Origin: Bolinopsis microptera
Taxonomy: Eukaryota > Ctenophora > Tentaculata > Lobata > Bolinopsidae
Length of the DNA stretch: 64,000 bases
Direction of reading: 5' to 3'
NCBI RefSeq assembly: GCF_026151205.1
Contig: NC_087073.1
Coordinates: 16,263,837-16,327,836 of the forward strand
Positions 1-64,000 of this stretch are shown here, in pieces (position 1 is the first letter of the stretch; each line of letters starts with the position of its first letter). The position numbers and the translations under genes were made by a program. Below the pieces are notes generated by a model. It saw nothing but the letters and a program-made list of their open reading frames with translations. It ran no database searches and had not been told where the DNA came from.

Positions 1-167
1 GACCCTAATTATACCGTCGACAATTCATATGACAAATTTTACACTGCAATCATAGTCGCCGATAACTAAGTAACTTCTAATTCTTTTAAATCTGAGGCAT
101 ATATAATTGATGTATCGAAAAGATATTCCCTTTTTTACCACCTTACCATTCTGATTGATTTTGCACA

Positions 168-975
168 TGACTGACATGTTTTAACTGGAGAAGGGGTTCC
201 CACAGTGGTAGTTTTATAAACCACTTTTAATTTATTGACCTATTATACTTAGTGGTAGTTTTATAGACCACATTTAATTTATTAACTTATCATACTTAGT
301 ATTTTTTTTTGGTGACTGTATCACCCAGTTTTAACATTTGATAATTGTACAGTTTATTGACGACACATTGACTGAATGTTATTTTATATTCTAATTTATA
401 TTCTAGATATTTTATTTATTTTACAACAGACGACAACTTCCTGTTTTTTCTTCTATATTAGTTACTCATATCTCTTGTACAGACTTTTTTACAAGGACAT
501 TGACAAATGATACTCACATTAGGCATTCATTATTGCATCTAAATTATTTCACTTGCATTAGGCTTAGAAATTTATTCTCTGGTCAACAGATTTCAAATGT
601 TTAATTAATTTGTAGTATGACAGTAAGGTATATAAGAAGTTATTTAATTTTGCTTGGGCTATTATATTGACTAGGTATTGAGGTTTAATGATGATATGGA
701 ATTTGAATTCTATATAAATTTACACTATGTGGTTGGGGCATTTTGCATAGTAAATATGGTTACTACTCATATATATCATATTATTTGATTGGTATTCGAT
801 TTCTGATTATTTCTCTAGGAATATGATTATCATATCTCAATTTGGCTTTAGGTAGGGTGCCCCGCTAAAAGAACTGGATTCTTCCAGGAAGCATCCCGTG
901 CACAGAGCTTGGTCTACATATATATTAAATTATTAACCATTCATTCTGTATGTGCACGAAAATTTATTTCAATCA
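168..975. repeat. ~807 bp interspersed repeat, copy 1
   Basis: A near-identical copy lies at 2864-3669 in the same orientation; the two differ by scattered substitutions and small indels. The ends read TGACTGACATG at the left and TTTCAATCA at the right, so the termini are TG...CA with a short imperfect inverted repeat, as in solo LTRs. No ORF is seen. No clear target-site duplication flanks this copy (GCACA on the left, ATATA on the right). It could be a solo LTR or an unclassified non-autonomous element. Strand is unknown. Confidence 0.7.
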
Positions 976-2013
976 ATATATCGAAAACTTTAATTTCCAA
1001 TGGACTATTATAGAAACCCACCAAACAAATTTTACCCTGCCAAAAAGTTTTAAAGCATAAATACTTTAGTATAAAGTTCAAGATCTAAACAGTTACTACA
1101 CTTCATAATACTATTAAAATATTGAAAAGAATATTCAAACAATATACACATAATATAGCAATGGCCAATTGGCTGACTATAAGGTCATGGCCTGAACAAA
1201 CAATTTTTTTAAATAGTCAAGTGATGCTAAAGCAGAGCACAAATGTGTAATAAGTTAATAGATTAAAAAAACTGATTCATGTGATGCATTACGCAGAGCA
1301 CAGATAAAAATACTGATTCAATGATTAAAATTAAAGCTGTGAGTGTCAATAAATTACTGTGTCATAAAAAGGAACGATGTACACGTGATCTGAGATACCA
1401 ATATCTCAATATCAAAAGGATAGTGTCTAGAAACATTCATAGTCCATGGTGGCAGGTATCAAGTTAAACGAAGTTACACTGACTGGCAATGTATACGATT
1501 GCCGTCTCCCCCTCTCACCCCTGACCGCTATCAGGGTGCTCCTGAGGATTGAGAATCTAATCCTGGTGCGCATGTAAAATTATTTAATTAAAATATTTAA
1601 TTAAAATTCTGTGGCAAAGAAAGGGAACACATTTTCCGACCTATTATGGTAAAATCATCGCATCTCAAGCTGTGGAATAGTAAATCATTTCATTCTTACA
1701 TCAATTGAAAAAAGTGCTGTTTCTTCTTCTCAATATACCTTAACCCTCTATTTTACCTAAAACTATATCTGACACTTCCCAAAAGTCGCCTGGGTCCACT
1801 TTAGTAGACACAGTCTTCTGACTAATAGAATTCTTATTTTTTTCGGAGACCCTCATGAGTTGACCCTCACGAGGGGGATGCAGTGGCGTAACGTTGCCTG
1901 TTGGCGCCACCCCCGCCAAAAATGCGCCCCCCTGTTGGCGCCCCCTCCCCTTTTAATAAATAATAATAATAAATACAACATTTATAAACCGCCTTATAGC
2001 TAAATCATATAAC
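976..2013. other. AT-rich spacer without a gene
   Basis: I see no supported gene here. Positions about 1714-1830 resemble, on the minus strand, the last coding part of LINE B (compare 50530-50640): the TTCTTCTC and ACTTCCCAAAAGT blocks align. This is a short LINE relic. A C-rich stretch with repeated TTGGCGCC lies at about 1890-1945, followed by an (AAT)n run at 1955-1975. Confidence 0.5.
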
Positions 2014-2193
2014 TCGATAAGTAAGTAAGTAAGTAAAGATTATGACATAACATCATCACAAGTGTCTACAAAATATCATTGCACTAAATAAAAAAATAAT
2101 TTAAATAAATATATTTTTCCATCAACATTAATAATTTATCAAATTCAATTTTATTAATTAATAAAATCTAATACATTATCTATAAATAATTCA

Positions 2194-2853
2194 TTAATAC
2201 TTCCCAGTGGAATAAAGATTTATGAAACGCTTCTTTGCCACAAAAGGATGAAACCAAAGATATTCATTATGTGTCTCCTTATTGCTTAAATAACTGGGTC
2301 CTTCAATTTTCCCTAAAACTTCATTCGAAACATTCCAAAAATAAAAATCATTTACACTGTTTTTAGAAATCCCAGAAATCATTTCTTTCTTAAATCCTTC
2401 CAATCTAACTTTAAAGCTTAAAACTGTCGAGCAGTTCTTGACATCTGAAGGGAGTTTGTTCCAGTAAGGAATGACTCGCTCCGGAAGAAAAGAAGACTGG
2501 AGATTCTTAACTTTAGTTACACTCTTATTACACCTATTGGTTGAAACTAGATTAAGACCAGATCTGCTCATTCTGAACAAACCCGATCCATATTCAGTCA
2601 AACCACTAGTTACTTTAAAAGCTTCAATAAGGTCCCCACGTATTCGCCGCTCTGCCAGCGTTGTCAAATTGAGGATATCCAGTCTGCAGCTGTATGGAAG
2701 AGTACCCACCTCATCAATAAGACGGGTAAACCGCCTCTGGACGCTCTCCAGCTCCAAAACAGTCCCCCAACTTCCATGAGCCGCAACTGGATTCCACAAT
2801 TGGACACAATACTCAAGATGAGGTCTTATCAAAGCTTTATAAATAGCTATCAT
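2194..2853 (-). pseudogene. LINE A ORF2 C-terminal fragment (219 codons)
   Basis: This is the C-terminal thumb/connection region of a CR1-like ORF2 protein. The typical block order is visible: LEYCVQLWNP, then VQRRFTRLIDEVGTLPY, then ERRIRGDLIEAFKV, then RVIPYWNKLP, ending in VAKKRFINL. The pattern RRxRGDLIExxK followed by WNxLP is characteristic of CR1-type LINEs. It is the downstream half of the same ORF as 3667-4098, separated from it by the inserted repeat. The frame is open to the stop, but it lacks endonuclease and catalytic RT and cannot be functional alone. Confidence 0.85.
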
Positions 2854-2863
2854 TACAATTTCA

Positions 2864-3669
2864 TGACTGACATGTTTTAACTGGAGAAGGGATTCGCACA
2901 GTGGTAGTTTTATAAACCACTTTTAATTTATTGACCTATTATACCTAGTGGTAGTTTTATAGACCACATTTAATTTATTAACTTATCATACTTAGTATTT
3001 ATTTTTGGTGACTGTATCACCCAGTTTTAACATTTGATAATTGTACAGTTTATTGACGACACATTGACTGAATGTTATTTTATATTCTAGCTTATATTCT
3101 AGATATTTTATTTATTTTTCAACAGACGACAACTTCCTGTTTTTTCTTCTATATTAGCTACTCATATCTCTTGTACAGACTGTTTTACAAGGACATTGAC
3201 AGATGATACTCACATTAGGCATTCATTATTGCATCTAAATTATTTCACTTGCATTAGGTTTAGAAATTTATTCTCAGATGGTTAACAGATTTCAAATGTT
3301 TAATCAATTTGTAGTATGACAGTAAGGTATATAAGAAGTTATTTAATTTTGCTTGGGCTATTATATTGACTATTGAGGTTTAATGATGATATGGAATTTG
3401 AATTCTATATAAATTTACACTATGTGGTTGGGGCATTTTGCATAGTAAATATGGTTACTACTCCTATATATCATATTATTTGATTGGTATTCGATTTCTG
3501 ATTATTTCTTAGGAATATGATTATTATATCTCAATTTGGCTTTAGGTAGGGTGCCCCGCTAAAAGAACTGGATTCTTCCAGGAAGCATCCCGTGCACAGA
3601 CCTTGGTCTACATATATATTAAATTATTAACCATTCATTCTGTATGTGCACGAAAATTTATTTCAATCA
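2864..3669. repeat. ~807 bp interspersed repeat, copy 2, inserted in LINE A
   Basis: Second copy of the repeat at 168-975, with the same TG...CA-like termini. It interrupts the LINE A coding sequence between the RT palm part and the C-terminal part, so it inserted after LINE A did. The flanking LINE bases ACAA (2855-2858) and ACGA (3671-3674) could be a diverged 4-bp target-site duplication. Confidence 0.75.
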
Positions 3670-4098
3670 AACGACCTTTTCTCTAATAACTAAGTTCCTT
3701 ACAATCCAGCAGATCATACGATTTGCTTTAGAAATACATGCTTTTATCTGTTTATTCCAAAGCAAGGAGCTATGGGTAATAACCCCCAAATCTTTTTCCT
3801 GTGCAGATACTTCTAGTTCTACTCCATTTACAATATAATTCGAGTTAGGATTATTATTCAGATTAATATGGACTACTTTACACTTGGCAGGATTGAAGTT
3901 TAAGTGCCAAATACTCTCCCAAATTTCGAGTTCTAAAATATCATCAGATACACTTCTATGGTTAGCTGCATTACAAACTAACTTGAGATCATCTGTAAAT
4001 AATTTAATCTTATTTTTAACATTGTCAGGTAAATCGTTTATATAAAGAATAAATAGCAAAGGACCCAATACTGACCCCTGGGGAACACCAGATAACAC
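3667..4098 (-). pseudogene. LINE A reverse transcriptase palm fragment (143 codons)
   Basis: RT palm motifs are visible: SGVPQGSVLGPLLFILYIND near the start, then the catalytic motif as FTDD rather than the usual Y/FADD, then FNPAKCKVVHIN and EKDLGVITHSS. The Ala-to-Thr change in the catalytic box, the 5' truncation and the downstream insertion mark it as dead. It resembles LINE B ORF2 (50470-53469) over the same region but is clearly diverged. The upstream RT fingers and the endonuclease are missing. Confidence 0.85.
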
Positions 4099-4217
4099 GT
4101 GTTTTCGATATAATTTAATCCTGGAGATAAACTCCAGTGCTTTCTAAAGCGGCTCTTACATTAACTGAGCTTAGTTTAATTGAAAATTAGACATGACAAG
4201 TTCATTTTACCTATGTA

Positions 4218-4716
4218 AATGCAAAATCAATCAAATGCTAGAGAAAAGAAGTATGTTTTAAGTTTGGTCTTGAAAGATGTAACTGACTCAGCTGATCTTA
4301 TGTCGTATGGCAAGGAATTAAATACTTTAACTGCACAGTGACTAAAAGCTTTCTCTGTGTTTACATAGTTAGGAGAGGGCGGAAAACTAAGGTAAAAATA
4401 ATCATTATCAAGACGTACATTTTTAAAACTTTGCTGCCTAGGAGATATCAACTCTTTTAAGTAAGGAGGAGCTATATTATTTAAACACTTGTAGGCAAGT
4501 AGGGCAATCTTAAAATCTATTCTAAATCTAACTGGTAGAAAATGAACTTTCTTAAGTAGTGGAGTAGTGTGTGCCTTTCTTCCTCTCCCGAAAATAAATC
4601 TTACAGCAGAATTTTGCACCTTCTGTAAACGACTTAAATCATAAGAGCTCAGTCCAAAATATACGCTATTGCAATAATCAATTCTAGAGAGTACTAGAGC
4701 ATGAACAAGCTGAATC
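4218..4716 (-). pseudogene. LINE C ORF2 3' fragment
   Basis: A different LINE family from A and B. On the minus strand the frame reads from about 4716 to a stop at 4227. Blocks include HALVLSRIDYCNSVYFGLS, LQKVQNSAVRFIFGRGR, LPVRFRIDFKIALLAYKCLN, NNIAPPYLKELI, NSLPYDIRSAESVTSFK and LKTYFF. This 'LSRIDYCN ... LQ.VQN.A.R ... LPV..RI.FK...L.YK.L' order is the C-terminal part of many L2/Rex-like LINE ORF2 proteins. The 5' part is absent: at about 4717 the sequence runs into a T run. The clade assignment is from memory of the family pattern and is tentative. Confidence 0.8.
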
Positions 4717-5660
4717 TTTTTTTTTTTTTTTTTTTTTTTTGTCGATGGGCGCTCACTCTACCTCCCCGGGTTTGCGGGGAGGCTACGTCCGCCTTGTGGC
4801 TAACGTCTCTTGGAGCTCCTTTGGTTGCGGAGGTGTACCGAAAGCTCGGCTGGGATGGGGACTCGCTGAGCCGGCACGAACCAAATGGACATAACATTGC
4901 TGTTATGACCCGGTGGAACGGCGATACCCCTAAGAGTATCTGCCATATGTTCCGTCATCGGGGGACTTTCTGAGTCCATAGAAAGTCAACTGTCGAAACA
5001 GCCTCCCGGAAAATTGGGTTTGATAATGCGAGAAACTACCACTTCCACTGTTATCTGGCTAACAGCTCCGCTAGGTGTTTCTCGATATTTACTGTGCTTG
5101 ATGTTTTTTGTTTTGCCGTGATTTGTTTGGTCGCGCGCGCACCAGTTTGGTGATAAATTTGTGGCTTTCTTTACTATGTATGTCTTTGTCCGCGCGTTCC
5201 GTGTTTTCAGTAGACCCCTTTTGCCGTTCTCTCTGTTTATGTGACGAGCTATTGTACTGTTTTGGCATATTTGTGGGTTTTAGGTACCATTTGTCCATGG
5301 CTGGGTCGTTTTGATATTCTACTGTCCGTAGCGGAAAGGAGCTTGCCGGGCTCCTGTGTGAGTGAGGTGGAGTGGAGAGAGGCTAGGTATGTGCTGGTAT
5401 TTGATCTGATCCAGCCAGACGACGTTTAGCCTGCCGGACAATGAGGGGCAGTTACCATCCCCTACCAACGTGGAGGTCACTCTGAGGTTGCTAGTGGGTC
5501 CAGAAACAACAGGGGGGATGGAGTGAGTGATCCCTGCAGCTTGCTGGCTAGCCACCCCAAAGCGGGTGGGGCTGTGAAAGCCGTGCTCAGACTAGGCACC
5601 CCACCCGTCGTCTCTTCTTGCAGTAGCAAGGCGTGTTAGTTGATGAGGACTAACACAAGG
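4717..5660 (-). mobile_element. GC-rich poly(A)-tailed retroposon
   Basis: A ~940 bp GC-rich block starts (plus strand) with 24 T at 4717-4740, that is, a poly(A) tail on the minus strand. GAATCTT precedes it (4712-4718) and recurs at its far end (5661-5667), consistent with a 7-bp target-site duplication that overlaps the T run. Base composition differs sharply from the AT-rich surroundings. The element's 5' end (plus 5632-5655) forms a hairpin, GTGTTAGT...ACTAACAC. No convincing protein: the short frames do not match anything I know. It could be a SINE-like or LINE-derived 5'-UTR retroposon. Confidence 0.5.
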
Positions 5661-5667
5661 GAATCTT

Positions 5668-6090
5668 AAAGGACCAGTTAACTGAAAAATTTGTAGTCTC
5701 CAATTTGGCTAAGATTTAAATCAGCTGTGACAAACTGGTAAAGAATCGTATCGCCGAAAGAATCAACTCTCTAGCGTACGTGTAACGCGTGTTATTGCAA
5801 TAATAAGCTGTGGCCTCGTGACGTCATAAAGTCCCTCAGTGCGCGCTTGCATAGCGTAATTTACATTACAAATGTTTATCATCGTCAATAAAACACGTGC
5901 AACTCACTCAAATTTTAGAATTATGACTATTACCCTAGTTCTATAAAATCCTTATAGTTTTGGCTATCATCCTAACTAAAGGAATAGCTGATTGGATGTA
6001 CAGTGCTCACGTCATGATTTTAAACAGTGATATAGGTTCTTGAACAGTGGCGGGTGAATGTACGGTTAGAAAGTTTCTGCTATTCAACAC
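5668..6090. other. Spacer left of the array
   Basis: I see no gene, RNA or repeat here that I can support. Homology to the ~4.65 kb array unit begins at about 6090. Confidence 0.4.
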
Positions 6091-6679
6091 TATGTATGAG
6101 TCTTAAAACCCTAACCAACATTACTTTAGAGCGGAAACTGAAGCGGTAAACGACACCAATTTACCAGAATAAACATACTGACCCGCTCTTATGTGATCAA
6201 TGAAGTTTAGCCGACCCTCCTAATAATTACTAAGTAACTGGTAAAAGGACACATTAGGATCAATATTTTTCGGTGCCTCATCAAATATAATTATAATTAC
6301 CTGAAAAAAATATCATTAAGCAGGGTCCCTCATACTTTTTAAGCTACACCTTCTGGAAATAAGACCCAAAATTAACCGTGTTTTAATCAACAACCACCCC
6401 CCGACAATATGGAGAAAATAATGCAAATGAGTACATAATGGATGCGTTTTGATGATTTCTATCGCTTTTTACCTAGTCACATCTTAACATCTACCGCTTG
6501 TACGTCTAGTGGATATAACCTACTGAGTATCAATATAACCTTGTCCTAACAAGGTAAGGTTAGGAAGGTTGTAAAGAATGTCGTATCGAAAAATGTCTTC
6601 ACATCTAAAATATCACCAATCGCTACAACCTACGCTATGCTTTTTATAATGGTAAATATAATGATATGAAGGATCATAT

Positions 6680-6708
6680 ACTTACCTACTAATCATTAGT
6701 AGGTAAGT
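6680..6708. repeat. Palindrome at the LINE A tail in the array unit
   Basis: ACTTACCTACTA and TAGTAGGTAAGT are inverted around a five-base centre. The left arm belongs to the target locus. The right arm is made of the target-site duplication TAGGT plus the first AAGT repeats of the LINE tail. The same palindrome recurs, with small errors, at about 11315, 15981, 20671, 25365 and 30028. The sequence could extrude a hairpin. Confidence 0.7.
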
Positions 6709-7500
6709 AAGTAAGTAAAGCTAAAGATTATGACATAACATCATCAACAAAGTGCCTACAAAAAATCATTGCACAAAAAAAAAGAACTACTTTAAAATAA
6801 ATATATTTTTCCATCAACATAATATTATCAAATTAAATTTTATTAATTAATAAAAATCTAAAACATTAATCTATAAAATAATGTAAATTCATTAATAACT
6901 ACCCTGTGGAATAAAGATTTATAAACGCTTCCTTTGGCCACAAAAGGAAGAAACCAAAGATATTCATTATTGTGTCTCCTTGTGCATTTAAATAACTGGG
7001 TCCTTCAAATTTTCCCCTAAAACATCCATTCGAAACAATTCCAAAAAAAAAAATCATTTACACTGTTTTTAAAGAAATCATTTCTTTTCTAAATCCTTCC
7101 AATCTAACTTTAAAGCTTAAAAACTGTCGAGCAGTTCATGACAACCTGAGGGAGTATGTTCCAGTAGAATGACTTCGCCTCCGGAAGAAAGAAGACTGGA
7201 GATTCTTAACTTTATTACACTCATATAACACCTATTGGGTTGAAACTAGATAGACCAGATCTGCTCTTCTGAACAAACCCGATACCATATTCAATCAAAC
7301 CCCCTAGTTAACATTAAAAGCTTCAATAAGGTCCCCATGAATTCGCCGCTCGCCAGCGTTGTCAAAATTGAGGATATCCATCTGCATACTGTATGGAAGA
7401 GTACCCACCTCATCAATAAGACGGGTAAACGCCTCTGGGACGCTCTCGCCAAGCTCCAAAACAGGTCCCCCCAACTTCCTGAGCCGCACTGATATCCACA
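6705..7500 (-). mobile_element. LINE A copy in array unit 1
   Basis: Same CR1-like family as 2014-4110, retaining only the C-terminal ORF2 part and the 3' UTR. The tail is (AAGT)n on the plus strand. TAGGT lies at 6700-6704 and again at 7501-7505, a 5-bp target-site duplication. The 5' truncation falls just after the block encoding QLWNP. The frame is broken repeatedly by single-base indels, so only short pieces translate. Confidence 0.85.
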
Positions 7501-7505
7501 TAGGT

Positions 7506-8233
7506 GTGTAGATATGTTTAGGTATAAAATAGGGAAAACGTGAGTTTTAGGAAATATTGACATGTGTATGAAACGATAATTGGTGTGATAGTACATTACA
7601 AACGTATTTCACAATTCCCGCTCCCATTATCGCACAAATTCATATACACTCCAGTAAGAAACTCTCAAGATCTTATGTTCATCACGACCACACCGACAAA
7701 CCCACACTGCACCATACCAAACTGTATCATATGTCCACTCATCACAACAAATCACGACTGCAAACCAATGTGTCCATATACAAAGTTACGTGTAAATTAT
7801 GTCAGAGCTATATATAGGGGAAACGAGTAGAACAGCACACGATAGATTTTTCAGAGCATCGAAGACCAGACACAGGCCTTTAACCTAGTCCTATAAAAGG
7901 CGTTGGCTGCTCATTTATTCATAGTTTTCACGATAACATGAACCAGATATTTTCCTTCGATATTTTAGAAATTAACTTATATAGCACCATTAAACGTAAA
8001 GTGAACAGAAAGCTACTACATTAATTTAATTAAACCTATATCAATAACAAAGACGAAGTGCAGAGCCTTAAGGGAATTTCTTTTACAACTATTCAAAGAC
8101 CAAATTTAAACAAATAAGCAACACGAACCTGCATGTTCAGTAGATAATTATGAACTTTGGACAGTAGTGATAAAATCGTGTGTAACAAAATCACTATTTT
8201 TTCAATGTAATGTACAATACCATTTTGGACTGA
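7506..8233 (+). pseudogene. Penelope-like element 3' end (Cys cluster + GIY-YIG endonuclease), unit 1
   Basis: Reading the five array copies against each other gives one open frame. A linker with SKKLSEILCSSRPHDKPHC leads to a Cys cluster (NCIICPL, then DCKPKC, then CKLC). The GIY-YIG core follows as QELYIGETSRTAHDRFSEHR, then a HYSEFH block and a C-terminal Cys/His-rich end. This is the domain order of endonuclease-containing Penelope-like retroelements, where GIY-YIG nicks DNA at the target. The RT part is missing: the fragment begins at the LINE A insertion. Single-base indels break the frame in every copy. The stop is at about 8231-8233. Confidence 0.75.
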
Positions 8234-8326
8234 ACCCTGTATTCAGTGTGGTGGTAATTTTAATTTAGCATTTATAACTAGTATAGAACATTTATTATAT
8301 ACTAAAAATTTATAACAATTTAAAGC

Positions 8327-8350
8327 CTGCAGATGGCGTTGACGCCGAAA
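8327..8350 (+). ncRNA. Hammerhead-like core, unit 1
   Basis: CTGCAGA, then the GGCGT/ACGCC helix, then GAAA: the catalytic strands and helix II of a hammerhead (CTGANGA-stem-GAAA, with one deviation here, CTGC for CTGA). It lies about 95 bp after the Penelope-like stop codon. Penelope-like elements are known to carry hammerheads. Helices I and III are not convincing, so activity is unproven. Confidence 0.35.
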
Positions 8351-8627
8351 ATTGCCCTTTACTCCTAACATTCCTTGTTTTTCAAACTTTCCTTGGTCCT
8401 CTGTCCAACCGATAATAACTCAGAAATCATTAAATCAATAATATTCGTAACTAATTATATTCCGAGAGACCACATATTGAATCGTAATCATAGATTTTGA
8501 ATCCAGTGAATTCTAAGCTACAATTAATCATTGCAAGTCGTAACTAATTAGCAATCCAAGATACCACCATACTATTCATATGATCTGGTAACCATCAACT
8601 ATTCACCTGTTGCTTGATCACATGGGA

Positions 8628-10375
8628 TACTGTTTTTTATACTGTAATATGATCTGGTAGACCAGTGGTCCCCCGCGGACCGTGGTCCGCGGACCCGAGA
8701 TCGGCTATCTCGATACTGCAATGGTACCAAGGCAGAGTGTAGGGATACAAGATTGGCTCCAGGAAAAAGAAACCTAAGCTTAATAGAACCGAACGGAAAC
8801 AACAGGAAGTGACTGAAGACACTAAACACACTCCAACAGAACTGAATGGGACCAAGCAGAGTGTAGGAAACAAAGATTTGTGCTCCAGTAAAAAGAAACC
8901 AAGCTTAATAAGAACCGAACGAGAAACTACGGAAGTGATGAAAACTCTAAAAACGACACAATAACAGAATCTGAATGGGAACAAAAGCAAGAGTGTAGGG
9001 AAATCCAAAGATTGTGTCTCCAAGAAAAATGAACCAAGCTTAATAGACCCGAACGGAAACTAACAGAAGGACTGAAACTCTAAAACGAAACTCTATCGTA
9101 ACTACAGGAAAGGAACTACAACACCTTAACTACACTCTATCCTAACTAACAGGAACAACACAGAACTAATGGGACCAATAACCGAGTGTAGGAATCAAAG
9201 AAATGTGCTCCAGAAAAAGAAACCAAGCTTAATAGAACCGAACGGAAAACAACAGGAAGTGACTGAAACTCTTAACGACACTCTAACAGAACAGACTGGG
9301 AACCAAAGCATAGTGTTATTGCATCAAAAGAATTGTTCTCCAGAAAAAGAAAACCAGCTTAATAGAACCGAACAGAAACAACAGGAAGAGACTGAAAACT
9401 CTAAACGACACACAAACAGAAAACTGAAATGGGACCAAGGCAAGAGTGGAAGGGAATCAAAGATTATGTGCCTCCAGAAAAAATAAACCAAGCTTAATTA
9501 GAACCGACACAGAAACTACAGAAAAGTAACTGAAACTCTAAACGACACACTAACAGAAAACAGAATGGGACCAAGGCGAGTGTAGGAAATCAAGGATTGT
9601 GCTTCAGGAAAAAAGAACCCAAGCTTAACCGAACCGAAACAGAAACCACGAAAGTAAACTGAAACTCTAACGATAAAACTCTATCGAACTACAGGAAAGG
9701 ACAATCACCTTAACGACACTCTATCCGAAACTAACGGAACTAACGACAGAACTAAAAGGGACAAAGCCCAAGGTAGGGAATCAAAGATAGTGCTCCAGAA
9801 AAGAAACCAAGCTTAATAGAAACCGAAACGGAAACTACAGGAAGTGATGAAACTCTAACGACACTTTAACAGAACTGAAATGGGACCAAAGCAAGTAAGG
9901 AATCAAAGATTGTGTAACCAGTAAAAAGAAACCAAAGCTTAACAGAACCGAACAGAAACTACATGAAAGTGACTGAAAACTCTTAAAATGACACTTTTTT
10001 GGAGTAGGCTAGAAGTCTGGAAACTTTTAGTAGATGGACTTTCTGTATCACTCCCGCCTTACCTGAATAAGCCACTTTAACACGTCAGCTCTACAAATCA
10101 ACTGACCAACTGGGTTTATGATGGGTAAATCTTTCTCTTACTTTTTAATTATCCAGGAAATGTATAATTGTTTGTATAATTGCATAATTGTTTTCATATT
10201 AATCATTTATTTAATCAACGTTACCAGATAAAGCTCATACCACTGATTTGACCTGACATACTTAAACATTTCAGAGGATTTCATTGGGTGAACGTTACAA
10301 GTGGGACTGGTGAAGCATTTTCAAACAACACCAAACGAGGAAACAAGAGGCATACGAAAATTGCGAGGATACTGA
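8628..10375 (+). CDS. Two-exon gene for a 42-residue-repeat coiled-coil protein, unit 1 (frames broken by indels)
   Basis: Exon A is about 8628-10124 and exon B about 10277-10375. In the five-copy consensus, exon A starts after a TTGATTCAG acceptor, reads a lead-in with YDLVDSG and IGYLDTANG, then about ten tandem repeats of 126 bp. Each 42-residue repeat contains GTKAECRESKIVLQEKETKL followed by NRTERKLQEVTETLNDTLTE. Leu or Cys recurs at every seventh residue, giving six exact heptads. Two shorter variant repeats also keep the heptad phase. A C-terminal part follows (WSRLEVWKQLVDGRF, then PPYLNKLFTRQLYNQL) up to a G|GTAAAT donor. Exon B joins in frame as GFHWVNVTVGLVKHFKQHHE and stops at TGA. 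A 5' exon with the start codon was not found. Function unknown; likely an elongated coiled coil. Confidence 0.55.
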
Positions 10376-11332
10376 ACAACAACGGACGTTATCTACTTAA
10401 TGAATTTTTAATTAAGTGCATGGGTTAACACAGTAACCTTTTGCCATGGGCCCTGTAAATCGTCTGTAATCATCTGTTAATCAACATTTAGGCAGTAATA
10501 ATTAACAATAACTAATACTGTATATCAGCTGTTAACTATAAAGCTATCAACTAATATTATTCTATGTGACTGTATTTAAACTGTACTGCCATAATTATGA
10601 ACCGTAAACATTATTATGAATAATTTCGATTTAACTATAAAGACTATAATCTTTGATTTTTAAGCTGTTTTCCAACTGTTAACATTAACATTTGAAACGA
10701 AATCAACACTTATTATAAAAACTCCAACTAATCCATCTGTCAGCAGTTCATAAAGACTTTATGAGGTTCCCTTAAACCCAAACAACAATACATTATGAGC
10801 GAACTGAAGCGGTACGAACAAACAATTGTAAACCAGATAAACCACTGACCCGCTCTTTTGATCTTGAAGAACGCCCGTCCCTAATATTACTAAGTACTGG
10901 AAAAATGACGACCTTTAGGATCAATATTTCGGGCCTCATCAAATATTTTTATAATACCTGATAAAAAAATAACAGTAGCAGGGTCCTTCATACTTTATAA
11001 GCTACACCTCTTGAATAATCCTAAATTATACGTGTTTATCAACAACCAACGACAATGGAGGAAATAAAGCGAAGATGATACATAATGATGCATATTGATG
11101 ATTTCTATCGCTGTTTACTAGGGTCACTACTTAATACTACCGCTTGACGTCTAGTTGATATTACCAACTGAGTATCAATATACTTGTCTACAGGTTAGGT
11201 TATGGAGGTGTAAAAGATGTACGTATCAAAATGTTTCCTTCTTCTAAACAATCACCAATCGCTACACCCACGCTATGCATTTTATAGGTAAATATAATGC
11301 TATAGGAACATATACTTACCTACTAACATTAG
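10376..11332 (+). other. Downstream/intergenic part of the array unit
   Basis: About 950 bp between the stop of the coiled-coil gene and the next LINE A copy, repeated in every unit (also preserved at 6090-6700). It is AT-rich with many short TAATCTGTAATC-like words and no frame conserved among the copies. It may hold the 3' UTR, but I cannot point to a definite poly(A) signal in error-rich sequence. Confidence 0.4.
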
Positions 11333-11337
11333 TAGGT

Positions 11338-12140
11338 AAGTAGTAAGTAAGAAAAGAGTTATTACAAACATCATCACAAGTGCCCTACAAATATCATTGC
11401 ACTAAATAAAAAAAATAATTAAATAAATAATATTTTTCCCTCACCATTAAATAAATTTTAATCAAATTAAATTTAATTAATTACAAATAAAATCTAATAC
11501 ATTACTATAAATAATTAATTCATTAATCCTTCCCGTGGAATAAAGATTACTGCAACGCCTTTCTTTGCCACAAAAGATGAAACCAAAGATATTCATTATT
11601 TGTCTCCTTATTGCTTAAATAACGGGTCCCTTCAATTTTTCCCTAAAACTACATTCGAAACATTCCAAAAAAAGAAAACTCAATTACACTGTTTTTAGAA
11701 ATCAATTTTCTTTCCTAATCCTTCCAATCTAACTTAAAGCTTAAAACTGTCGAGCAATTCTTGACATCAGAAGGAGTTTGTGTTCCAGTAAGGAAGACAT
11801 CGCTCCGGAAGAAAAGAAGACAGTGAGAATTCTCAACATTAGTTTACACTCTTATTACACCTAATTGGGTTTGAAACTAGATTAAGACCCGATCTGCACC
11901 ATTCTGAACAAACCCGATCCTTATTCCAGTCAAACCAGTATTACATTAAAAGCTTCCAATAAGGTTTCCCCATGTATTCGCCGCCTGCCAAGCGTTGTCA
12001 AATTGAGATAATCCAGGACTGACAGCTTGTGTATGGAGAGTAACCCACCTCACAATAAGACGGGTAAAACCGCCTCTGGACGCTCTCCATCTCCAAAACA
12101 TTCCCCCAACTTCCCATGAGCCGCAACTGGATATCCACAA
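11338..12140 (-). mobile_element. LINE A copy in array unit 2
   Basis: Same truncation and same insertion point as in unit 1, so it was duplicated with the unit rather than inserted anew. TAGGT at 11333-11337 is matched by AAGGT at 12141-12145, probably the same duplication with one base error. Confidence 0.8.
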
Positions 12141-12145
12141 AAGGT

Positions 12146-12875
12146 GTGTAGAATGTTAGGTAAAAAAATAGGGTAACCGGAGTTTTAGTAATATAGACAT
12201 GTGTAAATGACGAAATTGTGTGATAGTAACATACAAAACGTTTCAACAATTCCTCTCATTATTGCAACAAATTCATATTCACACCAGGTAAGGAAACTCT
12301 CGAGAACTTATGTTCATCACGACCACACGACATACCACACTGCACCATACCAACACTGTATCTATGTCACTCATTCACAACAAATCACGACTGCAAACTC
12401 AAAATGTGGTCATATAACAAGTTACGTGTTAAATTATTTTCAAGAGCAATATATAGGTAAACGAGTAGAAAACAGCAATCACGATATATATTTTTTCAGA
12501 GCATCGAAGAGCAGTCAACAGGCCTTTAACCTATCCTGAAAATGAGTTGGCTGCTCATTATCAGAGTTTCAACGATAGACATAGAACCAGATTATTCCCT
12601 CCTTCGATATTATTGAAATTTAACATTATATAGCACCATTAAACGTAAAGTGACAGAAGCTTTACTACATAATTTATTAAAACCCCAAGTATCAATTACA
12701 AAGAAGAGTGCGAGAAGCTTAGGATTTCTGTTTACAAACAAATTCAAATACAAATTTAAACAAATAGCACATACGAACCTGCTGTTCAGTAATATATAAG
12801 TACTATGGACCAGGGTTGAAAAAACTTGTGTACAAATCACTATTTTCAATTAATGTACAAAACCATTTGATGTTC
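12146..12875 (+). pseudogene. Penelope-like 3' end, unit 2
   Basis: Copy of the fragment at 7506-8233. The pieces SKKLSE-like, the Cys pairs, and YIG(E/K) followed by the His-rich stretch can be followed across three frames. Indels are independent of those in unit 1. No RT domain. Confidence 0.65.
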
Positions 12876-12967
12876 AACCTGTATTCCTGTGTGAAATTTT
12901 AAATTTAGCAATTATAAACTAGTATAGAAGCAATTAAAATATACTAACATTTATAACAATTATAAGC

Positions 12968-12994
12968 CTGAAGAATGGCGTTTGGACGCCGAAA
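12968..12994 (+). ncRNA. Hammerhead-like core, unit 2
   Basis: CTGAAGA, then GGCGT...ACGCC, then GAAA. This fits the CUGANGA and GAAA strands with a 5-bp helix II. Same place after the Penelope-like frame as in unit 1. Confidence 0.35.
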
Positions 12995-13259
12995 ATATGC
13001 CTTACTCCTAACTTCCTTTTTTCACTAGTCCTTGTCCTCTTCCAACCGGATAATAATCCAGATCCAGTAAATCACAATTATTCGAAACTAATTATATACC
13101 GATAGACCAACATTTGAATCGAAATCAAATTATTATCCTGATAATTTACTACGCTATACAATTAATTATGCAATCTTAACTAATTGCATCCAAGATACCA
13201 AACATACTATTCCATATGATCTGGTAACCAATCAACTATACACCTGTTGCTTGATTCAG

Positions 13260-15027
13260 GGGATACTGTTTATTATACATGTAAATATGATCTGGTAGAA
13301 CATGGTCCGCGACTCGTGGTCCCGGACCGGACGGGCATCTCGATACTGCCAATGGGCACCAAGGCAATGTAGGAATCAAAAGATTGTGCTCCAAGGTAAA
13401 AAGAAACAAGCTTAATAGAACCGAACGGAAAAACTACAGGAAGTGGACTTGAAACCTCTAAACGACACCTAAACAAACAGAATGGGAACCAAGTCAGAGT
13501 GTAGGAAAATCAAAGATTGTCTCCAGAAAAAGAAACCAAGCTTAATAAACAGAACGGAACACAGAAGTGACTGAAACCTAAAACGACACTTTAACAGAAC
13601 TGAATGACAAAACAAGAGTGTAGGGAAACAAAGATTGTGCTCCAAGAAGAAATGAACCAAGCTTACTAAGAACCGAACGGAAACTACAGTATGTGACTGC
13701 AACTCTAAAAACGAAACTCTAAACGGAAACACAGGAAAGGACTACAACTCCTTACGAACACCTACCGAACCTCCTTTTTAAAACAGGAACTAGACACAGA
13801 ACTAAATGGGACCAAAAACAGAGTGAGGGAATCAAAGATTGTGCTCCAGTAAAAAGAAACCAAGCTATAATAGAAAACCGAAACGGAACTACAGGAAATT
13901 GACTTGAAACTCTTAACGACACTCTAAACAGAACTGAATGGGACCAAAACAGAGGTGTAGGGAATCAAAGAATTGTGCCTCCAGGAAAAAGAAACCAAGC
14001 TTAATAGAACCGAAGACAGAAACTAACAGGAAGTGACTGAAAACTCAAAACGACACTCTAACAGAACTGAAATTTACCAAGGCAAAGTGTAGAATCAAAG
14101 ATTGTGCTCCCAGAAAAAAGATAAACCAAGCCTTAATAGGAAACCGAACAGAAACAACAGTATGTAACTGAAACTCTAAACGCACTCTAACAATAACTGA
14201 AATGGGACCAAGGCAGAGTGTAGGGAATCAAGGAATGTGCTCCAGGAAAAAGAAAACAAAAGCTTAAACAGAATCCGAACAGAAACTACAGAAAGAAACT
14301 GAACTCTAAACGAAAACTCTATCGGAACTAACAGAATGGACTACAATGGAACTCTTAACGACACTCCCTATCGAACCCCTAACAGGAACTAACACAGAAC
14401 TAAATTGACCAAAGCAAGAAGTGTTATGGAATCAAGATTGTGCTCCAGGAAAAAAGAAACCAGCATAATATAACCGAACGGAAACCTACAGGAAGTTGAC
14501 TGAAACTCTTTTAACGACACTTTATCAGAAACTGAATGGGGACCAAAGCAGAGTATAGGGAATCAAAGATTTTGTTTCCAGGAAAAAGAACCAAGCTTAC
14601 CAGAACCGAACAGAATCTACAGGAAGTGACTGAAATCTTAATGAGCACTTTTTTTGGGAGGAGGCTAGAAGTCTGGAAACAGTTAGTAGATGGACGTTTT
14701 CTGTTCAAAGTCCCCCTTACCTGAATAAGCTCTTTACACGGCAGCTCTACAATCAACTGACGCAACTGTTTATGAAGGTAAATCTTTCCTTACTTTTTAA
14801 ATTTTCCAGGAAATGTATAATTGTTTGTATAATGCATAAATTGTTTCATATTATCATTATTTAACAACGTGAACCAGATAAAGCTCAATACCACTGTATG
14901 AACCTGACAAACATAAATACATTTCAGAGGATTTCATTGGGTGAACGTTACAGTGGTGCAGGTGAAGCAAAACAAACAACACCAACACGAGGACAAGAGA
15001 CCACGAAAAATAGCGAGGAGGACTTGA
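13260..15027 (+). CDS. Coiled-coil repeat gene, unit 2 (frames broken by indels)
   Basis: Exon A is about 13260-14777 and exon B about 14930-15027. Here the acceptor TTGATTCAG|G is intact at 13251-13259, and the donor reads AAG|GTAAAT. About ten 126 bp repeats lie at 13340-14650, including two shorter in-phase variants. The exon B acceptor TTTCAGAG|GATTTC is clean. The TGA at 15025-15027 matches the consensus stop. Confidence 0.5.
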
Positions 15028-16004
15028 GACAAGCAACAACAGATATCTACTATTGAAGATTTAAATAATGTGCATGGTACACGTAACCTTTGTATCATTG
15101 GGCCCAGTAAACGTCAGTAAACAACTGAAAATCAACATTTTAGGGCTGTAATGAGTTAACATTACTAATATACTGTTATTATCAGCAGTTAACTATAAAC
15201 TACAACTATATTATTCAATGTGACTGTATAAACTGTACAGACTTAATAAGACGTAAACATTTCATATGAAATTACGAATTTTACATAAAATGACTTAAAA
15301 TACATTGATTTTAAGGCAGTGGTTCAACTGTTAACATTAACATTTGAAAACAGAAAACAACACTTAATATAAAAAAACTCCAACTACTCATACTGTCCAG
15401 CTGTTCTTATGACTTTATGACAGGTCCTTAAACCCTAACCAACATTACTTTTAGAGCGTAACAGAAAGCGGTTACGCCAACAATTGTACCAGATAAACAT
15501 CTTGACCGCTTTTTGAATCTTGATGTTAGCGACACCGTCCCTAATAAATACTAAAACTGGTAAAAGACGACTTTAGGATCAATATTTTCGGTGCCTACAT
15601 CAAATATATAAAATACCTGATAAAAAATATCAGTAGCAGGACCTCATACATTTTAAGCTACACCTCTGGAAAAATAGTCCAAAATTTAACGTGTTTTTCA
15701 ACAAACCCCGACAAAAAGGAGAAATAATGCGAAGATAGTCATAATGGATGCTTTTTGAATGATTTCTAATCGCATTTACTAGGTACTCTTACTCTAACCG
15801 CATTGTAAACGTCAGTGGATATTACCTTACTTAGTATCAATAAAACTGTCTACAATTGTAAGTTTAGGAGGTGTAAAGAATGTACGTATATAAAATGGTA
15901 CTTCCTTCTAAAATATCACCAATCGCTACACCTTACGCTATGCATTTTTATAGGTAAATATAATGCTATGAGGATCATATACTTACCTACTATCATTAGT
16001 AGGT

Positions 16005-16825
16005 AAGTAAGTAAGAAGTAAAGATTATGACATAACAACATCACAAGGGGGGGGAATATATTTTTGGGGGGGGTCTACAAAATATCATTGGCAACTAAAT
16101 AAAAAAAATAATTTAAATAAATATAATTTTCCATCAACTTAAAAATTTATCAAATTAAATTTTATTAATTAATAAAATCTAAATACATTATCTATAAAAA
16201 TTATTTCATAAAAACTATCCCAGTGGAATAAAGATTTAATGAAACGCGATGTCCTTTGCCACAAAGATGAAACCAAAGATATTCATTATGTTCTCCTTAT
16301 TTGCTTAAATTAACAGGTTCCTCAATTTTCCCTAAAAACTTCATTCGAAACATTCCAAAAATAAAAATCAGTTTACACTGTTTTTTTGAAATCATTGCTT
16401 TCATAATCCTTCCTATCTAACTTTAAGGCTTAAAACTGACGAGCAGTTCTTTGAACATCAGAAGGGAGTATTGTTCCAGTAAGGAATGACTCGCCTCCGG
16501 AAGAAAAAAGACTGGAGATTCTTAAATTTAAGATCAAACTCATTATTACACCTATTGTGTTTGAAACTAGATTAAGAACCAGATCTGCACATTTCTGAAC
16601 AAACCCGATCCATATTCATTCAAACCACCTAGTTATTTAAAAGCTTCAATAAAGGTCCCCCATGTATTCGCCGCTCTGCCAGCGTTGTCAAATTGAGGAT
16701 ATCCATCTGCAGCTGTATGGAAGAGTACCCACACTCATCAATAGACGGGAAAACAGCCCTCTGGACGCTCTCCAGCTCCCAAACAGTCCCCCCAACTTCC
16801 ATGAGCCCGCAAACAAGGATTCCAC
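16005..16825 (-). mobile_element. LINE A copy in array unit 3
   Basis: Same truncated LINE as in units 1 and 2. The tail is at 16005-16021. Close to the tail, positions 16048-16073 carry G8, a short AT stretch and G7, absent from the other copies. This looks like sequencing or consensus error rather than biology. Confidence 0.8.
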
Positions 16826-17560
16826 AAAGGTGTGAGATGAAAGGTATAAAATAGGTAATCGTGAAGTTTTAGGTAAATATTGACATTTGTATACGTAATT
16901 GAGGGATAGTACATACAAACGTTTTCAACAATTCTCTCCATTATTGCAACAAATCATATTCACACCAGTAAGAAACTCTCAGAGATCTATGTCATCACGA
17001 CCACACGAACAAACCACACTTGCACCATACTCAAACTGTAATCATATGACCCACTCATCACAACCAAATCACGAACAGCAAACCAAAATGGTGTCATATA
17101 CAAAGTTACGTGTAAATTATGTTCAAGAGCTATATATAGGGGAAACGATTATTAACAGCACAAACGATGATTTTTTCAGAGCATCGAAGAGCAGGTCCAA
17201 CAGGCCTTTAACCTAATCCTGATAATGGCTTGGATGCTCATTATTCAGAGTTTCACGATAACAATAGAAACCCCAGATATTTTCCTTCGATATTTTAGAA
17301 ATTTAATCTTATATAGCACCATTAACGTAAAGTGACAGAACTTACTACATTAATTTATTTAAACCTAGTATCAATAACAAAAGAAGAGTGCGAGAAGCTA
17401 CGGGATTTCTTTAACAACAATTCAAAGGACAAATTTAAAACAAATACAAACAACGAAACCTGCTGTTCGAGTAATATTATGTACCTTGGAAACAAGAGTG
17501 TAAAACGTGTGTACATCAACACTATTGTTCAATGTAATGTACAAATACCATTTGATGTAA
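16826..17560 (+). pseudogene. Penelope-like 3' end, unit 3
   Basis: The copy with the longest uninterrupted linker: FQQFSPLLQQI is readable from 16920, and the YIGET core is present near 17145. The stop TAA is at 17558-17560. Indels separate the linker, Cys cluster and GIY-YIG frames. Confidence 0.65.
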
Positions 17561-17647
17561 CCTTATTCATGTGGTAATTTTAATATAGCAATTTAACATT
17601 AATAGAAGCATTTAATTATATACTAACATTTATAACAATTTTTAGGC

Positions 17648-17674
17648 CGTGAAGAAGGCGTTTGAACGCCGAAA
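17648..17674 (+). ncRNA. Hammerhead-like core, unit 3
   Basis: CGTGAAGA (one extra G relative to CTGAAGA), then GGCGTTTGAACGCC, then GAAA. Helix II is perfect here, with a short loop. Confidence 0.3.
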
Positions 17675-17941
17675 ATTTGCCCTTACTCCAAATTCTTGTT
17701 TCACTTGTCCTTGTTCCTCTTCCAACCGGTAATATCCAGATATCAGTAAATCAATATATTAGGGGGTAACTAATTATATCCGAGGACCACATTTGAATCG
17801 TAATCAATAGTTTTGATCCAAGTAATTTACTACGCTACAATTAATATGCTAGTCGAAACTAATTGCATCCAAATACCAAACATACTAATTCATATGGACA
17901 GGTAACCAATCAACTATTTCTCGTGCTGTTGCATGATTCAG

Positions 17942-19707
17942 GATACTAGGTTATTATACAGTAAAATATCTGGTAGACAGTGTCCGCGGACCGTGGTCCC
18001 GGACCGGATCGGGCTATCTCGATAACTGCCAATGGACCAAGGCGAGGTGTTAGTGAATGGAAAGATTGAGCCCAGTGACAAAAGACACCAAGGACTTAAT
18101 AGGAACCGAACGGACACTACAGTAAGTGAACTGAAACTCTAAACGACACTCTAACAGAAACGAATACGAGGATGGACCAAGGCAGGAGTGTAGGAATCAA
18201 GGATTGTGACCAGGAAAAAAAGAAACCAACTTAATAGAACCGAACGGAAACTACAGGAAGTGTCTGAAACACTAAACGACACTTTAACCAGAAACAGAAT
18301 GGGACAAAAGCAGAGAGTAAGGGAAATCAAAAGATTGATGCGCCAAGAAAAAAATTAACCAAAGCTTAATAAACCTGAACGGAAACTACAGGAAGTGACT
18401 GAAACTCTAAACGAAACTCAATCGGAACTACTGGAAAGGAACACAACTACTTAAACGAACACTCTAATCCCCGAACTAACAGAACTAACACAGAATAAAT
18501 GGACCAAAACAGAGTTGTAGGACTCAAAGGATTGTGCACCAGGAAAAAAGAAACCAAGCTTAAAGAATCGAAACGGAACTAACAGGAAGTGACTGGAACT
18601 CTAAACGACACCACTAACAGAACTGAATGGAACCAAATCAGAGTGTAGGGAATTCAAAGATTGTGTCTCCATGAAAAGAAACCACGTCTAAATAGAACCT
18701 AAACAGAAACAACAGGATGTGACTTGAAACTCTAAAACGACACTCTAACCAAACCTGATTGACCCAGGCAGAGTGTAGGGAATCAAAGATTGTGCTCCAT
18801 AAAAAAGAAACCAAGCTTAATAGAACCGAACAGAAACTAACAGAAGTAACTGAAACTCTAAACGACAACTCTAACAGAACTGAATGGGGCAAGCAGAGTG
18901 TAGGGAATCAAGGATGTGCTCCATGAAAAAGAAACCAAGCTTACAGAACCGTAACCGAAACTACAGAAAGTAACTGAAACCTAAAACGAAACTCATACGG
19001 AACCTACAGGAAAGGACTAACCAACTCATAACGACACTTTCTAAACCGAACAAACGAGGAACTAACACAGAACAAATGGGACCAAAGCAGAGATGTAGGG
19101 AATCAAGATTGTGGCTCCAGGAAAAAAGAAACCAAGCTTAAATAGAACCGAAACGAAACTACGGAAGTGACTGAAACTCTTAACTGGGAACACTTAACAG
19201 AACTGAATGGGACCAAAGCAGAGTATTTGGAACAAAATAGTGGGTTCCAGGCAAAAGTAAACCAAGCTTAACAGAACCGAACAGAAACTACAGTAAGTGA
19301 CAGAAACCTTAAGGACTCTTTTTTGGAGGATGCTAGAAGTCTGGAAACAGTTAGTATAAGGGACGTTTCTGTTTCACCATCCCCCTTACCTGAATAAGCT
19401 CTTTAACACCGGCAGCTCTAACATCAACCTGACCCAACCGGGTAATTGAAAGGGTAAATCTTTCTTACTTTTTTATAAATTTATCCAGGAAATGTAATAA
19501 TTGGTTGTATAAAATTGCATAATGTTTCATATTATCATATTTAACAACGTGACCAGATAAACTCATAACCACTGTTGACCTGACAAACCTAATAACATTT
19601 TCAGAGGAATTACATTGGGGTGAACGTATATCAGAGGGACTGGTGAAGCATTCAAAACAACACCAAGAGGAACAAGAGGCCCACGTAAAATTGCGAGGGA
19701 GGACTGA
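17942..19707 (+). CDS. Coiled-coil repeat gene, unit 3 (frames broken by indels)
   Basis: Exon A is about 17942-19453 and exon B about 19607-19707. The acceptor reads TGATTCAG|G. The repeat domain spans 18030-19320 with the same internal order of standard and shorter repeats as in units 1 and 2, so whole units were copied rather than repeats being shuffled. The donor G|GTAAAT and the terminal GGACTGA are preserved. Confidence 0.5.
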
Positions 19708-20694
19708 ACAACAACTACTGTTATTACTATTGAAGTTTTAATTAAGTGCAGGTACAAGCTGTAACCTTTGTCATGGGCCCTGTAATTCGTCTGTAATCAA
19801 CTTGTAATCCAACATATAGCTGTAATAATAACAATTACTAAAAAACTGGTATCAGCTGTTTAACTAATAACCTAACAACTAATATTAAATTCTAATGTGA
19901 CTGTAAATTAAAACTTACTGACTTAATATGACTAAACTTTATTAATGATAATTACGATTTACATAAAAATGACTAAAATCTTTGGAATTTAAGCTGTGTT
20001 CAAACTGTAACATTAACATTTGAAACGAAATCAACACCTTATTATAAAAAACTCCAACTAATCATCTGACCCAGCTGGTTCATTATGACTTTATGAGGTC
20101 TTAACCCACCAACATTACTTTTAATAGCGGAACTGAAGCGGTACTACAACAATTGTAACCATAAAAAACAACTGACCGCTCTTTGATCTTGAAGTTTAGC
20201 GACCCGTCCCCTAATAATTACTAAGTAACTGGTAATAGGACGACTGTTAGATCCAATATTTTTTTCGTGCCTCAATCAAATATAATTATAATACCTGATA
20301 AAAAATATCAGTAGCAAAGGGTCCTTCAAAATTAAACCTGTTTTTTTTTTAAGCTAACACCTCTGGAAAAAGTCCAAAATATAACGTGTTTATCAACAAC
20401 CACGACATACGGAAATAATGCTAAGATGAGATACAAAATGGATGCTTTTTGATGATTTCTATCGCTTTAACTAGGGACACTTTACATCTACCGCTTGTAC
20501 TCTAGTGGATATTACCTACTGAGTATCAATATACTGTCCTACTATGGTAGGTTAGGAGGTTGTAAAGATGTACGTAATAGAAAATGTCCTTCCTTCTAAA
20601 ATACAACCATCGCTACACCAAAGCTATGGCATTTTAATAGGTAAATATAATGCCTATGAGGATCATATACTTAACCTACTATCCATAAGTAGGT

Positions 20695-21485
20695 AAGTAA
20701 GTAAGTAAGTAAAGATTATGAAAATAACAAACATCACAAGTGTCTACAAAATATCATTGCACTAAATAAAAAAATAATTTAAATAAAATAAATTTATTAC
20801 CATCAACATTAATAATTTATCAAATTAAATTTTAATTAAATAATAAAATCTAATACATTATCAATAAAAATTAATTCATTATAAATTTCCCAGTGGAATA
20901 AGATTTATGAAACGCTTCATTTGCCTCAAAAGGATGAAACAAAAGATATTCATTATGAACTCCTTATTGCTTAAATAACTGTGCCTTCAATTTTCCCTAA
21001 ACTTCATTCGAAACAATTCCAAAAATCAAAATATATACACTGTTTTTTTTTAGAAATCATTCTTTCTTAAATCCTTCCAATCTAACTTAAAAGCTTAAAA
21101 CTGTCGGAGCAGTTCTTGACATCTGGAAGGGCGTTTGTTCCAGTAAGGAATGACTCGCTCCGGGAAGAAAAGAAGACTTGGGAGAATCTTAACTTTAGTT
21201 AACACTCTTATACACCTATTGTTGAAAACTAGAATTAAGACCAAATCAGCTCAATCCTGAACAAACCGATCCTATTCAGTCAAACCATAGTTACTTTAAA
21301 AAGCTTTCAATTAGGTCCCCATGTCTACGCCGCTCTGCCAGCGTTGTTCCAAATTGAGGATATCCATTCTGCAGCTGTATGGAATAGTCCCACCTCATCA
21401 ATAAGACGGGGTAAACCGCCTCTGGAACCCATCCACCAGCTCCAAAACGTCCCCCAACTTCCATGAGCCGCAACGGAATCCACAA
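20695..21485 (-). mobile_element. LINE A copy in array unit 4
   Basis: Flanked by TAGGT at 20690-20694 and 21486-21490, both exact. Same 5' truncation as the other array copies. Confidence 0.85.
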
Positions 21486-21490
21486 TAGGT

Positions 21491-22206
21491 GTGTAAGATG
21501 ATAGGTATAAAATAGGGTAATCGTGAGTTTAGTAATAATTGACTGTGTATGACGTAATTGTGTATGGTACATACAAACGTTCATACAATTCTCTCCATTA
21601 TTGCAACCAATTCATATTCACACCAGGTAAGAAACTCTCAGAGATCTTATGTTCATCACGACCACACGACAAACCAAACTGCACCATAACCAAACTGTAA
21701 CATTTGTCCCACTCATCCACAACAAATCAACGACCTGCAAACCAAAAAGTGTCATAATACAAAAGTTTACGTGTAAATTATGTCAAGAGCTAATAGTATA
21801 GGGGAAACGAGGTAGAACAGCACACGATAGATTTTCATAGCATACGAAGAGTCATCAACCGCCCTATAACCTATCCAGAATAATGCGTGGGCTGCTCATT
21901 ATTCAGAGTTTTTTTTCAACGATAACATAGAACCGATATGTCGTTCGATATTTAGAAATTAACTTATATGCACCATTTAAACGTAAAAGTGACAGAAGCT
22001 TACTACATTTATTTATTAAAACCTAGTAGCAATAACAAAGAAGAGTGCAGAAGCTTAAGGGATGTCTTTTACACAATATTCTAAGACAAATTTAAACAAA
22101 TAGCACAACGAAAACCCGCTGTTCAGTAATATTATGTACTTGGACAGAGTGGTAAAACGTTTGTCATCACTATTTTCACTGTAAGTACAATAACCATTTG
22201 AGGTAA
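21491..22206 (+). pseudogene. Penelope-like 3' end, unit 4
   Basis: This copy preserves AGATTTTCA at 21839-21847, which keeps the consensus reading RFSEHRR after the GIY-YIG core. The stop TAA is at about 22204-22206. Confidence 0.65.
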
Positions 22207-22298
22207 CCTGTATTCCAGTGACGTGTAATTTTAATTTATCAATTTTTAACTATATAAGAAGCATTTATTATAATACACATTTATAACAATTTTTAGGC

Positions 22299-22322
22299 CT
22301 GAAGAATGGCGTTGACCCGAAA
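22299..22322 (+). ncRNA. Hammerhead-like core, unit 4
   Basis: CTGAAGA, then GGCGTTGACC (3' strand of the helix shortened by apparent deletion), then GAAA. The upstream bases TAGGC could pair with GCC after the GAAAATTT block as a short helix I, but only about 3 bp are available. Confidence 0.3.
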
Positions 22323-22596
22323 ATTTGCCCTTACTCCTAAGCCTTCGCCTTTTTTCACTTGTTTCCCTTGTCTCTTCCAACCGTATAATATCCCAGGATA
22401 TCAGTAAATCAATTTATTCGTAACTAATTTATATCCGAGATACACATTGAATCGTAAACAATATTTGATCCAGTAAATTTACTAACGCTAACAAATTAAT
22501 ATATGGCTAGTCGTAACTAATGCAATCCAAGATGACCAAACCTACTATCATAAGATCTGGTAACCAATCAACTATTCCCTGTTTGCTTGATTCCAG

Positions 22597-24402
22597 GGAT
22601 ACAGTATTCATACATAAAATGATCTGGTAGACAGTGGTCCTCGGACCGTGGTCGCGGACCCGTGATCGGCTTATCTCGATACTGCCAATGGGACCAGGCA
22701 GAGTGGTAGGGAAACAAAGATTGTGCTCCAGGAAAAAGAAACCAAGCTTAATAGAACCGAACGGAAACTACAGGGAATTGATGAAACCATAAACCGTCAA
22801 CTTCTAAACAAACTGAAATGGGACCAAGGCAAGAGTTTAGGAAATCAAAAGATTGGTTGCTTCCAGGAAAAAGACACCAAGCTTAATAGAACCGAAACGG
22901 AAACTAACAGGAAGTGACTGTAACTCTAAACGACAACTTTAACAGAACTGAATGGGACAAAATCAGAGTGAGTAAGGAAATCAAAGATTGTGCTCCAAGA
23001 AAAAATGAACCAAGCTTAATAAAGAAACCAACGGAAACAACAGAGAATGAACCTGAAACTCTAAACGAAACTCTATCGAACTACAGGAAAGGAACTAACA
23101 ACTTCTTAAACGACACTCTATCCGAACTAACAGGGGAAAAAAAAAAAAACTAACACAGAAACTAAATGGGACCAAAAAACTGAGTGTAGGGGAATCAAAG
23201 ATTGTGGCTCCAGGAAAAAGAAACCAAGTTAATAGAACCGAACGGAAACTACAGGAAGTGACTGAAACTCTTAACGACACTCTAACAGAACTGAATGGGA
23301 CCAAAGCAGAGTGGTAGGAATCAAAGATTGTGCTCCCATGAAAAAGAAACCAAGCTTAATAAACCGAACAGAAACTAACAGGAAGTGACTGAAAACCCCT
23401 AAACGACACTCTACCAAGAACTGAGATGGTGACCAGAGGCAGAGTTAGGGATCAAAGATTGTGGCTCCAAAAAAAGAAACCACGCTTAAATAGAACCGAA
23501 CAGAAACCTCAAAATAACTGAAACACTAAACGACACTCTAACAGAACTGAAATGGACCAAGGCAGAGTGTAGGGAATCAAGGATTTGTGCTCCAGGTAAA
23601 AGAATCCAAGCTAACCAGACCCGAACAGAAATACAGAAAGTAACTGAAACACTAAACAAACTCTACGGACGACAGGAAAGGACTACAAAATTCTTAACGA
23701 CACTACTATCCGAACTAACATGAACTAACACAGAAACTAAATGGGACCAAAGTCAGAGTGTAAGGAATTCAAAGATTGTTGCTCCAGGAAAAAGAAACCA
23801 GCTTAAATAAGAAACCGAACGGAAAACTACAGGAAGTACTGAAACACTTAACGACACTTAAACAGAAAACTGAATGGGGACCAAATGCAGAGTAATAGGG
23901 AATCAAGATTGTGTTTTCCCCCAGGAAAAAGAAACCAAGCCTATAACAAACCGAACAGAAAACAAAACAGGAAGTGACTGAAACTCTTAATGACACTATT
24001 TGGAGTAGGCTAGAAAAAAAAAAATCTGGAAACCTGATTTAGTAGGGTGGGACGTTCTGTTTTTCACTCCCCCTTACCTGAAATAAGCTCTTTTACACGG
24101 CAGCGTCTACATTCAAACTGAACCAACTGGGTTATGATGGTAAATCTTTCATACTTTTTTTTAAATTTTCCAGAAATGTAAATTGTTTGTATAATTGCCA
24201 TAATTGTTTCATATTATCATTATATAACAATACGTGACCAATAAAGCTCATACCACTGTTGGACCTGACAAACTATAACATTTCAGAGTGATTTCATTGG
24301 GTTGAACGTCTACAGTGGGACTGTTGTAGCGATTTCAAACAACACCACCGAGGGAAGAAAAAAAAAAGGCTAAGGACCACGAAAAATTGCGAGGAGGACT
24401 GA
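22597..24402 (+). CDS. Coiled-coil repeat gene, unit 4 (frames broken by indels)
   Basis: Exon A is about 22597-24139 and exon B about 24290-24402. One of the longer uninterrupted stretches of the repeat lies at 22723-22917, with QEKETKLNRTERKL and a second KETKLNRTE motif one repeat later, confirming frame and period directly. Homopolymer insertions (A runs at 23138-23149 and 24015-24023, T4 elsewhere) break the rest. The exon B acceptor TTTCAGAG is followed by one extra T. Confidence 0.5.
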
Positions 24403-25389
24403 AACAACAACTACTGTTATCTACTATTGAACTTATAATTAAGTGAACGGTAAACTGTAAACCTTGTCATTGGGGCCCCTGTTAATCGTCTGTAATCATC
24501 TGTAATCAACATTTAGCTGTAATATAAACATTACTAATAATATGTTTATCATCTTTTAACTAATAACCTATCAACTAATATTATTCTATGTGACTGTATT
24601 AAACCCTGTACTGACTTAATATTAAACGAAAACATTTATTATGAAAATTAACGATTTACATATAATACTAAAATCTTTGATTTTAAGCTGTGTTTTCAAC
24701 TGTTAACATTAACATTTGACGAAATCAACCACTTATTATAAAAACTCCCAACTAACATCTGTCAGCTGTTTCTTTTATTGACTTTATTAGGTCTTAAAAC
24801 CCTACCAACATTACCATTTTAAGAGCGAACTGAAAGCGGTAACGACAACAATTTTGTAGCCAGATAAACAACTGACCGCCTTTTGAATCTTGAAGATAGC
24901 GACCCTCCTAATAATAACTAATAACTGGTAAAAAGGAACCTTTAGGATCAATATTTTCGTGCCTCATCAAATATATTATAATAACCATGAATAAAAAATA
25001 TCAGTAGCAGTGTCTCTTCATACTTTTAAGCTACACCTCTGGAATAAGTCCAAAATTAACGTGGTTAATCAACAACCCACACGACAATTAGGAGAAATAA
25101 GCGAAGATGAGTAACAAATATGATTCTTTTTGATGATTCTATCGCTTTTACTAGGTACACTCTTACATCCTACCGCTTGATACGTTAGTGGATATTACCT
25201 ACTGAAGTATCAATATACAGTCTAACATGGTAGTTAGGAGGTGTACAAGATGAACGTATAGAAAATGTCCTTTTATTTTCCTTCTAAAATATCAAACCAA
25301 ATCGCTACAAACCTACGCGGCTATGCATTTTTAAAGGTAAATATAATGCTATGAGGCTCATATAACTTACCTACTATTCATTAGTAGGT

Positions 25390-26184
25390 AAGTTACGTAA
25401 GAAAGTAAAGATTATGACAAAACTATCATCACAAGTTGTCTACAAAATATCATTGCACTAAATAAAAAAATAATTTAAATAAATATATTTTACCATCATC
25501 ATTAATAATTTATCAAATTAAATTTTTATTAATTAATAAAATCTATACAAATATCTAAAATAATTTAATTCATTAATACTTCCATGAATAAAGATTATTA
25601 TACGCTTCTTTGCCACAAAAAGGATTGAAACCAAAGATAATCATTATGTGACCTCCTTATTGCATAAATAACAGGGTCCTTTCATTTTTCCCTAAAACTT
25701 CATTCGAGAAAACAGTCCAAAAATAAAAATCATTACACAGTGTTCACTAGAAATCATTTCCTTTCCTTAAATCCTTCCAATCAAACTATAAAGCTTAAAA
25801 CTGTCGAGCAGTTCTAGACAACTGAAGGAGTTTGTTCCAGTGAAAGGAATAACCTCGCTCAGGAAGAAAAAGAAACTGGAAGATTCTTACTTTTAGTTAC
25901 ACTCTTAATACACCCTAGTGGTTTTGAAACTAGATTAAGACCAGATCTGCTCATTCCTGAACAAACACGATCCATATTCAGTCAACCACTAGTTACCTTT
26001 ACAAGCTTCAATAAGGTCCATGTATTCGCCGCCTGCCACGTTGTCAAATTGAGGATATCCAGTCTGCAACTGTATGAAGAGTACCACACCTCAATCAATA
26101 AAGAACGGGTAAATCCGCCTCTTGACTCTCTCCAGCTCCAAAACAGTCCCCCCACTTCCATGAGCCCGCAACTGGATTCCACAA
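25390..26184 (-). mobile_element. LINE A copy in array unit 5
   Basis: Flanked by TAGGT at 25385-25389 and 26185-26189, both exact, with the same truncation as the other array copies. Confidence 0.85.
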
Positions 26185-26189
26185 TAGGT

Positions 26190-26935
26190 GGTGTAGATGT
26201 TAGGTATTAAAAAGGGTAATTCGTGAGTTTTTAGTAAATATTGACAATGTGTAATGACGGAATTGTGAGATAAGTACATACAAACGTTTCAACAATTCTC
26301 TCCATTATTGCAACAAATTCTATTCACACCAGGAAAGAAACTCTCAGAGAGCTTATGTTCATCACGACCACACGACAAACCACACTGCACCATACCAAAT
26401 GTATCATATGCCACTCAATCCACAACAAATCAACGACTGCAAACCAAAAATGTGTCCATAACAAAGTTTACGTTTGTAAATTATGTCAAGAGCTATATAT
26501 AGGTGAAACGAGTAGAACAGCAACGACGGATAGAAATTTTTCACAGAGCATCGAATGAGCCGTCAACAGGGCTTTAACCTATTCCTGAAATGCGTTGGCT
26601 GCTCATTATCAGAGTTTCACGATAACATAGAACCAGATATTTCCATTTTCGATATTTTAGAAATAAACTTATATAGCACCATTAAAACGTAAAGTGACAG
26701 GAATGCTAATACATTAATAAATTTAAACCTAGTATCACAAACAAAGAAAAAGAGTGCGAGAAAGCTTAAGGGAAATTCTTTTAACAACATATTCAAAATC
26801 AAAAAAAAAAAAATTTTAAACAAATAGCACACGATCCAGCTGTACAGATAATATTATGTAACTTGGACCAGAGTGTAAAACGTGGTGTACATTCACGTAT
26901 TTTCCAATGAAATGTACAAAACCATTTGATGTTAA
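26190..26935 (+). pseudogene. Penelope-like 3' end, unit 5
   Basis: In this copy VYVCKLCQELYIGETSRTA is readable without interruption (frame of 26355-26558), giving the clearest single-read support for the CxxC plus GIY-YIG assignment. The stop TAA is at about 26933-26935. Confidence 0.7.
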
Positions 26936-27023
26936 CCTAGTATCAGTGTGTGTAAATTTTAATTTAGCATTTTAACTAGAATAGAAGCATTTATTATATA
27001 CTCACAATATAACAATTTTAAGC

Positions 27024-27046
27024 CTGAAGAAGGCGTTACGCCGAAA
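27024..27046 (+). ncRNA. Hammerhead-like core, unit 5
   Basis: CTGAAGA, then AGGCGTTACGCC, then GAAA. It matches the core consensus exactly, with a minimal loop on helix II. Confidence 0.35.
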
Positions 27047-27317
27047 ATTTGCCCTTACTCCTAAACTTCCTTGTTTCACCTTGTCCTTGTCTCTTCCAAC
27101 CCCGGAATAATATCCCAGATAGTCAGTTAAAATCAATATTAATCGTACTAATTATATCCGAAGAAACCACATATTGAATCGTAATCAAATAGTTTGAACC
27201 AGTAATTTAACTACGCTACAATTATTATGCTAGCGTAACGTAATTGCACCAAGAAACCAAACATACTATTCAAATGATGTGGAAACCAATCAACTATTCA
27301 CCTGTTGCTTGATTCAG

Positions 27318-29078
27318 GGATACAGGTATTAACCAGTAATATGAACTGGTAGACAGTGGTCCGCTGACCGAGGGTCCCGCGGCCCGTGATCGAGCTAATC
27401 TCGATACTGCCAAATGGGACCAAGCAGAGTGAAGGGAAACAAAGATTGGGTGGCGTCCGGAAAAAAGAAACCAAGCTTAATAAACCGAACGAGAAACACA
27501 GGAGAATAGACGAAAACTCTAAACGAACACTCTAACAGAACCAGAATTGGGACCCAATGCAGAGTGAGGAAATCAAAGATTGTGCTCAGGAAAAAGAAAC
27601 CAAGCTGTAATAGAACCGAACGGAACTACAGGAAAGGTGACTGAAACCTAAACGACACCTTTTAAAACAGAACAGAATGGGAACAAAAGCTGAGTGGTAA
27701 GGAAATCAAAGATGTGCTCCAATAAAAATGAACCAAGCTTAATAGAACCGAACGGAAAACTACAGTGAATTACTGAAACCTCTAAACGAAACTCAACGGA
27801 ACTACAGGAAAGGACTAACAACTCTTAAACGACACTCTTTCCTAACTAACAGGAACTAACACAGAACAAAATGGGACCAAAACAGAGTGTAGGGAATCAA
27901 AGATGTGCTCCAGGAAAAGAAACCAAGCCATAATAGAACAGAACGGAAACTACATGAAGTGACTGAAACTCTTAAACTAACACTCAAAAACCAAAACCCC
28001 AAAGAACTGAATGGACCAAAGCAAGTGTAAGTAATCAAGGATTGTGCCACCCAGGAAAAAGAAACCCAATGCTTAATAGAGACCGAACCAAAACTACAGG
28101 AAGAGACTGAAACTCTAAACGACACTCCTAACAGAACTGAATGGGACCAAGGCAGAGTGTAGGGAATCAAAGATTGTGCCTCCCAGAAAAAGAAACCAAG
28201 CTTATTAAACCGAAACAGAAACTACAGAAAAGTAACCGAAACTCTAAACGACACTCTAACAGAACGAATGTGACCAAGCAGAGTTGTAGGGAATCAAGGA
28301 TTGTGCTCCAGAATAAAGAAACCAAGCTTAACAGAACCGAACGAAACAACAGAAAGTTCTGTAAACTCTAAACGAAACTCTATCGAACTACGGAAAGGAC
28401 AAACAACTCTTAAACTACACTCTACCGAACTAACAGGAACTAACAACAGAACTAAATGGGACCAAAGCTGAGTGTAGGTTGAAACAGAAGATTGTGCTCC
28501 AAGGAAAAAGAAACCAAGCTTAATAGAACCGACGAAACTACAGGAAGTGACGAAACTCTTAAAGACACTTTAACAGAACTGAATGGGAACCAAGCAGAGT
28601 ATAGGGAATCAAAGATTGAGTTCCAGAAAAAGAAACCAACATAACAAACCGAACAGAAACTAACAGTAAGAGTTGGACTGTGAAACTCTTAATGACACTT
28701 ATTGGAGAGGCTAGAAGTCCTGGAAATGTTTATGTAGATTTGACTTCTGATCAACTCCCCCTTACCTGAAATAAGCTCATTTACACGGCAGCTCTACAAT
28801 CACTGACCAACTGGGTTATGATGGGTAAATCTTTACGTACTTTTTTAAATTTTCCAGGAAATTTATAATTGGTTAGTATAATTGCATAATGTATCAATAT
28901 TATCATTAATTAATCAACGTGAACCAGATAAAGCTCATACCACTGATGACCTGACAAACTTATAACAAATTCAGAATGATTTCCATTTGGGTTGAAACGT
29001 TTCAAGTGGGGACTGGTGAAAGCTTTCAACCAACACCACGAGAAACAAGAGGACCACGAAAATTGCGAGGAGGACTGA
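27318..29078 (+). CDS. Coiled-coil repeat gene, unit 5 (frames broken by indels)
   Basis: Exon A is about 27318-28824 and exon B about 28978-29078. The acceptor TTGATTCAG|G and donor ATGG|GTAAAT are intact. The repeat domain covers 27410-28690. The exon B acceptor is altered (TCAGAATGATTT). The stop context GAGGAGGACTGA matches the other units. Confidence 0.5.
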
Positions 29079-30050
29079 ACAACCAACTACTGTTACTACT
29101 ATTGAAGTTTTTTAATTAAGTTGCATGGAAAACACTGAAACCTTTGTCCATTGGGCCTGAAATCGTCCTTAATCATCTGTAATTCAACATTTTTAGCTGG
29201 AAATATAACATTACTAAATATACCTGTTATCACTGTTAAAATTAACCGATCAACTAATATTATTCTAAGTGTGACTGTATTTAAACAGAAACTGACTTAA
29301 ATGACTAAACATTATAATGATAATAACGAAATTACATAAATGAAACTAAATCTTGATTTTAAGCTGTGATCCCAACTGTTAACATACAATTGAAACGAAA
29401 CAACACTATTATAAAAAACTCCAACTATCATCTGTTCAGCTGATTCCTTAAGACTATGATGGACTTAAACCCTAACCAACATTACTTTTAGAGCGGAACT
29501 GCAGCGGGTACGAACAACAATTGTAACCAGATAAAACCACTGACCGCTTCATTTGAACTTGAAGTTAGCGACCCGTCCCCTAATAAATTCCTAAGTAACT
29601 GTTAAAAGGACGACTTTAGATCAATATTATCGGTGTGCTCATCAAATATATATAATACCTTGAAAAAAAATATCAGTAGCAGGTCCTTCATACTTTTTAA
29701 AGCTACAACCTCTTGAATAAGTCCAAAATAAACGTGTTTTATCAACAACCACGACAATATGGAGAAATAATGCGAAGATGAGTTACATATGATGCTTTTT
29801 GATGATTTCAATCGCATTTTACTAGGTCACTCATACATCTACCGCTTGTAGCGTCTAGTGGATATTTCCTACTGAGTATTCAATATACGTCTACATGGTA
29901 TTAGGAGGTGTAAAAGATGTAACGTATAGAAATTCATCCTTCTTACAATATCACCAATTCGCTACAACAACCAACCTACGCTATGCATTTTTATAGGTAA
30001 ATATAAATTGCTATGGATGATCATATACTTACCTACTATCAATTTAGTAG

Positions 30051-30545
30051 TAAGTAAGTAAGTAAGTAAATGATTATGACATAACATCAAACACAAGTGT
30101 CTACAAAATATCATGCCTAAATAAAAATAATAATTTAAATAAATATATTTTTCCATCAACAATAATAATTTAATCAAATTAAAATTTCATACTTATAAAA
30201 TCTAAATAACATTATCTATAAAAAATTATTCATTAATACTCCCAGTGGAATATAAGATTATGGAACGCTTCTTTGCCCACAAAAGGATGAAACCAAAATA
30301 TTCATTAAATGTCCTCCTTATTGCTTAAATAACTGGGTCCTCAATTTACCCTAAATCATCATTCGCAAAACATTTCCAAAAATAAAAATCAATTACACTG
30401 TTTTTTAGAAATCATTCTTTCTTAAATCCTTCCATCAAACTTTAAAGCTTAAAAACAGTCGAGCAGTATCTTGACACGAAGGTGAGTTTGTTCCATAAGG
30501 ATGACCTCGCTCCGAAAAAAAGAAGACTGGAGATTTCTTAACTTT
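30051..30545 (-). mobile_element. LINE A copy at the right end of the array, further truncated
   Basis: Begins with the same tail and palindrome but ends at about 30545, some 300 bp short of the usual truncation point. It runs straight into the NPLOC4 exon, and the AGAGTGTAA words at the join fit both sequences (microhomology). The TAGGT duplication is not found on the right, so this is a rearrangement breakpoint, not the original insertion end. Confidence 0.8.
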
Positions 30546-30551
30546 AGTTTA

Positions 30552-30799
30552 CACTCTTCAACTCTAGATTTGATGAACAACATGTCACCATGATTCAAAC
30601 GCAAAGTTTTCAATGTTTGGCGAGTTTTGGAGTTCCCAAGCGGGTTCTTATCTTTCAAGTCACGATAAACAAAAAGTTGGTCCAATGGAACATCACACTT
30701 TTCACTCAACAATTTTGCCAAGTCAGAAAAGGGCACTGCGGGATCGATGGATATTCTTTCCGTACCATTTGAAGACCTCACTCGAATGAGGATCGACAT
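30552..30799 (-). CDS. NPLOC4: NPLOC4/NPL4 homologue, exon 1 (N-terminal ubiquitin-like domain), partial
   Basis: On the minus strand the ATG at 30797-30799 opens MSILIRVRSSNGTERI, followed by a beta-grasp-like sequence ending LKTLRLNHGDMLFI. The NHGDMLF end and the short basic start match the N-terminal ubiquitin-like domain of NPL4, the cofactor that with UFD1 brings ubiquitinated substrates to the p97/CDC48 unfoldase. The family protein is about 600 residues; only about 82 are here. An upstream in-frame ATG at 30862 exists, but MSILIRV aligns with the usual NPL4 start. The frame runs into LINE A at about 30545. A GTAAAC donor candidate starts at 30552, so the rest may lie beyond an intron. 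No further NPL4 exon is recognisable to the left in this window. Confidence 0.7.
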
Positions 30800-30938
30800 T
30801 TTAAACCTTTCAACTGAGGAAATAATTACTGTTAATAATCTACTAAATTTCAATTTGAACATAAAAACTTTTCAACATGATTATAAATAATGAAAGATGC
30901 AAATTAGATGAAAATAGGAAATTAGGTAAAAACCAAAA

Positions 30939-30953
30939 GGTTGCATAGCAACC
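30939..30953. promoter_or_regulatory. RFX-type X-box palindrome upstream of NPLOC4
   Basis: GGTTGCATAGCAACC, perfect 6-bp half sites with a 3-base centre, 140 bp upstream of the NPLOC4 start. RFX factors bind GTTGC...GCAAC palindromes with 1 to 3 bp spacing. The function is inferred from motif and position. Confidence 0.4.
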
Positions 30954-31240
30954 ATGGCCTGGTAACAGTGTCAAAACGTGTACATGCGATGAGTGTTGGA
31001 ACTTTGGAACGGCATTTTGATCGGTTTTGTGGTGATTATGTTGTGTTTTAAGTGTTTTACATTTAAATCGGCTGTATCTTTGGTTAAGATGAACATTTTT
31101 TTATGCGATTAAATCTTTATTTCAAAGAATACTACTAGCTTCCTCCCTGTTACCACAGGCTTTCTAGTCATCTTATATTATGATCTATCATCTTATGACT
31201 GTTATGTAAACTTATTCAATTTTTATAATGTATTATATGG

Positions 31241-32668
31241 GCAATTCCACGTAGTGTAATTCACACTTTGCACAAAATTTAGCTTTTAATTGCATGCTAA
31301 TTGTAGGCTAACATTAGCAGCATGATAATATAAAGTCAGAATGAAGTTTAAACGTTTGTGATGATGTGGCAACAAAAGTTTAATGTCTATCTCTTATACT
31401 TTTTATGCGAGCAGCATTTTAAAAAGTAGGCGTTATTCACAGGCATAATTTGGTGTTTTAGAAATCTTGCCTTAAAATTGCAATTCGTGCCCCAGTGTAA
31501 TAGCAGAAGTTACAATAAGGCTTGATCACAATAAAGTACACATTTTTTCAACTTCCTATGTCCTTCCTAACATAAATTTGTGGAATGTGTGTAGTACAGG
31601 GACAATATAGGAAGTAAACGTTATTCACATTTGGACGTAGTGTAACTCACACTCTGCCCAGTTGCTCTGTTTGTGCGTTGTATTGATGTTTGCTTGTTCT
31701 TGATTTGGTTGCTGCTATTGTAAAATGGTGAAGTAGACTGACTATTACTGATTTTAAATTAAATTGACTACTAATTGGTCCAATTAGATACTGGTAATGG
31801 TGTAGATTACACCCCACTGCCATACCACAGTGGTCCGGGCGCCCATGCGAGGTAGACATAAGACATAGGCATGACTAAGGGGTATGATATACCACAGAAC
31901 ATGTATTCTAGAGGTATCTTGCCCCAAAATAACGTTTAAAAAGGTTTTTAGAGTGATTAAATGGATATTTGACCTCAAATATTAATTTTACCTCATTTTT
32001 CGTCAAAAATTGCATTTTTTGGCAATTTTTTGCCATTTTTTAGGACAAACTACAAAAATAAGTTGCAAATTAACTTTGGTAAGCATCTATAAGTTGATCT
32101 ATCTGTAAGTATAGGACATTTAGAGTAATCTTAGAAAAATGTACAGTGTAATATTGTGGCATGATTTTTTTATGAGCTCTCAAAGGTTCATGATTAGACA
32201 GAAATTGGGTGAAATTTATAACTTTTTGAATCCATTTTTAGACCATTTTATCACTTATATCAATTCTAAACTACTTCTTTGCGTTTTTAATGTGAAGAGG
32301 TCATCAAGAGCTTTAATTTGATACCTCTATACATGGTTTTTGATAAAAATTAGAATTTTTTGGGGCAAAAACACTGCTCTTTTGAGCAAAATTTAGTTAC
32401 GTGACAAGAAAATAAGGTAATTTTAGCCCCAAATTGCTGATATTTTCTGAAAATAGGCCTTTAAATTACTCAAATAAGTGTTCCCAGACCTAACAATGAC
32501 TATAAAACACTTTCAAATCAATTTTGATATCCTAATCCATTTAAAAATCATTATTTTTGCGATTTAAGGTCTAAAAGTGGCACATTTTACCCTAGCGGAA
32601 CCCTAATTTCGATTAAATTACCAACACTTTCAGGCAGTTGTTGAAAATAGGTCCCTGGAATTGCCCTG
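31241..32668. mobile_element. ~1.4 kb non-autonomous element with GGGCAATTCCA ends
   Basis: The left end GGGCAATTCCA is inverted at the right end as TGGAATTGCCC (about 32656-32667). Inside, variants of GTAGTGTAATTCACACT recur at about 31250, 31635 and 32735-32790. No coding frame of note. A related sequence in opposite orientation ends at about 44857 with the same TGGAATTGCCC and has the same neighbouring GTCC-rich tract. The true right boundary could be further out, at the GTCC tract near 32.9-33.05 kb. Confidence 0.5.
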
Positions 32669-32910
32669 GAAGTATTGAAAGTACAATTTATTTCACAACA
32701 AAGCATTTAAACCACTTGTTTTATTAATTTTCCGCTGTGTAAATTACACTACCAAGCTGTGAATTACGCTACCTGTGAATCACACTACCCCTACTTTTTG
32801 CACTTCCAGTGTGACAAAACGAATGAAATTTTCTGACCTTTATAGATGACTAAAGTTGCCGTTAGAGAGAGAGTTACGAATCAAACAGACTTATAGGGGG
32901 GGGTATTACT

Positions 32911-33050
32911 GTCCATTTTGTCCATTTTGTCTTTGTCTTTTTTTACATTTTTTTGTGAAGGACAGTAGTTTGTGGACAAAATGGACAATACTAGGGACAA
33001 AAGGGACAAAAGGGACAAAAATTTTGGACAAATGAGACAAAAAATTAGAC
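32911..33050. repeat. Low-complexity TGTCCATTTTGTCC / GGACAAAA tract
   Basis: Imperfect ~10-mer repeats of TTTTGTCC are followed, after a T-rich centre, by the complementary GGGACAAAA repeats, so the tract can fold back on itself. A preceding G run and TTATAGGGGGGGG match, inverted, the end of the tract at 44240-44460. Confidence 0.65.
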
Positions 33051-33066
33051 AAGCTCAAATGTAGAG

Positions 33067-33873
33067 GTAAAACAAAATTTAGTAAGTAAAACAAAATTTT
33101 TATTTACCACAAAACAACCAATACATATTTAATATTATTATACATTCATAAATAAATATAAATCTAAATTCAGCTATATACTCAATACACAGCCCGCCGC
33201 GCAGACAGCCACACATTGCTGAGAGATTCTCAGGTGCAGATGTAAGCGCCGCGCGCGCGAGGTTTTTTATCTTACAATAATTACATTTTTATCTTATAAT
33301 AATTACATTTTTATTTTATAATAATTACAATTTATTAATTATCAGAGAATTTTAGAAGCAAAATAATTATTGCATATTGGGAAAATTTCGGTCGTAAACG
33401 CAGTTAACGCGAGTGCAACTTGAGCAAAGCGCGAGCGCATGCGGAAAAGGATCGCGTAGCTAGTCAAGATGTTGGTAAATATTTGGCTTGTGGCGCGATG
33501 TGTTGCTCTAACTATAACCCTCTCGCTTGCAGTAGCGCGCGACCGCCAAGCACTTGGTTAGCTAGGTGAACGCGATGTGCCTTGTAGGATGAAATCCTAC
33601 TAGCTGACGCCACTCGCAGCTGTGCTGCTCGCTGTACGTCAGCGATCGAAATTTATAATATATATATCGTAATAATATATTTATAATATATATATCTGCA
33701 CCTGAGAATATCTCAGCAATGTGTGGCGGCGGGCTGTGTATTGTGTATATAGCTGAATTTAAATTTAGATTTATTTGTAAATGTATAATAATATTAAATA
33801 TGTATTGATTGTTTTGTGGTAAATAAAAATTTTGTTTTACTAAAATTTTGTTTTACTAAAATTTTGTTTTACT
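33067..33873. mobile_element. ~800 bp foldback/MITE with ~180 bp inverted arms
   Basis: 33067-33245 and 33695-33873 are inverted copies: GTAAAACAAAATTT repeated at each outer edge, then ATTTACCACAAAACA, then CAGCCCGCCGC and CAGGTGCAGAT toward the centre. The middle (33246-33694) contains GCGCGC words and no ORF. Long arms and lack of coding fit a non-autonomous DNA transposon. Confidence 0.75.
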
Positions 33874-35307
33874 ATACGCATATCACCCATTAAGATGTGC
33901 CACCCGACGCGCCACGCAATTTTTATCGTTGCTCGTCGGACGTCGACGAACAACGAAGCTTGTTGCGACGCGCCGCGCAATGAGCTGCCAGGCTAGGACA
34001 TCGTCCTGGTCCAAAAAATTTTGGCGAGCGATTTTCTCCAAAAATTTAATGTGGGCGCCGACTTCCACTCTGGCTAGGTTTCTTCTTACCCAGCGCGCGT
34101 TCCTTAATGGGATGAGGTAAAATTAGGTAAAAATGAAAAAGAATCCACTGACTTCCAATTCCATGTACTCTGGCCTGGCCAGAGTGCTTTCATAAAACTC
34201 AATTACTAGCTTGGCGTTGTAGGAGTGAAGCGAGTGATACACATTACTTTGACTAAACTCTTGCTGATCACAATACAATACAGGGAGGTGGGTAACACGG
34301 CTCGCAGTTGCAGCTGCGGCTCCTCGCTGGCGGTAATATTTCAATGAACAAGAATTAAGAAAAAGAGAATTTAAGAAAAAGATAATTTTATTTTCCACAG
34401 AATAATCAATACATATATTACAAACATGAATTTTCTCCCTCAGTATCTATCTAAAGCTTTTAAAGACATGATTTGAATGCTATCCTACTCAGCACATGAG
34501 TGCTACAGGATGGTGAAAGAATTTTTATAAAAAATCATTAATCATCAATGTGGAAGATATGAGGTCATATGATATGTGTGTGCGCGCGCGCGCGCGTTTA
34601 CAAACTTGATATCTTCAGTCCTTTCACATATACTGTGTTTTTGTTTTAAACTTAATTGAATCTGAACCGAAATTGCCAAAGGAAGCAGATAGTGTAACTC
34701 AGAAAGACTACAAATGTATAGTTTGTGAGATATTGAGGTTATACTCCAAAAAATTTGCAATGATGTCACACTTCACCTAACCATGTGCTTTCACGCCACT
34801 TCGGGCGCGTTTGTTTCACAAGGGCGCAAGGGCTCTGGATAGAGCAAATGTCACACCAGAAAATCCCTATTTTTGGTATTATATTTAACCTCATATCTCA
34901 AACGCGCAGACCGCAGTACTAGATTGAGCTAAACTTGGTCAGGTTTTGTAGCTTTGACTATCCTCGATCATATGGAACAGGAATAAAACTGTTTAGATGT
35001 TATATCTTAATTATATTAGGCACTTAGTTCACCTAACCATGTGCTTTCGCGCCATTTCGGGCGCGCTTGTTTACCGCCGTGAGGCGGGCGCGCGCTACTG
35101 CAATTGCAAGGGCTCTGGATAGAGCAAGGCACTTAGTTCTGAAAAGTGAGAATGTCATTAATACTGCTTTCACTGCAATGATTGTCAATCAATAAGAGGA
35201 TCAACATGATACACGTACAGGTTAAAGTGTTACCAACATGATATAAATCATTCAGCAGTTTTGTGTGCGCGTTGAATTATCTCTCTGGCTTTGTAGATTT
35301 GTATACT
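33874..35307. repeat. Repeat-bearing spacer
   Basis: No gene supported. Two related segments, 34789-34867 and 35031-35128, share TCACCTAACCATGTGCTTTC, then CGCCA and TTCGGGCGCG, and end in CAAGGGCTCTGGATAGAGCAA; the second carries an extra GC-rich 25-30 bp. A (TG)n(CG)n tract lies at 34575-34596. Confidence 0.6.
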
Positions 35308-35588
35308 AGTGTATGTACTAAGAGCGCCAACTTGTGGGTGAGATTTTATGTCTCAAAACCCAACATATTATACACCATTGGAAAGGTCTCATTGAGTAGA
35401 GTCATATGGTACCAAGTTTTGGGTAAATGGCTGCTCCTAGCGGAAGTTATAACCCGTCAAAGTCCCAAAAATGATCAATTTAGAAAATGGGGCGGGACAT
35501 CGTGTTCTTAAATTTTTTTACGAAATTTTTTTACAGAATATTGTTAATCACATTTTTTTACACAAGATTTGCTGTATGCCGTAATTTT
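35308..35588. repeat. Left 281 bp inverted-repeat arm
   Basis: Inverted match to 41977-42257, readable from AGTGTATGTACTAAGAGCGC at the outer end to GCTGTATGCCGTAATTTT at the inner end, with scattered mismatches. The arms bracket 6.4 kb (35589-41976). The outer flanks differ by 3 bp near GTATACTAGT versus GTATAGT, and a TSD is not evident. Could be terminal repeats of a large element or two separate insertions in opposite orientation. Confidence 0.75.
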
Positions 35589-36896
35589 ATTTTCCGATAT
35601 TTGAATCAAAAATAATTTTTATTTGGATTTCAAAGTACGCGCTACGCCGCGCAGTTAGAAATCGCAATAAAGAGATTTAACCAAATTTTTTGTTGCGCCA
35701 TTTTTATTCTCATATCAAATATGCGCTGATACTTTTCGGTCGAATTTCTTTTTGTTGCCGCTCATAGCAATTAGCATAGAGCCTCAATGCACACACCGTA
35801 TATTTAGTTTGATAGTAGTTGTTTTGTTGCACATTGTAATGCAGATGTTACTAAATGATCTTGAGAGGGTATTTAATATAACTGAGTTAGTGTTACTGCG
35901 TTTTGGCTGCGATGTGCTGGAGACTACTAGAAACTTGTTTTAGTATAGAATAGCTTAGTGGATCAGGATGTTGCTAAATTAAATTCCTTGTTACACTCGT
36001 TTAGTTCTGGACAGGATTTGAACGTTTTACACTTTTATCAGATCATTTCAATCATGCTTCATACCGAAATTACAATTAACCCATTCAAGCCTTGTATAAA
36101 CAATAACGGACAGTATTCTGTGTTAGAAAAAATATATGTACTTCCAATCGAATCGTGCAATTGCCTTGGTACACAGGTGCACATTCTTTGATGCCCGAAA
36201 CGCATTCCAAGCTCTAGATATCTGCCTTCAATAATGGCCTATAATCACATTTGCCAAAAAACAGCTGCTTTGTAATGCTGGTGTGTCCCACTTAGTTTGA
36301 TTATCTTAGTGAAGCTGTAATATCGAACTCGAAGACCTGTTTCGTTATTATTTCTTGAAATGCAGGTATTTGAAGGTTTTGAAGCAATTTTTTTCAATTA
36401 ATCTATTTTCCTGGTGTAGAAACAGACCTAACTTGATGTATATTGTTTATTCTAATTAAAGTATATTTGAATTTAAAATATGAACTTCAAATATCATTAT
36501 TTCTAGCTGAACCAGAATTTCCTTTGGGACGAGATGCTTTCCTGACAAACATTATTGTATGCTGATATAATAATTAACAACCGATCCTATGGGCTGAAAT
36601 ATGTAAGTACTTTGTTCAAGCTTGATGTGACCTTTTTTTATCTTAGTATACTTATGACTGCTTTAGCTCAGCCTTTATAATAAAAGATAACCTCTTACCA
36701 AGCGATTGTGGAGAGAAATGACAGTCCTATTTACCATTACCATTTTACAACTATTTAACAGTACCACCAACTGACTGTAATTTTCAAGCAAGAATTATTA
36801 CTGATGAAAACCCATTAAATACCTAAAACTGCGTTGTACAAACACACTTGTTTATTGATAGTTAACATTAAGGATGGTTGATGCCTGTTAAGTTCA
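35589..36896. other. AT-rich spacer inside the inverted arms
   Basis: No conserved gene recognised. Two short frames (35752-35943 and 35958-36191, 63 and 77 codons) lack domains or family resemblance and are not supported as genes. Confidence 0.4.
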
Positions 36897-36899
36897 TTA

Positions 36900-37162
36900 C
36901 AGTGGAGTTCCCACCTACGAGTGGTGGCTGAGAGGTGGCGCGCCTGAGAGGTGGCGCACCTGAGAGGTGGCGCGCCTGAGAGGTGGCGCGGTGTATGCAG
37001 AGTATGATAATGTCAGCCTTGCCGCGGACGCGATAATTCAAACGTAATGAAAGCTAATGTCAGCTGCGCCGCAAGGCTGACATTATCATACTCTGCATAC
37101 ACCGCGCCACCTCTCAAGCGCGCCACCTCTCAGTTTACCACTCGTAGGTGGGAACTCCACTG
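36900..37162. mobile_element. 263 bp palindromic MITE with TTA duplication (PIF/Harbinger-like)
   Basis: The ends CAGTGGAGTTCCCACCTACG and its inverse are flanked by TTA at 36897-36899 and 37163-37165. A 3-bp TTA/TWA duplication is the signature of PIF/Harbinger transposons. The left arm holds four tandem 16-mers (CTGAGAGGTGGCGCGC, starts 36928, 36944, 36960, 36976); the right arm holds two inverted copies. The core pairs again as GCAGAGTATGATAATGTCAG with its inverse. No coding capacity. Confidence 0.8.
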
Positions 37163-37639
37163 TTATGCTCATCTACTTACCAGTTTATTTACAGCCAATT
37201 CTTATCATTGTGACTTTAGCAAGTGGATATTTTCAATGCAACATTTAAACATCGTTTTTAGGCAAGATTGGGCAATTTGGTTTTGATCACTGGATTGATC
37301 ACCAAAAGTTACTTAATTGAATAATAATTTGAAACTAAATCATTCGAAATCACTGATTAAGTGCCATTGATTGAGTGAAGAAATCACAGATTAAGTGCCA
37401 GGATCATGTATCCGTGCCAGATCTTAAAATGGTCATAACTCGGCTTAGTTGTAAACAACGAACTTGAAGTTATAGGAAAGCACTTCAATTATCAAACCAA
37501 GTCCAAATGTGTCTGGAAATTTTGGAGTTCCTAACTCAAAACGTTCTCAATTTATGGTGACAATAGAGAAAAAGAGGGAGTGTACAACCCTATACAATCT
37601 CACTAGTGACAATATACCTTTATTTACTTTTGAAACACT

Positions 37640-38210
37640 GAGACAGTCTGAGTTCTTTAGCTTTGATCAGTATCTGATGAACGGTGCTAGAGTTTCAAAA
37701 TGATACTTTGACAGCTCTGGGTTTTTCAGCAGACATATTCCCAATTTGAGCAGCTTCGAAGCGTGGCTTTTCTGCAATTTGTTCAAACACATCACAAATT
37801 TGATCGCCAAGTTTCTCTCCTGTATCCTCCTTGAGACTAAAAATGAAGACATTTCTGCAATCTGCTGCGATCTTCTTCAGCTACAACATAATTCCAAACT
37901 ATTTTCTTCAAGTTTTCTGCCGTGAAAGTGGAGACAGAGCTGGGGGAAGGGTTTCCTCTGCATTTTTTGCTGATTTCTGAGCACTGATGATTTCACTTTT
38001 CATTTCCTCTATCTTTTTATTCGTGGAGAATACGCTGATATTAGACAATACCCTAAAACGCATCAAAAAGGTGCTTTACTAGAACGTCCTTGTTTGGTTT
38101 CTTGAACTTCTCGAATGTGATATCACTATCTTCATCAAAGTTTATTGTCTTCATTACCTCAACCCAAATACCAAGATCATTAGAAGCATCTGAAAGCTGG
38201 TCAAAATGTT
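37640..38210 (-). pseudogene. Degenerate LINE ORF1 (coiled coil + RRM-like)
   Basis: Minus-strand frames with at least three breaks. They read HFDQLSDASNDLGIWVEVMK, then NKKIEEMKSEIISAQKSAKN, then EEDRS and NVFIFSLKEDTGEKLGDQI, then EKPRF and KPRAVKVSF. The order (N-terminal helix, coiled coil, EEDRS + RRM-like beta strand, then RPVKxxF) parallels the intact ORF1 at 42294-43244. Both belong to non-LTR retrotransposon ORF1 proteins, which bind element RNA. This copy is dead. Confidence 0.6.
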
Positions 38211-38330
38211 TACTTGACTACATTAGAGAGTCTAAGTACACATCTTCCATAACGTACTCACAATTGTATAGCACCGGACACAAAGTAGCAGATAAGTCGT
38301 CGAATTATAGCAATAAGAGATGTACATGTA

Positions 38331-39052
38331 AGAAATGTAGTAAATCAAAGTTTTCACTTTTTAGTCCCCGTCGGATCACATGATTTCTCTCCGCATAGAA
38401 TTGGTTCCCAATTAGTGGTTTTACAGTACCGTCGAGCTAGAATAAAGACTCCATATGAGTGTGTTACGTATTGTTAAGCTAGGATCTTAGCATTAAGCAA
38501 TAAGGTGTCAGAGAGCTAAGAGATGACAGGGAGTGATAGACAAGGTTCGACCGGGATCCCGGTTTATAATCCCGGATTTTTTGAAAAACTGAAGTTTAAA
38601 GCAAAATTATTTACCAATTAATAAACAAAACACTGTCAGAGTCAAGTGCCAATTTGTTGGGTAAGCTGTGCTTGTGCTTTTTATCAGTTGCGGATACCAG
38701 ATTTTAATGTAAGTGTTAAGTGCTGGTTTTCTTAGCTATGATCCCGGTCCCAAATCTGGCTGAATCCCGGTCCCGGCGTATACCTGGTTCCGGCACTCCT
38801 TTCCAGTCCCGGCCAAAAAAGCAGTCCCGGTCGATCCTTGGTGACAGAAGGGGCGGTAAATAATGTTTTGTTTCTGATGTTGGTCAAAGAGCGTACTGTA
38901 TAGCATTGAACCTACACAGTTTTAGTACCCATCACTTGAGTACTTGTGAACCATAGTCCATGACCACTAATTGGGAACCAATTCTGTGCGGAGAGAAACC
39001 ATGTGATCCGACGGCCAAGGGGACCAAAAAGTGAAAACTCTGATTTACCGCA
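38331..39052. mobile_element. ~720 bp inverted-repeat element
   Basis: 38331-38430 and 38958-39052 are inverted copies, including AAGTTTTCACTTTTTAGTCC, GTCGGATCACATGATTTCTC and ATTGGTTCCCAATTAGTGG. The middle contains clustered CCCGGTCCCGG words (38550-38840). No ORF. A non-autonomous DNA element is likely. Confidence 0.65.
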
Positions 39053-40252
39053 CTATTTATCTTTCCCCAAACTGTACTGTAAGTCGGGGTTTTACTGTAT
39101 ATATTATCACGAAGATCAGCCCAGGCTAGTAATTGCCATCCTGATATTTAAAGTAAATACCATTTTATTTAGAAAATAAGTGCTTACTTTCTATCACCAT
39201 CTTATCAGTAATACTAGGCAAAATAGTGATACGTATACATATAATATAGTGCAGAGTGCTACATAGAGATCAATTGTTTCATCTTAAGTTTGTTACGCAG
39301 CTTACGCTCATACCTGGTAGTGGTAGTGGTACCAGTAGTAGTGATAGATTGCCCGACCCTAATCGTGGGTTTTAATCACGTGCTTCATGCTTGTTATAGG
39401 TGGTTTTCAGCTGTTATGTTCTAAAAATTATAGCGCTCATTGTAAGACGTAGGTTCAATGTTGGTATGGTTTTAATTAAATTAGTTACCCAGAATTTTAT
39501 TAAGATATTGTAACGTAATAGCTTTTTGAGTTCCGTTATTTTGTTTAAGTGTAATTGTTATTCAAAACATATAATTTCAGGTGTTAAAAGCTTGGAGCAA
39601 GACACATTACGATCGATGGCGTTCGCTGACTGATGCATTGCTATTTACTGCTGACTAGCTTATCCTTTTGTTGCCTCTATTCTGTGATGAACACCAATTA
39701 GAATCAATCGATTTAATTCACAGGATATTACGATTGTTTACAAGGGCCCTAGCACCTGTAGTTTAAGTTATTCGATTCGATTTTTATTAAATAACGCCAT
39801 TTTTCTTTTTCTGATCTATTATTAGAGCTGTCAATGTCTTCATCTTATATTTACTGCTGCGATGTTTTACTTTATTTTATATATCAGTTGAGACTAATTA
39901 ATGAATTTGAGGAATTTACAAGTTTTAAATTTTTGATAATATTTGATATTTCGCCATATTTATAAATGTGTTATCAGTAGTCAATAACTACACGATATGT
40001 AATGTATTTGATTTCTGTTTGTGTGTACAACCACTCCCGTGCATAGTAAAGCAGGCGGAGACTTGCACGTGCACGTGTTAAGAATTTGGAGCTAAATTTC
40101 GATCATTTACTGTTGAGTTTAGAGTGTTCTACGAAATAATAGCATGTATCTTCGGTTGTGATTTAAATTTTATGATACGATAAAAATTGATTTCTAGCTT
40201 CCTCCCTGTGACAACGGATTTTCTAGTATGTCTTTAGAGTAAAATAAAGGTC
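39053..40252. other. AT-rich spacer
   Basis: No gene supported. The end near 40140-40230 (AGCTTCCTCCCTGTGACAAC) resembles 31070-31175, suggesting another old dispersed repeat. Confidence 0.4.
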
Positions 40253-40434
40253 GAGACATATTTATATGGTACGAAATTCGGGGATTTTTGGAAAAAATGG
40301 GAAAAAATCCCCATATTTTCGTACTGAATTTCTGAAATTTCGTACTGAATTACTGAATTTCTGAAAAAAATCCCCATATTTTCGTTCCCCCATAATTTCG
40401 ATCCCCGCTAATTATGATCCACATAAATATGTCT
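40253..40434. mobile_element. 182 bp MITE-like foldback
   Basis: GAGACATATTTATATGGTAC at the left is inverted at the right (GATCCACATAAATATGTCTT), about 30 bp of imperfect inverted ends with GGGG/CCCC at the inner side. The interior repeats TACTGAATTTCTGAA and CCCCATATTTTCG. Confidence 0.6.
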
Positions 40435-41059
40435 TGTAAGGTATGCACCACATACGATGGAATCAAACATTATACTTCGATCAATTATGCGCAATATCAC
40501 GAACATCTTCTAGACCGGCAACAGAAATCAAACTAAAATGATGCTAAATTCATCTTGTATTGTACTGATTACAAGTACGATTCACTCGATGTCAGAACAA
40601 ATTCGGGAACTAAGACTTGTGAAATGGTAGATACCTATAATCTATATTTTAATACTCACTATTAGGGATATAACGGACAGCATTACAGCAATAGTCTTTA
40701 ATGCTTTAAATGTTCAATAAACTCCTCGCATGTTTGGGTGTACTTCAGCATACTAGTTGCATACCATAAAGATTTAAGATATAACCTGATCTCGTTCTAT
40801 TAACAAACGGTTCTAGATACAGTTGGGAGCAAGCAGGCCATAAATGGGGGCACCAGGCCACCATTTCATTAATTTATGTATTGGTTAATTAAGTAATTAG
40901 TGACGTGGCTAATTACTAGCTGAACTCTCTACAATTAATTCCAATTATAGTTGTTAATAACTAGTTTCAGAATAAGTTAGATTCACATTCGACACAAAAA
41001 CCGAGAATGCACTCTGGCATTGTTCGTGCGCTGCTCGGGAGAGCACGTTTCCTTGATTT

Positions 41060-41755
41060 GTGTAGGGGATTTCACACTTGTATGAGTTCCCTGGTATTTG
41101 GAACATTTTCAGGTGGTTTAATGGTTATTTGAAAAATGAAGATGATTTTACCAACTTAGTGAACTTAGCAAGAGATAGAGTAGGATGGAGGAGTTTATTT
41201 ACTTTGAGACATATTGAACGAATGAGTCTTCGTAAGCGTAAATAGGCCAGCACTTTGCTGAGCCTCTTTAGGTGCTCTTTTGTTTATAGATGTTATTATA
41301 TATTAATGGTTAGTACTTGTCCCTAACAATTAGAAAAACCGAGTTTCGACATCTTGACCCACTCAGGCCACTCCCAGGGGCCACGCCCACCCCAAAATTA
41401 CTGAAATCCAGGTCAAATCAAGAATGAGAATCTTTACCCTTGTATGGATTTATGTTCCGGGGTATTTGGAACATGTTTAGGATGTTTAATAGTTATTACC
41501 TGTCCCAAACCATCAGAAAGACCGAGTTTCGACATCTTGACTCACTCAGGCCACTCCCAGGGGCCTCGCCCACCCCGAAATTACTGAAATCCAGGTCAAA
41601 TCAAGAATGAGAATCTTTACCCCTGTAGGAGATTTATGTTCCGGGGTATTTGGAACATGATTTGGTGGTTAGATAGGAAGTACCTGACCCCAACAACCAA
41701 AGAAACTAATTTTCGACGTCTTGACCCACTCAGGCCACTCCCAGGGACAATTCGA
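41060..41755. repeat. ~180 bp tandem repeat, about three copies, first copy interrupted
   Basis: Blocks GTTCCGGGGTATTTGGAACA, CCGAGTTTCGACATCTTGAC and CAGGCCACTCCCAGGG recur with ~180 bp spacing (GAGTTTCGAC at 41341 and 41524; a TTTTCGACGTCTTGAC variant near 41710). In the first copy the run is split at about 41130-41310 by foreign sequence (see the LINE tail fragment). Confidence 0.7.
41131..41245 (+). pseudogene. LINE ORF2 C-terminal tail fragment
   Basis: The frame reads DDFTNLVNLARDRVGWRSLF, then TLRHIERMSLRKRK and a TAG stop. 'LARDRxxWRxL' just before the stop is the usual end of many LINE ORF2 proteins. It sits inside the first copy of the 180 bp tandem repeat, so it looks like a short 3' LINE insertion. 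Confidence 0.45.
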
Positions 41756-41976
41756 AACTATTTTTAGGGGATTTGAAATCCGTGTAAAATCCCCTACAAA
41801 ATCCCCAACAAAATTCAGGGAAACGTCTTCTGCTACGTTACTCGGAATTGTAACGCGCAATTTAACAATTTGTAGACAAAGAAGCGCGCCGCGAACCACG
41901 CGGAATATCAATTGTCTCTTCAAGTATTTCAAACTCTGTTGACAAAATAAATTGATTGTGACTCTAATAATGGATT

Positions 41977-42257
41977 AAAAATTACGGCATACAGCAAATC
42001 TTGTGTAAAAAACTGTGATAAACAATATGCTGTTAAAAAAATTTGTCAAAAAGTTTAAGAACACGATGTCCCGCCCAATTTTCTGAAGTGACAATTTTGG
42101 GACTTTGACGGGCTATAACTTTCGCTAGGAGCAGCCATTTCCCCAAAACTTGGTACCATATGACTCTACTCAATGAGACCTTTCCAATGGTGTATAATAT
42201 GTTGGGTTTTGAGACATAAAATATCACCCACAAGTTGGCGCTCTTAGTACATACACT
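41977..42257. repeat. Right 281 bp inverted-repeat arm
   Basis: Inverted partner of 35308-35588. Its outer end lies only 36 bp before the ATG of the intact ORF1 at 42294, so this arm is also the immediate 5' flank of that gene. Confidence 0.75.
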
Positions 42258-42293
42258 ATACATTGTTTGTACATTTTCTGTACAACGTGTACG

Positions 42294-43244
42294 ATGCCTT
42301 TGCCGCTACAGAATGAACACTTGGATATGATAGATGATGCTATGGTTATGAATGGCCAGTTCCTTACGGAGTATGTGAATCAGATACACATGGCAACTAA
42401 CAGTATTTTCAAGGAGATTAGAAGTAAAATCGGTGCCGAACACAACGATGATGTGCAATTTGACAAACTGAACCAGAGAAGTGTGCCTAGAGAGAGGTTA
42501 TCAGAATGGCTAGAGACAGTGTGCTGTTTGCTGAACGATTACTGTGGTCCATTGTTACAATCTGCCACAGAAACAGCTACCGACAACAGGGTGTTCAGGA
42601 AAGAAAAAATAGAAGATGCGACTAAGATCATAGAACTGCAAGAGAAGTTACTCTTTAAGCAAGAAGAAGATATGACAAAAATCAGTGATCTGCAGGAGAA
42701 GTTAGCTTTGAAGAAGGATGACGAGATTGGAACTGTGAAAAGTGCAGCTCAGAAAGAGATTAAGACCTTTTCGTCTCTGTTGAAAAACACGTGCAAAAAC
42801 GCCTTTGCACCGAAGAAAATCCAAGCTGCAGTGAAAAGGGTTGCCCTAGAAGAAGATCGAAGTAAAAGTCTGATTATCTTTGGGATTCCAGAGACTGAGG
42901 AGAACCTGGATGCTAAGGTATCTGGTATTTTGTTGGACCATCTCAACGAAAAACCAAAAATTTTGAGATGTAATAGAGTTGGAAAGGACACAAGTGAACG
43001 AGTCAGACCAGTTAAATTCACTTTGTCAAGCTCAGATCAAGCTCGTACCATCTTGAGCAAGACTAAGTTATTAAGACATGTAGACGGGTTTACTTCTGTT
43101 TACATAACTCCTGATAGATCAGCTGCAGACAGAATAGCCTACAAGAAAGTTGTCGTCCAGCTACTCAATAAAAGGACAGCAGAGCCGGACAAAGTTCACG
43201 TAATCAGGAACTTTAGAGTCATTAGCTCGGAGAAGGAGCCTTGA
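42294..43244 (+). CDS. Intact LINE-type ORF1 protein (coiled coil + RRM-like), 316 aa, no ORF2
   Basis: Start chosen at the first ATG (MPLPLQNEHLDMIDDAM). N-terminal helical region to about residue 90; strong coiled coil about 95-165 (KIIELQEKLLF, KISDLQEKLAL, 14 residues apart); then EEDRSKSLIIFGIPETEEN, the first strand of an RRM-like fold, RVRPVKFTLSS and TSVYITPDRSAADRIAYKK. This order is typical of ORF1 of CR1/L2-type non-LTR retrotransposons, which package element RNA. The ORF is uninterrupted while the related copy at 37640-38210 is decayed. Downstream (43245-43740) no endonuclease or RT frame follows, so it is a solo ORF1: either a rearranged young element or a candidate for host use. 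Confidence 0.7.
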   Translation: MPLPLQNEHLDMIDDAMVMNGQFLTEYVNQIHMATNSIFKEIRSKIGAEHNDDVQFDKLNQRSVPRERLSEWLETVCCLLNDYCGPLLQSATETATDNRVFRKEKIEDATKIIELQEKLLFKQEEDMTKISDLQEKLALKKDDEIGTVKSAAQKEIKTFSSLLKNTCKNAFAPKKIQAAVKRVALEEDRSKSLIIFGIPETEENLDAKVSGILLDHLNEKPKILRCNRVGKDTSERVRPVKFTLSSSDQARTILSKTKLLRHVDGFTSVYITPDRSAADRIAYKKVVVQLLNKRTAEPDKVHVIRNFRVISSEKEP

Positions 43245-43789
43245 GAGTTTTATATTTTCTATAAGTACAATATTATATGTTTTGATTCATTGATTAATTA
43301 ATTGTTGCTAGGGCCCAATGTTATTGCGGGTGTGGTATTTACTGCACACTACCGTGTTTTGGTTACCCCTCTTTCAATACATAATTTGGGTTTCGATATT
43401 CTGGGATAGTGAGAATTAGGGCTATATCGGATTTTTCCTTTTATAACTGGGTTTATTTAGAAGCATTCAATTCTGTATAATTATGTATTGTTTGAAAAGT
43501 TTTAGATAAAAAAAAATTTTATGAGCAAGAAGATTGCAAAATTAAAACAGCGCGAAATCAAGCCTGTTAGAAAATAAATCACCCTATTATATGAAAAGAA
43601 GATCTACGAAGAAAAATAGAAGATGTTTAAATCAATTGACCAACTGAGTAGCAACAGCACAAAACTTATGATTGAAAGACTGAAAGACACAGCTGAAAAA
43701 GTTACCTGGGGACTCCAGGCTATTATGTTCATTAACATAGCCTGGCGTAATCGAACCCTCTAAAACGCGGAAATAGGCGCGTTTATGCA
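43245..43789. other. AT-rich spacer after the solo ORF1
   Basis: No RT, endonuclease or other gene seen in either strand. The expected ORF2 is absent. Confidence 0.5.
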
Positions 43790-43844
43790 ATTTTACAATC
43801 AAATAACCAGATTTTACGATCTAACTCAGCGCGCGGCTCTTTTA

Positions 43845-43960
43845 GCGCATACGTCACTTCTTTCTTATTGGTAGTTGGCGTGCACGTGATCTTTTGCGCG
43901 GCTGTAATTGGTTCTGAACGATCACGTGAATGCGAGTCACGTGCGCTGTAACATCCAATG
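43845..43960. promoter_or_regulatory. Promoter-like cluster: CRE-like, three CACGTG and three CCAAT boxes
   Basis: TACGTCA at 43850-43856; CACGTG at 43883-43888, 43923-43928 and 43938-43943; ATTGG (CCAAT on minus) at 43867-43871 and 43907-43911; CCAAT at 43955-43959. GC content and CpG rise locally (GCGCGCGGC). These are known binding sites for CREB/ATF, bHLH-ZIP (USF/MYC type) and NF-Y. No convincing coding exon is adjacent on either side, so the gene it would serve is not identified. Confidence 0.45.
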
Positions 43961-44239
43961 AGCATTCGCACTTTTTTTCAGGGCGATGGAGGTCGTAATT
44001 CACTCAGCCCGAATAAAGATTCGGCGGAATGACAGGCTGAGCGTTGACGGATGTTACTCGTCTAAATTTCTTCGAAGTAGCGCGCGCCGGGCCAGATCAT
44101 TAACAATGGTCAAGCTGAGCGCAGCCCAGTAACTGAAAAAGAAGCTAAATGTAAACAAATGTGGAACAAGAAGGAACGCTTCCTCAGACACAGGAAGCAT
44201 AAAGAATCGACACCCTGTACCCTATCGGAAATCAGCGAC

Positions 44240-44857
44240 TTCTCTTTACTGTCCATTTTGTCCCTGTGTATTTGTTTCGTTTGTCTCTGTCCTTTTTGTC
44301 CATTTTGTCCATTTTGTCCCCGCCTTTTTTGTCTTTTTTGTCCCTATTATCTTTTTTGTCCCTTTTGTCCCTCTTGTCCATTTTGTCCCTTTTGTCTTTG
44401 TCTTTTTTCAGTTTTTTTTTGTGCAGGGATAAAATGGACAGTGGCACCCCCCCCTTATAGTGTAGCCACAGTAAAACATTTTTCACTATTTGGTAGCGTT
44501 ATTCACACGCGAAGAGGAAAAATTTGATCATAAGACACTCAAAAAGTAAAGAAATTTGGCCCTCAAAATTAGGCTGGCCTTCTATCTGAAGCCCACTAGG
44601 TTGATATACAGGATAAAATATTGAATTCTCCGATTAATAAAGCTCCCTAAAATCTTTCGGAAAATAACTGGATATTCACACTAAAGATACACTAAATTTA
44701 AGCCAACTTTGACGCGCTACAGTTTTTAAACTAGGCTAGATATCAACAAACGGTTTTTTGCCCCTGAAAATATGGTCAAATATCTTAAAGATTTTCTATC
44801 TCTCCCAAACCACCTCCAAACTTTATTATTTTGTTACTGGTTACCGTTATCGTGGAA
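44240..44857. mobile_element. Inverted relative of the 31.2-33.05 kb element
   Basis: Starts with a long TTTTGTCC-type tract (44245-44440) and a C run followed by TTATAG (44450-44459), the inverse of the arrangement near 32.89 kb. It ends with TGGAATTGCCC (about 44848-44858), the inverse of the left end at 31241. The inner part is shorter. Frames in the tract (for example 44159-44527) are low-complexity artefacts. Confidence 0.5.
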
Positions 44858-46479
44858 TTGCCCATATATAATACAGGGGGGCCATAAGTCAGTGTGCAAC
44901 CGTTGGGTCTTATACCTCCGCCGGGTTTTTATATTTGAGAGTTGTTGCTTTGCAGATGGCATACTGTACCTACTTGTTCGAGGATTCTGTCGCCAAAATT
45001 TGAAAATTCGAATATTTTAGACCACGCCCATTCAATATTAAAACACCTATATTGTTCTCTCTGAACATCAGAGACGTTAGATTATTAAATGCTGCATCTG
45101 ATCTGAAAAATGAGGCAAAACGGATTAGAAATTATGACGAAGTTATCAAGCATTTTGTGTAGTATCTCGTTACCAAAATTGATTAGGTGATTATGTGACA
45201 CCGTGACACGACACCTTAATTGGGCACCCTTAACAATTCCCATTATTTTTAACGGAATGGTGATTGGTGGTTAACGGAGTCACATTATTACGTGATTAGG
45301 TAAGCCAATCACCTGATCACATGTAATGATAAAGCTCGTTATGCTTTATATCTCAGTCATCTGAGAAGCTACAACTCTAATTTTTTCAGGACAAACGTAA
45401 TTCAAATGGCCAAACACAATTCACTAAAATATAGCTTGATCCGACTATCAAATAAATGCAAAAATGAACCTTCATTTGAAAAAAAATGAACTCGAATATT
45501 TTTCGAGTTGACAAATTCCTTGAACCAGTGGTGGTATTAAGCCATACCAAAAAGAATTATTTCAATTGGGCACTCAGTGACTAAGCTATTGAGGCCAACG
45601 TTTGCATACTGGCTTTTGGCACCCTGTATATAATATATATACAATACATATAATATATATCATAGCATATATGCTGATGATGATATATATTATATGTATT
45701 TTATATATATTATATGTATTTTGTAAGAAAAAGAAAGACCATGGCCCCTCTTGCAATTTAGATGGTAGAGCCACAGTATGCTTTGTCTCATTTTAAGTTT
45801 TCCCAAAGAATTTTAGAAAAAAAATCTGATTTTTTAGTAATAACTAAATACACTGTGAAATCATCATGAAATGTAATGATAATGCGATAATTTTCACAAA
45901 AGCAATAACAAATAAGTAATTGTTTATTGACGTAAAGATTTTGACTAACGTTCTATGAGCAAAGTTTGAAACTGTTAACTTTTAACTGTAAACTATGAAA
46001 AGAAACCAGTCATTTACTTATCAAAATTCAATTGACTTCTTTTGTTGACAGCAAATCCTAATTAGGAATTAAAACAAAATAAATTTTAGCTGCACATCTA
46101 ATCATGATATAAAGCAATTCATATTGATTTAGGGAATAGATTTACAAGGCCAAGGGTCAAGCAAAAAATTCATTTAAGCTTGCAGTTTTGCAATTTTGTA
46201 ATTTATCTGGATTGTGTCACATAAAATCCTGTCTTTGTTTAAGACTTGCTATTAGTTATATTTCAAGATTTATACCTACTAATGTTTTAATTTTGTTTGT
46301 AAAAATTTGCATTCTGTCTGTTTTGTTGCAATCTAGAACTTTACACAGATTTTTATCACAGCCCCTAAGTGGCGTAACGAAGCAGCGTTCTCTTTATCCT
46401 GAAATGTTGTGAGAGATTAGCCTGCCAAGTTTCAGAGGTATCTTCATTCTCTTCGACTGCTTTTTCCTCCTCTTCCTCT
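44858..46479. other. AT-rich spacer with TA-rich microsatellite
   Basis: No supported gene. TA-rich simple sequence (ATATATAC/ATATAATATAT) at about 45629-45722. Confidence 0.4.
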
Positions 46480-47926
46480 TCTTCCGGGGATTGATTGTTA
46501 ACATTAATAAAACTGCGGTCATCATCTTCAATCCCTCAGGAAGGCAGTTACTCGAGAGTAAAACATTTACCTACGGCAGAAGTATTGTAATCCCCTCGGT
46601 CAAAAGCTACTGCTACCTAGGTACTCATTTCACAATATGTGGCAGTATGAAGCTTAACCAAGAGCAGCTCAGGATCAAAGGACTTCGAGCATACTTCTCC
46701 CTGAAAAAGACGGTTGATCTCTCCTCAATTTCTAAAGAGGTTGTGTTCAAACTCTTCGATACCCTTATACTTCCTGTCGTCTCATACGGTAGTCAGGTGT
46801 GGCTCCCCTATACCAACATTCTCATCAACATCTGCCAGAAGAAAACACAGTCCGACAAAGACACACTCAGTCAATTAGCAAATGACAGCATCTCTCGCCT
46901 GCATCTCTCGCCTCCAAAATGGACAACTGGGGTCAACAAGAGAACTTCAAATATCCCGATATGGGGAGACACAGGAAGATATCCGCTTGGAATACAACTG
47001 AGTAAGCTCTTTCTTGACTTCCACAACAGGGTCGTCCTCCTTGACAGAAAAAACTCACCACATATATTGTTCGCCATACTTTTGTAGAGCAAAGAAACCT
47101 AGAGCTGACCTGGTTCCGAACATCGAGAGCGCTGACCAACGCATTTGACCCAGGAGCAATTAAACGAACAATTGTCTCGAAGAATGTTCCCATGCCGAAC
47201 AGCCAACTCGTCCAGAGTAGAATGAGAAATTGGTTCCAAGAAAAGTGGGAAAAAGCTCGACTTGAAAACAAAAAGCTTGCATTCTACAACAAAGTCAAAA
47301 GCAGCTTTGGATTAGAACCATACCTATCTCTACCCAATCACAAGAAAACCCGATGTATCAGATGGCTGAGGACAAGCTCCCACAAACCTAATATCGAGAC
47401 GGGGCGATATGGCTGGAAAAATTCTAACATCTTCTACAGAGCTTGCCACTTCTGCTGCAGCTCAGACAGAATCACCATAGACCTCCTAAACGAGCTCCCA
47501 TTTAGTGACATCATTAAAGAAGACGAAGTCCATTTGCTTAAAGAATGTCCTGTCTACAAGGAGATCAGACAAATAAACAGCACAGACCTTCACAACATGC
47601 TCACAAATAGTCAATTCAGTAAATTATTTAATGAGGATTACATTTTTGAGACCAGAAATTTTGTTTAAATAATCTATTTCGTGAAAGATTTCCTAAAAGT
47701 AAGCTATGACTTAGTATCCATATTCCGTGCACACTTTGAAACCATTTATTTATTTATCTACGATATTACGTTTTTTTTGGTTGGTTGTATAACTTTCATA
47801 TAACTGATTGGGATCTGACACATGTAATTTTCTGATTTCTAATTTCTAATTTCTAATTTCTAATTTCTAATTTCTAATTTCTAATTTCTAATTTCTAATT
47901 TCTAATTTCTAATTTCTAATTTCTAG
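46480..47926 (+). mobile_element. LINE D, 5'-truncated, with (TTTCTAA)n tail
   Basis: The coding part begins about 46480 in the middle of ORF2. The first frame (to 47087) reads VNINKTAVIIFNPSGR, YCYLGTHFTICGSMKL, IKGLRAYFSLKK and LPVVSYGSQVW. After a single-base frameshift near 47080 the second frame runs to 47668: NAFDPGAIKR, FYRACHFCC, then DEVHLLKECPVYKEIR, a CxxC...H...C zinc-knuckle-like end, as in L1/Tx1-like and some other LINEs. About 165 bp after the stop come thirteen copies of the 7-mer TTTCTAA (47835-47926), which I take as the 3' tail. Neither the catalytic RT box nor the endonuclease is present. Confidence 0.75.
47835..47926 (+). repeat. (TTTCTAA)13 microsatellite, LINE D tail
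   Basis: Thirteen almost perfect 7-mers. Non-LTR elements without poly(A) often end in such short repeats. Here its position after the stop and the lack of anything LINE-like beyond support that reading. Confidence 0.7.
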
Positions 47927-48183
47927 TAGCAATGTTTTCCGCACACAGGGTCCCGTAACTAGCAAACTTTCACTTTTCAGCAGAGTTGTGGTGCGGGGTG
48001 TCTCAGGGGTCACAGGTTGATCCCTCAAACTTCTAGCTGTATTCTGTTGAATCAGCCGTGTATCCTACGATGAAGATTTTAATAAACTGCTACTTTGTAA
48101 CTGTTAGACAATATACTGTTAGGCAAGCGCTATCACATAGAAATTATGATCTAATTCAAGTAAAAGTTATCAGTTGAACATAC

Positions 48184-48513
48184 CAAATGATCAGCGGAAC
48201 CTATCATCATCTTCCTTTTGGATAGCTGATCCTTGTAAAAGGTTTCATCTTCTTTGCGGAAGTTGGCTTTGGAGTGTACGATGTCCCAAAGCTTATTACA
48301 GCTCGCCCAAAACTCCCTGATATTTTCAGTCCGCTCTGGGTGTCGCACTGTGTTCCTGTGCTGTTTCACGATGTTTCTGAGAGACTCAACAACTGTGCAG
48401 CGAGCTTTCGTCTTTGTGTAGGCCTTGGTCCAAATCGCCAGCGTTTCATCTATTACTATGTTCTCAGAAGCTTTTTTTAAAGAATCGGGAAGCGATCTCC
48501 TAGGAATAAATAC
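48184..48513 (-). CDS. Exon-like open frame of unknown function (110 codons)
   Basis: Minus strand, bounded by a ..GGCTAG|G acceptor (48514-48515) and a TTG|GTATGT donor (GTATGT at 48178-48183). It reads VFIPRRSLPDSLKKASENIV, then TLAIWTKAYTKTKARCTVVE, REFWASCNKLWDIVHSKANF and KDQLSKRKMMIGSADHL. The pattern (P-R-x-hydrophobic start, 'LWDI.H..A', then 'RK..IGSAD.L') reminds me of an uncharacterised, often repeated family in cnidarian and arthropod proteomes, but I cannot name it. No start or stop codon inside, consistent with an internal exon. Flanking exons were not found. Confidence 0.45.
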
Positions 48514-48515
48514 CT

Positions 48516-49876
48516 AGCCAAAACGTCAGAAATCAACGGCAGCTGGGATGGTGGCAAATTTTCAAGCAAGTGTTCCCTTATTGGTGTGTGGTTGGAACGA
48601 AATGTGAGTGACATGCTGTGAAAGTGTGAATATGTTATGTTTTTATTGACAGCAAAGTTATTTGTGGAACTACGGTAAGAACACCTGGTTTAATTTGCAG
48701 TAATTATGTGGTTGCTACGGTAACAAATGTGCTGCTAGGGCCAGGGGCCAGACAAATATGTAGGACAAAAGAGTTGGTGTTCACAAATATTATTCAATTG
48801 AAGATAATCAAGAAATTGAATTTACATCAATGTTAAGTTGGCCGTCTTACTGAATAATCGTGGAGCAAATTATAGCAACTAAATACAAAGAAACAAAGCA
48901 AAAATGGTCCGGATCACTTTGTGTCAAACTGCATTTCAGCATTTATTCAAGTTTGCACGTGTATCAGATTATCATTCATATCTCGTCACATGATGATTGT
49001 AGAGATATTTTATTTAATACATATGAAGGATAATCTCAGGGCAAAAGTTTTCGGAGTAAAATTAGAGATGCACATCCAAATTTTAGGGCGCGGTCGCCAT
49101 GGAAACGCACAAAAAATGTGTTTGATGATGGATTACTGAGGGGCACTGTGTAAAGGTGATTTAAGTGGCTCCCAATCCCCACCGACCAATCTTCTTTGTG
49201 TTATGCCTATGTTCCTGAATACTTGCTTCATCATCTCCTTTTTATAACAACCACGGTGTCTTTATTGACTAAGTGCATTACAACACAAATGCTCTTAGGT
49301 GGGTTAAAATTTCAAGTAATGTTAAAGTACACTTGCTACAGCAAGCTTACAACAGACAGCAGATCATGGGTCTTTGTATACATAGACAAGTTTCGAAAAT
49401 TTCACATTAATGGATACTGAAAGATTCGAATATATCGCGGCTATGTGTCTTTCAGGCATGGCAGACAACTCAACGAAAACCGAAAAAAATAGCAACCGTT
49501 AAATACCATCCAATTTGGACATGTTGCAACTTTCTGACAGCAATAACGACGAAATGCCCTAACGATTGTGAGGCGAAAAAAACTGAGGAGAAACACTCAA
49601 AGCCCTTTGTAGCGGAACTTTCTCTAAGTCCCGAACTTTCTATCTCTTTTACTTCCGAAGTTAGGCCCCTAACTTTTTCTGGGTCGAGCTACTATACTCT
49701 TTACTGTACTGGGCGGCACTCAATGTATGAATCCGCTATTTCTTCAGAATTCGATTCTTTCATATCGTCGTATCTTCAATCTGTTTATGAAATGAAAAGT
49801 CTGGGTCACCAGGTAAGCTACTTTAGGAGGAGGCGGCGAAACGGTAAAGTCTTCATCAGCGAATATAACACTATAG
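48516..49876. other. Spacer with two X-box-like motifs
   Basis: No gene supported. GTTGCTACGGTAAC at 48711-48724 and GTCGCCATGGAAAC at 49093-49106 resemble RFX X-boxes (GTTGCYATGGYAAC-type). Confidence 0.35.
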
Positions 49877-50237
49877 CAACGAAGTAAGTAAGTAAGTAAA
49901 GATTATGACATAACATCATCACAAGTGTCTACAAAATATCATTGCACTAAATAAAAAAATAATTTAAATAGATATATTTTTCCATCAACATTAATAATTA
50001 ATCAAATTCAATTTTATTAATTAATAAAATCTAATACATTATCTATAAATAATTCATTAATACTTCCCAGTGGAATAAAGATTTATAAAACGCTTCTTTG
50101 CCACAAAAGGATGAAACCAAAGATATTCATTATGTGTCTCCTTATTGCTTAAATAACTGGGTCCTTCAATTTTCCCTAAAACTTCATTCGAAACATTCCA
50201 AATTTCTTTCTTAAATCCTTCCAATCTAACTTTAAAG

Positions 50238-53200
50238 ATAGATGATGATTAGATTAGATTAGATTAAGAATAATGACATAAACATCATCACTAGTTTTAA
50301 ACATTCTTTCTGATTTCCTCATTATCAGAACTGTGAACATTTCACAGCCTTCGTCATTATAAAACAAACAAATTCTATAACTAACATAATTGTCATAATT
50401 TATTTACATATAAAAAAGTTTAAAAAGTTAAAAACCGTTAATTTAAAAAATAAATAAATAAAAACAAATTCATGAGATATTTATTCCCTTTCTCTTGGCA
50501 ACACACGGATTTTTATATAAATATTGGACTTGTTGCTTCTTCTTTTCGATATAATTTACACCCTCTATTTTTGCTAAAACTATATTTGACACTTCCCAAA
50601 AGTTGCCTGTGTCTACTAAATTATTAGTCTTTTTAAATTCTTCTAGATTAATTTTAAAATCAATAACAGACACTGAATTTCTAACAAAAGATGGCAATTT
50701 ATTCCAAAAGCTGATAACACGCTCTGATAAAAAATTATTAGACAAGGTTTTAATATTTCTATCAATATTGTTAGATTTAGTGCTAACAATTTTATCTCCC
50801 GATCTACTTAAATTGAAAATATCTTTTCCATACTCAACCAATCCATTTACAATTTTGTAGGCTTCAATCAAATCTCCTCTAACCCGTCTCTCTGCGAGTG
50901 TTGTAATCTGTAAGGCATCCAACCTTTCACTGTAAGGAAGTGTTCCAATATCATCAATAAGGCGTGTGAACCTTCTCTGGACATTTTCCAGTTCAATGAT
51001 AGTAGCCCAATTCCCATGGCAGGCAGGTGGAGACCACAACTGAGCACAATACTCCAAGTGGGGTCTTATTATAGTTTTATAAACATTTCTCATTACATTA
51101 ATTTCTCTTATAATGAGATTCCTTGTAACCCATGCAATCATACTGTTTGCTTTACTAATTATACAACTTTTAATATGTTTCGACCATTTCAAATCTGAAG
51201 AAGTTAAAACTCCAAGATCTTTCTCTGCTTCAATACATTCAAGTGTAACACCACTAAATACATATTCTTGAAGGGGATTTTCATTAAATGGAACATGCAT
51301 TATTTTGCATTTGCTAGGATTAAACTTTAACAGCCACACATTTTGTCAGTTTTGCAAGCTTTCTAACATATTGAAAGTGCTTTCAGTGTCATTGGCATCC
51401 ATAATAACTTTAAGATCATCTGCAAACAGTTTTGATATACCATTAATACAATCAGGCAAGTCATTGATAAAAATGACAAACAATAAAGGACCTAAAACAG
51501 ACCCTTGTGGGACGCCTGATAAAACATCACGAAGGTAGGAATATGCTCCACCAACAAATGTCTTAAATCTTCTTCCAGATAAAAAGTCTTTCACAATATC
51601 TAAAGTGTTACCACTTATACCCAAATTTCTCATTTTTGTAAGTAGTCTATGATGTGGAACACTATCAAATGCTTTACAAAAATCTAAGTAAAACACATCT
51701 ACGGGTGCACCATCTTCTAATAGTTCGATGATACATTCTACACTCTCTAATAGATTAGATAAACAAGATTTACCTTCTACAAATCCATGCTGGTTTGGAT
51801 TTATCTTCTTACTAACAAAACTCATAATATGCCTCCTTACTAATTTTTCATATAATTTACATAAAATGCATGTAAGTGACACTGGCCTGTAATTTAGGGC
51901 ATCTTTCCGACTACCCTTTTTATAAAGAGATGTAACATTTGCTGTCTTCCACTGTTCTGGAATTTTCCCACTTGAAGCACATGTTTGAAATAATTTAGTC
52001 ACAGCAGAAACAAAACTTGAATTATGTTCAAGTTCTTTTAATAATTTAGGATGAATGCCATCTGGCCCTTTACTTTTACTAATATTAATTCTTTTCAGTT
52101 CTCTGCCAACATCATCCATTGTTATCTCAATATTTTCAATGTGTAACTCATCCGCAATAAAATAACATTCTCTGTTCAAAGGTCCATCTGGTTCTTTGAC
52201 AAAAACTGAAGCAAAAGCATCAGCCAATACTTCGGCAGTTTCAAAATTACTTTTGGTCAAAGATCCGTCCGGTTTTTCCAGGGATGATACACAACTTTTT
52301 AACACTCTTTTCCCTCTTAAATATGCATAAAATGGCTTTGTATTATATTTCATACACTGTGTAATTTTTCTTTCATAATTAACTTTACACTTAAATGAAT
52401 TACTATCAAACTGTCCTTGTTGGTTCAGTGCAACATTAAGATTTTCAGAAGAAGGATTATTATCAAAAATATACCAACATTTATCTGTCTTTTTCCTGCA
52501 TCTTTTTAAGGATGAATTTGCCCAAGGCTCACATTTAAAGTTCTTTTCCGTCGGAACTATATCAGATACTAAGTTAAGCTTTGAGTGTAACTCACTCCAC
52601 ATATCTTCAGAAGTTAAAGTACCCTCACTAAAAGACCAGTCAATTTCAGCTGATCTGTGTAACAATTCTTTGCCAGAGACTTTTCCCCATAAATTTCTAG
52701 GCTCCTTTGCAGCCTCATCATCTTGCTTACTGTTACTAAGACTTAGATTTAATTCTACATTAAAACAAACATGATCGCTCTTCCCCAAGGGGGAGACAAT
52801 CATTACTTCATTGACCATAGCTTCGTTTGTAGAGAGAACCTGATCTAGTGTACTCTCTTGAAGTTTACCGCTGACAACTCTACGTCTGGTAACTTCATCT
52901 GTGATATACCAAACCAAGCCATTGTCTTGTACACATTCCATAAAATTCTTTTCTATAATTAAACCCTTATTACTTGTTCCTAAAGGAGCATTAACAGTTC
53001 CACTAAGCCAAGATACATTTGGTAAATTTAAATCTCCAACTAGGATTGATTCAACATTAAAAACAGCTAGTTTTGCAATCATTTTGGTCATCGCATTGTT
53101 CTGCGCTTTAGAAAGAGACATTGATCTATAAATACATGCAATATTTACCCTACCAATGTTGCTATCGAATTCAACAGCAATCGAATCAGTGACCCTAAAC

Positions 53201-53979
53201 CAATCTATGACAACTGGGTTCAAAGAGTCTTTAATATAAATAATACAGCCTCCACCACTACTAACAGAACTTTCTCCTACTTCTTCATTAACTGTAAAAT
53301 CTCTATCTTTTCTAAATATTTTGAAACCAGGTATGCTAATTTCAGCATCAATAATTTCATTGTTAAAATGAGTTTCATTTATGCAAACAATGTCAGACTG
53401 GTACAGCGAAACAGCATTTCTCAATTCACAAAACTTATTATATAAACTATTACTGTTACTATAAAACAATTTAAGGTTTAGGCATCCTATAGCTTTGCTT
53501 TCTCTGCAAGTCGCTTTCTCCGTTCCTGTCTCACAAAAAATTGGACGTCTCTGTCAGCTCTGTTCAGATCCTGATTGATCCAATAAACTTCTTTCTTCGT
53601 TTTCTCAGAATCCACTTCTATCTTCCAACCTTTCCCATAGTTACTCCAATACAATGCAGCCTCTTTTGATTTTAGTTTTACAATCAGCGGTCTAGGTTGA
53701 TGTTCTCTGCTTTCACCAGATTCAGTTAATTTACCTGCCCGAAAACAGGACACAATCACGTCTTCTTCCATGCCACAAATTTCATGTAAAAACTTGAGAT
53801 CATTGCTTTGAGATCTGTTCTCTTTGATAGCCGTTTCGGGAACGTGTCTAATGATCACATTACATTCTCTTTTGATCCGTTGGATCTTGTCAGCATCAAT
53901 CTGTTGGACTGTTGCCTTCACTAATTGAGTTGGTGGCTTGTCACTAATAGTTGCCTGGAGGTCAACCTTCGCTGCATCA
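50238..53979 (-). mobile_element. LINE B (CR1-like), 3.74 kb, nested in LINE A
   Basis: Minus strand. TTAAAG at 50232-50237 and 53980-53985 is the target-site duplication within LINE A. The 3' tail is GATTA repeats on the plus strand (50245-50265, TAATC on the element strand). 5'-truncated within ORF1, then a complete-length ORF2. LINE B is the youngest-looking element here. Confidence 0.9.
50470..53469 (-). pseudogene. LINE B ORF2: APE-type endonuclease + reverse transcriptase, one nonsense codon
   Basis: Minus strand, 1000 codons including the terminal stop, and a single in-frame TGA at 51346-51348 (codon 708). APE endonuclease at about residues 1-240: NSNSLYNKF at 5-13, catalytic E32 in INETHFN, GDLNLPNVSW, and SDHVCF near 230. 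RT at about 455-700: SKSKGPDGIHPKLL, LNYRPVSLTC, HGFVEGKSC, FYLDFCKAFDSVPHHRLL, SGVPQGSVLGP at 651-661, catalytic FADD at 682-685. After the stop, VWLLKFNPSKC and the CR1-type C-terminal block (RRVRGDLIEAYKI, ISFWNKLP). The TGA lies where related proteins often have Trp (W...WLLxFNxxKC), so TGG to TGA is likely. ORF2 nicks the target and reverse-transcribes the element. Confidence 0.9.
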
Positions 53980-54599
53980 TTAAAGCTTAAAACTGTTGAG
54001 CAGTTCTTGACACCTGAAGGGAGTTTGTTCCAGTAAGGAATGACTCGCTCTGGAAGAAAAGAAGACTGGAGATTCTTAACTTTAGTTACACTCTTATTAC
54101 ACCTATTGGTTGAAACTAGATTAAGACCAGATCTGCTCATTCTGAACAAACCCGATCCATATTCAGTCAAACCACTAGTTACTTTAAAAGCTTCGACAAG
54201 GTCCCCACGTATTCGCCGCTCTGCCAGCGTTGTCAAATTGAGGATATCCAGTCTGCAGCTGTATGGAAGAGTACCCACCTCATCAATAAGACGGGTAAAC
54301 CGCCTCTGGACGCTCTCCAGCTCCAAAACAGTCCCCAAACTTCCATGAGCCGCAACTGGATTCCACAATTGGACACAATACTCAAGATGAGGTCCTATCA
54401 AAGCTTTATAAATAGCTATAATTACAACCTTTTCTCTAATAACTAAATTCCTTACAATCCAGCAGATCATACGATTTGCTTTAGAAATACATGCTTTCAT
54501 CTGTTCATTCCAAAGCAAGGAGCTATGGGTAATAACCCCCAAATCTTTTTCCTGTGCAGATACTTCTAGTTCTACTCCATTTACAATATAATTCGAGTT
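53487..54599 (-). pseudogene. Chimeric frame: LINE A ORF2 C-terminal part fused to LINE B ORF1 end
   Basis: One open minus-strand frame, produced by the nested insertion. From about 54599 to 53985 it is LINE A ORF2 (EKDLGVITHSSLLWNEQMK, LEYCVQLWNP, RGDLVEAFKV, WNKLPSGVKN). At 53985-53980 it crosses the TTAAAG junction and continues in frame into LINE B ORF1, which reads RECNVIIRHVPET, then FRAGKLTESGE and PRPLIVKLKSKEAAL (an RRM-like ORF1 core) and ends at QERRKRLAEKAKL. The LINE B ORF2 start follows 17 bp later. LINE A has no ATG here, so expression is doubtful. The in-frame fusion is probably chance. Confidence 0.85.
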
Positions 54600-54632
54600 A
54601 TATTATGATTATTATTCAGATTAATCAACGAA

Positions 54633-55322
54633 AGAAACAAACTCCTTATTGATCTCACAGAAGAATTGAATAGCTGTAGCGCACCATTTTACAAACGGAC
54701 CAACATAGTTTGAACATGCACGGCAAGCCTTAGACACCAAATATTTTTATTTCGAAGAAAGTTAAACCGTAACATTCACAATCACCGTAACATTCACAAT
54801 CACGCAATGCATTATAAAATAATTCTATTTATTAGAAAGCAAACAGTATAAAATAATACGTGCGTGCGCGGCTTGAGCCGCGCCGCATAACAATTTATGC
54901 GTTTAGGGGCTGGAGTACGCGTGTTTACAGATTAATGAATTGTTGCATTGTAAATATTTAAAGTTGACGACATATCATGATTAGATTTAATAGTAAATTT
55001 TTCAAAGCTGGCTTTGGACTTAGGTAAAATTATAACTTATTTATTTTAAAGAAAAAACCACGGATAGTTTTAAATTTACATAGTCGTATAACTATAATTA
55101 AGTTAATCCTGTTTTCAAGAATGCGCGGCTTTGGCGGCCAGTTATTGACTTGTACATAAAGTTGAATTTTAAATAGAAATGTGAATGTATTAAAATTTAA
55201 AACTTTCAAAACGGAGGCTTATAAATATTATTATATTATGATTGTAAAATAAAGGATAAAATTTTAAATTTGTTTCACTAAATTTGTTTCACTAATAACA
55301 CAAATAAAGATTTAGCGGAATA
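54633..55322. other. AT-rich spacer
   Basis: No gene supported. GCGCGGCTTGAGCCGCGCCGC near 54868 is a small GC hairpin. Confidence 0.4.
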
Positions 55323-56180
55323 GTAGAGGCTCTTACGGGCATTGTCTGCTCGATACGCTAGGGACCCCAGATACACCTTACTAGACGTATTTTTGACCGT
55401 AGAATCGATTAAAAGTGGTTTTAAGATGATTGTACTGACTTTTTGGGGGTGCAATTGCAAAAAAACCGATTTTTGGGCCAAAAATAGGCCAAAAAAACCA
55501 TGTTTTTTGATATTTTGAACAAGTTAATTTTGTTGGCAAGTCGGCAAAACTTGCATGGAGATAGCTAAAACACAGTCGCACAAGATGATATAAAAATTTG
55601 AAAAATCCCTCTATTTTTTGGGGGTAAAAATCCAAATAAGTGGTAAAAATTTGACTTTTTTTGCTTGAAGTTTGAATAATTTTTTGCAGTTGTATTAAAT
55701 CAACCCAAAAATAGTCACATCGTGTTTGCCTAAATTTTTCCTTTCCGAGAAGTACCCACTTCATATACTTTATCGAAGTTTGAATATTGTCACTCCGCAA
55801 GCGTTTTTGCCAAATTTTCGACGCGCACTACGCGCAAAAGCATTTAGTTGTTATCAATTGGCACCCGCGCGTTCATCATAAATTTCAAACAGCTATAACT
55901 CAGCGAGATTATGTCCGTTCTAGCTCATATTTCCACACTAAATAGAAAATAATGTGATCTTATTGCTGACAAAATATGAATATAATTACTCTATTTGCCT
56001 TAGAGTAATAGACTGTCAAAGTTTAAAACGCGCATTGGTATAGCACGTGACTAATAAGGCCAAATTTATACTTCTTAACATATTATCGATCCTTAGACAT
56101 CATACTATTGTGTCCAATTAGCGGTTAGGTCTCTAAAATCGTAGCAGAAAACACGTCTTTTTGCCCGTAATAGCCTCTAC
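55323..56180. mobile_element. 858 bp non-autonomous DNA element with TA duplication
   Basis: The ends GTAGAGGCTCTTACGGGCA and, inverted, TGCCCGTAATAGCCTCTAC are flanked by TA on both sides (55321-55322 and 56181-56182), the duplication type of Tc1/mariner transposons. A 139-codon minus-strand frame inside (55381-55800) has no recognisable transposase motif and skewed low-complexity composition, so I do not call it a gene. Confidence 0.7.
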
Positions 56181-57122
56181 TACAATATTAATCATTAATG
56201 AACTTGAAACAAACAAATATATACACAACATTGTAAAAACATAATTTACTCATATACATATTACATATTTATTACTGTGTAATCCTCATGTTGCTAAAAA
56301 ACGCTTTATCAACTTATATAGTAGTAGAAAGTATTTAAATTAGATTCATTTTAACTAGGTTGTTTAGGCCAATAGATTTAAGATAATTTTTAAACTTTAG
56401 TAGATATATTTTTGATGATGTGTGATGATGTTTGTGTCATTATATTTTGATTTGATTTGATTTTGATTTACTCCACCAGTAAAATGGCAACAGATATATT
56501 TATCTTCTTGCTTTATATATATTATATAGTAATATGGTTATCATTATCTCACATAGAGCTTACCTATTTCAAACGTTTTCTTACCTAGGGACCCCATAAT
56601 ATTCTGATTAAAGCTGCAGTGGAATGACACGCTGAGTACCGCCCAGTAAACGCTTTCAAATAGCATGGTTGTCTAAGATATTTTGGGATTCTCTCAAGCA
56701 AGCCCAGCAGGCTATTGATGAGCTTGCCATAGAAGGACAGTTGTGTAGTGGAGACCCTAGGCTTTATGTTCATAATCGTATTGAACCGACTGAAGATGTG
56801 GCGGAATGACAGGCTGAGCACCGCCCAGTCAGTGTAGTGTCTAAAACTATCTTATTTCTAATTGATAAATATGAGTGACCAGTGTGGAGTTTTTAGAAGA
56901 AATTATAGATCTTACTTAAAAGATATTTTGATACTTGTGGTATATTAACTCTTGTTACAAACCTAATTTATGTTAGTATCTTTACTAGAGCTCGGTGAAA
57001 GTTTCAAAGAAGGCAAGTTAGAAACAATTCAAATCACTCCACACATGATATAAAAGAGCCATATTATTGACCATCTGAAAAGCTTGTTTACAATTTTTCC
57101 TGCTGTAATTCTTCCAATTCGA
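56181..57122. repeat. Spacer with a repeated GGAATGACAGGCTGAGC motif
   Basis: GTGGAATGACACGCTGAGTA at about 56619 and GCGGAATGACAGGCTGAGCA at about 56802 are both followed by CCGCCCAGT. A partial third instance lies at about 44025 (CGGCGGAATGACAGGCTGAG). Otherwise AT-rich, with no gene seen. Confidence 0.5.
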
Positions 57123-57692
57123 GGGAGGGGGGGGGGGGATCATACACTTAGTACCGTATGTGACGTTGGGGGGTGGGTCATATTTTCTTCCAAAACACAG
57201 TTAGTACATGGTACATTTCCCAGAAAAACAGTTAGTACATGGTCCTAAGGGGGGTGTCCAATCCCAAAAAACCATTTTACCTCAAATTTCAATTTTGGGA
57301 ATGGGTTTTGAGTTTTTTAAAAGTTTATTTGGGTTTTTTGAATTTTTTACTGTTTTTGTAACTTTTAATCTAATTCGACTACATTGAAAACAAAACCCCT
57401 ACTAAATAGTGGGTATAATTTGCCCATTTCCCAATGTTTAATGAGCTGTTTAAAGCAATTTATGGGTGGGTATCTTATTTTATATACCAAGACACAGTTA
57501 GTACCGTGATTTCTCAACAGTTAGTACCACAAAAGCCGGCAAAAGGGGGTGGGTGTCTTAATTATTATTCGAAAAAACAGTTACTACAGCGAAGGGGGTG
57601 GGTGGATCTTTTGACAAAATTCCAAAATTACACTTAGGCGACATCACGTACAGAACTTAGTACCTGATCCCCCCCCCCCCCCCCCCCCCCCG
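57123..57692. mobile_element. ~570 bp MITE with G/C-run ends
   Basis: The left end (G run, GATCATACACTTAGTACCG, TATGTGACGT) is inverted at the right (ACATCACGTACAG, AACTTAGTACCTGATC, C run): about 35 bp of imperfect terminal inverted repeat. The interior repeats ACAGTTAGTAC or close variants at about 57199, 57229, 57490, 57518 and 57569. No ORF. Confidence 0.6.
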
Positions 57693-57751
57693 GTCTAGGC
57701 AACTAAAATTTTGCAATGATTTTAGAATATTAAACCAAACTGACTTTCCAG

Positions 57752-58033
57752 ATGGATCCTGAAAAGATAAAAATCAACTTTTATCTCGGTGAACCTCTTT
57801 ATTTGGAGAAGGGGGTTTCTGTCAATGAAGTACTGTTAAAATGTGCAGAAAACAGGAAGATTTCAGTGAACTCAATGAAAGGATTTATGCTCATACAGGA
57901 TGGTTTTTATCTTATTCCTGATAAGAAACCCATGGAAAGTGTCAGCAATGAGCCTATATACTATCGATATGTTGATTATCACACTGAAAGAGATTGCCTT
58001 TATTACATTGACAATTCTTGTTTTTCAGTATAA
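57752..58033 (+). CDS. Exon-like ORF of unknown function (93 aa)
   Basis: ATG at 57752, directly after ACTTTCCAG, so it may begin right behind a splice acceptor or use this ATG. Reads MDPEKIKINFYLGEPLYLEK, then SVNEVLLKCAENRKISVNS, DGFYLIPDKKPM and CLYYIDNSCFSV, with a TAA stop. Composition is normal for a globular protein (no low complexity, mixed charge), which makes it more credible than neighbouring frames. I do not recognise the family. It could be the first or last exon of a host gene or an element-borne ORF. Confidence 0.4.
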   Translation: MDPEKIKINFYLGEPLYLEKGVSVNEVLLKCAENRKISVNSMKGFMLIQDGFYLIPDKKPMESVSNEPIYYRYVDYHTERDCLYYIDNSCFSV

Positions 58034-58195
58034 AAAAAATTTTCCATTTTTTAGTAGGTTGATTTCCATACTTTCATAAACAGCACAATGCGTGATATCA
58101 AATATATAATGCGGATGCCGGTTGTATATCTTTTTACAATTGCAACTGTGACAGTAAAATTCCCCGGCCGAAGGCACGGGTTACACTAGTATTAT

Positions 58196-59440
58196 ATAAT
58201 TTCAATAAATCTGTGTGTGTGCGTGTAATTTCCGAGCAGCTTAATCAAGAACGAACGGTAAGATTACGTGGGCAGGTTTTTCGGTATAGTGCCGGACAAA
58301 ACTACGAGGGAAGCCAAATGGTAAAGGGTTTTTTAAAATCTGGTCGTGGTTTAGAGGTTTAATTGATGGTTTTGTACACAAATTTTACATTAAAAGGCTC
58401 ACATAATATCTCCCTCCTACGCTCTCTCTCCCATTACTGCATAATTGCATATTATGTACCAGCTGTTGTACATATATCATAATTACACTGTCCATATAAT
58501 ACTATAAGCTTATAGGGGATGAAGGTTAATTTCTAAAAACGATTAAATAAAAAAATGGAAAGCGTTCAAGACAGGAGTGATGAGGTGTACTAGTCGTTGT
58601 AACAGGGTGTACGGACATATGATCATGGAAGTGGTGCTAATAATACTAGCATTATCCACGAGAAAGAACTGATTATGCGAATATGTTTAAATACTATTGG
58701 ATACGTGGAAGGGCACTCCGAATAGAATGCTCACACTAATAATCAACTTAATAACACCAGAATGTGTGTGTGTGTGTTCGTCTGTGTGTTTTCGAGTGTA
58801 ATATCCGAACGGTTTATACAACCAAAAACGGAAGAGTACGTGACTGGTTATTATCGGTATAGTGCCGACAAAACTCTGATGACGCAAAATCTATTTTAAT
58901 TCGGCCGGGAAAGTGGTTCAATTGACGGGTTTTTGACCACATATGTTGCATAAAATGGCGTGAGCAAACGACCAAGAGTTACGGGGCATGCTCTCATATC
59001 AGATAGCTCTTACTGTATAATATGTAGCCTGCAAAAAGTAGCGTCCATAATTGCGTTAGCCCGGGAAGAATTCGCTGTAATGTTATAACCATACACTTAT
59101 TAGGGGAGGGGGGACTGTTAGTGTTTGGGTCTGTTTGACCTGCAGAGAGAGAGAGAGTCATACGACAATGTTTATCGAGTTTTCAAATTAATAGGCGGGT
59201 GTGGGCGGAGTTAACAAGGGTTAATTTCTATAACGATTATAAATAAAAATAGAAAGCGTTCAAGACGGGAGTGATGAGGTGTAATACTCGTGTTCAGACC
59301 CTTATGAGCATGAATGTGGTGCCTCATGTCTAATAATGAACTTAATTATCACAAGAAATAACTGATTATGAGATTATTGTTTAAAGAAACTATTGGGTCA
59401 CCTAAGCGGGTTTTGACTCACGGAATTACTCCTACCTATT
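58196..59440. repeat. Diverged tandem duplication (~0.55-0.7 kb units)
   Basis: Matching blocks in the same order: GTGTGTGTG...TCCGA...CGGTATAGTGCCG at 58210-58295 and 58765-58868; GAAAGCGTTCAAGAC followed by GGAGTGATGAGGTGTA at 58559-58590 and 59245-59283; TAACTGATTATG...ATTATTGTTTAAA-like at 58668 and 59358. The second unit has an extra ~140 bp including (GA)n at 59143-59157. No coding frame conserved. Confidence 0.65.
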
Positions 59441-61845
59441 TAACTGCGTCAGTGAAATCCCGAGCCGAAGGCATTATCTATATAACTAGTTTAAGTGAAG
59501 TAACTGCACCACAACGCAACCTTTCAAATTTCGAGCTGAGAGTATAGACTATATAGACACACACCACATCATATGATCTCAGCTAAAATGTTTATGAGTA
59601 TTTATGATTTAATTTGAAGATACAAATAGCTTAACCACTGCATGTAGGTATATCACATAATTCCAACACAGGATCAGTTCCCTCACCATTTAATAACACC
59701 AGAATGCCTCGATTTTTCACACAGATCAGGAAAAAAACATGATTAAGAAATGAAGAAATTTCTAAAGTAAAAAGAAATTACACAGATCATTTGACAATCC
59801 AAGCCCCTAATTCATTGCAGTTTTATTGTAGATTTTACTTAAATCCTACAATAAATGTTTGTGCCCCCTTATACCTGTGCTCCGACAGTCCGACCTTGAT
59901 AACAAATATTAATGGAACACTAACTACCAGAATATCAGAAATTGAAGACTTTATTACCCCCTGGATTTTCTGCAATAGATTTCTCTTGCAGTCCCTGAAT
60001 CAGGGTGACCTGAAAATGTTTTTGTAATAAGCTAATTTCCTAAATAAAAGTAGGTAGTGTTTATGCGAATCGTAAACTAACAATTTGGCTTCTGTCTGAG
60101 AGCCCATTTAGAGACATTTCGAAGTTTGTTGTAAAATTATTTTATGACGCTCGATAAATAGAGACATGTCTCATCTACCAAAATCCAATAATCTGGATAA
60201 GAATAAATCCAAATCTGGATTATGCCGTATTGTGGCCCGCTGTGGGCGAGACTAGTAGCTAATCACCTGTTGTTGCCTTAGAACTTGAAGAAGCACCAAG
60301 AAAACTTACCGCACAGGAGTTCTTCTGGTGTACATTAGGTGATTGGCAGTCCCATGCACTGGCAGAACGATCCCCTTGATTTTGTGACAGATACAGTTCC
60401 CCTGTATTCTGTCCATACTTATCCGCTTTATCAACACACTCTGTCTGAGCTGGAAGTTAATCCATTTGTTATTCCTTAAGAAACGTTAATAATGAATAAA
60501 GTCGTATCTAATTTACAACTCACATAAACCCGGCATGCGGCAGGGATTATATTTCAATTTTTCCCGCGACGCGCGGAAAAATTTATAATAATTCGAGTGC
60601 GAAGCCACGAGGGATTATAATGGAAAATAATCCCGACGTGCTTTAAGCACGAGGGTTATTTTAATATAACTTAAAGCGAGCCGTGTTATGTGTTATAAAC
60701 CCCTCCGGGGGTTAGTTGCACAAGGACCAACAAATTTGACATTTTACTCTTAATTCTAGCCATAGGAGATCAGTATGGAAAATATGAAATGGAATTGGGG
60801 ACTACCAAATTGAAATAAATACAACTAGGTACTAATTACAATATGAAATTAGGGCGTTTATATCTAAACATTATCCTCAGTCAGAAGTACTATGAATGAA
60901 TATGAATATCGACATAAAGGGGCGTCGAGTTAAGCCTGGCAATCGATAAAAGGTGGAGCAAATAATGATATCGTGGCATGAAGTTCATCAAAGTAGACGG
61001 ACTATCATACATGCTATATCAAACACGACAAAATTAACCGAAAAAATCAAATGTAAACGTCGAGACAATTCTTTGAACTGGTCCTAATAATTTAAGAGTT
61101 TAAGTAATGTAAGCAGTTGCTGGAGTTTTGCCAGCGCCTGCAATTAGACCGATACGTAGATCAAGTGATTTTAGTTCTTACGTTAAGCCATAGGCACCGT
61201 GACATTTTTACCAATGCGCGTCCGTAGTAGTTAGTCACGTGATACCGTCATCAAAACACGTGACAGTGGCGCATTGAAAAATTCTCATTGAATATCAAAA
61301 CAAAACAAATCTTGTTGAGCCCAAATTAGCGTGCGGGAATTATAAGAAGTTGTTGCCGGGGTTATTTATTCAGCGGGAAAAAACTTCCAGCGGGAGCGGT
61401 ATCATCAGAATCTATTTATCGGAGCCGGTATTATCAGAATCTTATTCTATCCGAATGGTTTATAACAGGCGGTAAAGACCCTGAGTTGATGCAAACATTA
61501 CAAAAAGACATGATATCCCAAATATCTGGCATTCTGGCTCATTGTTTATACAAAGTGGAATCATCGAATGTACAAGTTTAGAATAATCATTAAGGTATTC
61601 TACCCTAAGGCTAAACCTTTAAGTTTTAATTATATGCAAACAAATATTTTTAACGACCTTAGCCATCACTCGATGGACGATGACGTCATCAGTTAAGCGT
61701 TTTTAAAGCTGATTTTTGACAAAGTAACAACTTTTAAATCAAAGTCGATTAAAATCACGCATTTCGTGTTTTAGTATCTCTGCTGTTGGGTCAGCCTTTG
61801 GGATGTGGAGGTAAGTCTGGTTTTCTATACTAAGGGGTCGTTCAC
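59441..61845. other. Spacer without recognised genes
   Basis: Short frames only. The 78-codon frame at 59791-60027 shows no domain. A palindromic GC-rich stretch (CCCGCGACGCGCGG) occurs at about 60562. Two CACGTG sites lie near 61235-61262. Confidence 0.4.
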
Positions 61846-61943
61846 ATATCAAGACCCAACCCGCCCCCCCCGCTCCCCCACTTCTGACAGTATTATTACG
61901 TAAACATGGCCTGACCCCCCCCCCCCCCCCCCCCCCCCCCCCC
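61846..61943. repeat. C-rich tract next to a GGGTCGTTCACA motif
   Basis: AGGGGTCGTTCACATATCAA at about 61831-61850 leads into C8, C5 and then about 27 consecutive C (61916-61942). The GGTCGTTCACA word looks like a MITE terminus, but I find no inverted partner. The frames crossing the C run are artefacts. Confidence 0.5.
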
Positions 61944-62969
61944 TTTTGACTTTTCCCCCTTTTTTCCCTGAACACTTTTACCTTACGTATGATGCTACCC
62001 TGAACCAAATTAATGTGCCGAAAGTATTGTTATGATAACCGGCCAAGCCCTTTCAAAATAGTCGGAAATCCGATAAATTTTAATTTTATCACTATCAGAA
62101 TGAAACCAAACACCCCCAATTGTTGTAAACCAAATTTATTGACACTAAATTTTTTCGGCGACTAATTTAAAAGCAGACCGCAAAATTTTAGTAAGCATAT
62201 ATGATTATCAATATGACATGAAATGAATATTATTGAGCTTACATATTTATAATTAATATAAATGAGCATCACTGTTCTACTGCAGAAACACTTTGAACTA
62301 TTACAACCTGTAATCTACTGCTACGCATTTCACATTATCTTACTCCCCTTTCCATCCAGGAAGTATCTGCATCTATTTTAACTCATTGAAGTAATTATTA
62401 TTATTACGAACCCCTTATTAACCAATTAATCATGCCATAAGTATCACATTATGGCATGATCACTCTCTCGATCTTCGGCTTCCTCGTCACGATCTTCGGA
62501 GTTATTATTTACCTCCACATCTTGTAAAGTTTACACTGATAATGCAGGACCGAGGTGGTCGAATACAAAATATGTTTTTAAAGCAGGTATTACTGATATG
62601 ATGCTTAAAAGCATGAATATTTAATGCACGGATAACCCATTTGAGAAGATCACCTGTAAAGGTATGTTCCTCAAATCTGGTCATATTTCTATTTGTTGTT
62701 TTGTACACAACTTTCATTATCAAACACAGATCTAGAGATATTTATTGACATTATTGCGTTGATGCTTAACGACTGCCTTTCCTGCATATTGTACGAAAAA
62801 TTATTATAAATATCTGCTTAAGTTTAAAAAAGCAAAAAAAAGTGAAAAATATTGGATTTGATGGTGTTTTAAATATGCCCGTTCCAGCGTTTCATTTTAA
62901 TGTCCGTTTCATATTATGTCTGTTCATTTAATGTCCGGACAAATAAGGTCCGATAAGGCTAGATGATAC

Positions 62970-63645
62970 GTACGAAACTCTACGAACTCCTCAGTGACAA
63001 CGAGACTCAACGAACTCATCCAACCCAAAATACGAACTCTTGAAGGGTTCGTTTTGTACAACTTACGTAAAAGAAAATTAAACGAGATTGTTTTAACAAT
63101 TCACCAATTCAACACATAACAACACGATTGTAAAACAACTAAATAATTGTACTCGCAACTTCTACCACGCCGACAGCGTGTACACTGTACATTTCACAGT
63201 ACAAGGACGGTCGATCGACAGGAACATCTGCGCCAATAGTATTGCGCGCGCACGTTTTCCCTGGACACGTTGCAGAAAACTTCAACTTGTACTTCTGGCG
63301 TTGCGTTTCGTTTTTCCCCTCTGCGTAAACAGCTGTGATCACACCGAAAGTACATGTACATTCATGTTCATGTATGATGTATACATTTTATTTTGCATTA
63401 AACAGACTGAAACTATTTGAACTTGACGTGCAACTGTGTATAAGACATATAGGTAAATTTTGATGATTCAAATGTCATTGTAGGTACAACTTTCACAGTA
63501 AAAGTAACAGTGTACAGTACTTACAGTAAAACATTTCCAATTGTTTTTTTGAAAAATTACTAACGAACTCCAACGAACTCTAACCGAAACTCCAAATTTT
63601 GACGAACTCCACGAACTCTAACGCCCAAAATCAACGAAACTCCGC
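62970..63645. repeat. Two clusters of ACGAACTC motifs
   Basis: ACGAACTC or one-base variants (CGAAACTC, CGAGACTC) occur about five times at 62970-63040 and about seven times at 63560-63645. Between the clusters is ordinary sequence with a CpG-rich patch near 63170-63270. No gene recognised. Confidence 0.55.
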
Positions 63646-64000
63646 ATCTATGCGATAAGGTATTCGTATATTCAAGATTTAAAGTGGGTTGTTAGAATAG
63701 CTGGTTAGCTTTAGAGGTCCAATAACCAAAATTTTTTGATCGATGATTATACGGAATTTCCGAGCTTTTTGGAAGTCATTATTGAAAAAAAAAATGTCGC
63801 ATTATCGGTTTATTCGGTTAGAATTTATCGCCGATAACTGATAATTGACATTTTCACAGAATTATCGCCGATAATATCGTTGCAAACCCAAGTATGAGTG
63901 ATGTGAGTGGAATGGTTAAAGTGTTTCTTCTTCTTGTACCCGACCCATTGTAGTATTCGGAAAGCATCAATCAATTACAAGTAAATAAACCTTTGAGGGG

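Follow-up and report, generated by a model that had tools for sequence, protein, structure and literature searches.

The tandem array in a 64,000-nt stretch of the Bolinopsis microptera genome (hereafter the window) probably consists of headless pseudogene copies that carry raw-read noise, and the intact paralogs of these copies probably encode glycosylated heptad stalks that display pentraxin/LamG heads. The repeated unit contains the coil, tail and second exon of such a gene, and the intact genes join the same stalk in frame to a signal peptide and a pentraxin/LamG head.

Layout of the array and its 42-residue repeat

Self-BLAST diagonals delimit about five tandem units of about 4.65 kb each at 6106–30558 on the forward strand, with unit starts at 7745, 12378, 17062, 21720 and 26423 (spacing 4633–4703); the errors in these units have the profile of long reads that were never polished. 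Consensus-to-unit mapping gives an identical layout in all five units, in which the coil part of exon 1 and the C-terminal tail are followed by exon 2, all on the forward strand. Unit 1 is 5′-truncated, with coil and tail at 8720–10124, a GT donor directly afterwards at 10125, and exon 2 at 10275–10375, ending in the TGA that the intact gene uses. The corresponding coil-and-tail and exon 2 segments are 13351–14777 and 14928–15027 in unit 2, 18031–19453 and 19605–19707 in unit 3, 22687–24139 and 24287–24403 in unit 4, and 27413–28824 and 28976–29078 in unit 5. The first-pass annotation had placed a repeat protein at 8628–10124; coil and tail account for 8720–10124, but 8628–8719 is not coil.

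The repeat of about 126 bp corresponds to 42 codons with the consensus ECRESKIVLQEKETKLNRTERKLQEVTETLNDTLTELNGTKA. This consensus was built from 16 units (five from the window, eight from C10, two from C8 and one from C6, where C denotes contigs of the same genome) and comprises about nine repeats. As the first-pass annotation had described, the repeat is six heptads long and carries a ladder of one Cys (position 2) and five Leu (positions 9, 16, 23, 30 and 37) at each seventh residue. Its further claim that variant repeats keep frame and heptad phase also holds in the consensus, where the two variants are 63 residues long (42 + 21) and both properties are kept because the addition is three extra heptads. 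Each 42-mer contains three N-glycosylation sequons (LNRT, LNDT and LNGT), and in the register that we chose its d positions are rather polar (S, K, T, V, T, T). The 42-mer has zero matches in the PDB at E 0.01. Pfam matches to the coil alone (49 families at E ≤ 1) were set aside as composition-driven; among the 25 of these families listed, only Ino80_Iec3 is over its cut-off (29.7 versus 27 bits).

Upstream of the coil, the unit includes a piece of a dispersed element (7627–8442, forward strand) that has at least 48 further genomic matches with 84–89% identity to the noisy window copy. Among the matches listed, several form inverted pairs by eye, spanning about 1.6–12.7 kb, an arrangement that suggests a DNA element with recent mobility or a fold-back family. 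A probable non-LTR retrotransposon 3′ fragment lies within the unit on the reverse strand at 6720–7500 (ends approximate) and by eye is the same as 2018–2803; self-BLAST pairs 1951–2803 with 20632–21489 in a later unit. The LINE label is an assignment by eye, since the frame at 2194–2922 is without a Pfam match. At the array end, an open frame at 30449–30871 on the reverse strand matches UN_NPL4, the NPL4 ubiquitin-like domain (E 5.7e-14), and is probably where polished sequence resumes. Further on, long reverse-strand frames of a non-LTR retrotransposon occupy 50470–53553, with endonuclease and reverse transcriptase matches within 51346–53553. Rfam gives zero matches at gathering score across the whole window. 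Genome-wide, a COX1 search gives zero matches and a homeodomain search 111; zf-C4 also gives zero, but its prokaryotic controls stayed silent, so this negative does not establish absence. The homeodomain and zf-C4 outcomes agree with a ctenophore.

The array probably carries raw-read noise

Two array stretches offset by one unit show 8.7% mismatches and 10.5% gaps when aligned. The dispersed element provides a control for the origin of these differences: four genomic copies are identical to one another over 785 bp, and against one clean copy the five array copies have 1.9–3.9% substitutions, 6.1–8.1% insertions and 1.8–2.6% deletions. The 16 units differ from their own consensus by means of 2.7% substitutions, 4.8% insertions and 2.6% deletions, yet from the tail to the 3′ flank 424 of 429 positions of that consensus agree with the clean gene L014, and there are zero indels. 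A noisy array stretch of 9,183 bp is 99.92% identical on C8 and C10; the loci that share it (L007–L012, at C10:7793001–7833000 and C8:17094001–17114000) look as though the same read had been used to fill two gaps. The published assembly of B. microptera was made from PacBio CLR reads with wtdbg2, TGS-Gapcloser and pilon (PMC10232365). We infer a raw-read fill of an assembly gap as the origin of the array, so that its copy number and placement are uncertain, and attribute most of the frameshifts seen in one unit only to sequencing noise.

True decay of old pseudogene arrays would account for the stops within most array matches and for the fact that C8 and C10 share the 9,183 bp including the same differences, but we regard it as highly improbable as the source of the indels. 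The same error profile appears in an element that is identical across its four polished copies, insertions on average outnumber both deletions and substitutions, and the consensus agrees with a clean gene without an indel. An old decayed array was rejected on the strength of the dispersed-element control. Sequencing noise, the preferred source, carries a caution for other studies: where the gaps of a long-read assembly have been filled, repeat arrays can hold raw-read errors, and one noisy sequence can stand at two genomic places.

Intact paralogs join the stalk to a lectin-like head

A search with the 42-mer finds frames without stops at C1:188 kb, C1:606 kb and C2:19.219 Mb. The gene at C2:19.219 Mb encodes 471 residues in two exons separated by a 145-base intron, and its product comprises, in order, a signal peptide (identified by eye), a Laminin_G_3 head, heptad repeats and a conserved tail (LETVSRWDVLFTPPYLNKLF...) that has no match in Pfam at E 0.01. 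The same splice-site motifs are found in L016. The two C1 loci (L001 at 188 kb on the reverse strand and L002 at 606 kb on the forward strand) lie near the contig start in opposite orientation; both are free of stops and carry the 42-residue repeat, and the two are almost identical.

These intact relatives, which carry the stalk in frame with the head, bear out the earlier proposal that the sequence is by descent a coding heptad repeat and not a plain satellite. The open frame itself, which had been put forward as coding evidence, carries little weight, because one antisense frame of the repeat is likewise free of stops and, after base shuffling, 3174 of 5000 126-mers show one or more open frames among the six. 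That openness is what a non-coding satellite with a frame open by chance might show, yet such a reading is extremely improbable given the in-frame fusion to a signal peptide and a LamG/pentraxin head in intact genes, the low stalk dN/dS in one pair (below), and the shared register of sequons and heptads across paralogs. A plain non-coding satellite is contradicted by the intact genes.

For L004 and L002, NG86 dN/dS is 1.15 in the head, 0.23 in the stalk and 0.15 in the tail. Across six pairs the head ranges from 0.15 to 1.15 and the stalk from 0.14 to 0.48, values to be read with the limits that alignment of the repetitive stalk is approximate and that the L004/L017 pair and the stalk of L027/L029 are near saturation. 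The head value exceeds that of the stalk in four of the six pairs and falls below it in two (L018/L031 and L004/L017), so a fast-evolving head is not general.

A large family with heptad-multiple stalks

Searching the genome with the head gives at least 151 matches at E ≤ 0.001, and searching with PF00354 gives at least 144, all over the cut-off; these are places rather than genes, and some genes give two. The 42-residue unit, for which the first-pass annotation knew no named family, is real, but 42 is one of several heptad-multiple lengths among these genes. It is part of a large family whose members have a pentraxin/LamG head, and of which the array holds 5′-truncated copies in a 4.65-kb macrosatellite; the window alone does not reveal this membership.

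A first sample of 18 genes (L002, L004 and L017–L032) was drawn from the top head and coil hits and is therefore biased towards coils. A hydrophobic heptad ladder above chance, a mark of coiled-coil proteins, was found in 13 of the 18 (0 of 1000 shuffles in each), and in 12 of these 13 the strongest repeat lag is divisible by seven (7, 21, 28, 35, 42, 49 or 56). In the 13 stalks the Asn of 147 of the 174 sequons lies one residue after the ladder, a count whose members are not independent because the paralogs are related (L018/L031, L021/L026 and L022/L023 closely so). Two of the 13 depart from this pattern: L023 has a lag of 67 and two of seven sequons in register, and L030 has a single sequon, which is out of register. 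The L030 stalk is a near-perfect seven-residue repeat (QDLATTK-like), an extreme of the same stalk type. Outside the 13, L022 gives 12 of 1000 with a lag of 71; L019 gives 154 of 1000 on a coil-only frame, its head frame being unparsed, also with a lag of 71; L024 gives 424 of 1000 and by eye has cysteine-rich modules in place of the coil; L025 gives 1000 of 1000 over a 60-residue acidic stretch with no ladder; and L028 is too short, its frame stopping after the head.

A second sample of 14 matches was hand-picked at steps down the head-match list. By eye, seven of these have a coil (L037, L041, L042, L044, L045, L047 and L048) and seven are without a clear one: in L039, L043 and L049 an acidic linker leads into a tail of the same kind, in L038 a short stretch resembles a coil, and L040, L046 and L050 have no coil in the frame read. 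When the stalks were cut by hand, all seven coil genes gave 0 of 1000 shuffles with a best lag divisible by seven, and 28 of their 36 sequons, again from related genes, are in register; the automatic cut gave 0 of 1000 for L037, 4 of 1000 for L044 (with the tail kept in) and 196 of 1000 for L040. Stalk repeats are mostly whole-heptad multiples, and sequons mostly lie one residue past the ladder.

Separately, two pentraxin-domain matches occur within one 582-codon frame at C13:9667643–9668812, and similar pairs of matches are present at C13:7515491, C1:146127 and C5:10530540; the pairs point to a second pentraxin architecture.

Most of the aligned heads match the pentraxin family

We aligned 14 of the 18 first-sample heads, leaving out L019 (unparsed) and L023, L026 and L031 (close relatives of included heads). 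Against PDB profiles the alignment matches neuronal pentraxin-1 best (E 5.5e-19), with neuronal pentraxin-2 and PTX3 also at the top. In Pfam, Laminin_G_3 (PF13385) matches all 14 heads, and Pentaxin (PF00354) matches 11 of the 14 (best E 3.1e-26), so that by a curated domain model these 11 heads have a pentraxin domain. Laminin_G_3 is a broad fold class and is uninformative on the stalk or tail. At E 0.001 the head of L004, which has the 42-residue repeat, matches only Laminin_G_3 (E 1.1e-12); its close relative L002 apart, the other heads are 33–52% identical to it. The pentraxin signature H-x-C-x-[ST]-W-x-[ST] fits by eye in L004, L027 and L029 and does not fit in L002, L018 and L026. Pentraxins also have an acidic loop at the calcium site, and a loop like that of neuronal pentraxin-1 is by eye kept in L018 and L020 and not in L004. 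Two other matches were set aside: a clostridial neurotoxin lectin-fold region (PDB profile, best E 1.5e-5, below the pentraxins), taken as a shared ConA-like fold without implication for function, and NCBIfam TafC in 7 of the 14 heads, which in one member scores 25.5 against a cut-off of 410.

Long pentraxins (PTX3 and the neuronal pentraxins), which supply the best PDB matches, likewise join a pentraxin-type head to a coiled-coil region. In vertebrate long pentraxins, however, the coil is N-terminal and the pentraxin domain C-terminal, whereas here the head comes first and the coil after it in each coil-bearing gene read; because of this reversed order we do not file the family among the long pentraxins. 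The family also differs from them in its tandem heptad-repeat stalk, its in-register sequons and its at least 144–151 genomic matches. By analogy, it may nevertheless work like a long pentraxin. FREPs, CREPs and other stalked invertebrate lectins are expanded families that combine a recognition head with a helical stalk; they resemble the present family in how they would work, a likeness drawn from their description and not from homology, and their heads differ. Polydom/SVEP1 is a secreted protein with a pentraxin domain together with vWFA, Sushi and EGF modules (PMC12549020); it resembles the family here as a protein predicted to be secreted with a pentraxin domain but has no heptad stalk, and one paralog here (L024) by eye carries cysteine-rich modules where the coil would be.

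The array units are probably truncated pseudogene copies

In the window array we found no start, no signal peptide or head, and no unbroken frame. The head was not found in the window by a protein search, nor as DNA in the window and the fetched stretches of C10, C8 and C6; the same head DNA query matches L015 and L016 at 87–88%. In repeat 3 one site reads exactly TGA in 12 of the 16 units, from four arrays, and GAA in none, where other repeats have GAA; the remaining four units (w3, c10_4, c10_5 and c10_7) have noisy variants that include a T. Within the window this site is the TGA at 9030–9032 in unit 1 and lies near 13653, 18355 (as TTAA), 23006 and 27729 in units 2 to 5. The majority consensus has a further stop just upstream of the coil, where TGATC is present in 9 of the 16 units.

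Open frames in successive consensus versions were 108, 150 and 132 codons in the first pass, 108 and 309 after voting, and 112 and 345 after score refinement by three edits, one of which gained little; the last two lie in different frames with the break in repeat 3. At this level of noise the TGA is the firm part and the frame change near repeat 3 the uncertain one. The first-pass annotation had proposed a consensus as the check on its frame, and many persisting stops or frameshifts as its refutation; in ours most frameshifts do vanish, and the refutation is partial, with the TGA and the frame change persisting. The array as assembled does not encode the protein, given the TGA, the two consensus frames and the missing head. 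The array units are most likely 5′-truncated pseudogene copies, because the signal peptide and head are missing and the stop is shared, although an expressed headless product or unusual splicing may exist.

The 345 codons that are open after the broken spot are expected of a young copy but also of a gene. Together with the conserved splice donor, acceptor and exon 2, this frame, which in the refined consensus extends from repeat 3 as far as the end of the exon, could mean a functional multigene locus in which each 4.65-kb unit makes a headless coiled-coil protein through an unrecognised upstream exon. We consider this unlikely in view of the shared TGA, the stop upstream of the coil, the lack of a Met in the 42-residue consensus and the failure to find the head in the window or, as DNA, in the fetched stretches.

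Proposed mechanism and function

On the pseudogene reading, the 4.65-kb macrosatellite would have amplified the 3′ half of a pentraxin/LamG-stalk gene, comprising stalk, tail, exon 2 and 3′ flank. The products of the intact paralogs are predicted from their signal peptides to be secreted. Their stalks may pair in parallel through a face of Leu at a and Thr or Val at d, possibly with interchain disulfides through Cys at ladder positions, and N-glycans at the residue next to the ladder would stud the rod. The polar d positions count against tight pairing, and a stable coiled coil is not assured by the sequence. Stalk association would display the heads in clusters, which could bind external ligands, whether for recognition or for mucus or prey adhesion. 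Duplication of whole heptads may be the main way in which stalk length evolves.

A literature search of partial coverage found no ctenophore pentraxin-stalk family, which does not establish its absence from print: neither PMC11797021 nor PMC6278862 has ‘laminin’ or ‘pentraxin’ in its main text, and that of PMC11184263 has zero occurrences of ‘laminin’. Since PMC6278862 deals with ctenophore tentacle and colloblast candidates, an adhesive role finds no direct support in its main text. That the family is instead structural, contributing to a mesoglea or mucus matrix, is a real possibility, though not the one we favour. It would suit the long, sequon-rich repeat rods and the comparison of L004 with L002, in which stalk and tail are constrained and the head is not; against it stand the many heads as divergent as the identities to L004 indicate. 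Because head dN/dS exceeds that of the stalk in some pairs and not in others, the rates do not decide between a structural and a recognition role.

Pursuing recognition or adhesion further, we suggest tentatively that ctenophores have a family of more than 100 members built as reversed long pentraxins, with lectin heads, some of them fast-evolving, on disulfide-linked rods whose N-glycans are written in register and whose length is tuned by whole heptads. Such a family could form a diversified recognition or prey-adhesion repertoire, with the arrays as headless reservoirs that exchange stalk repeats with live genes. That sequons keep register with the heptads in many stalks with different repeats suggests a rule by which glycosylated helical rods are designed. 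A large repertoire of pentraxin-like proteins with signal peptides bears on the origin of animal recognition and adhesion molecules, provided that ctenophores are the sister group of other animals.
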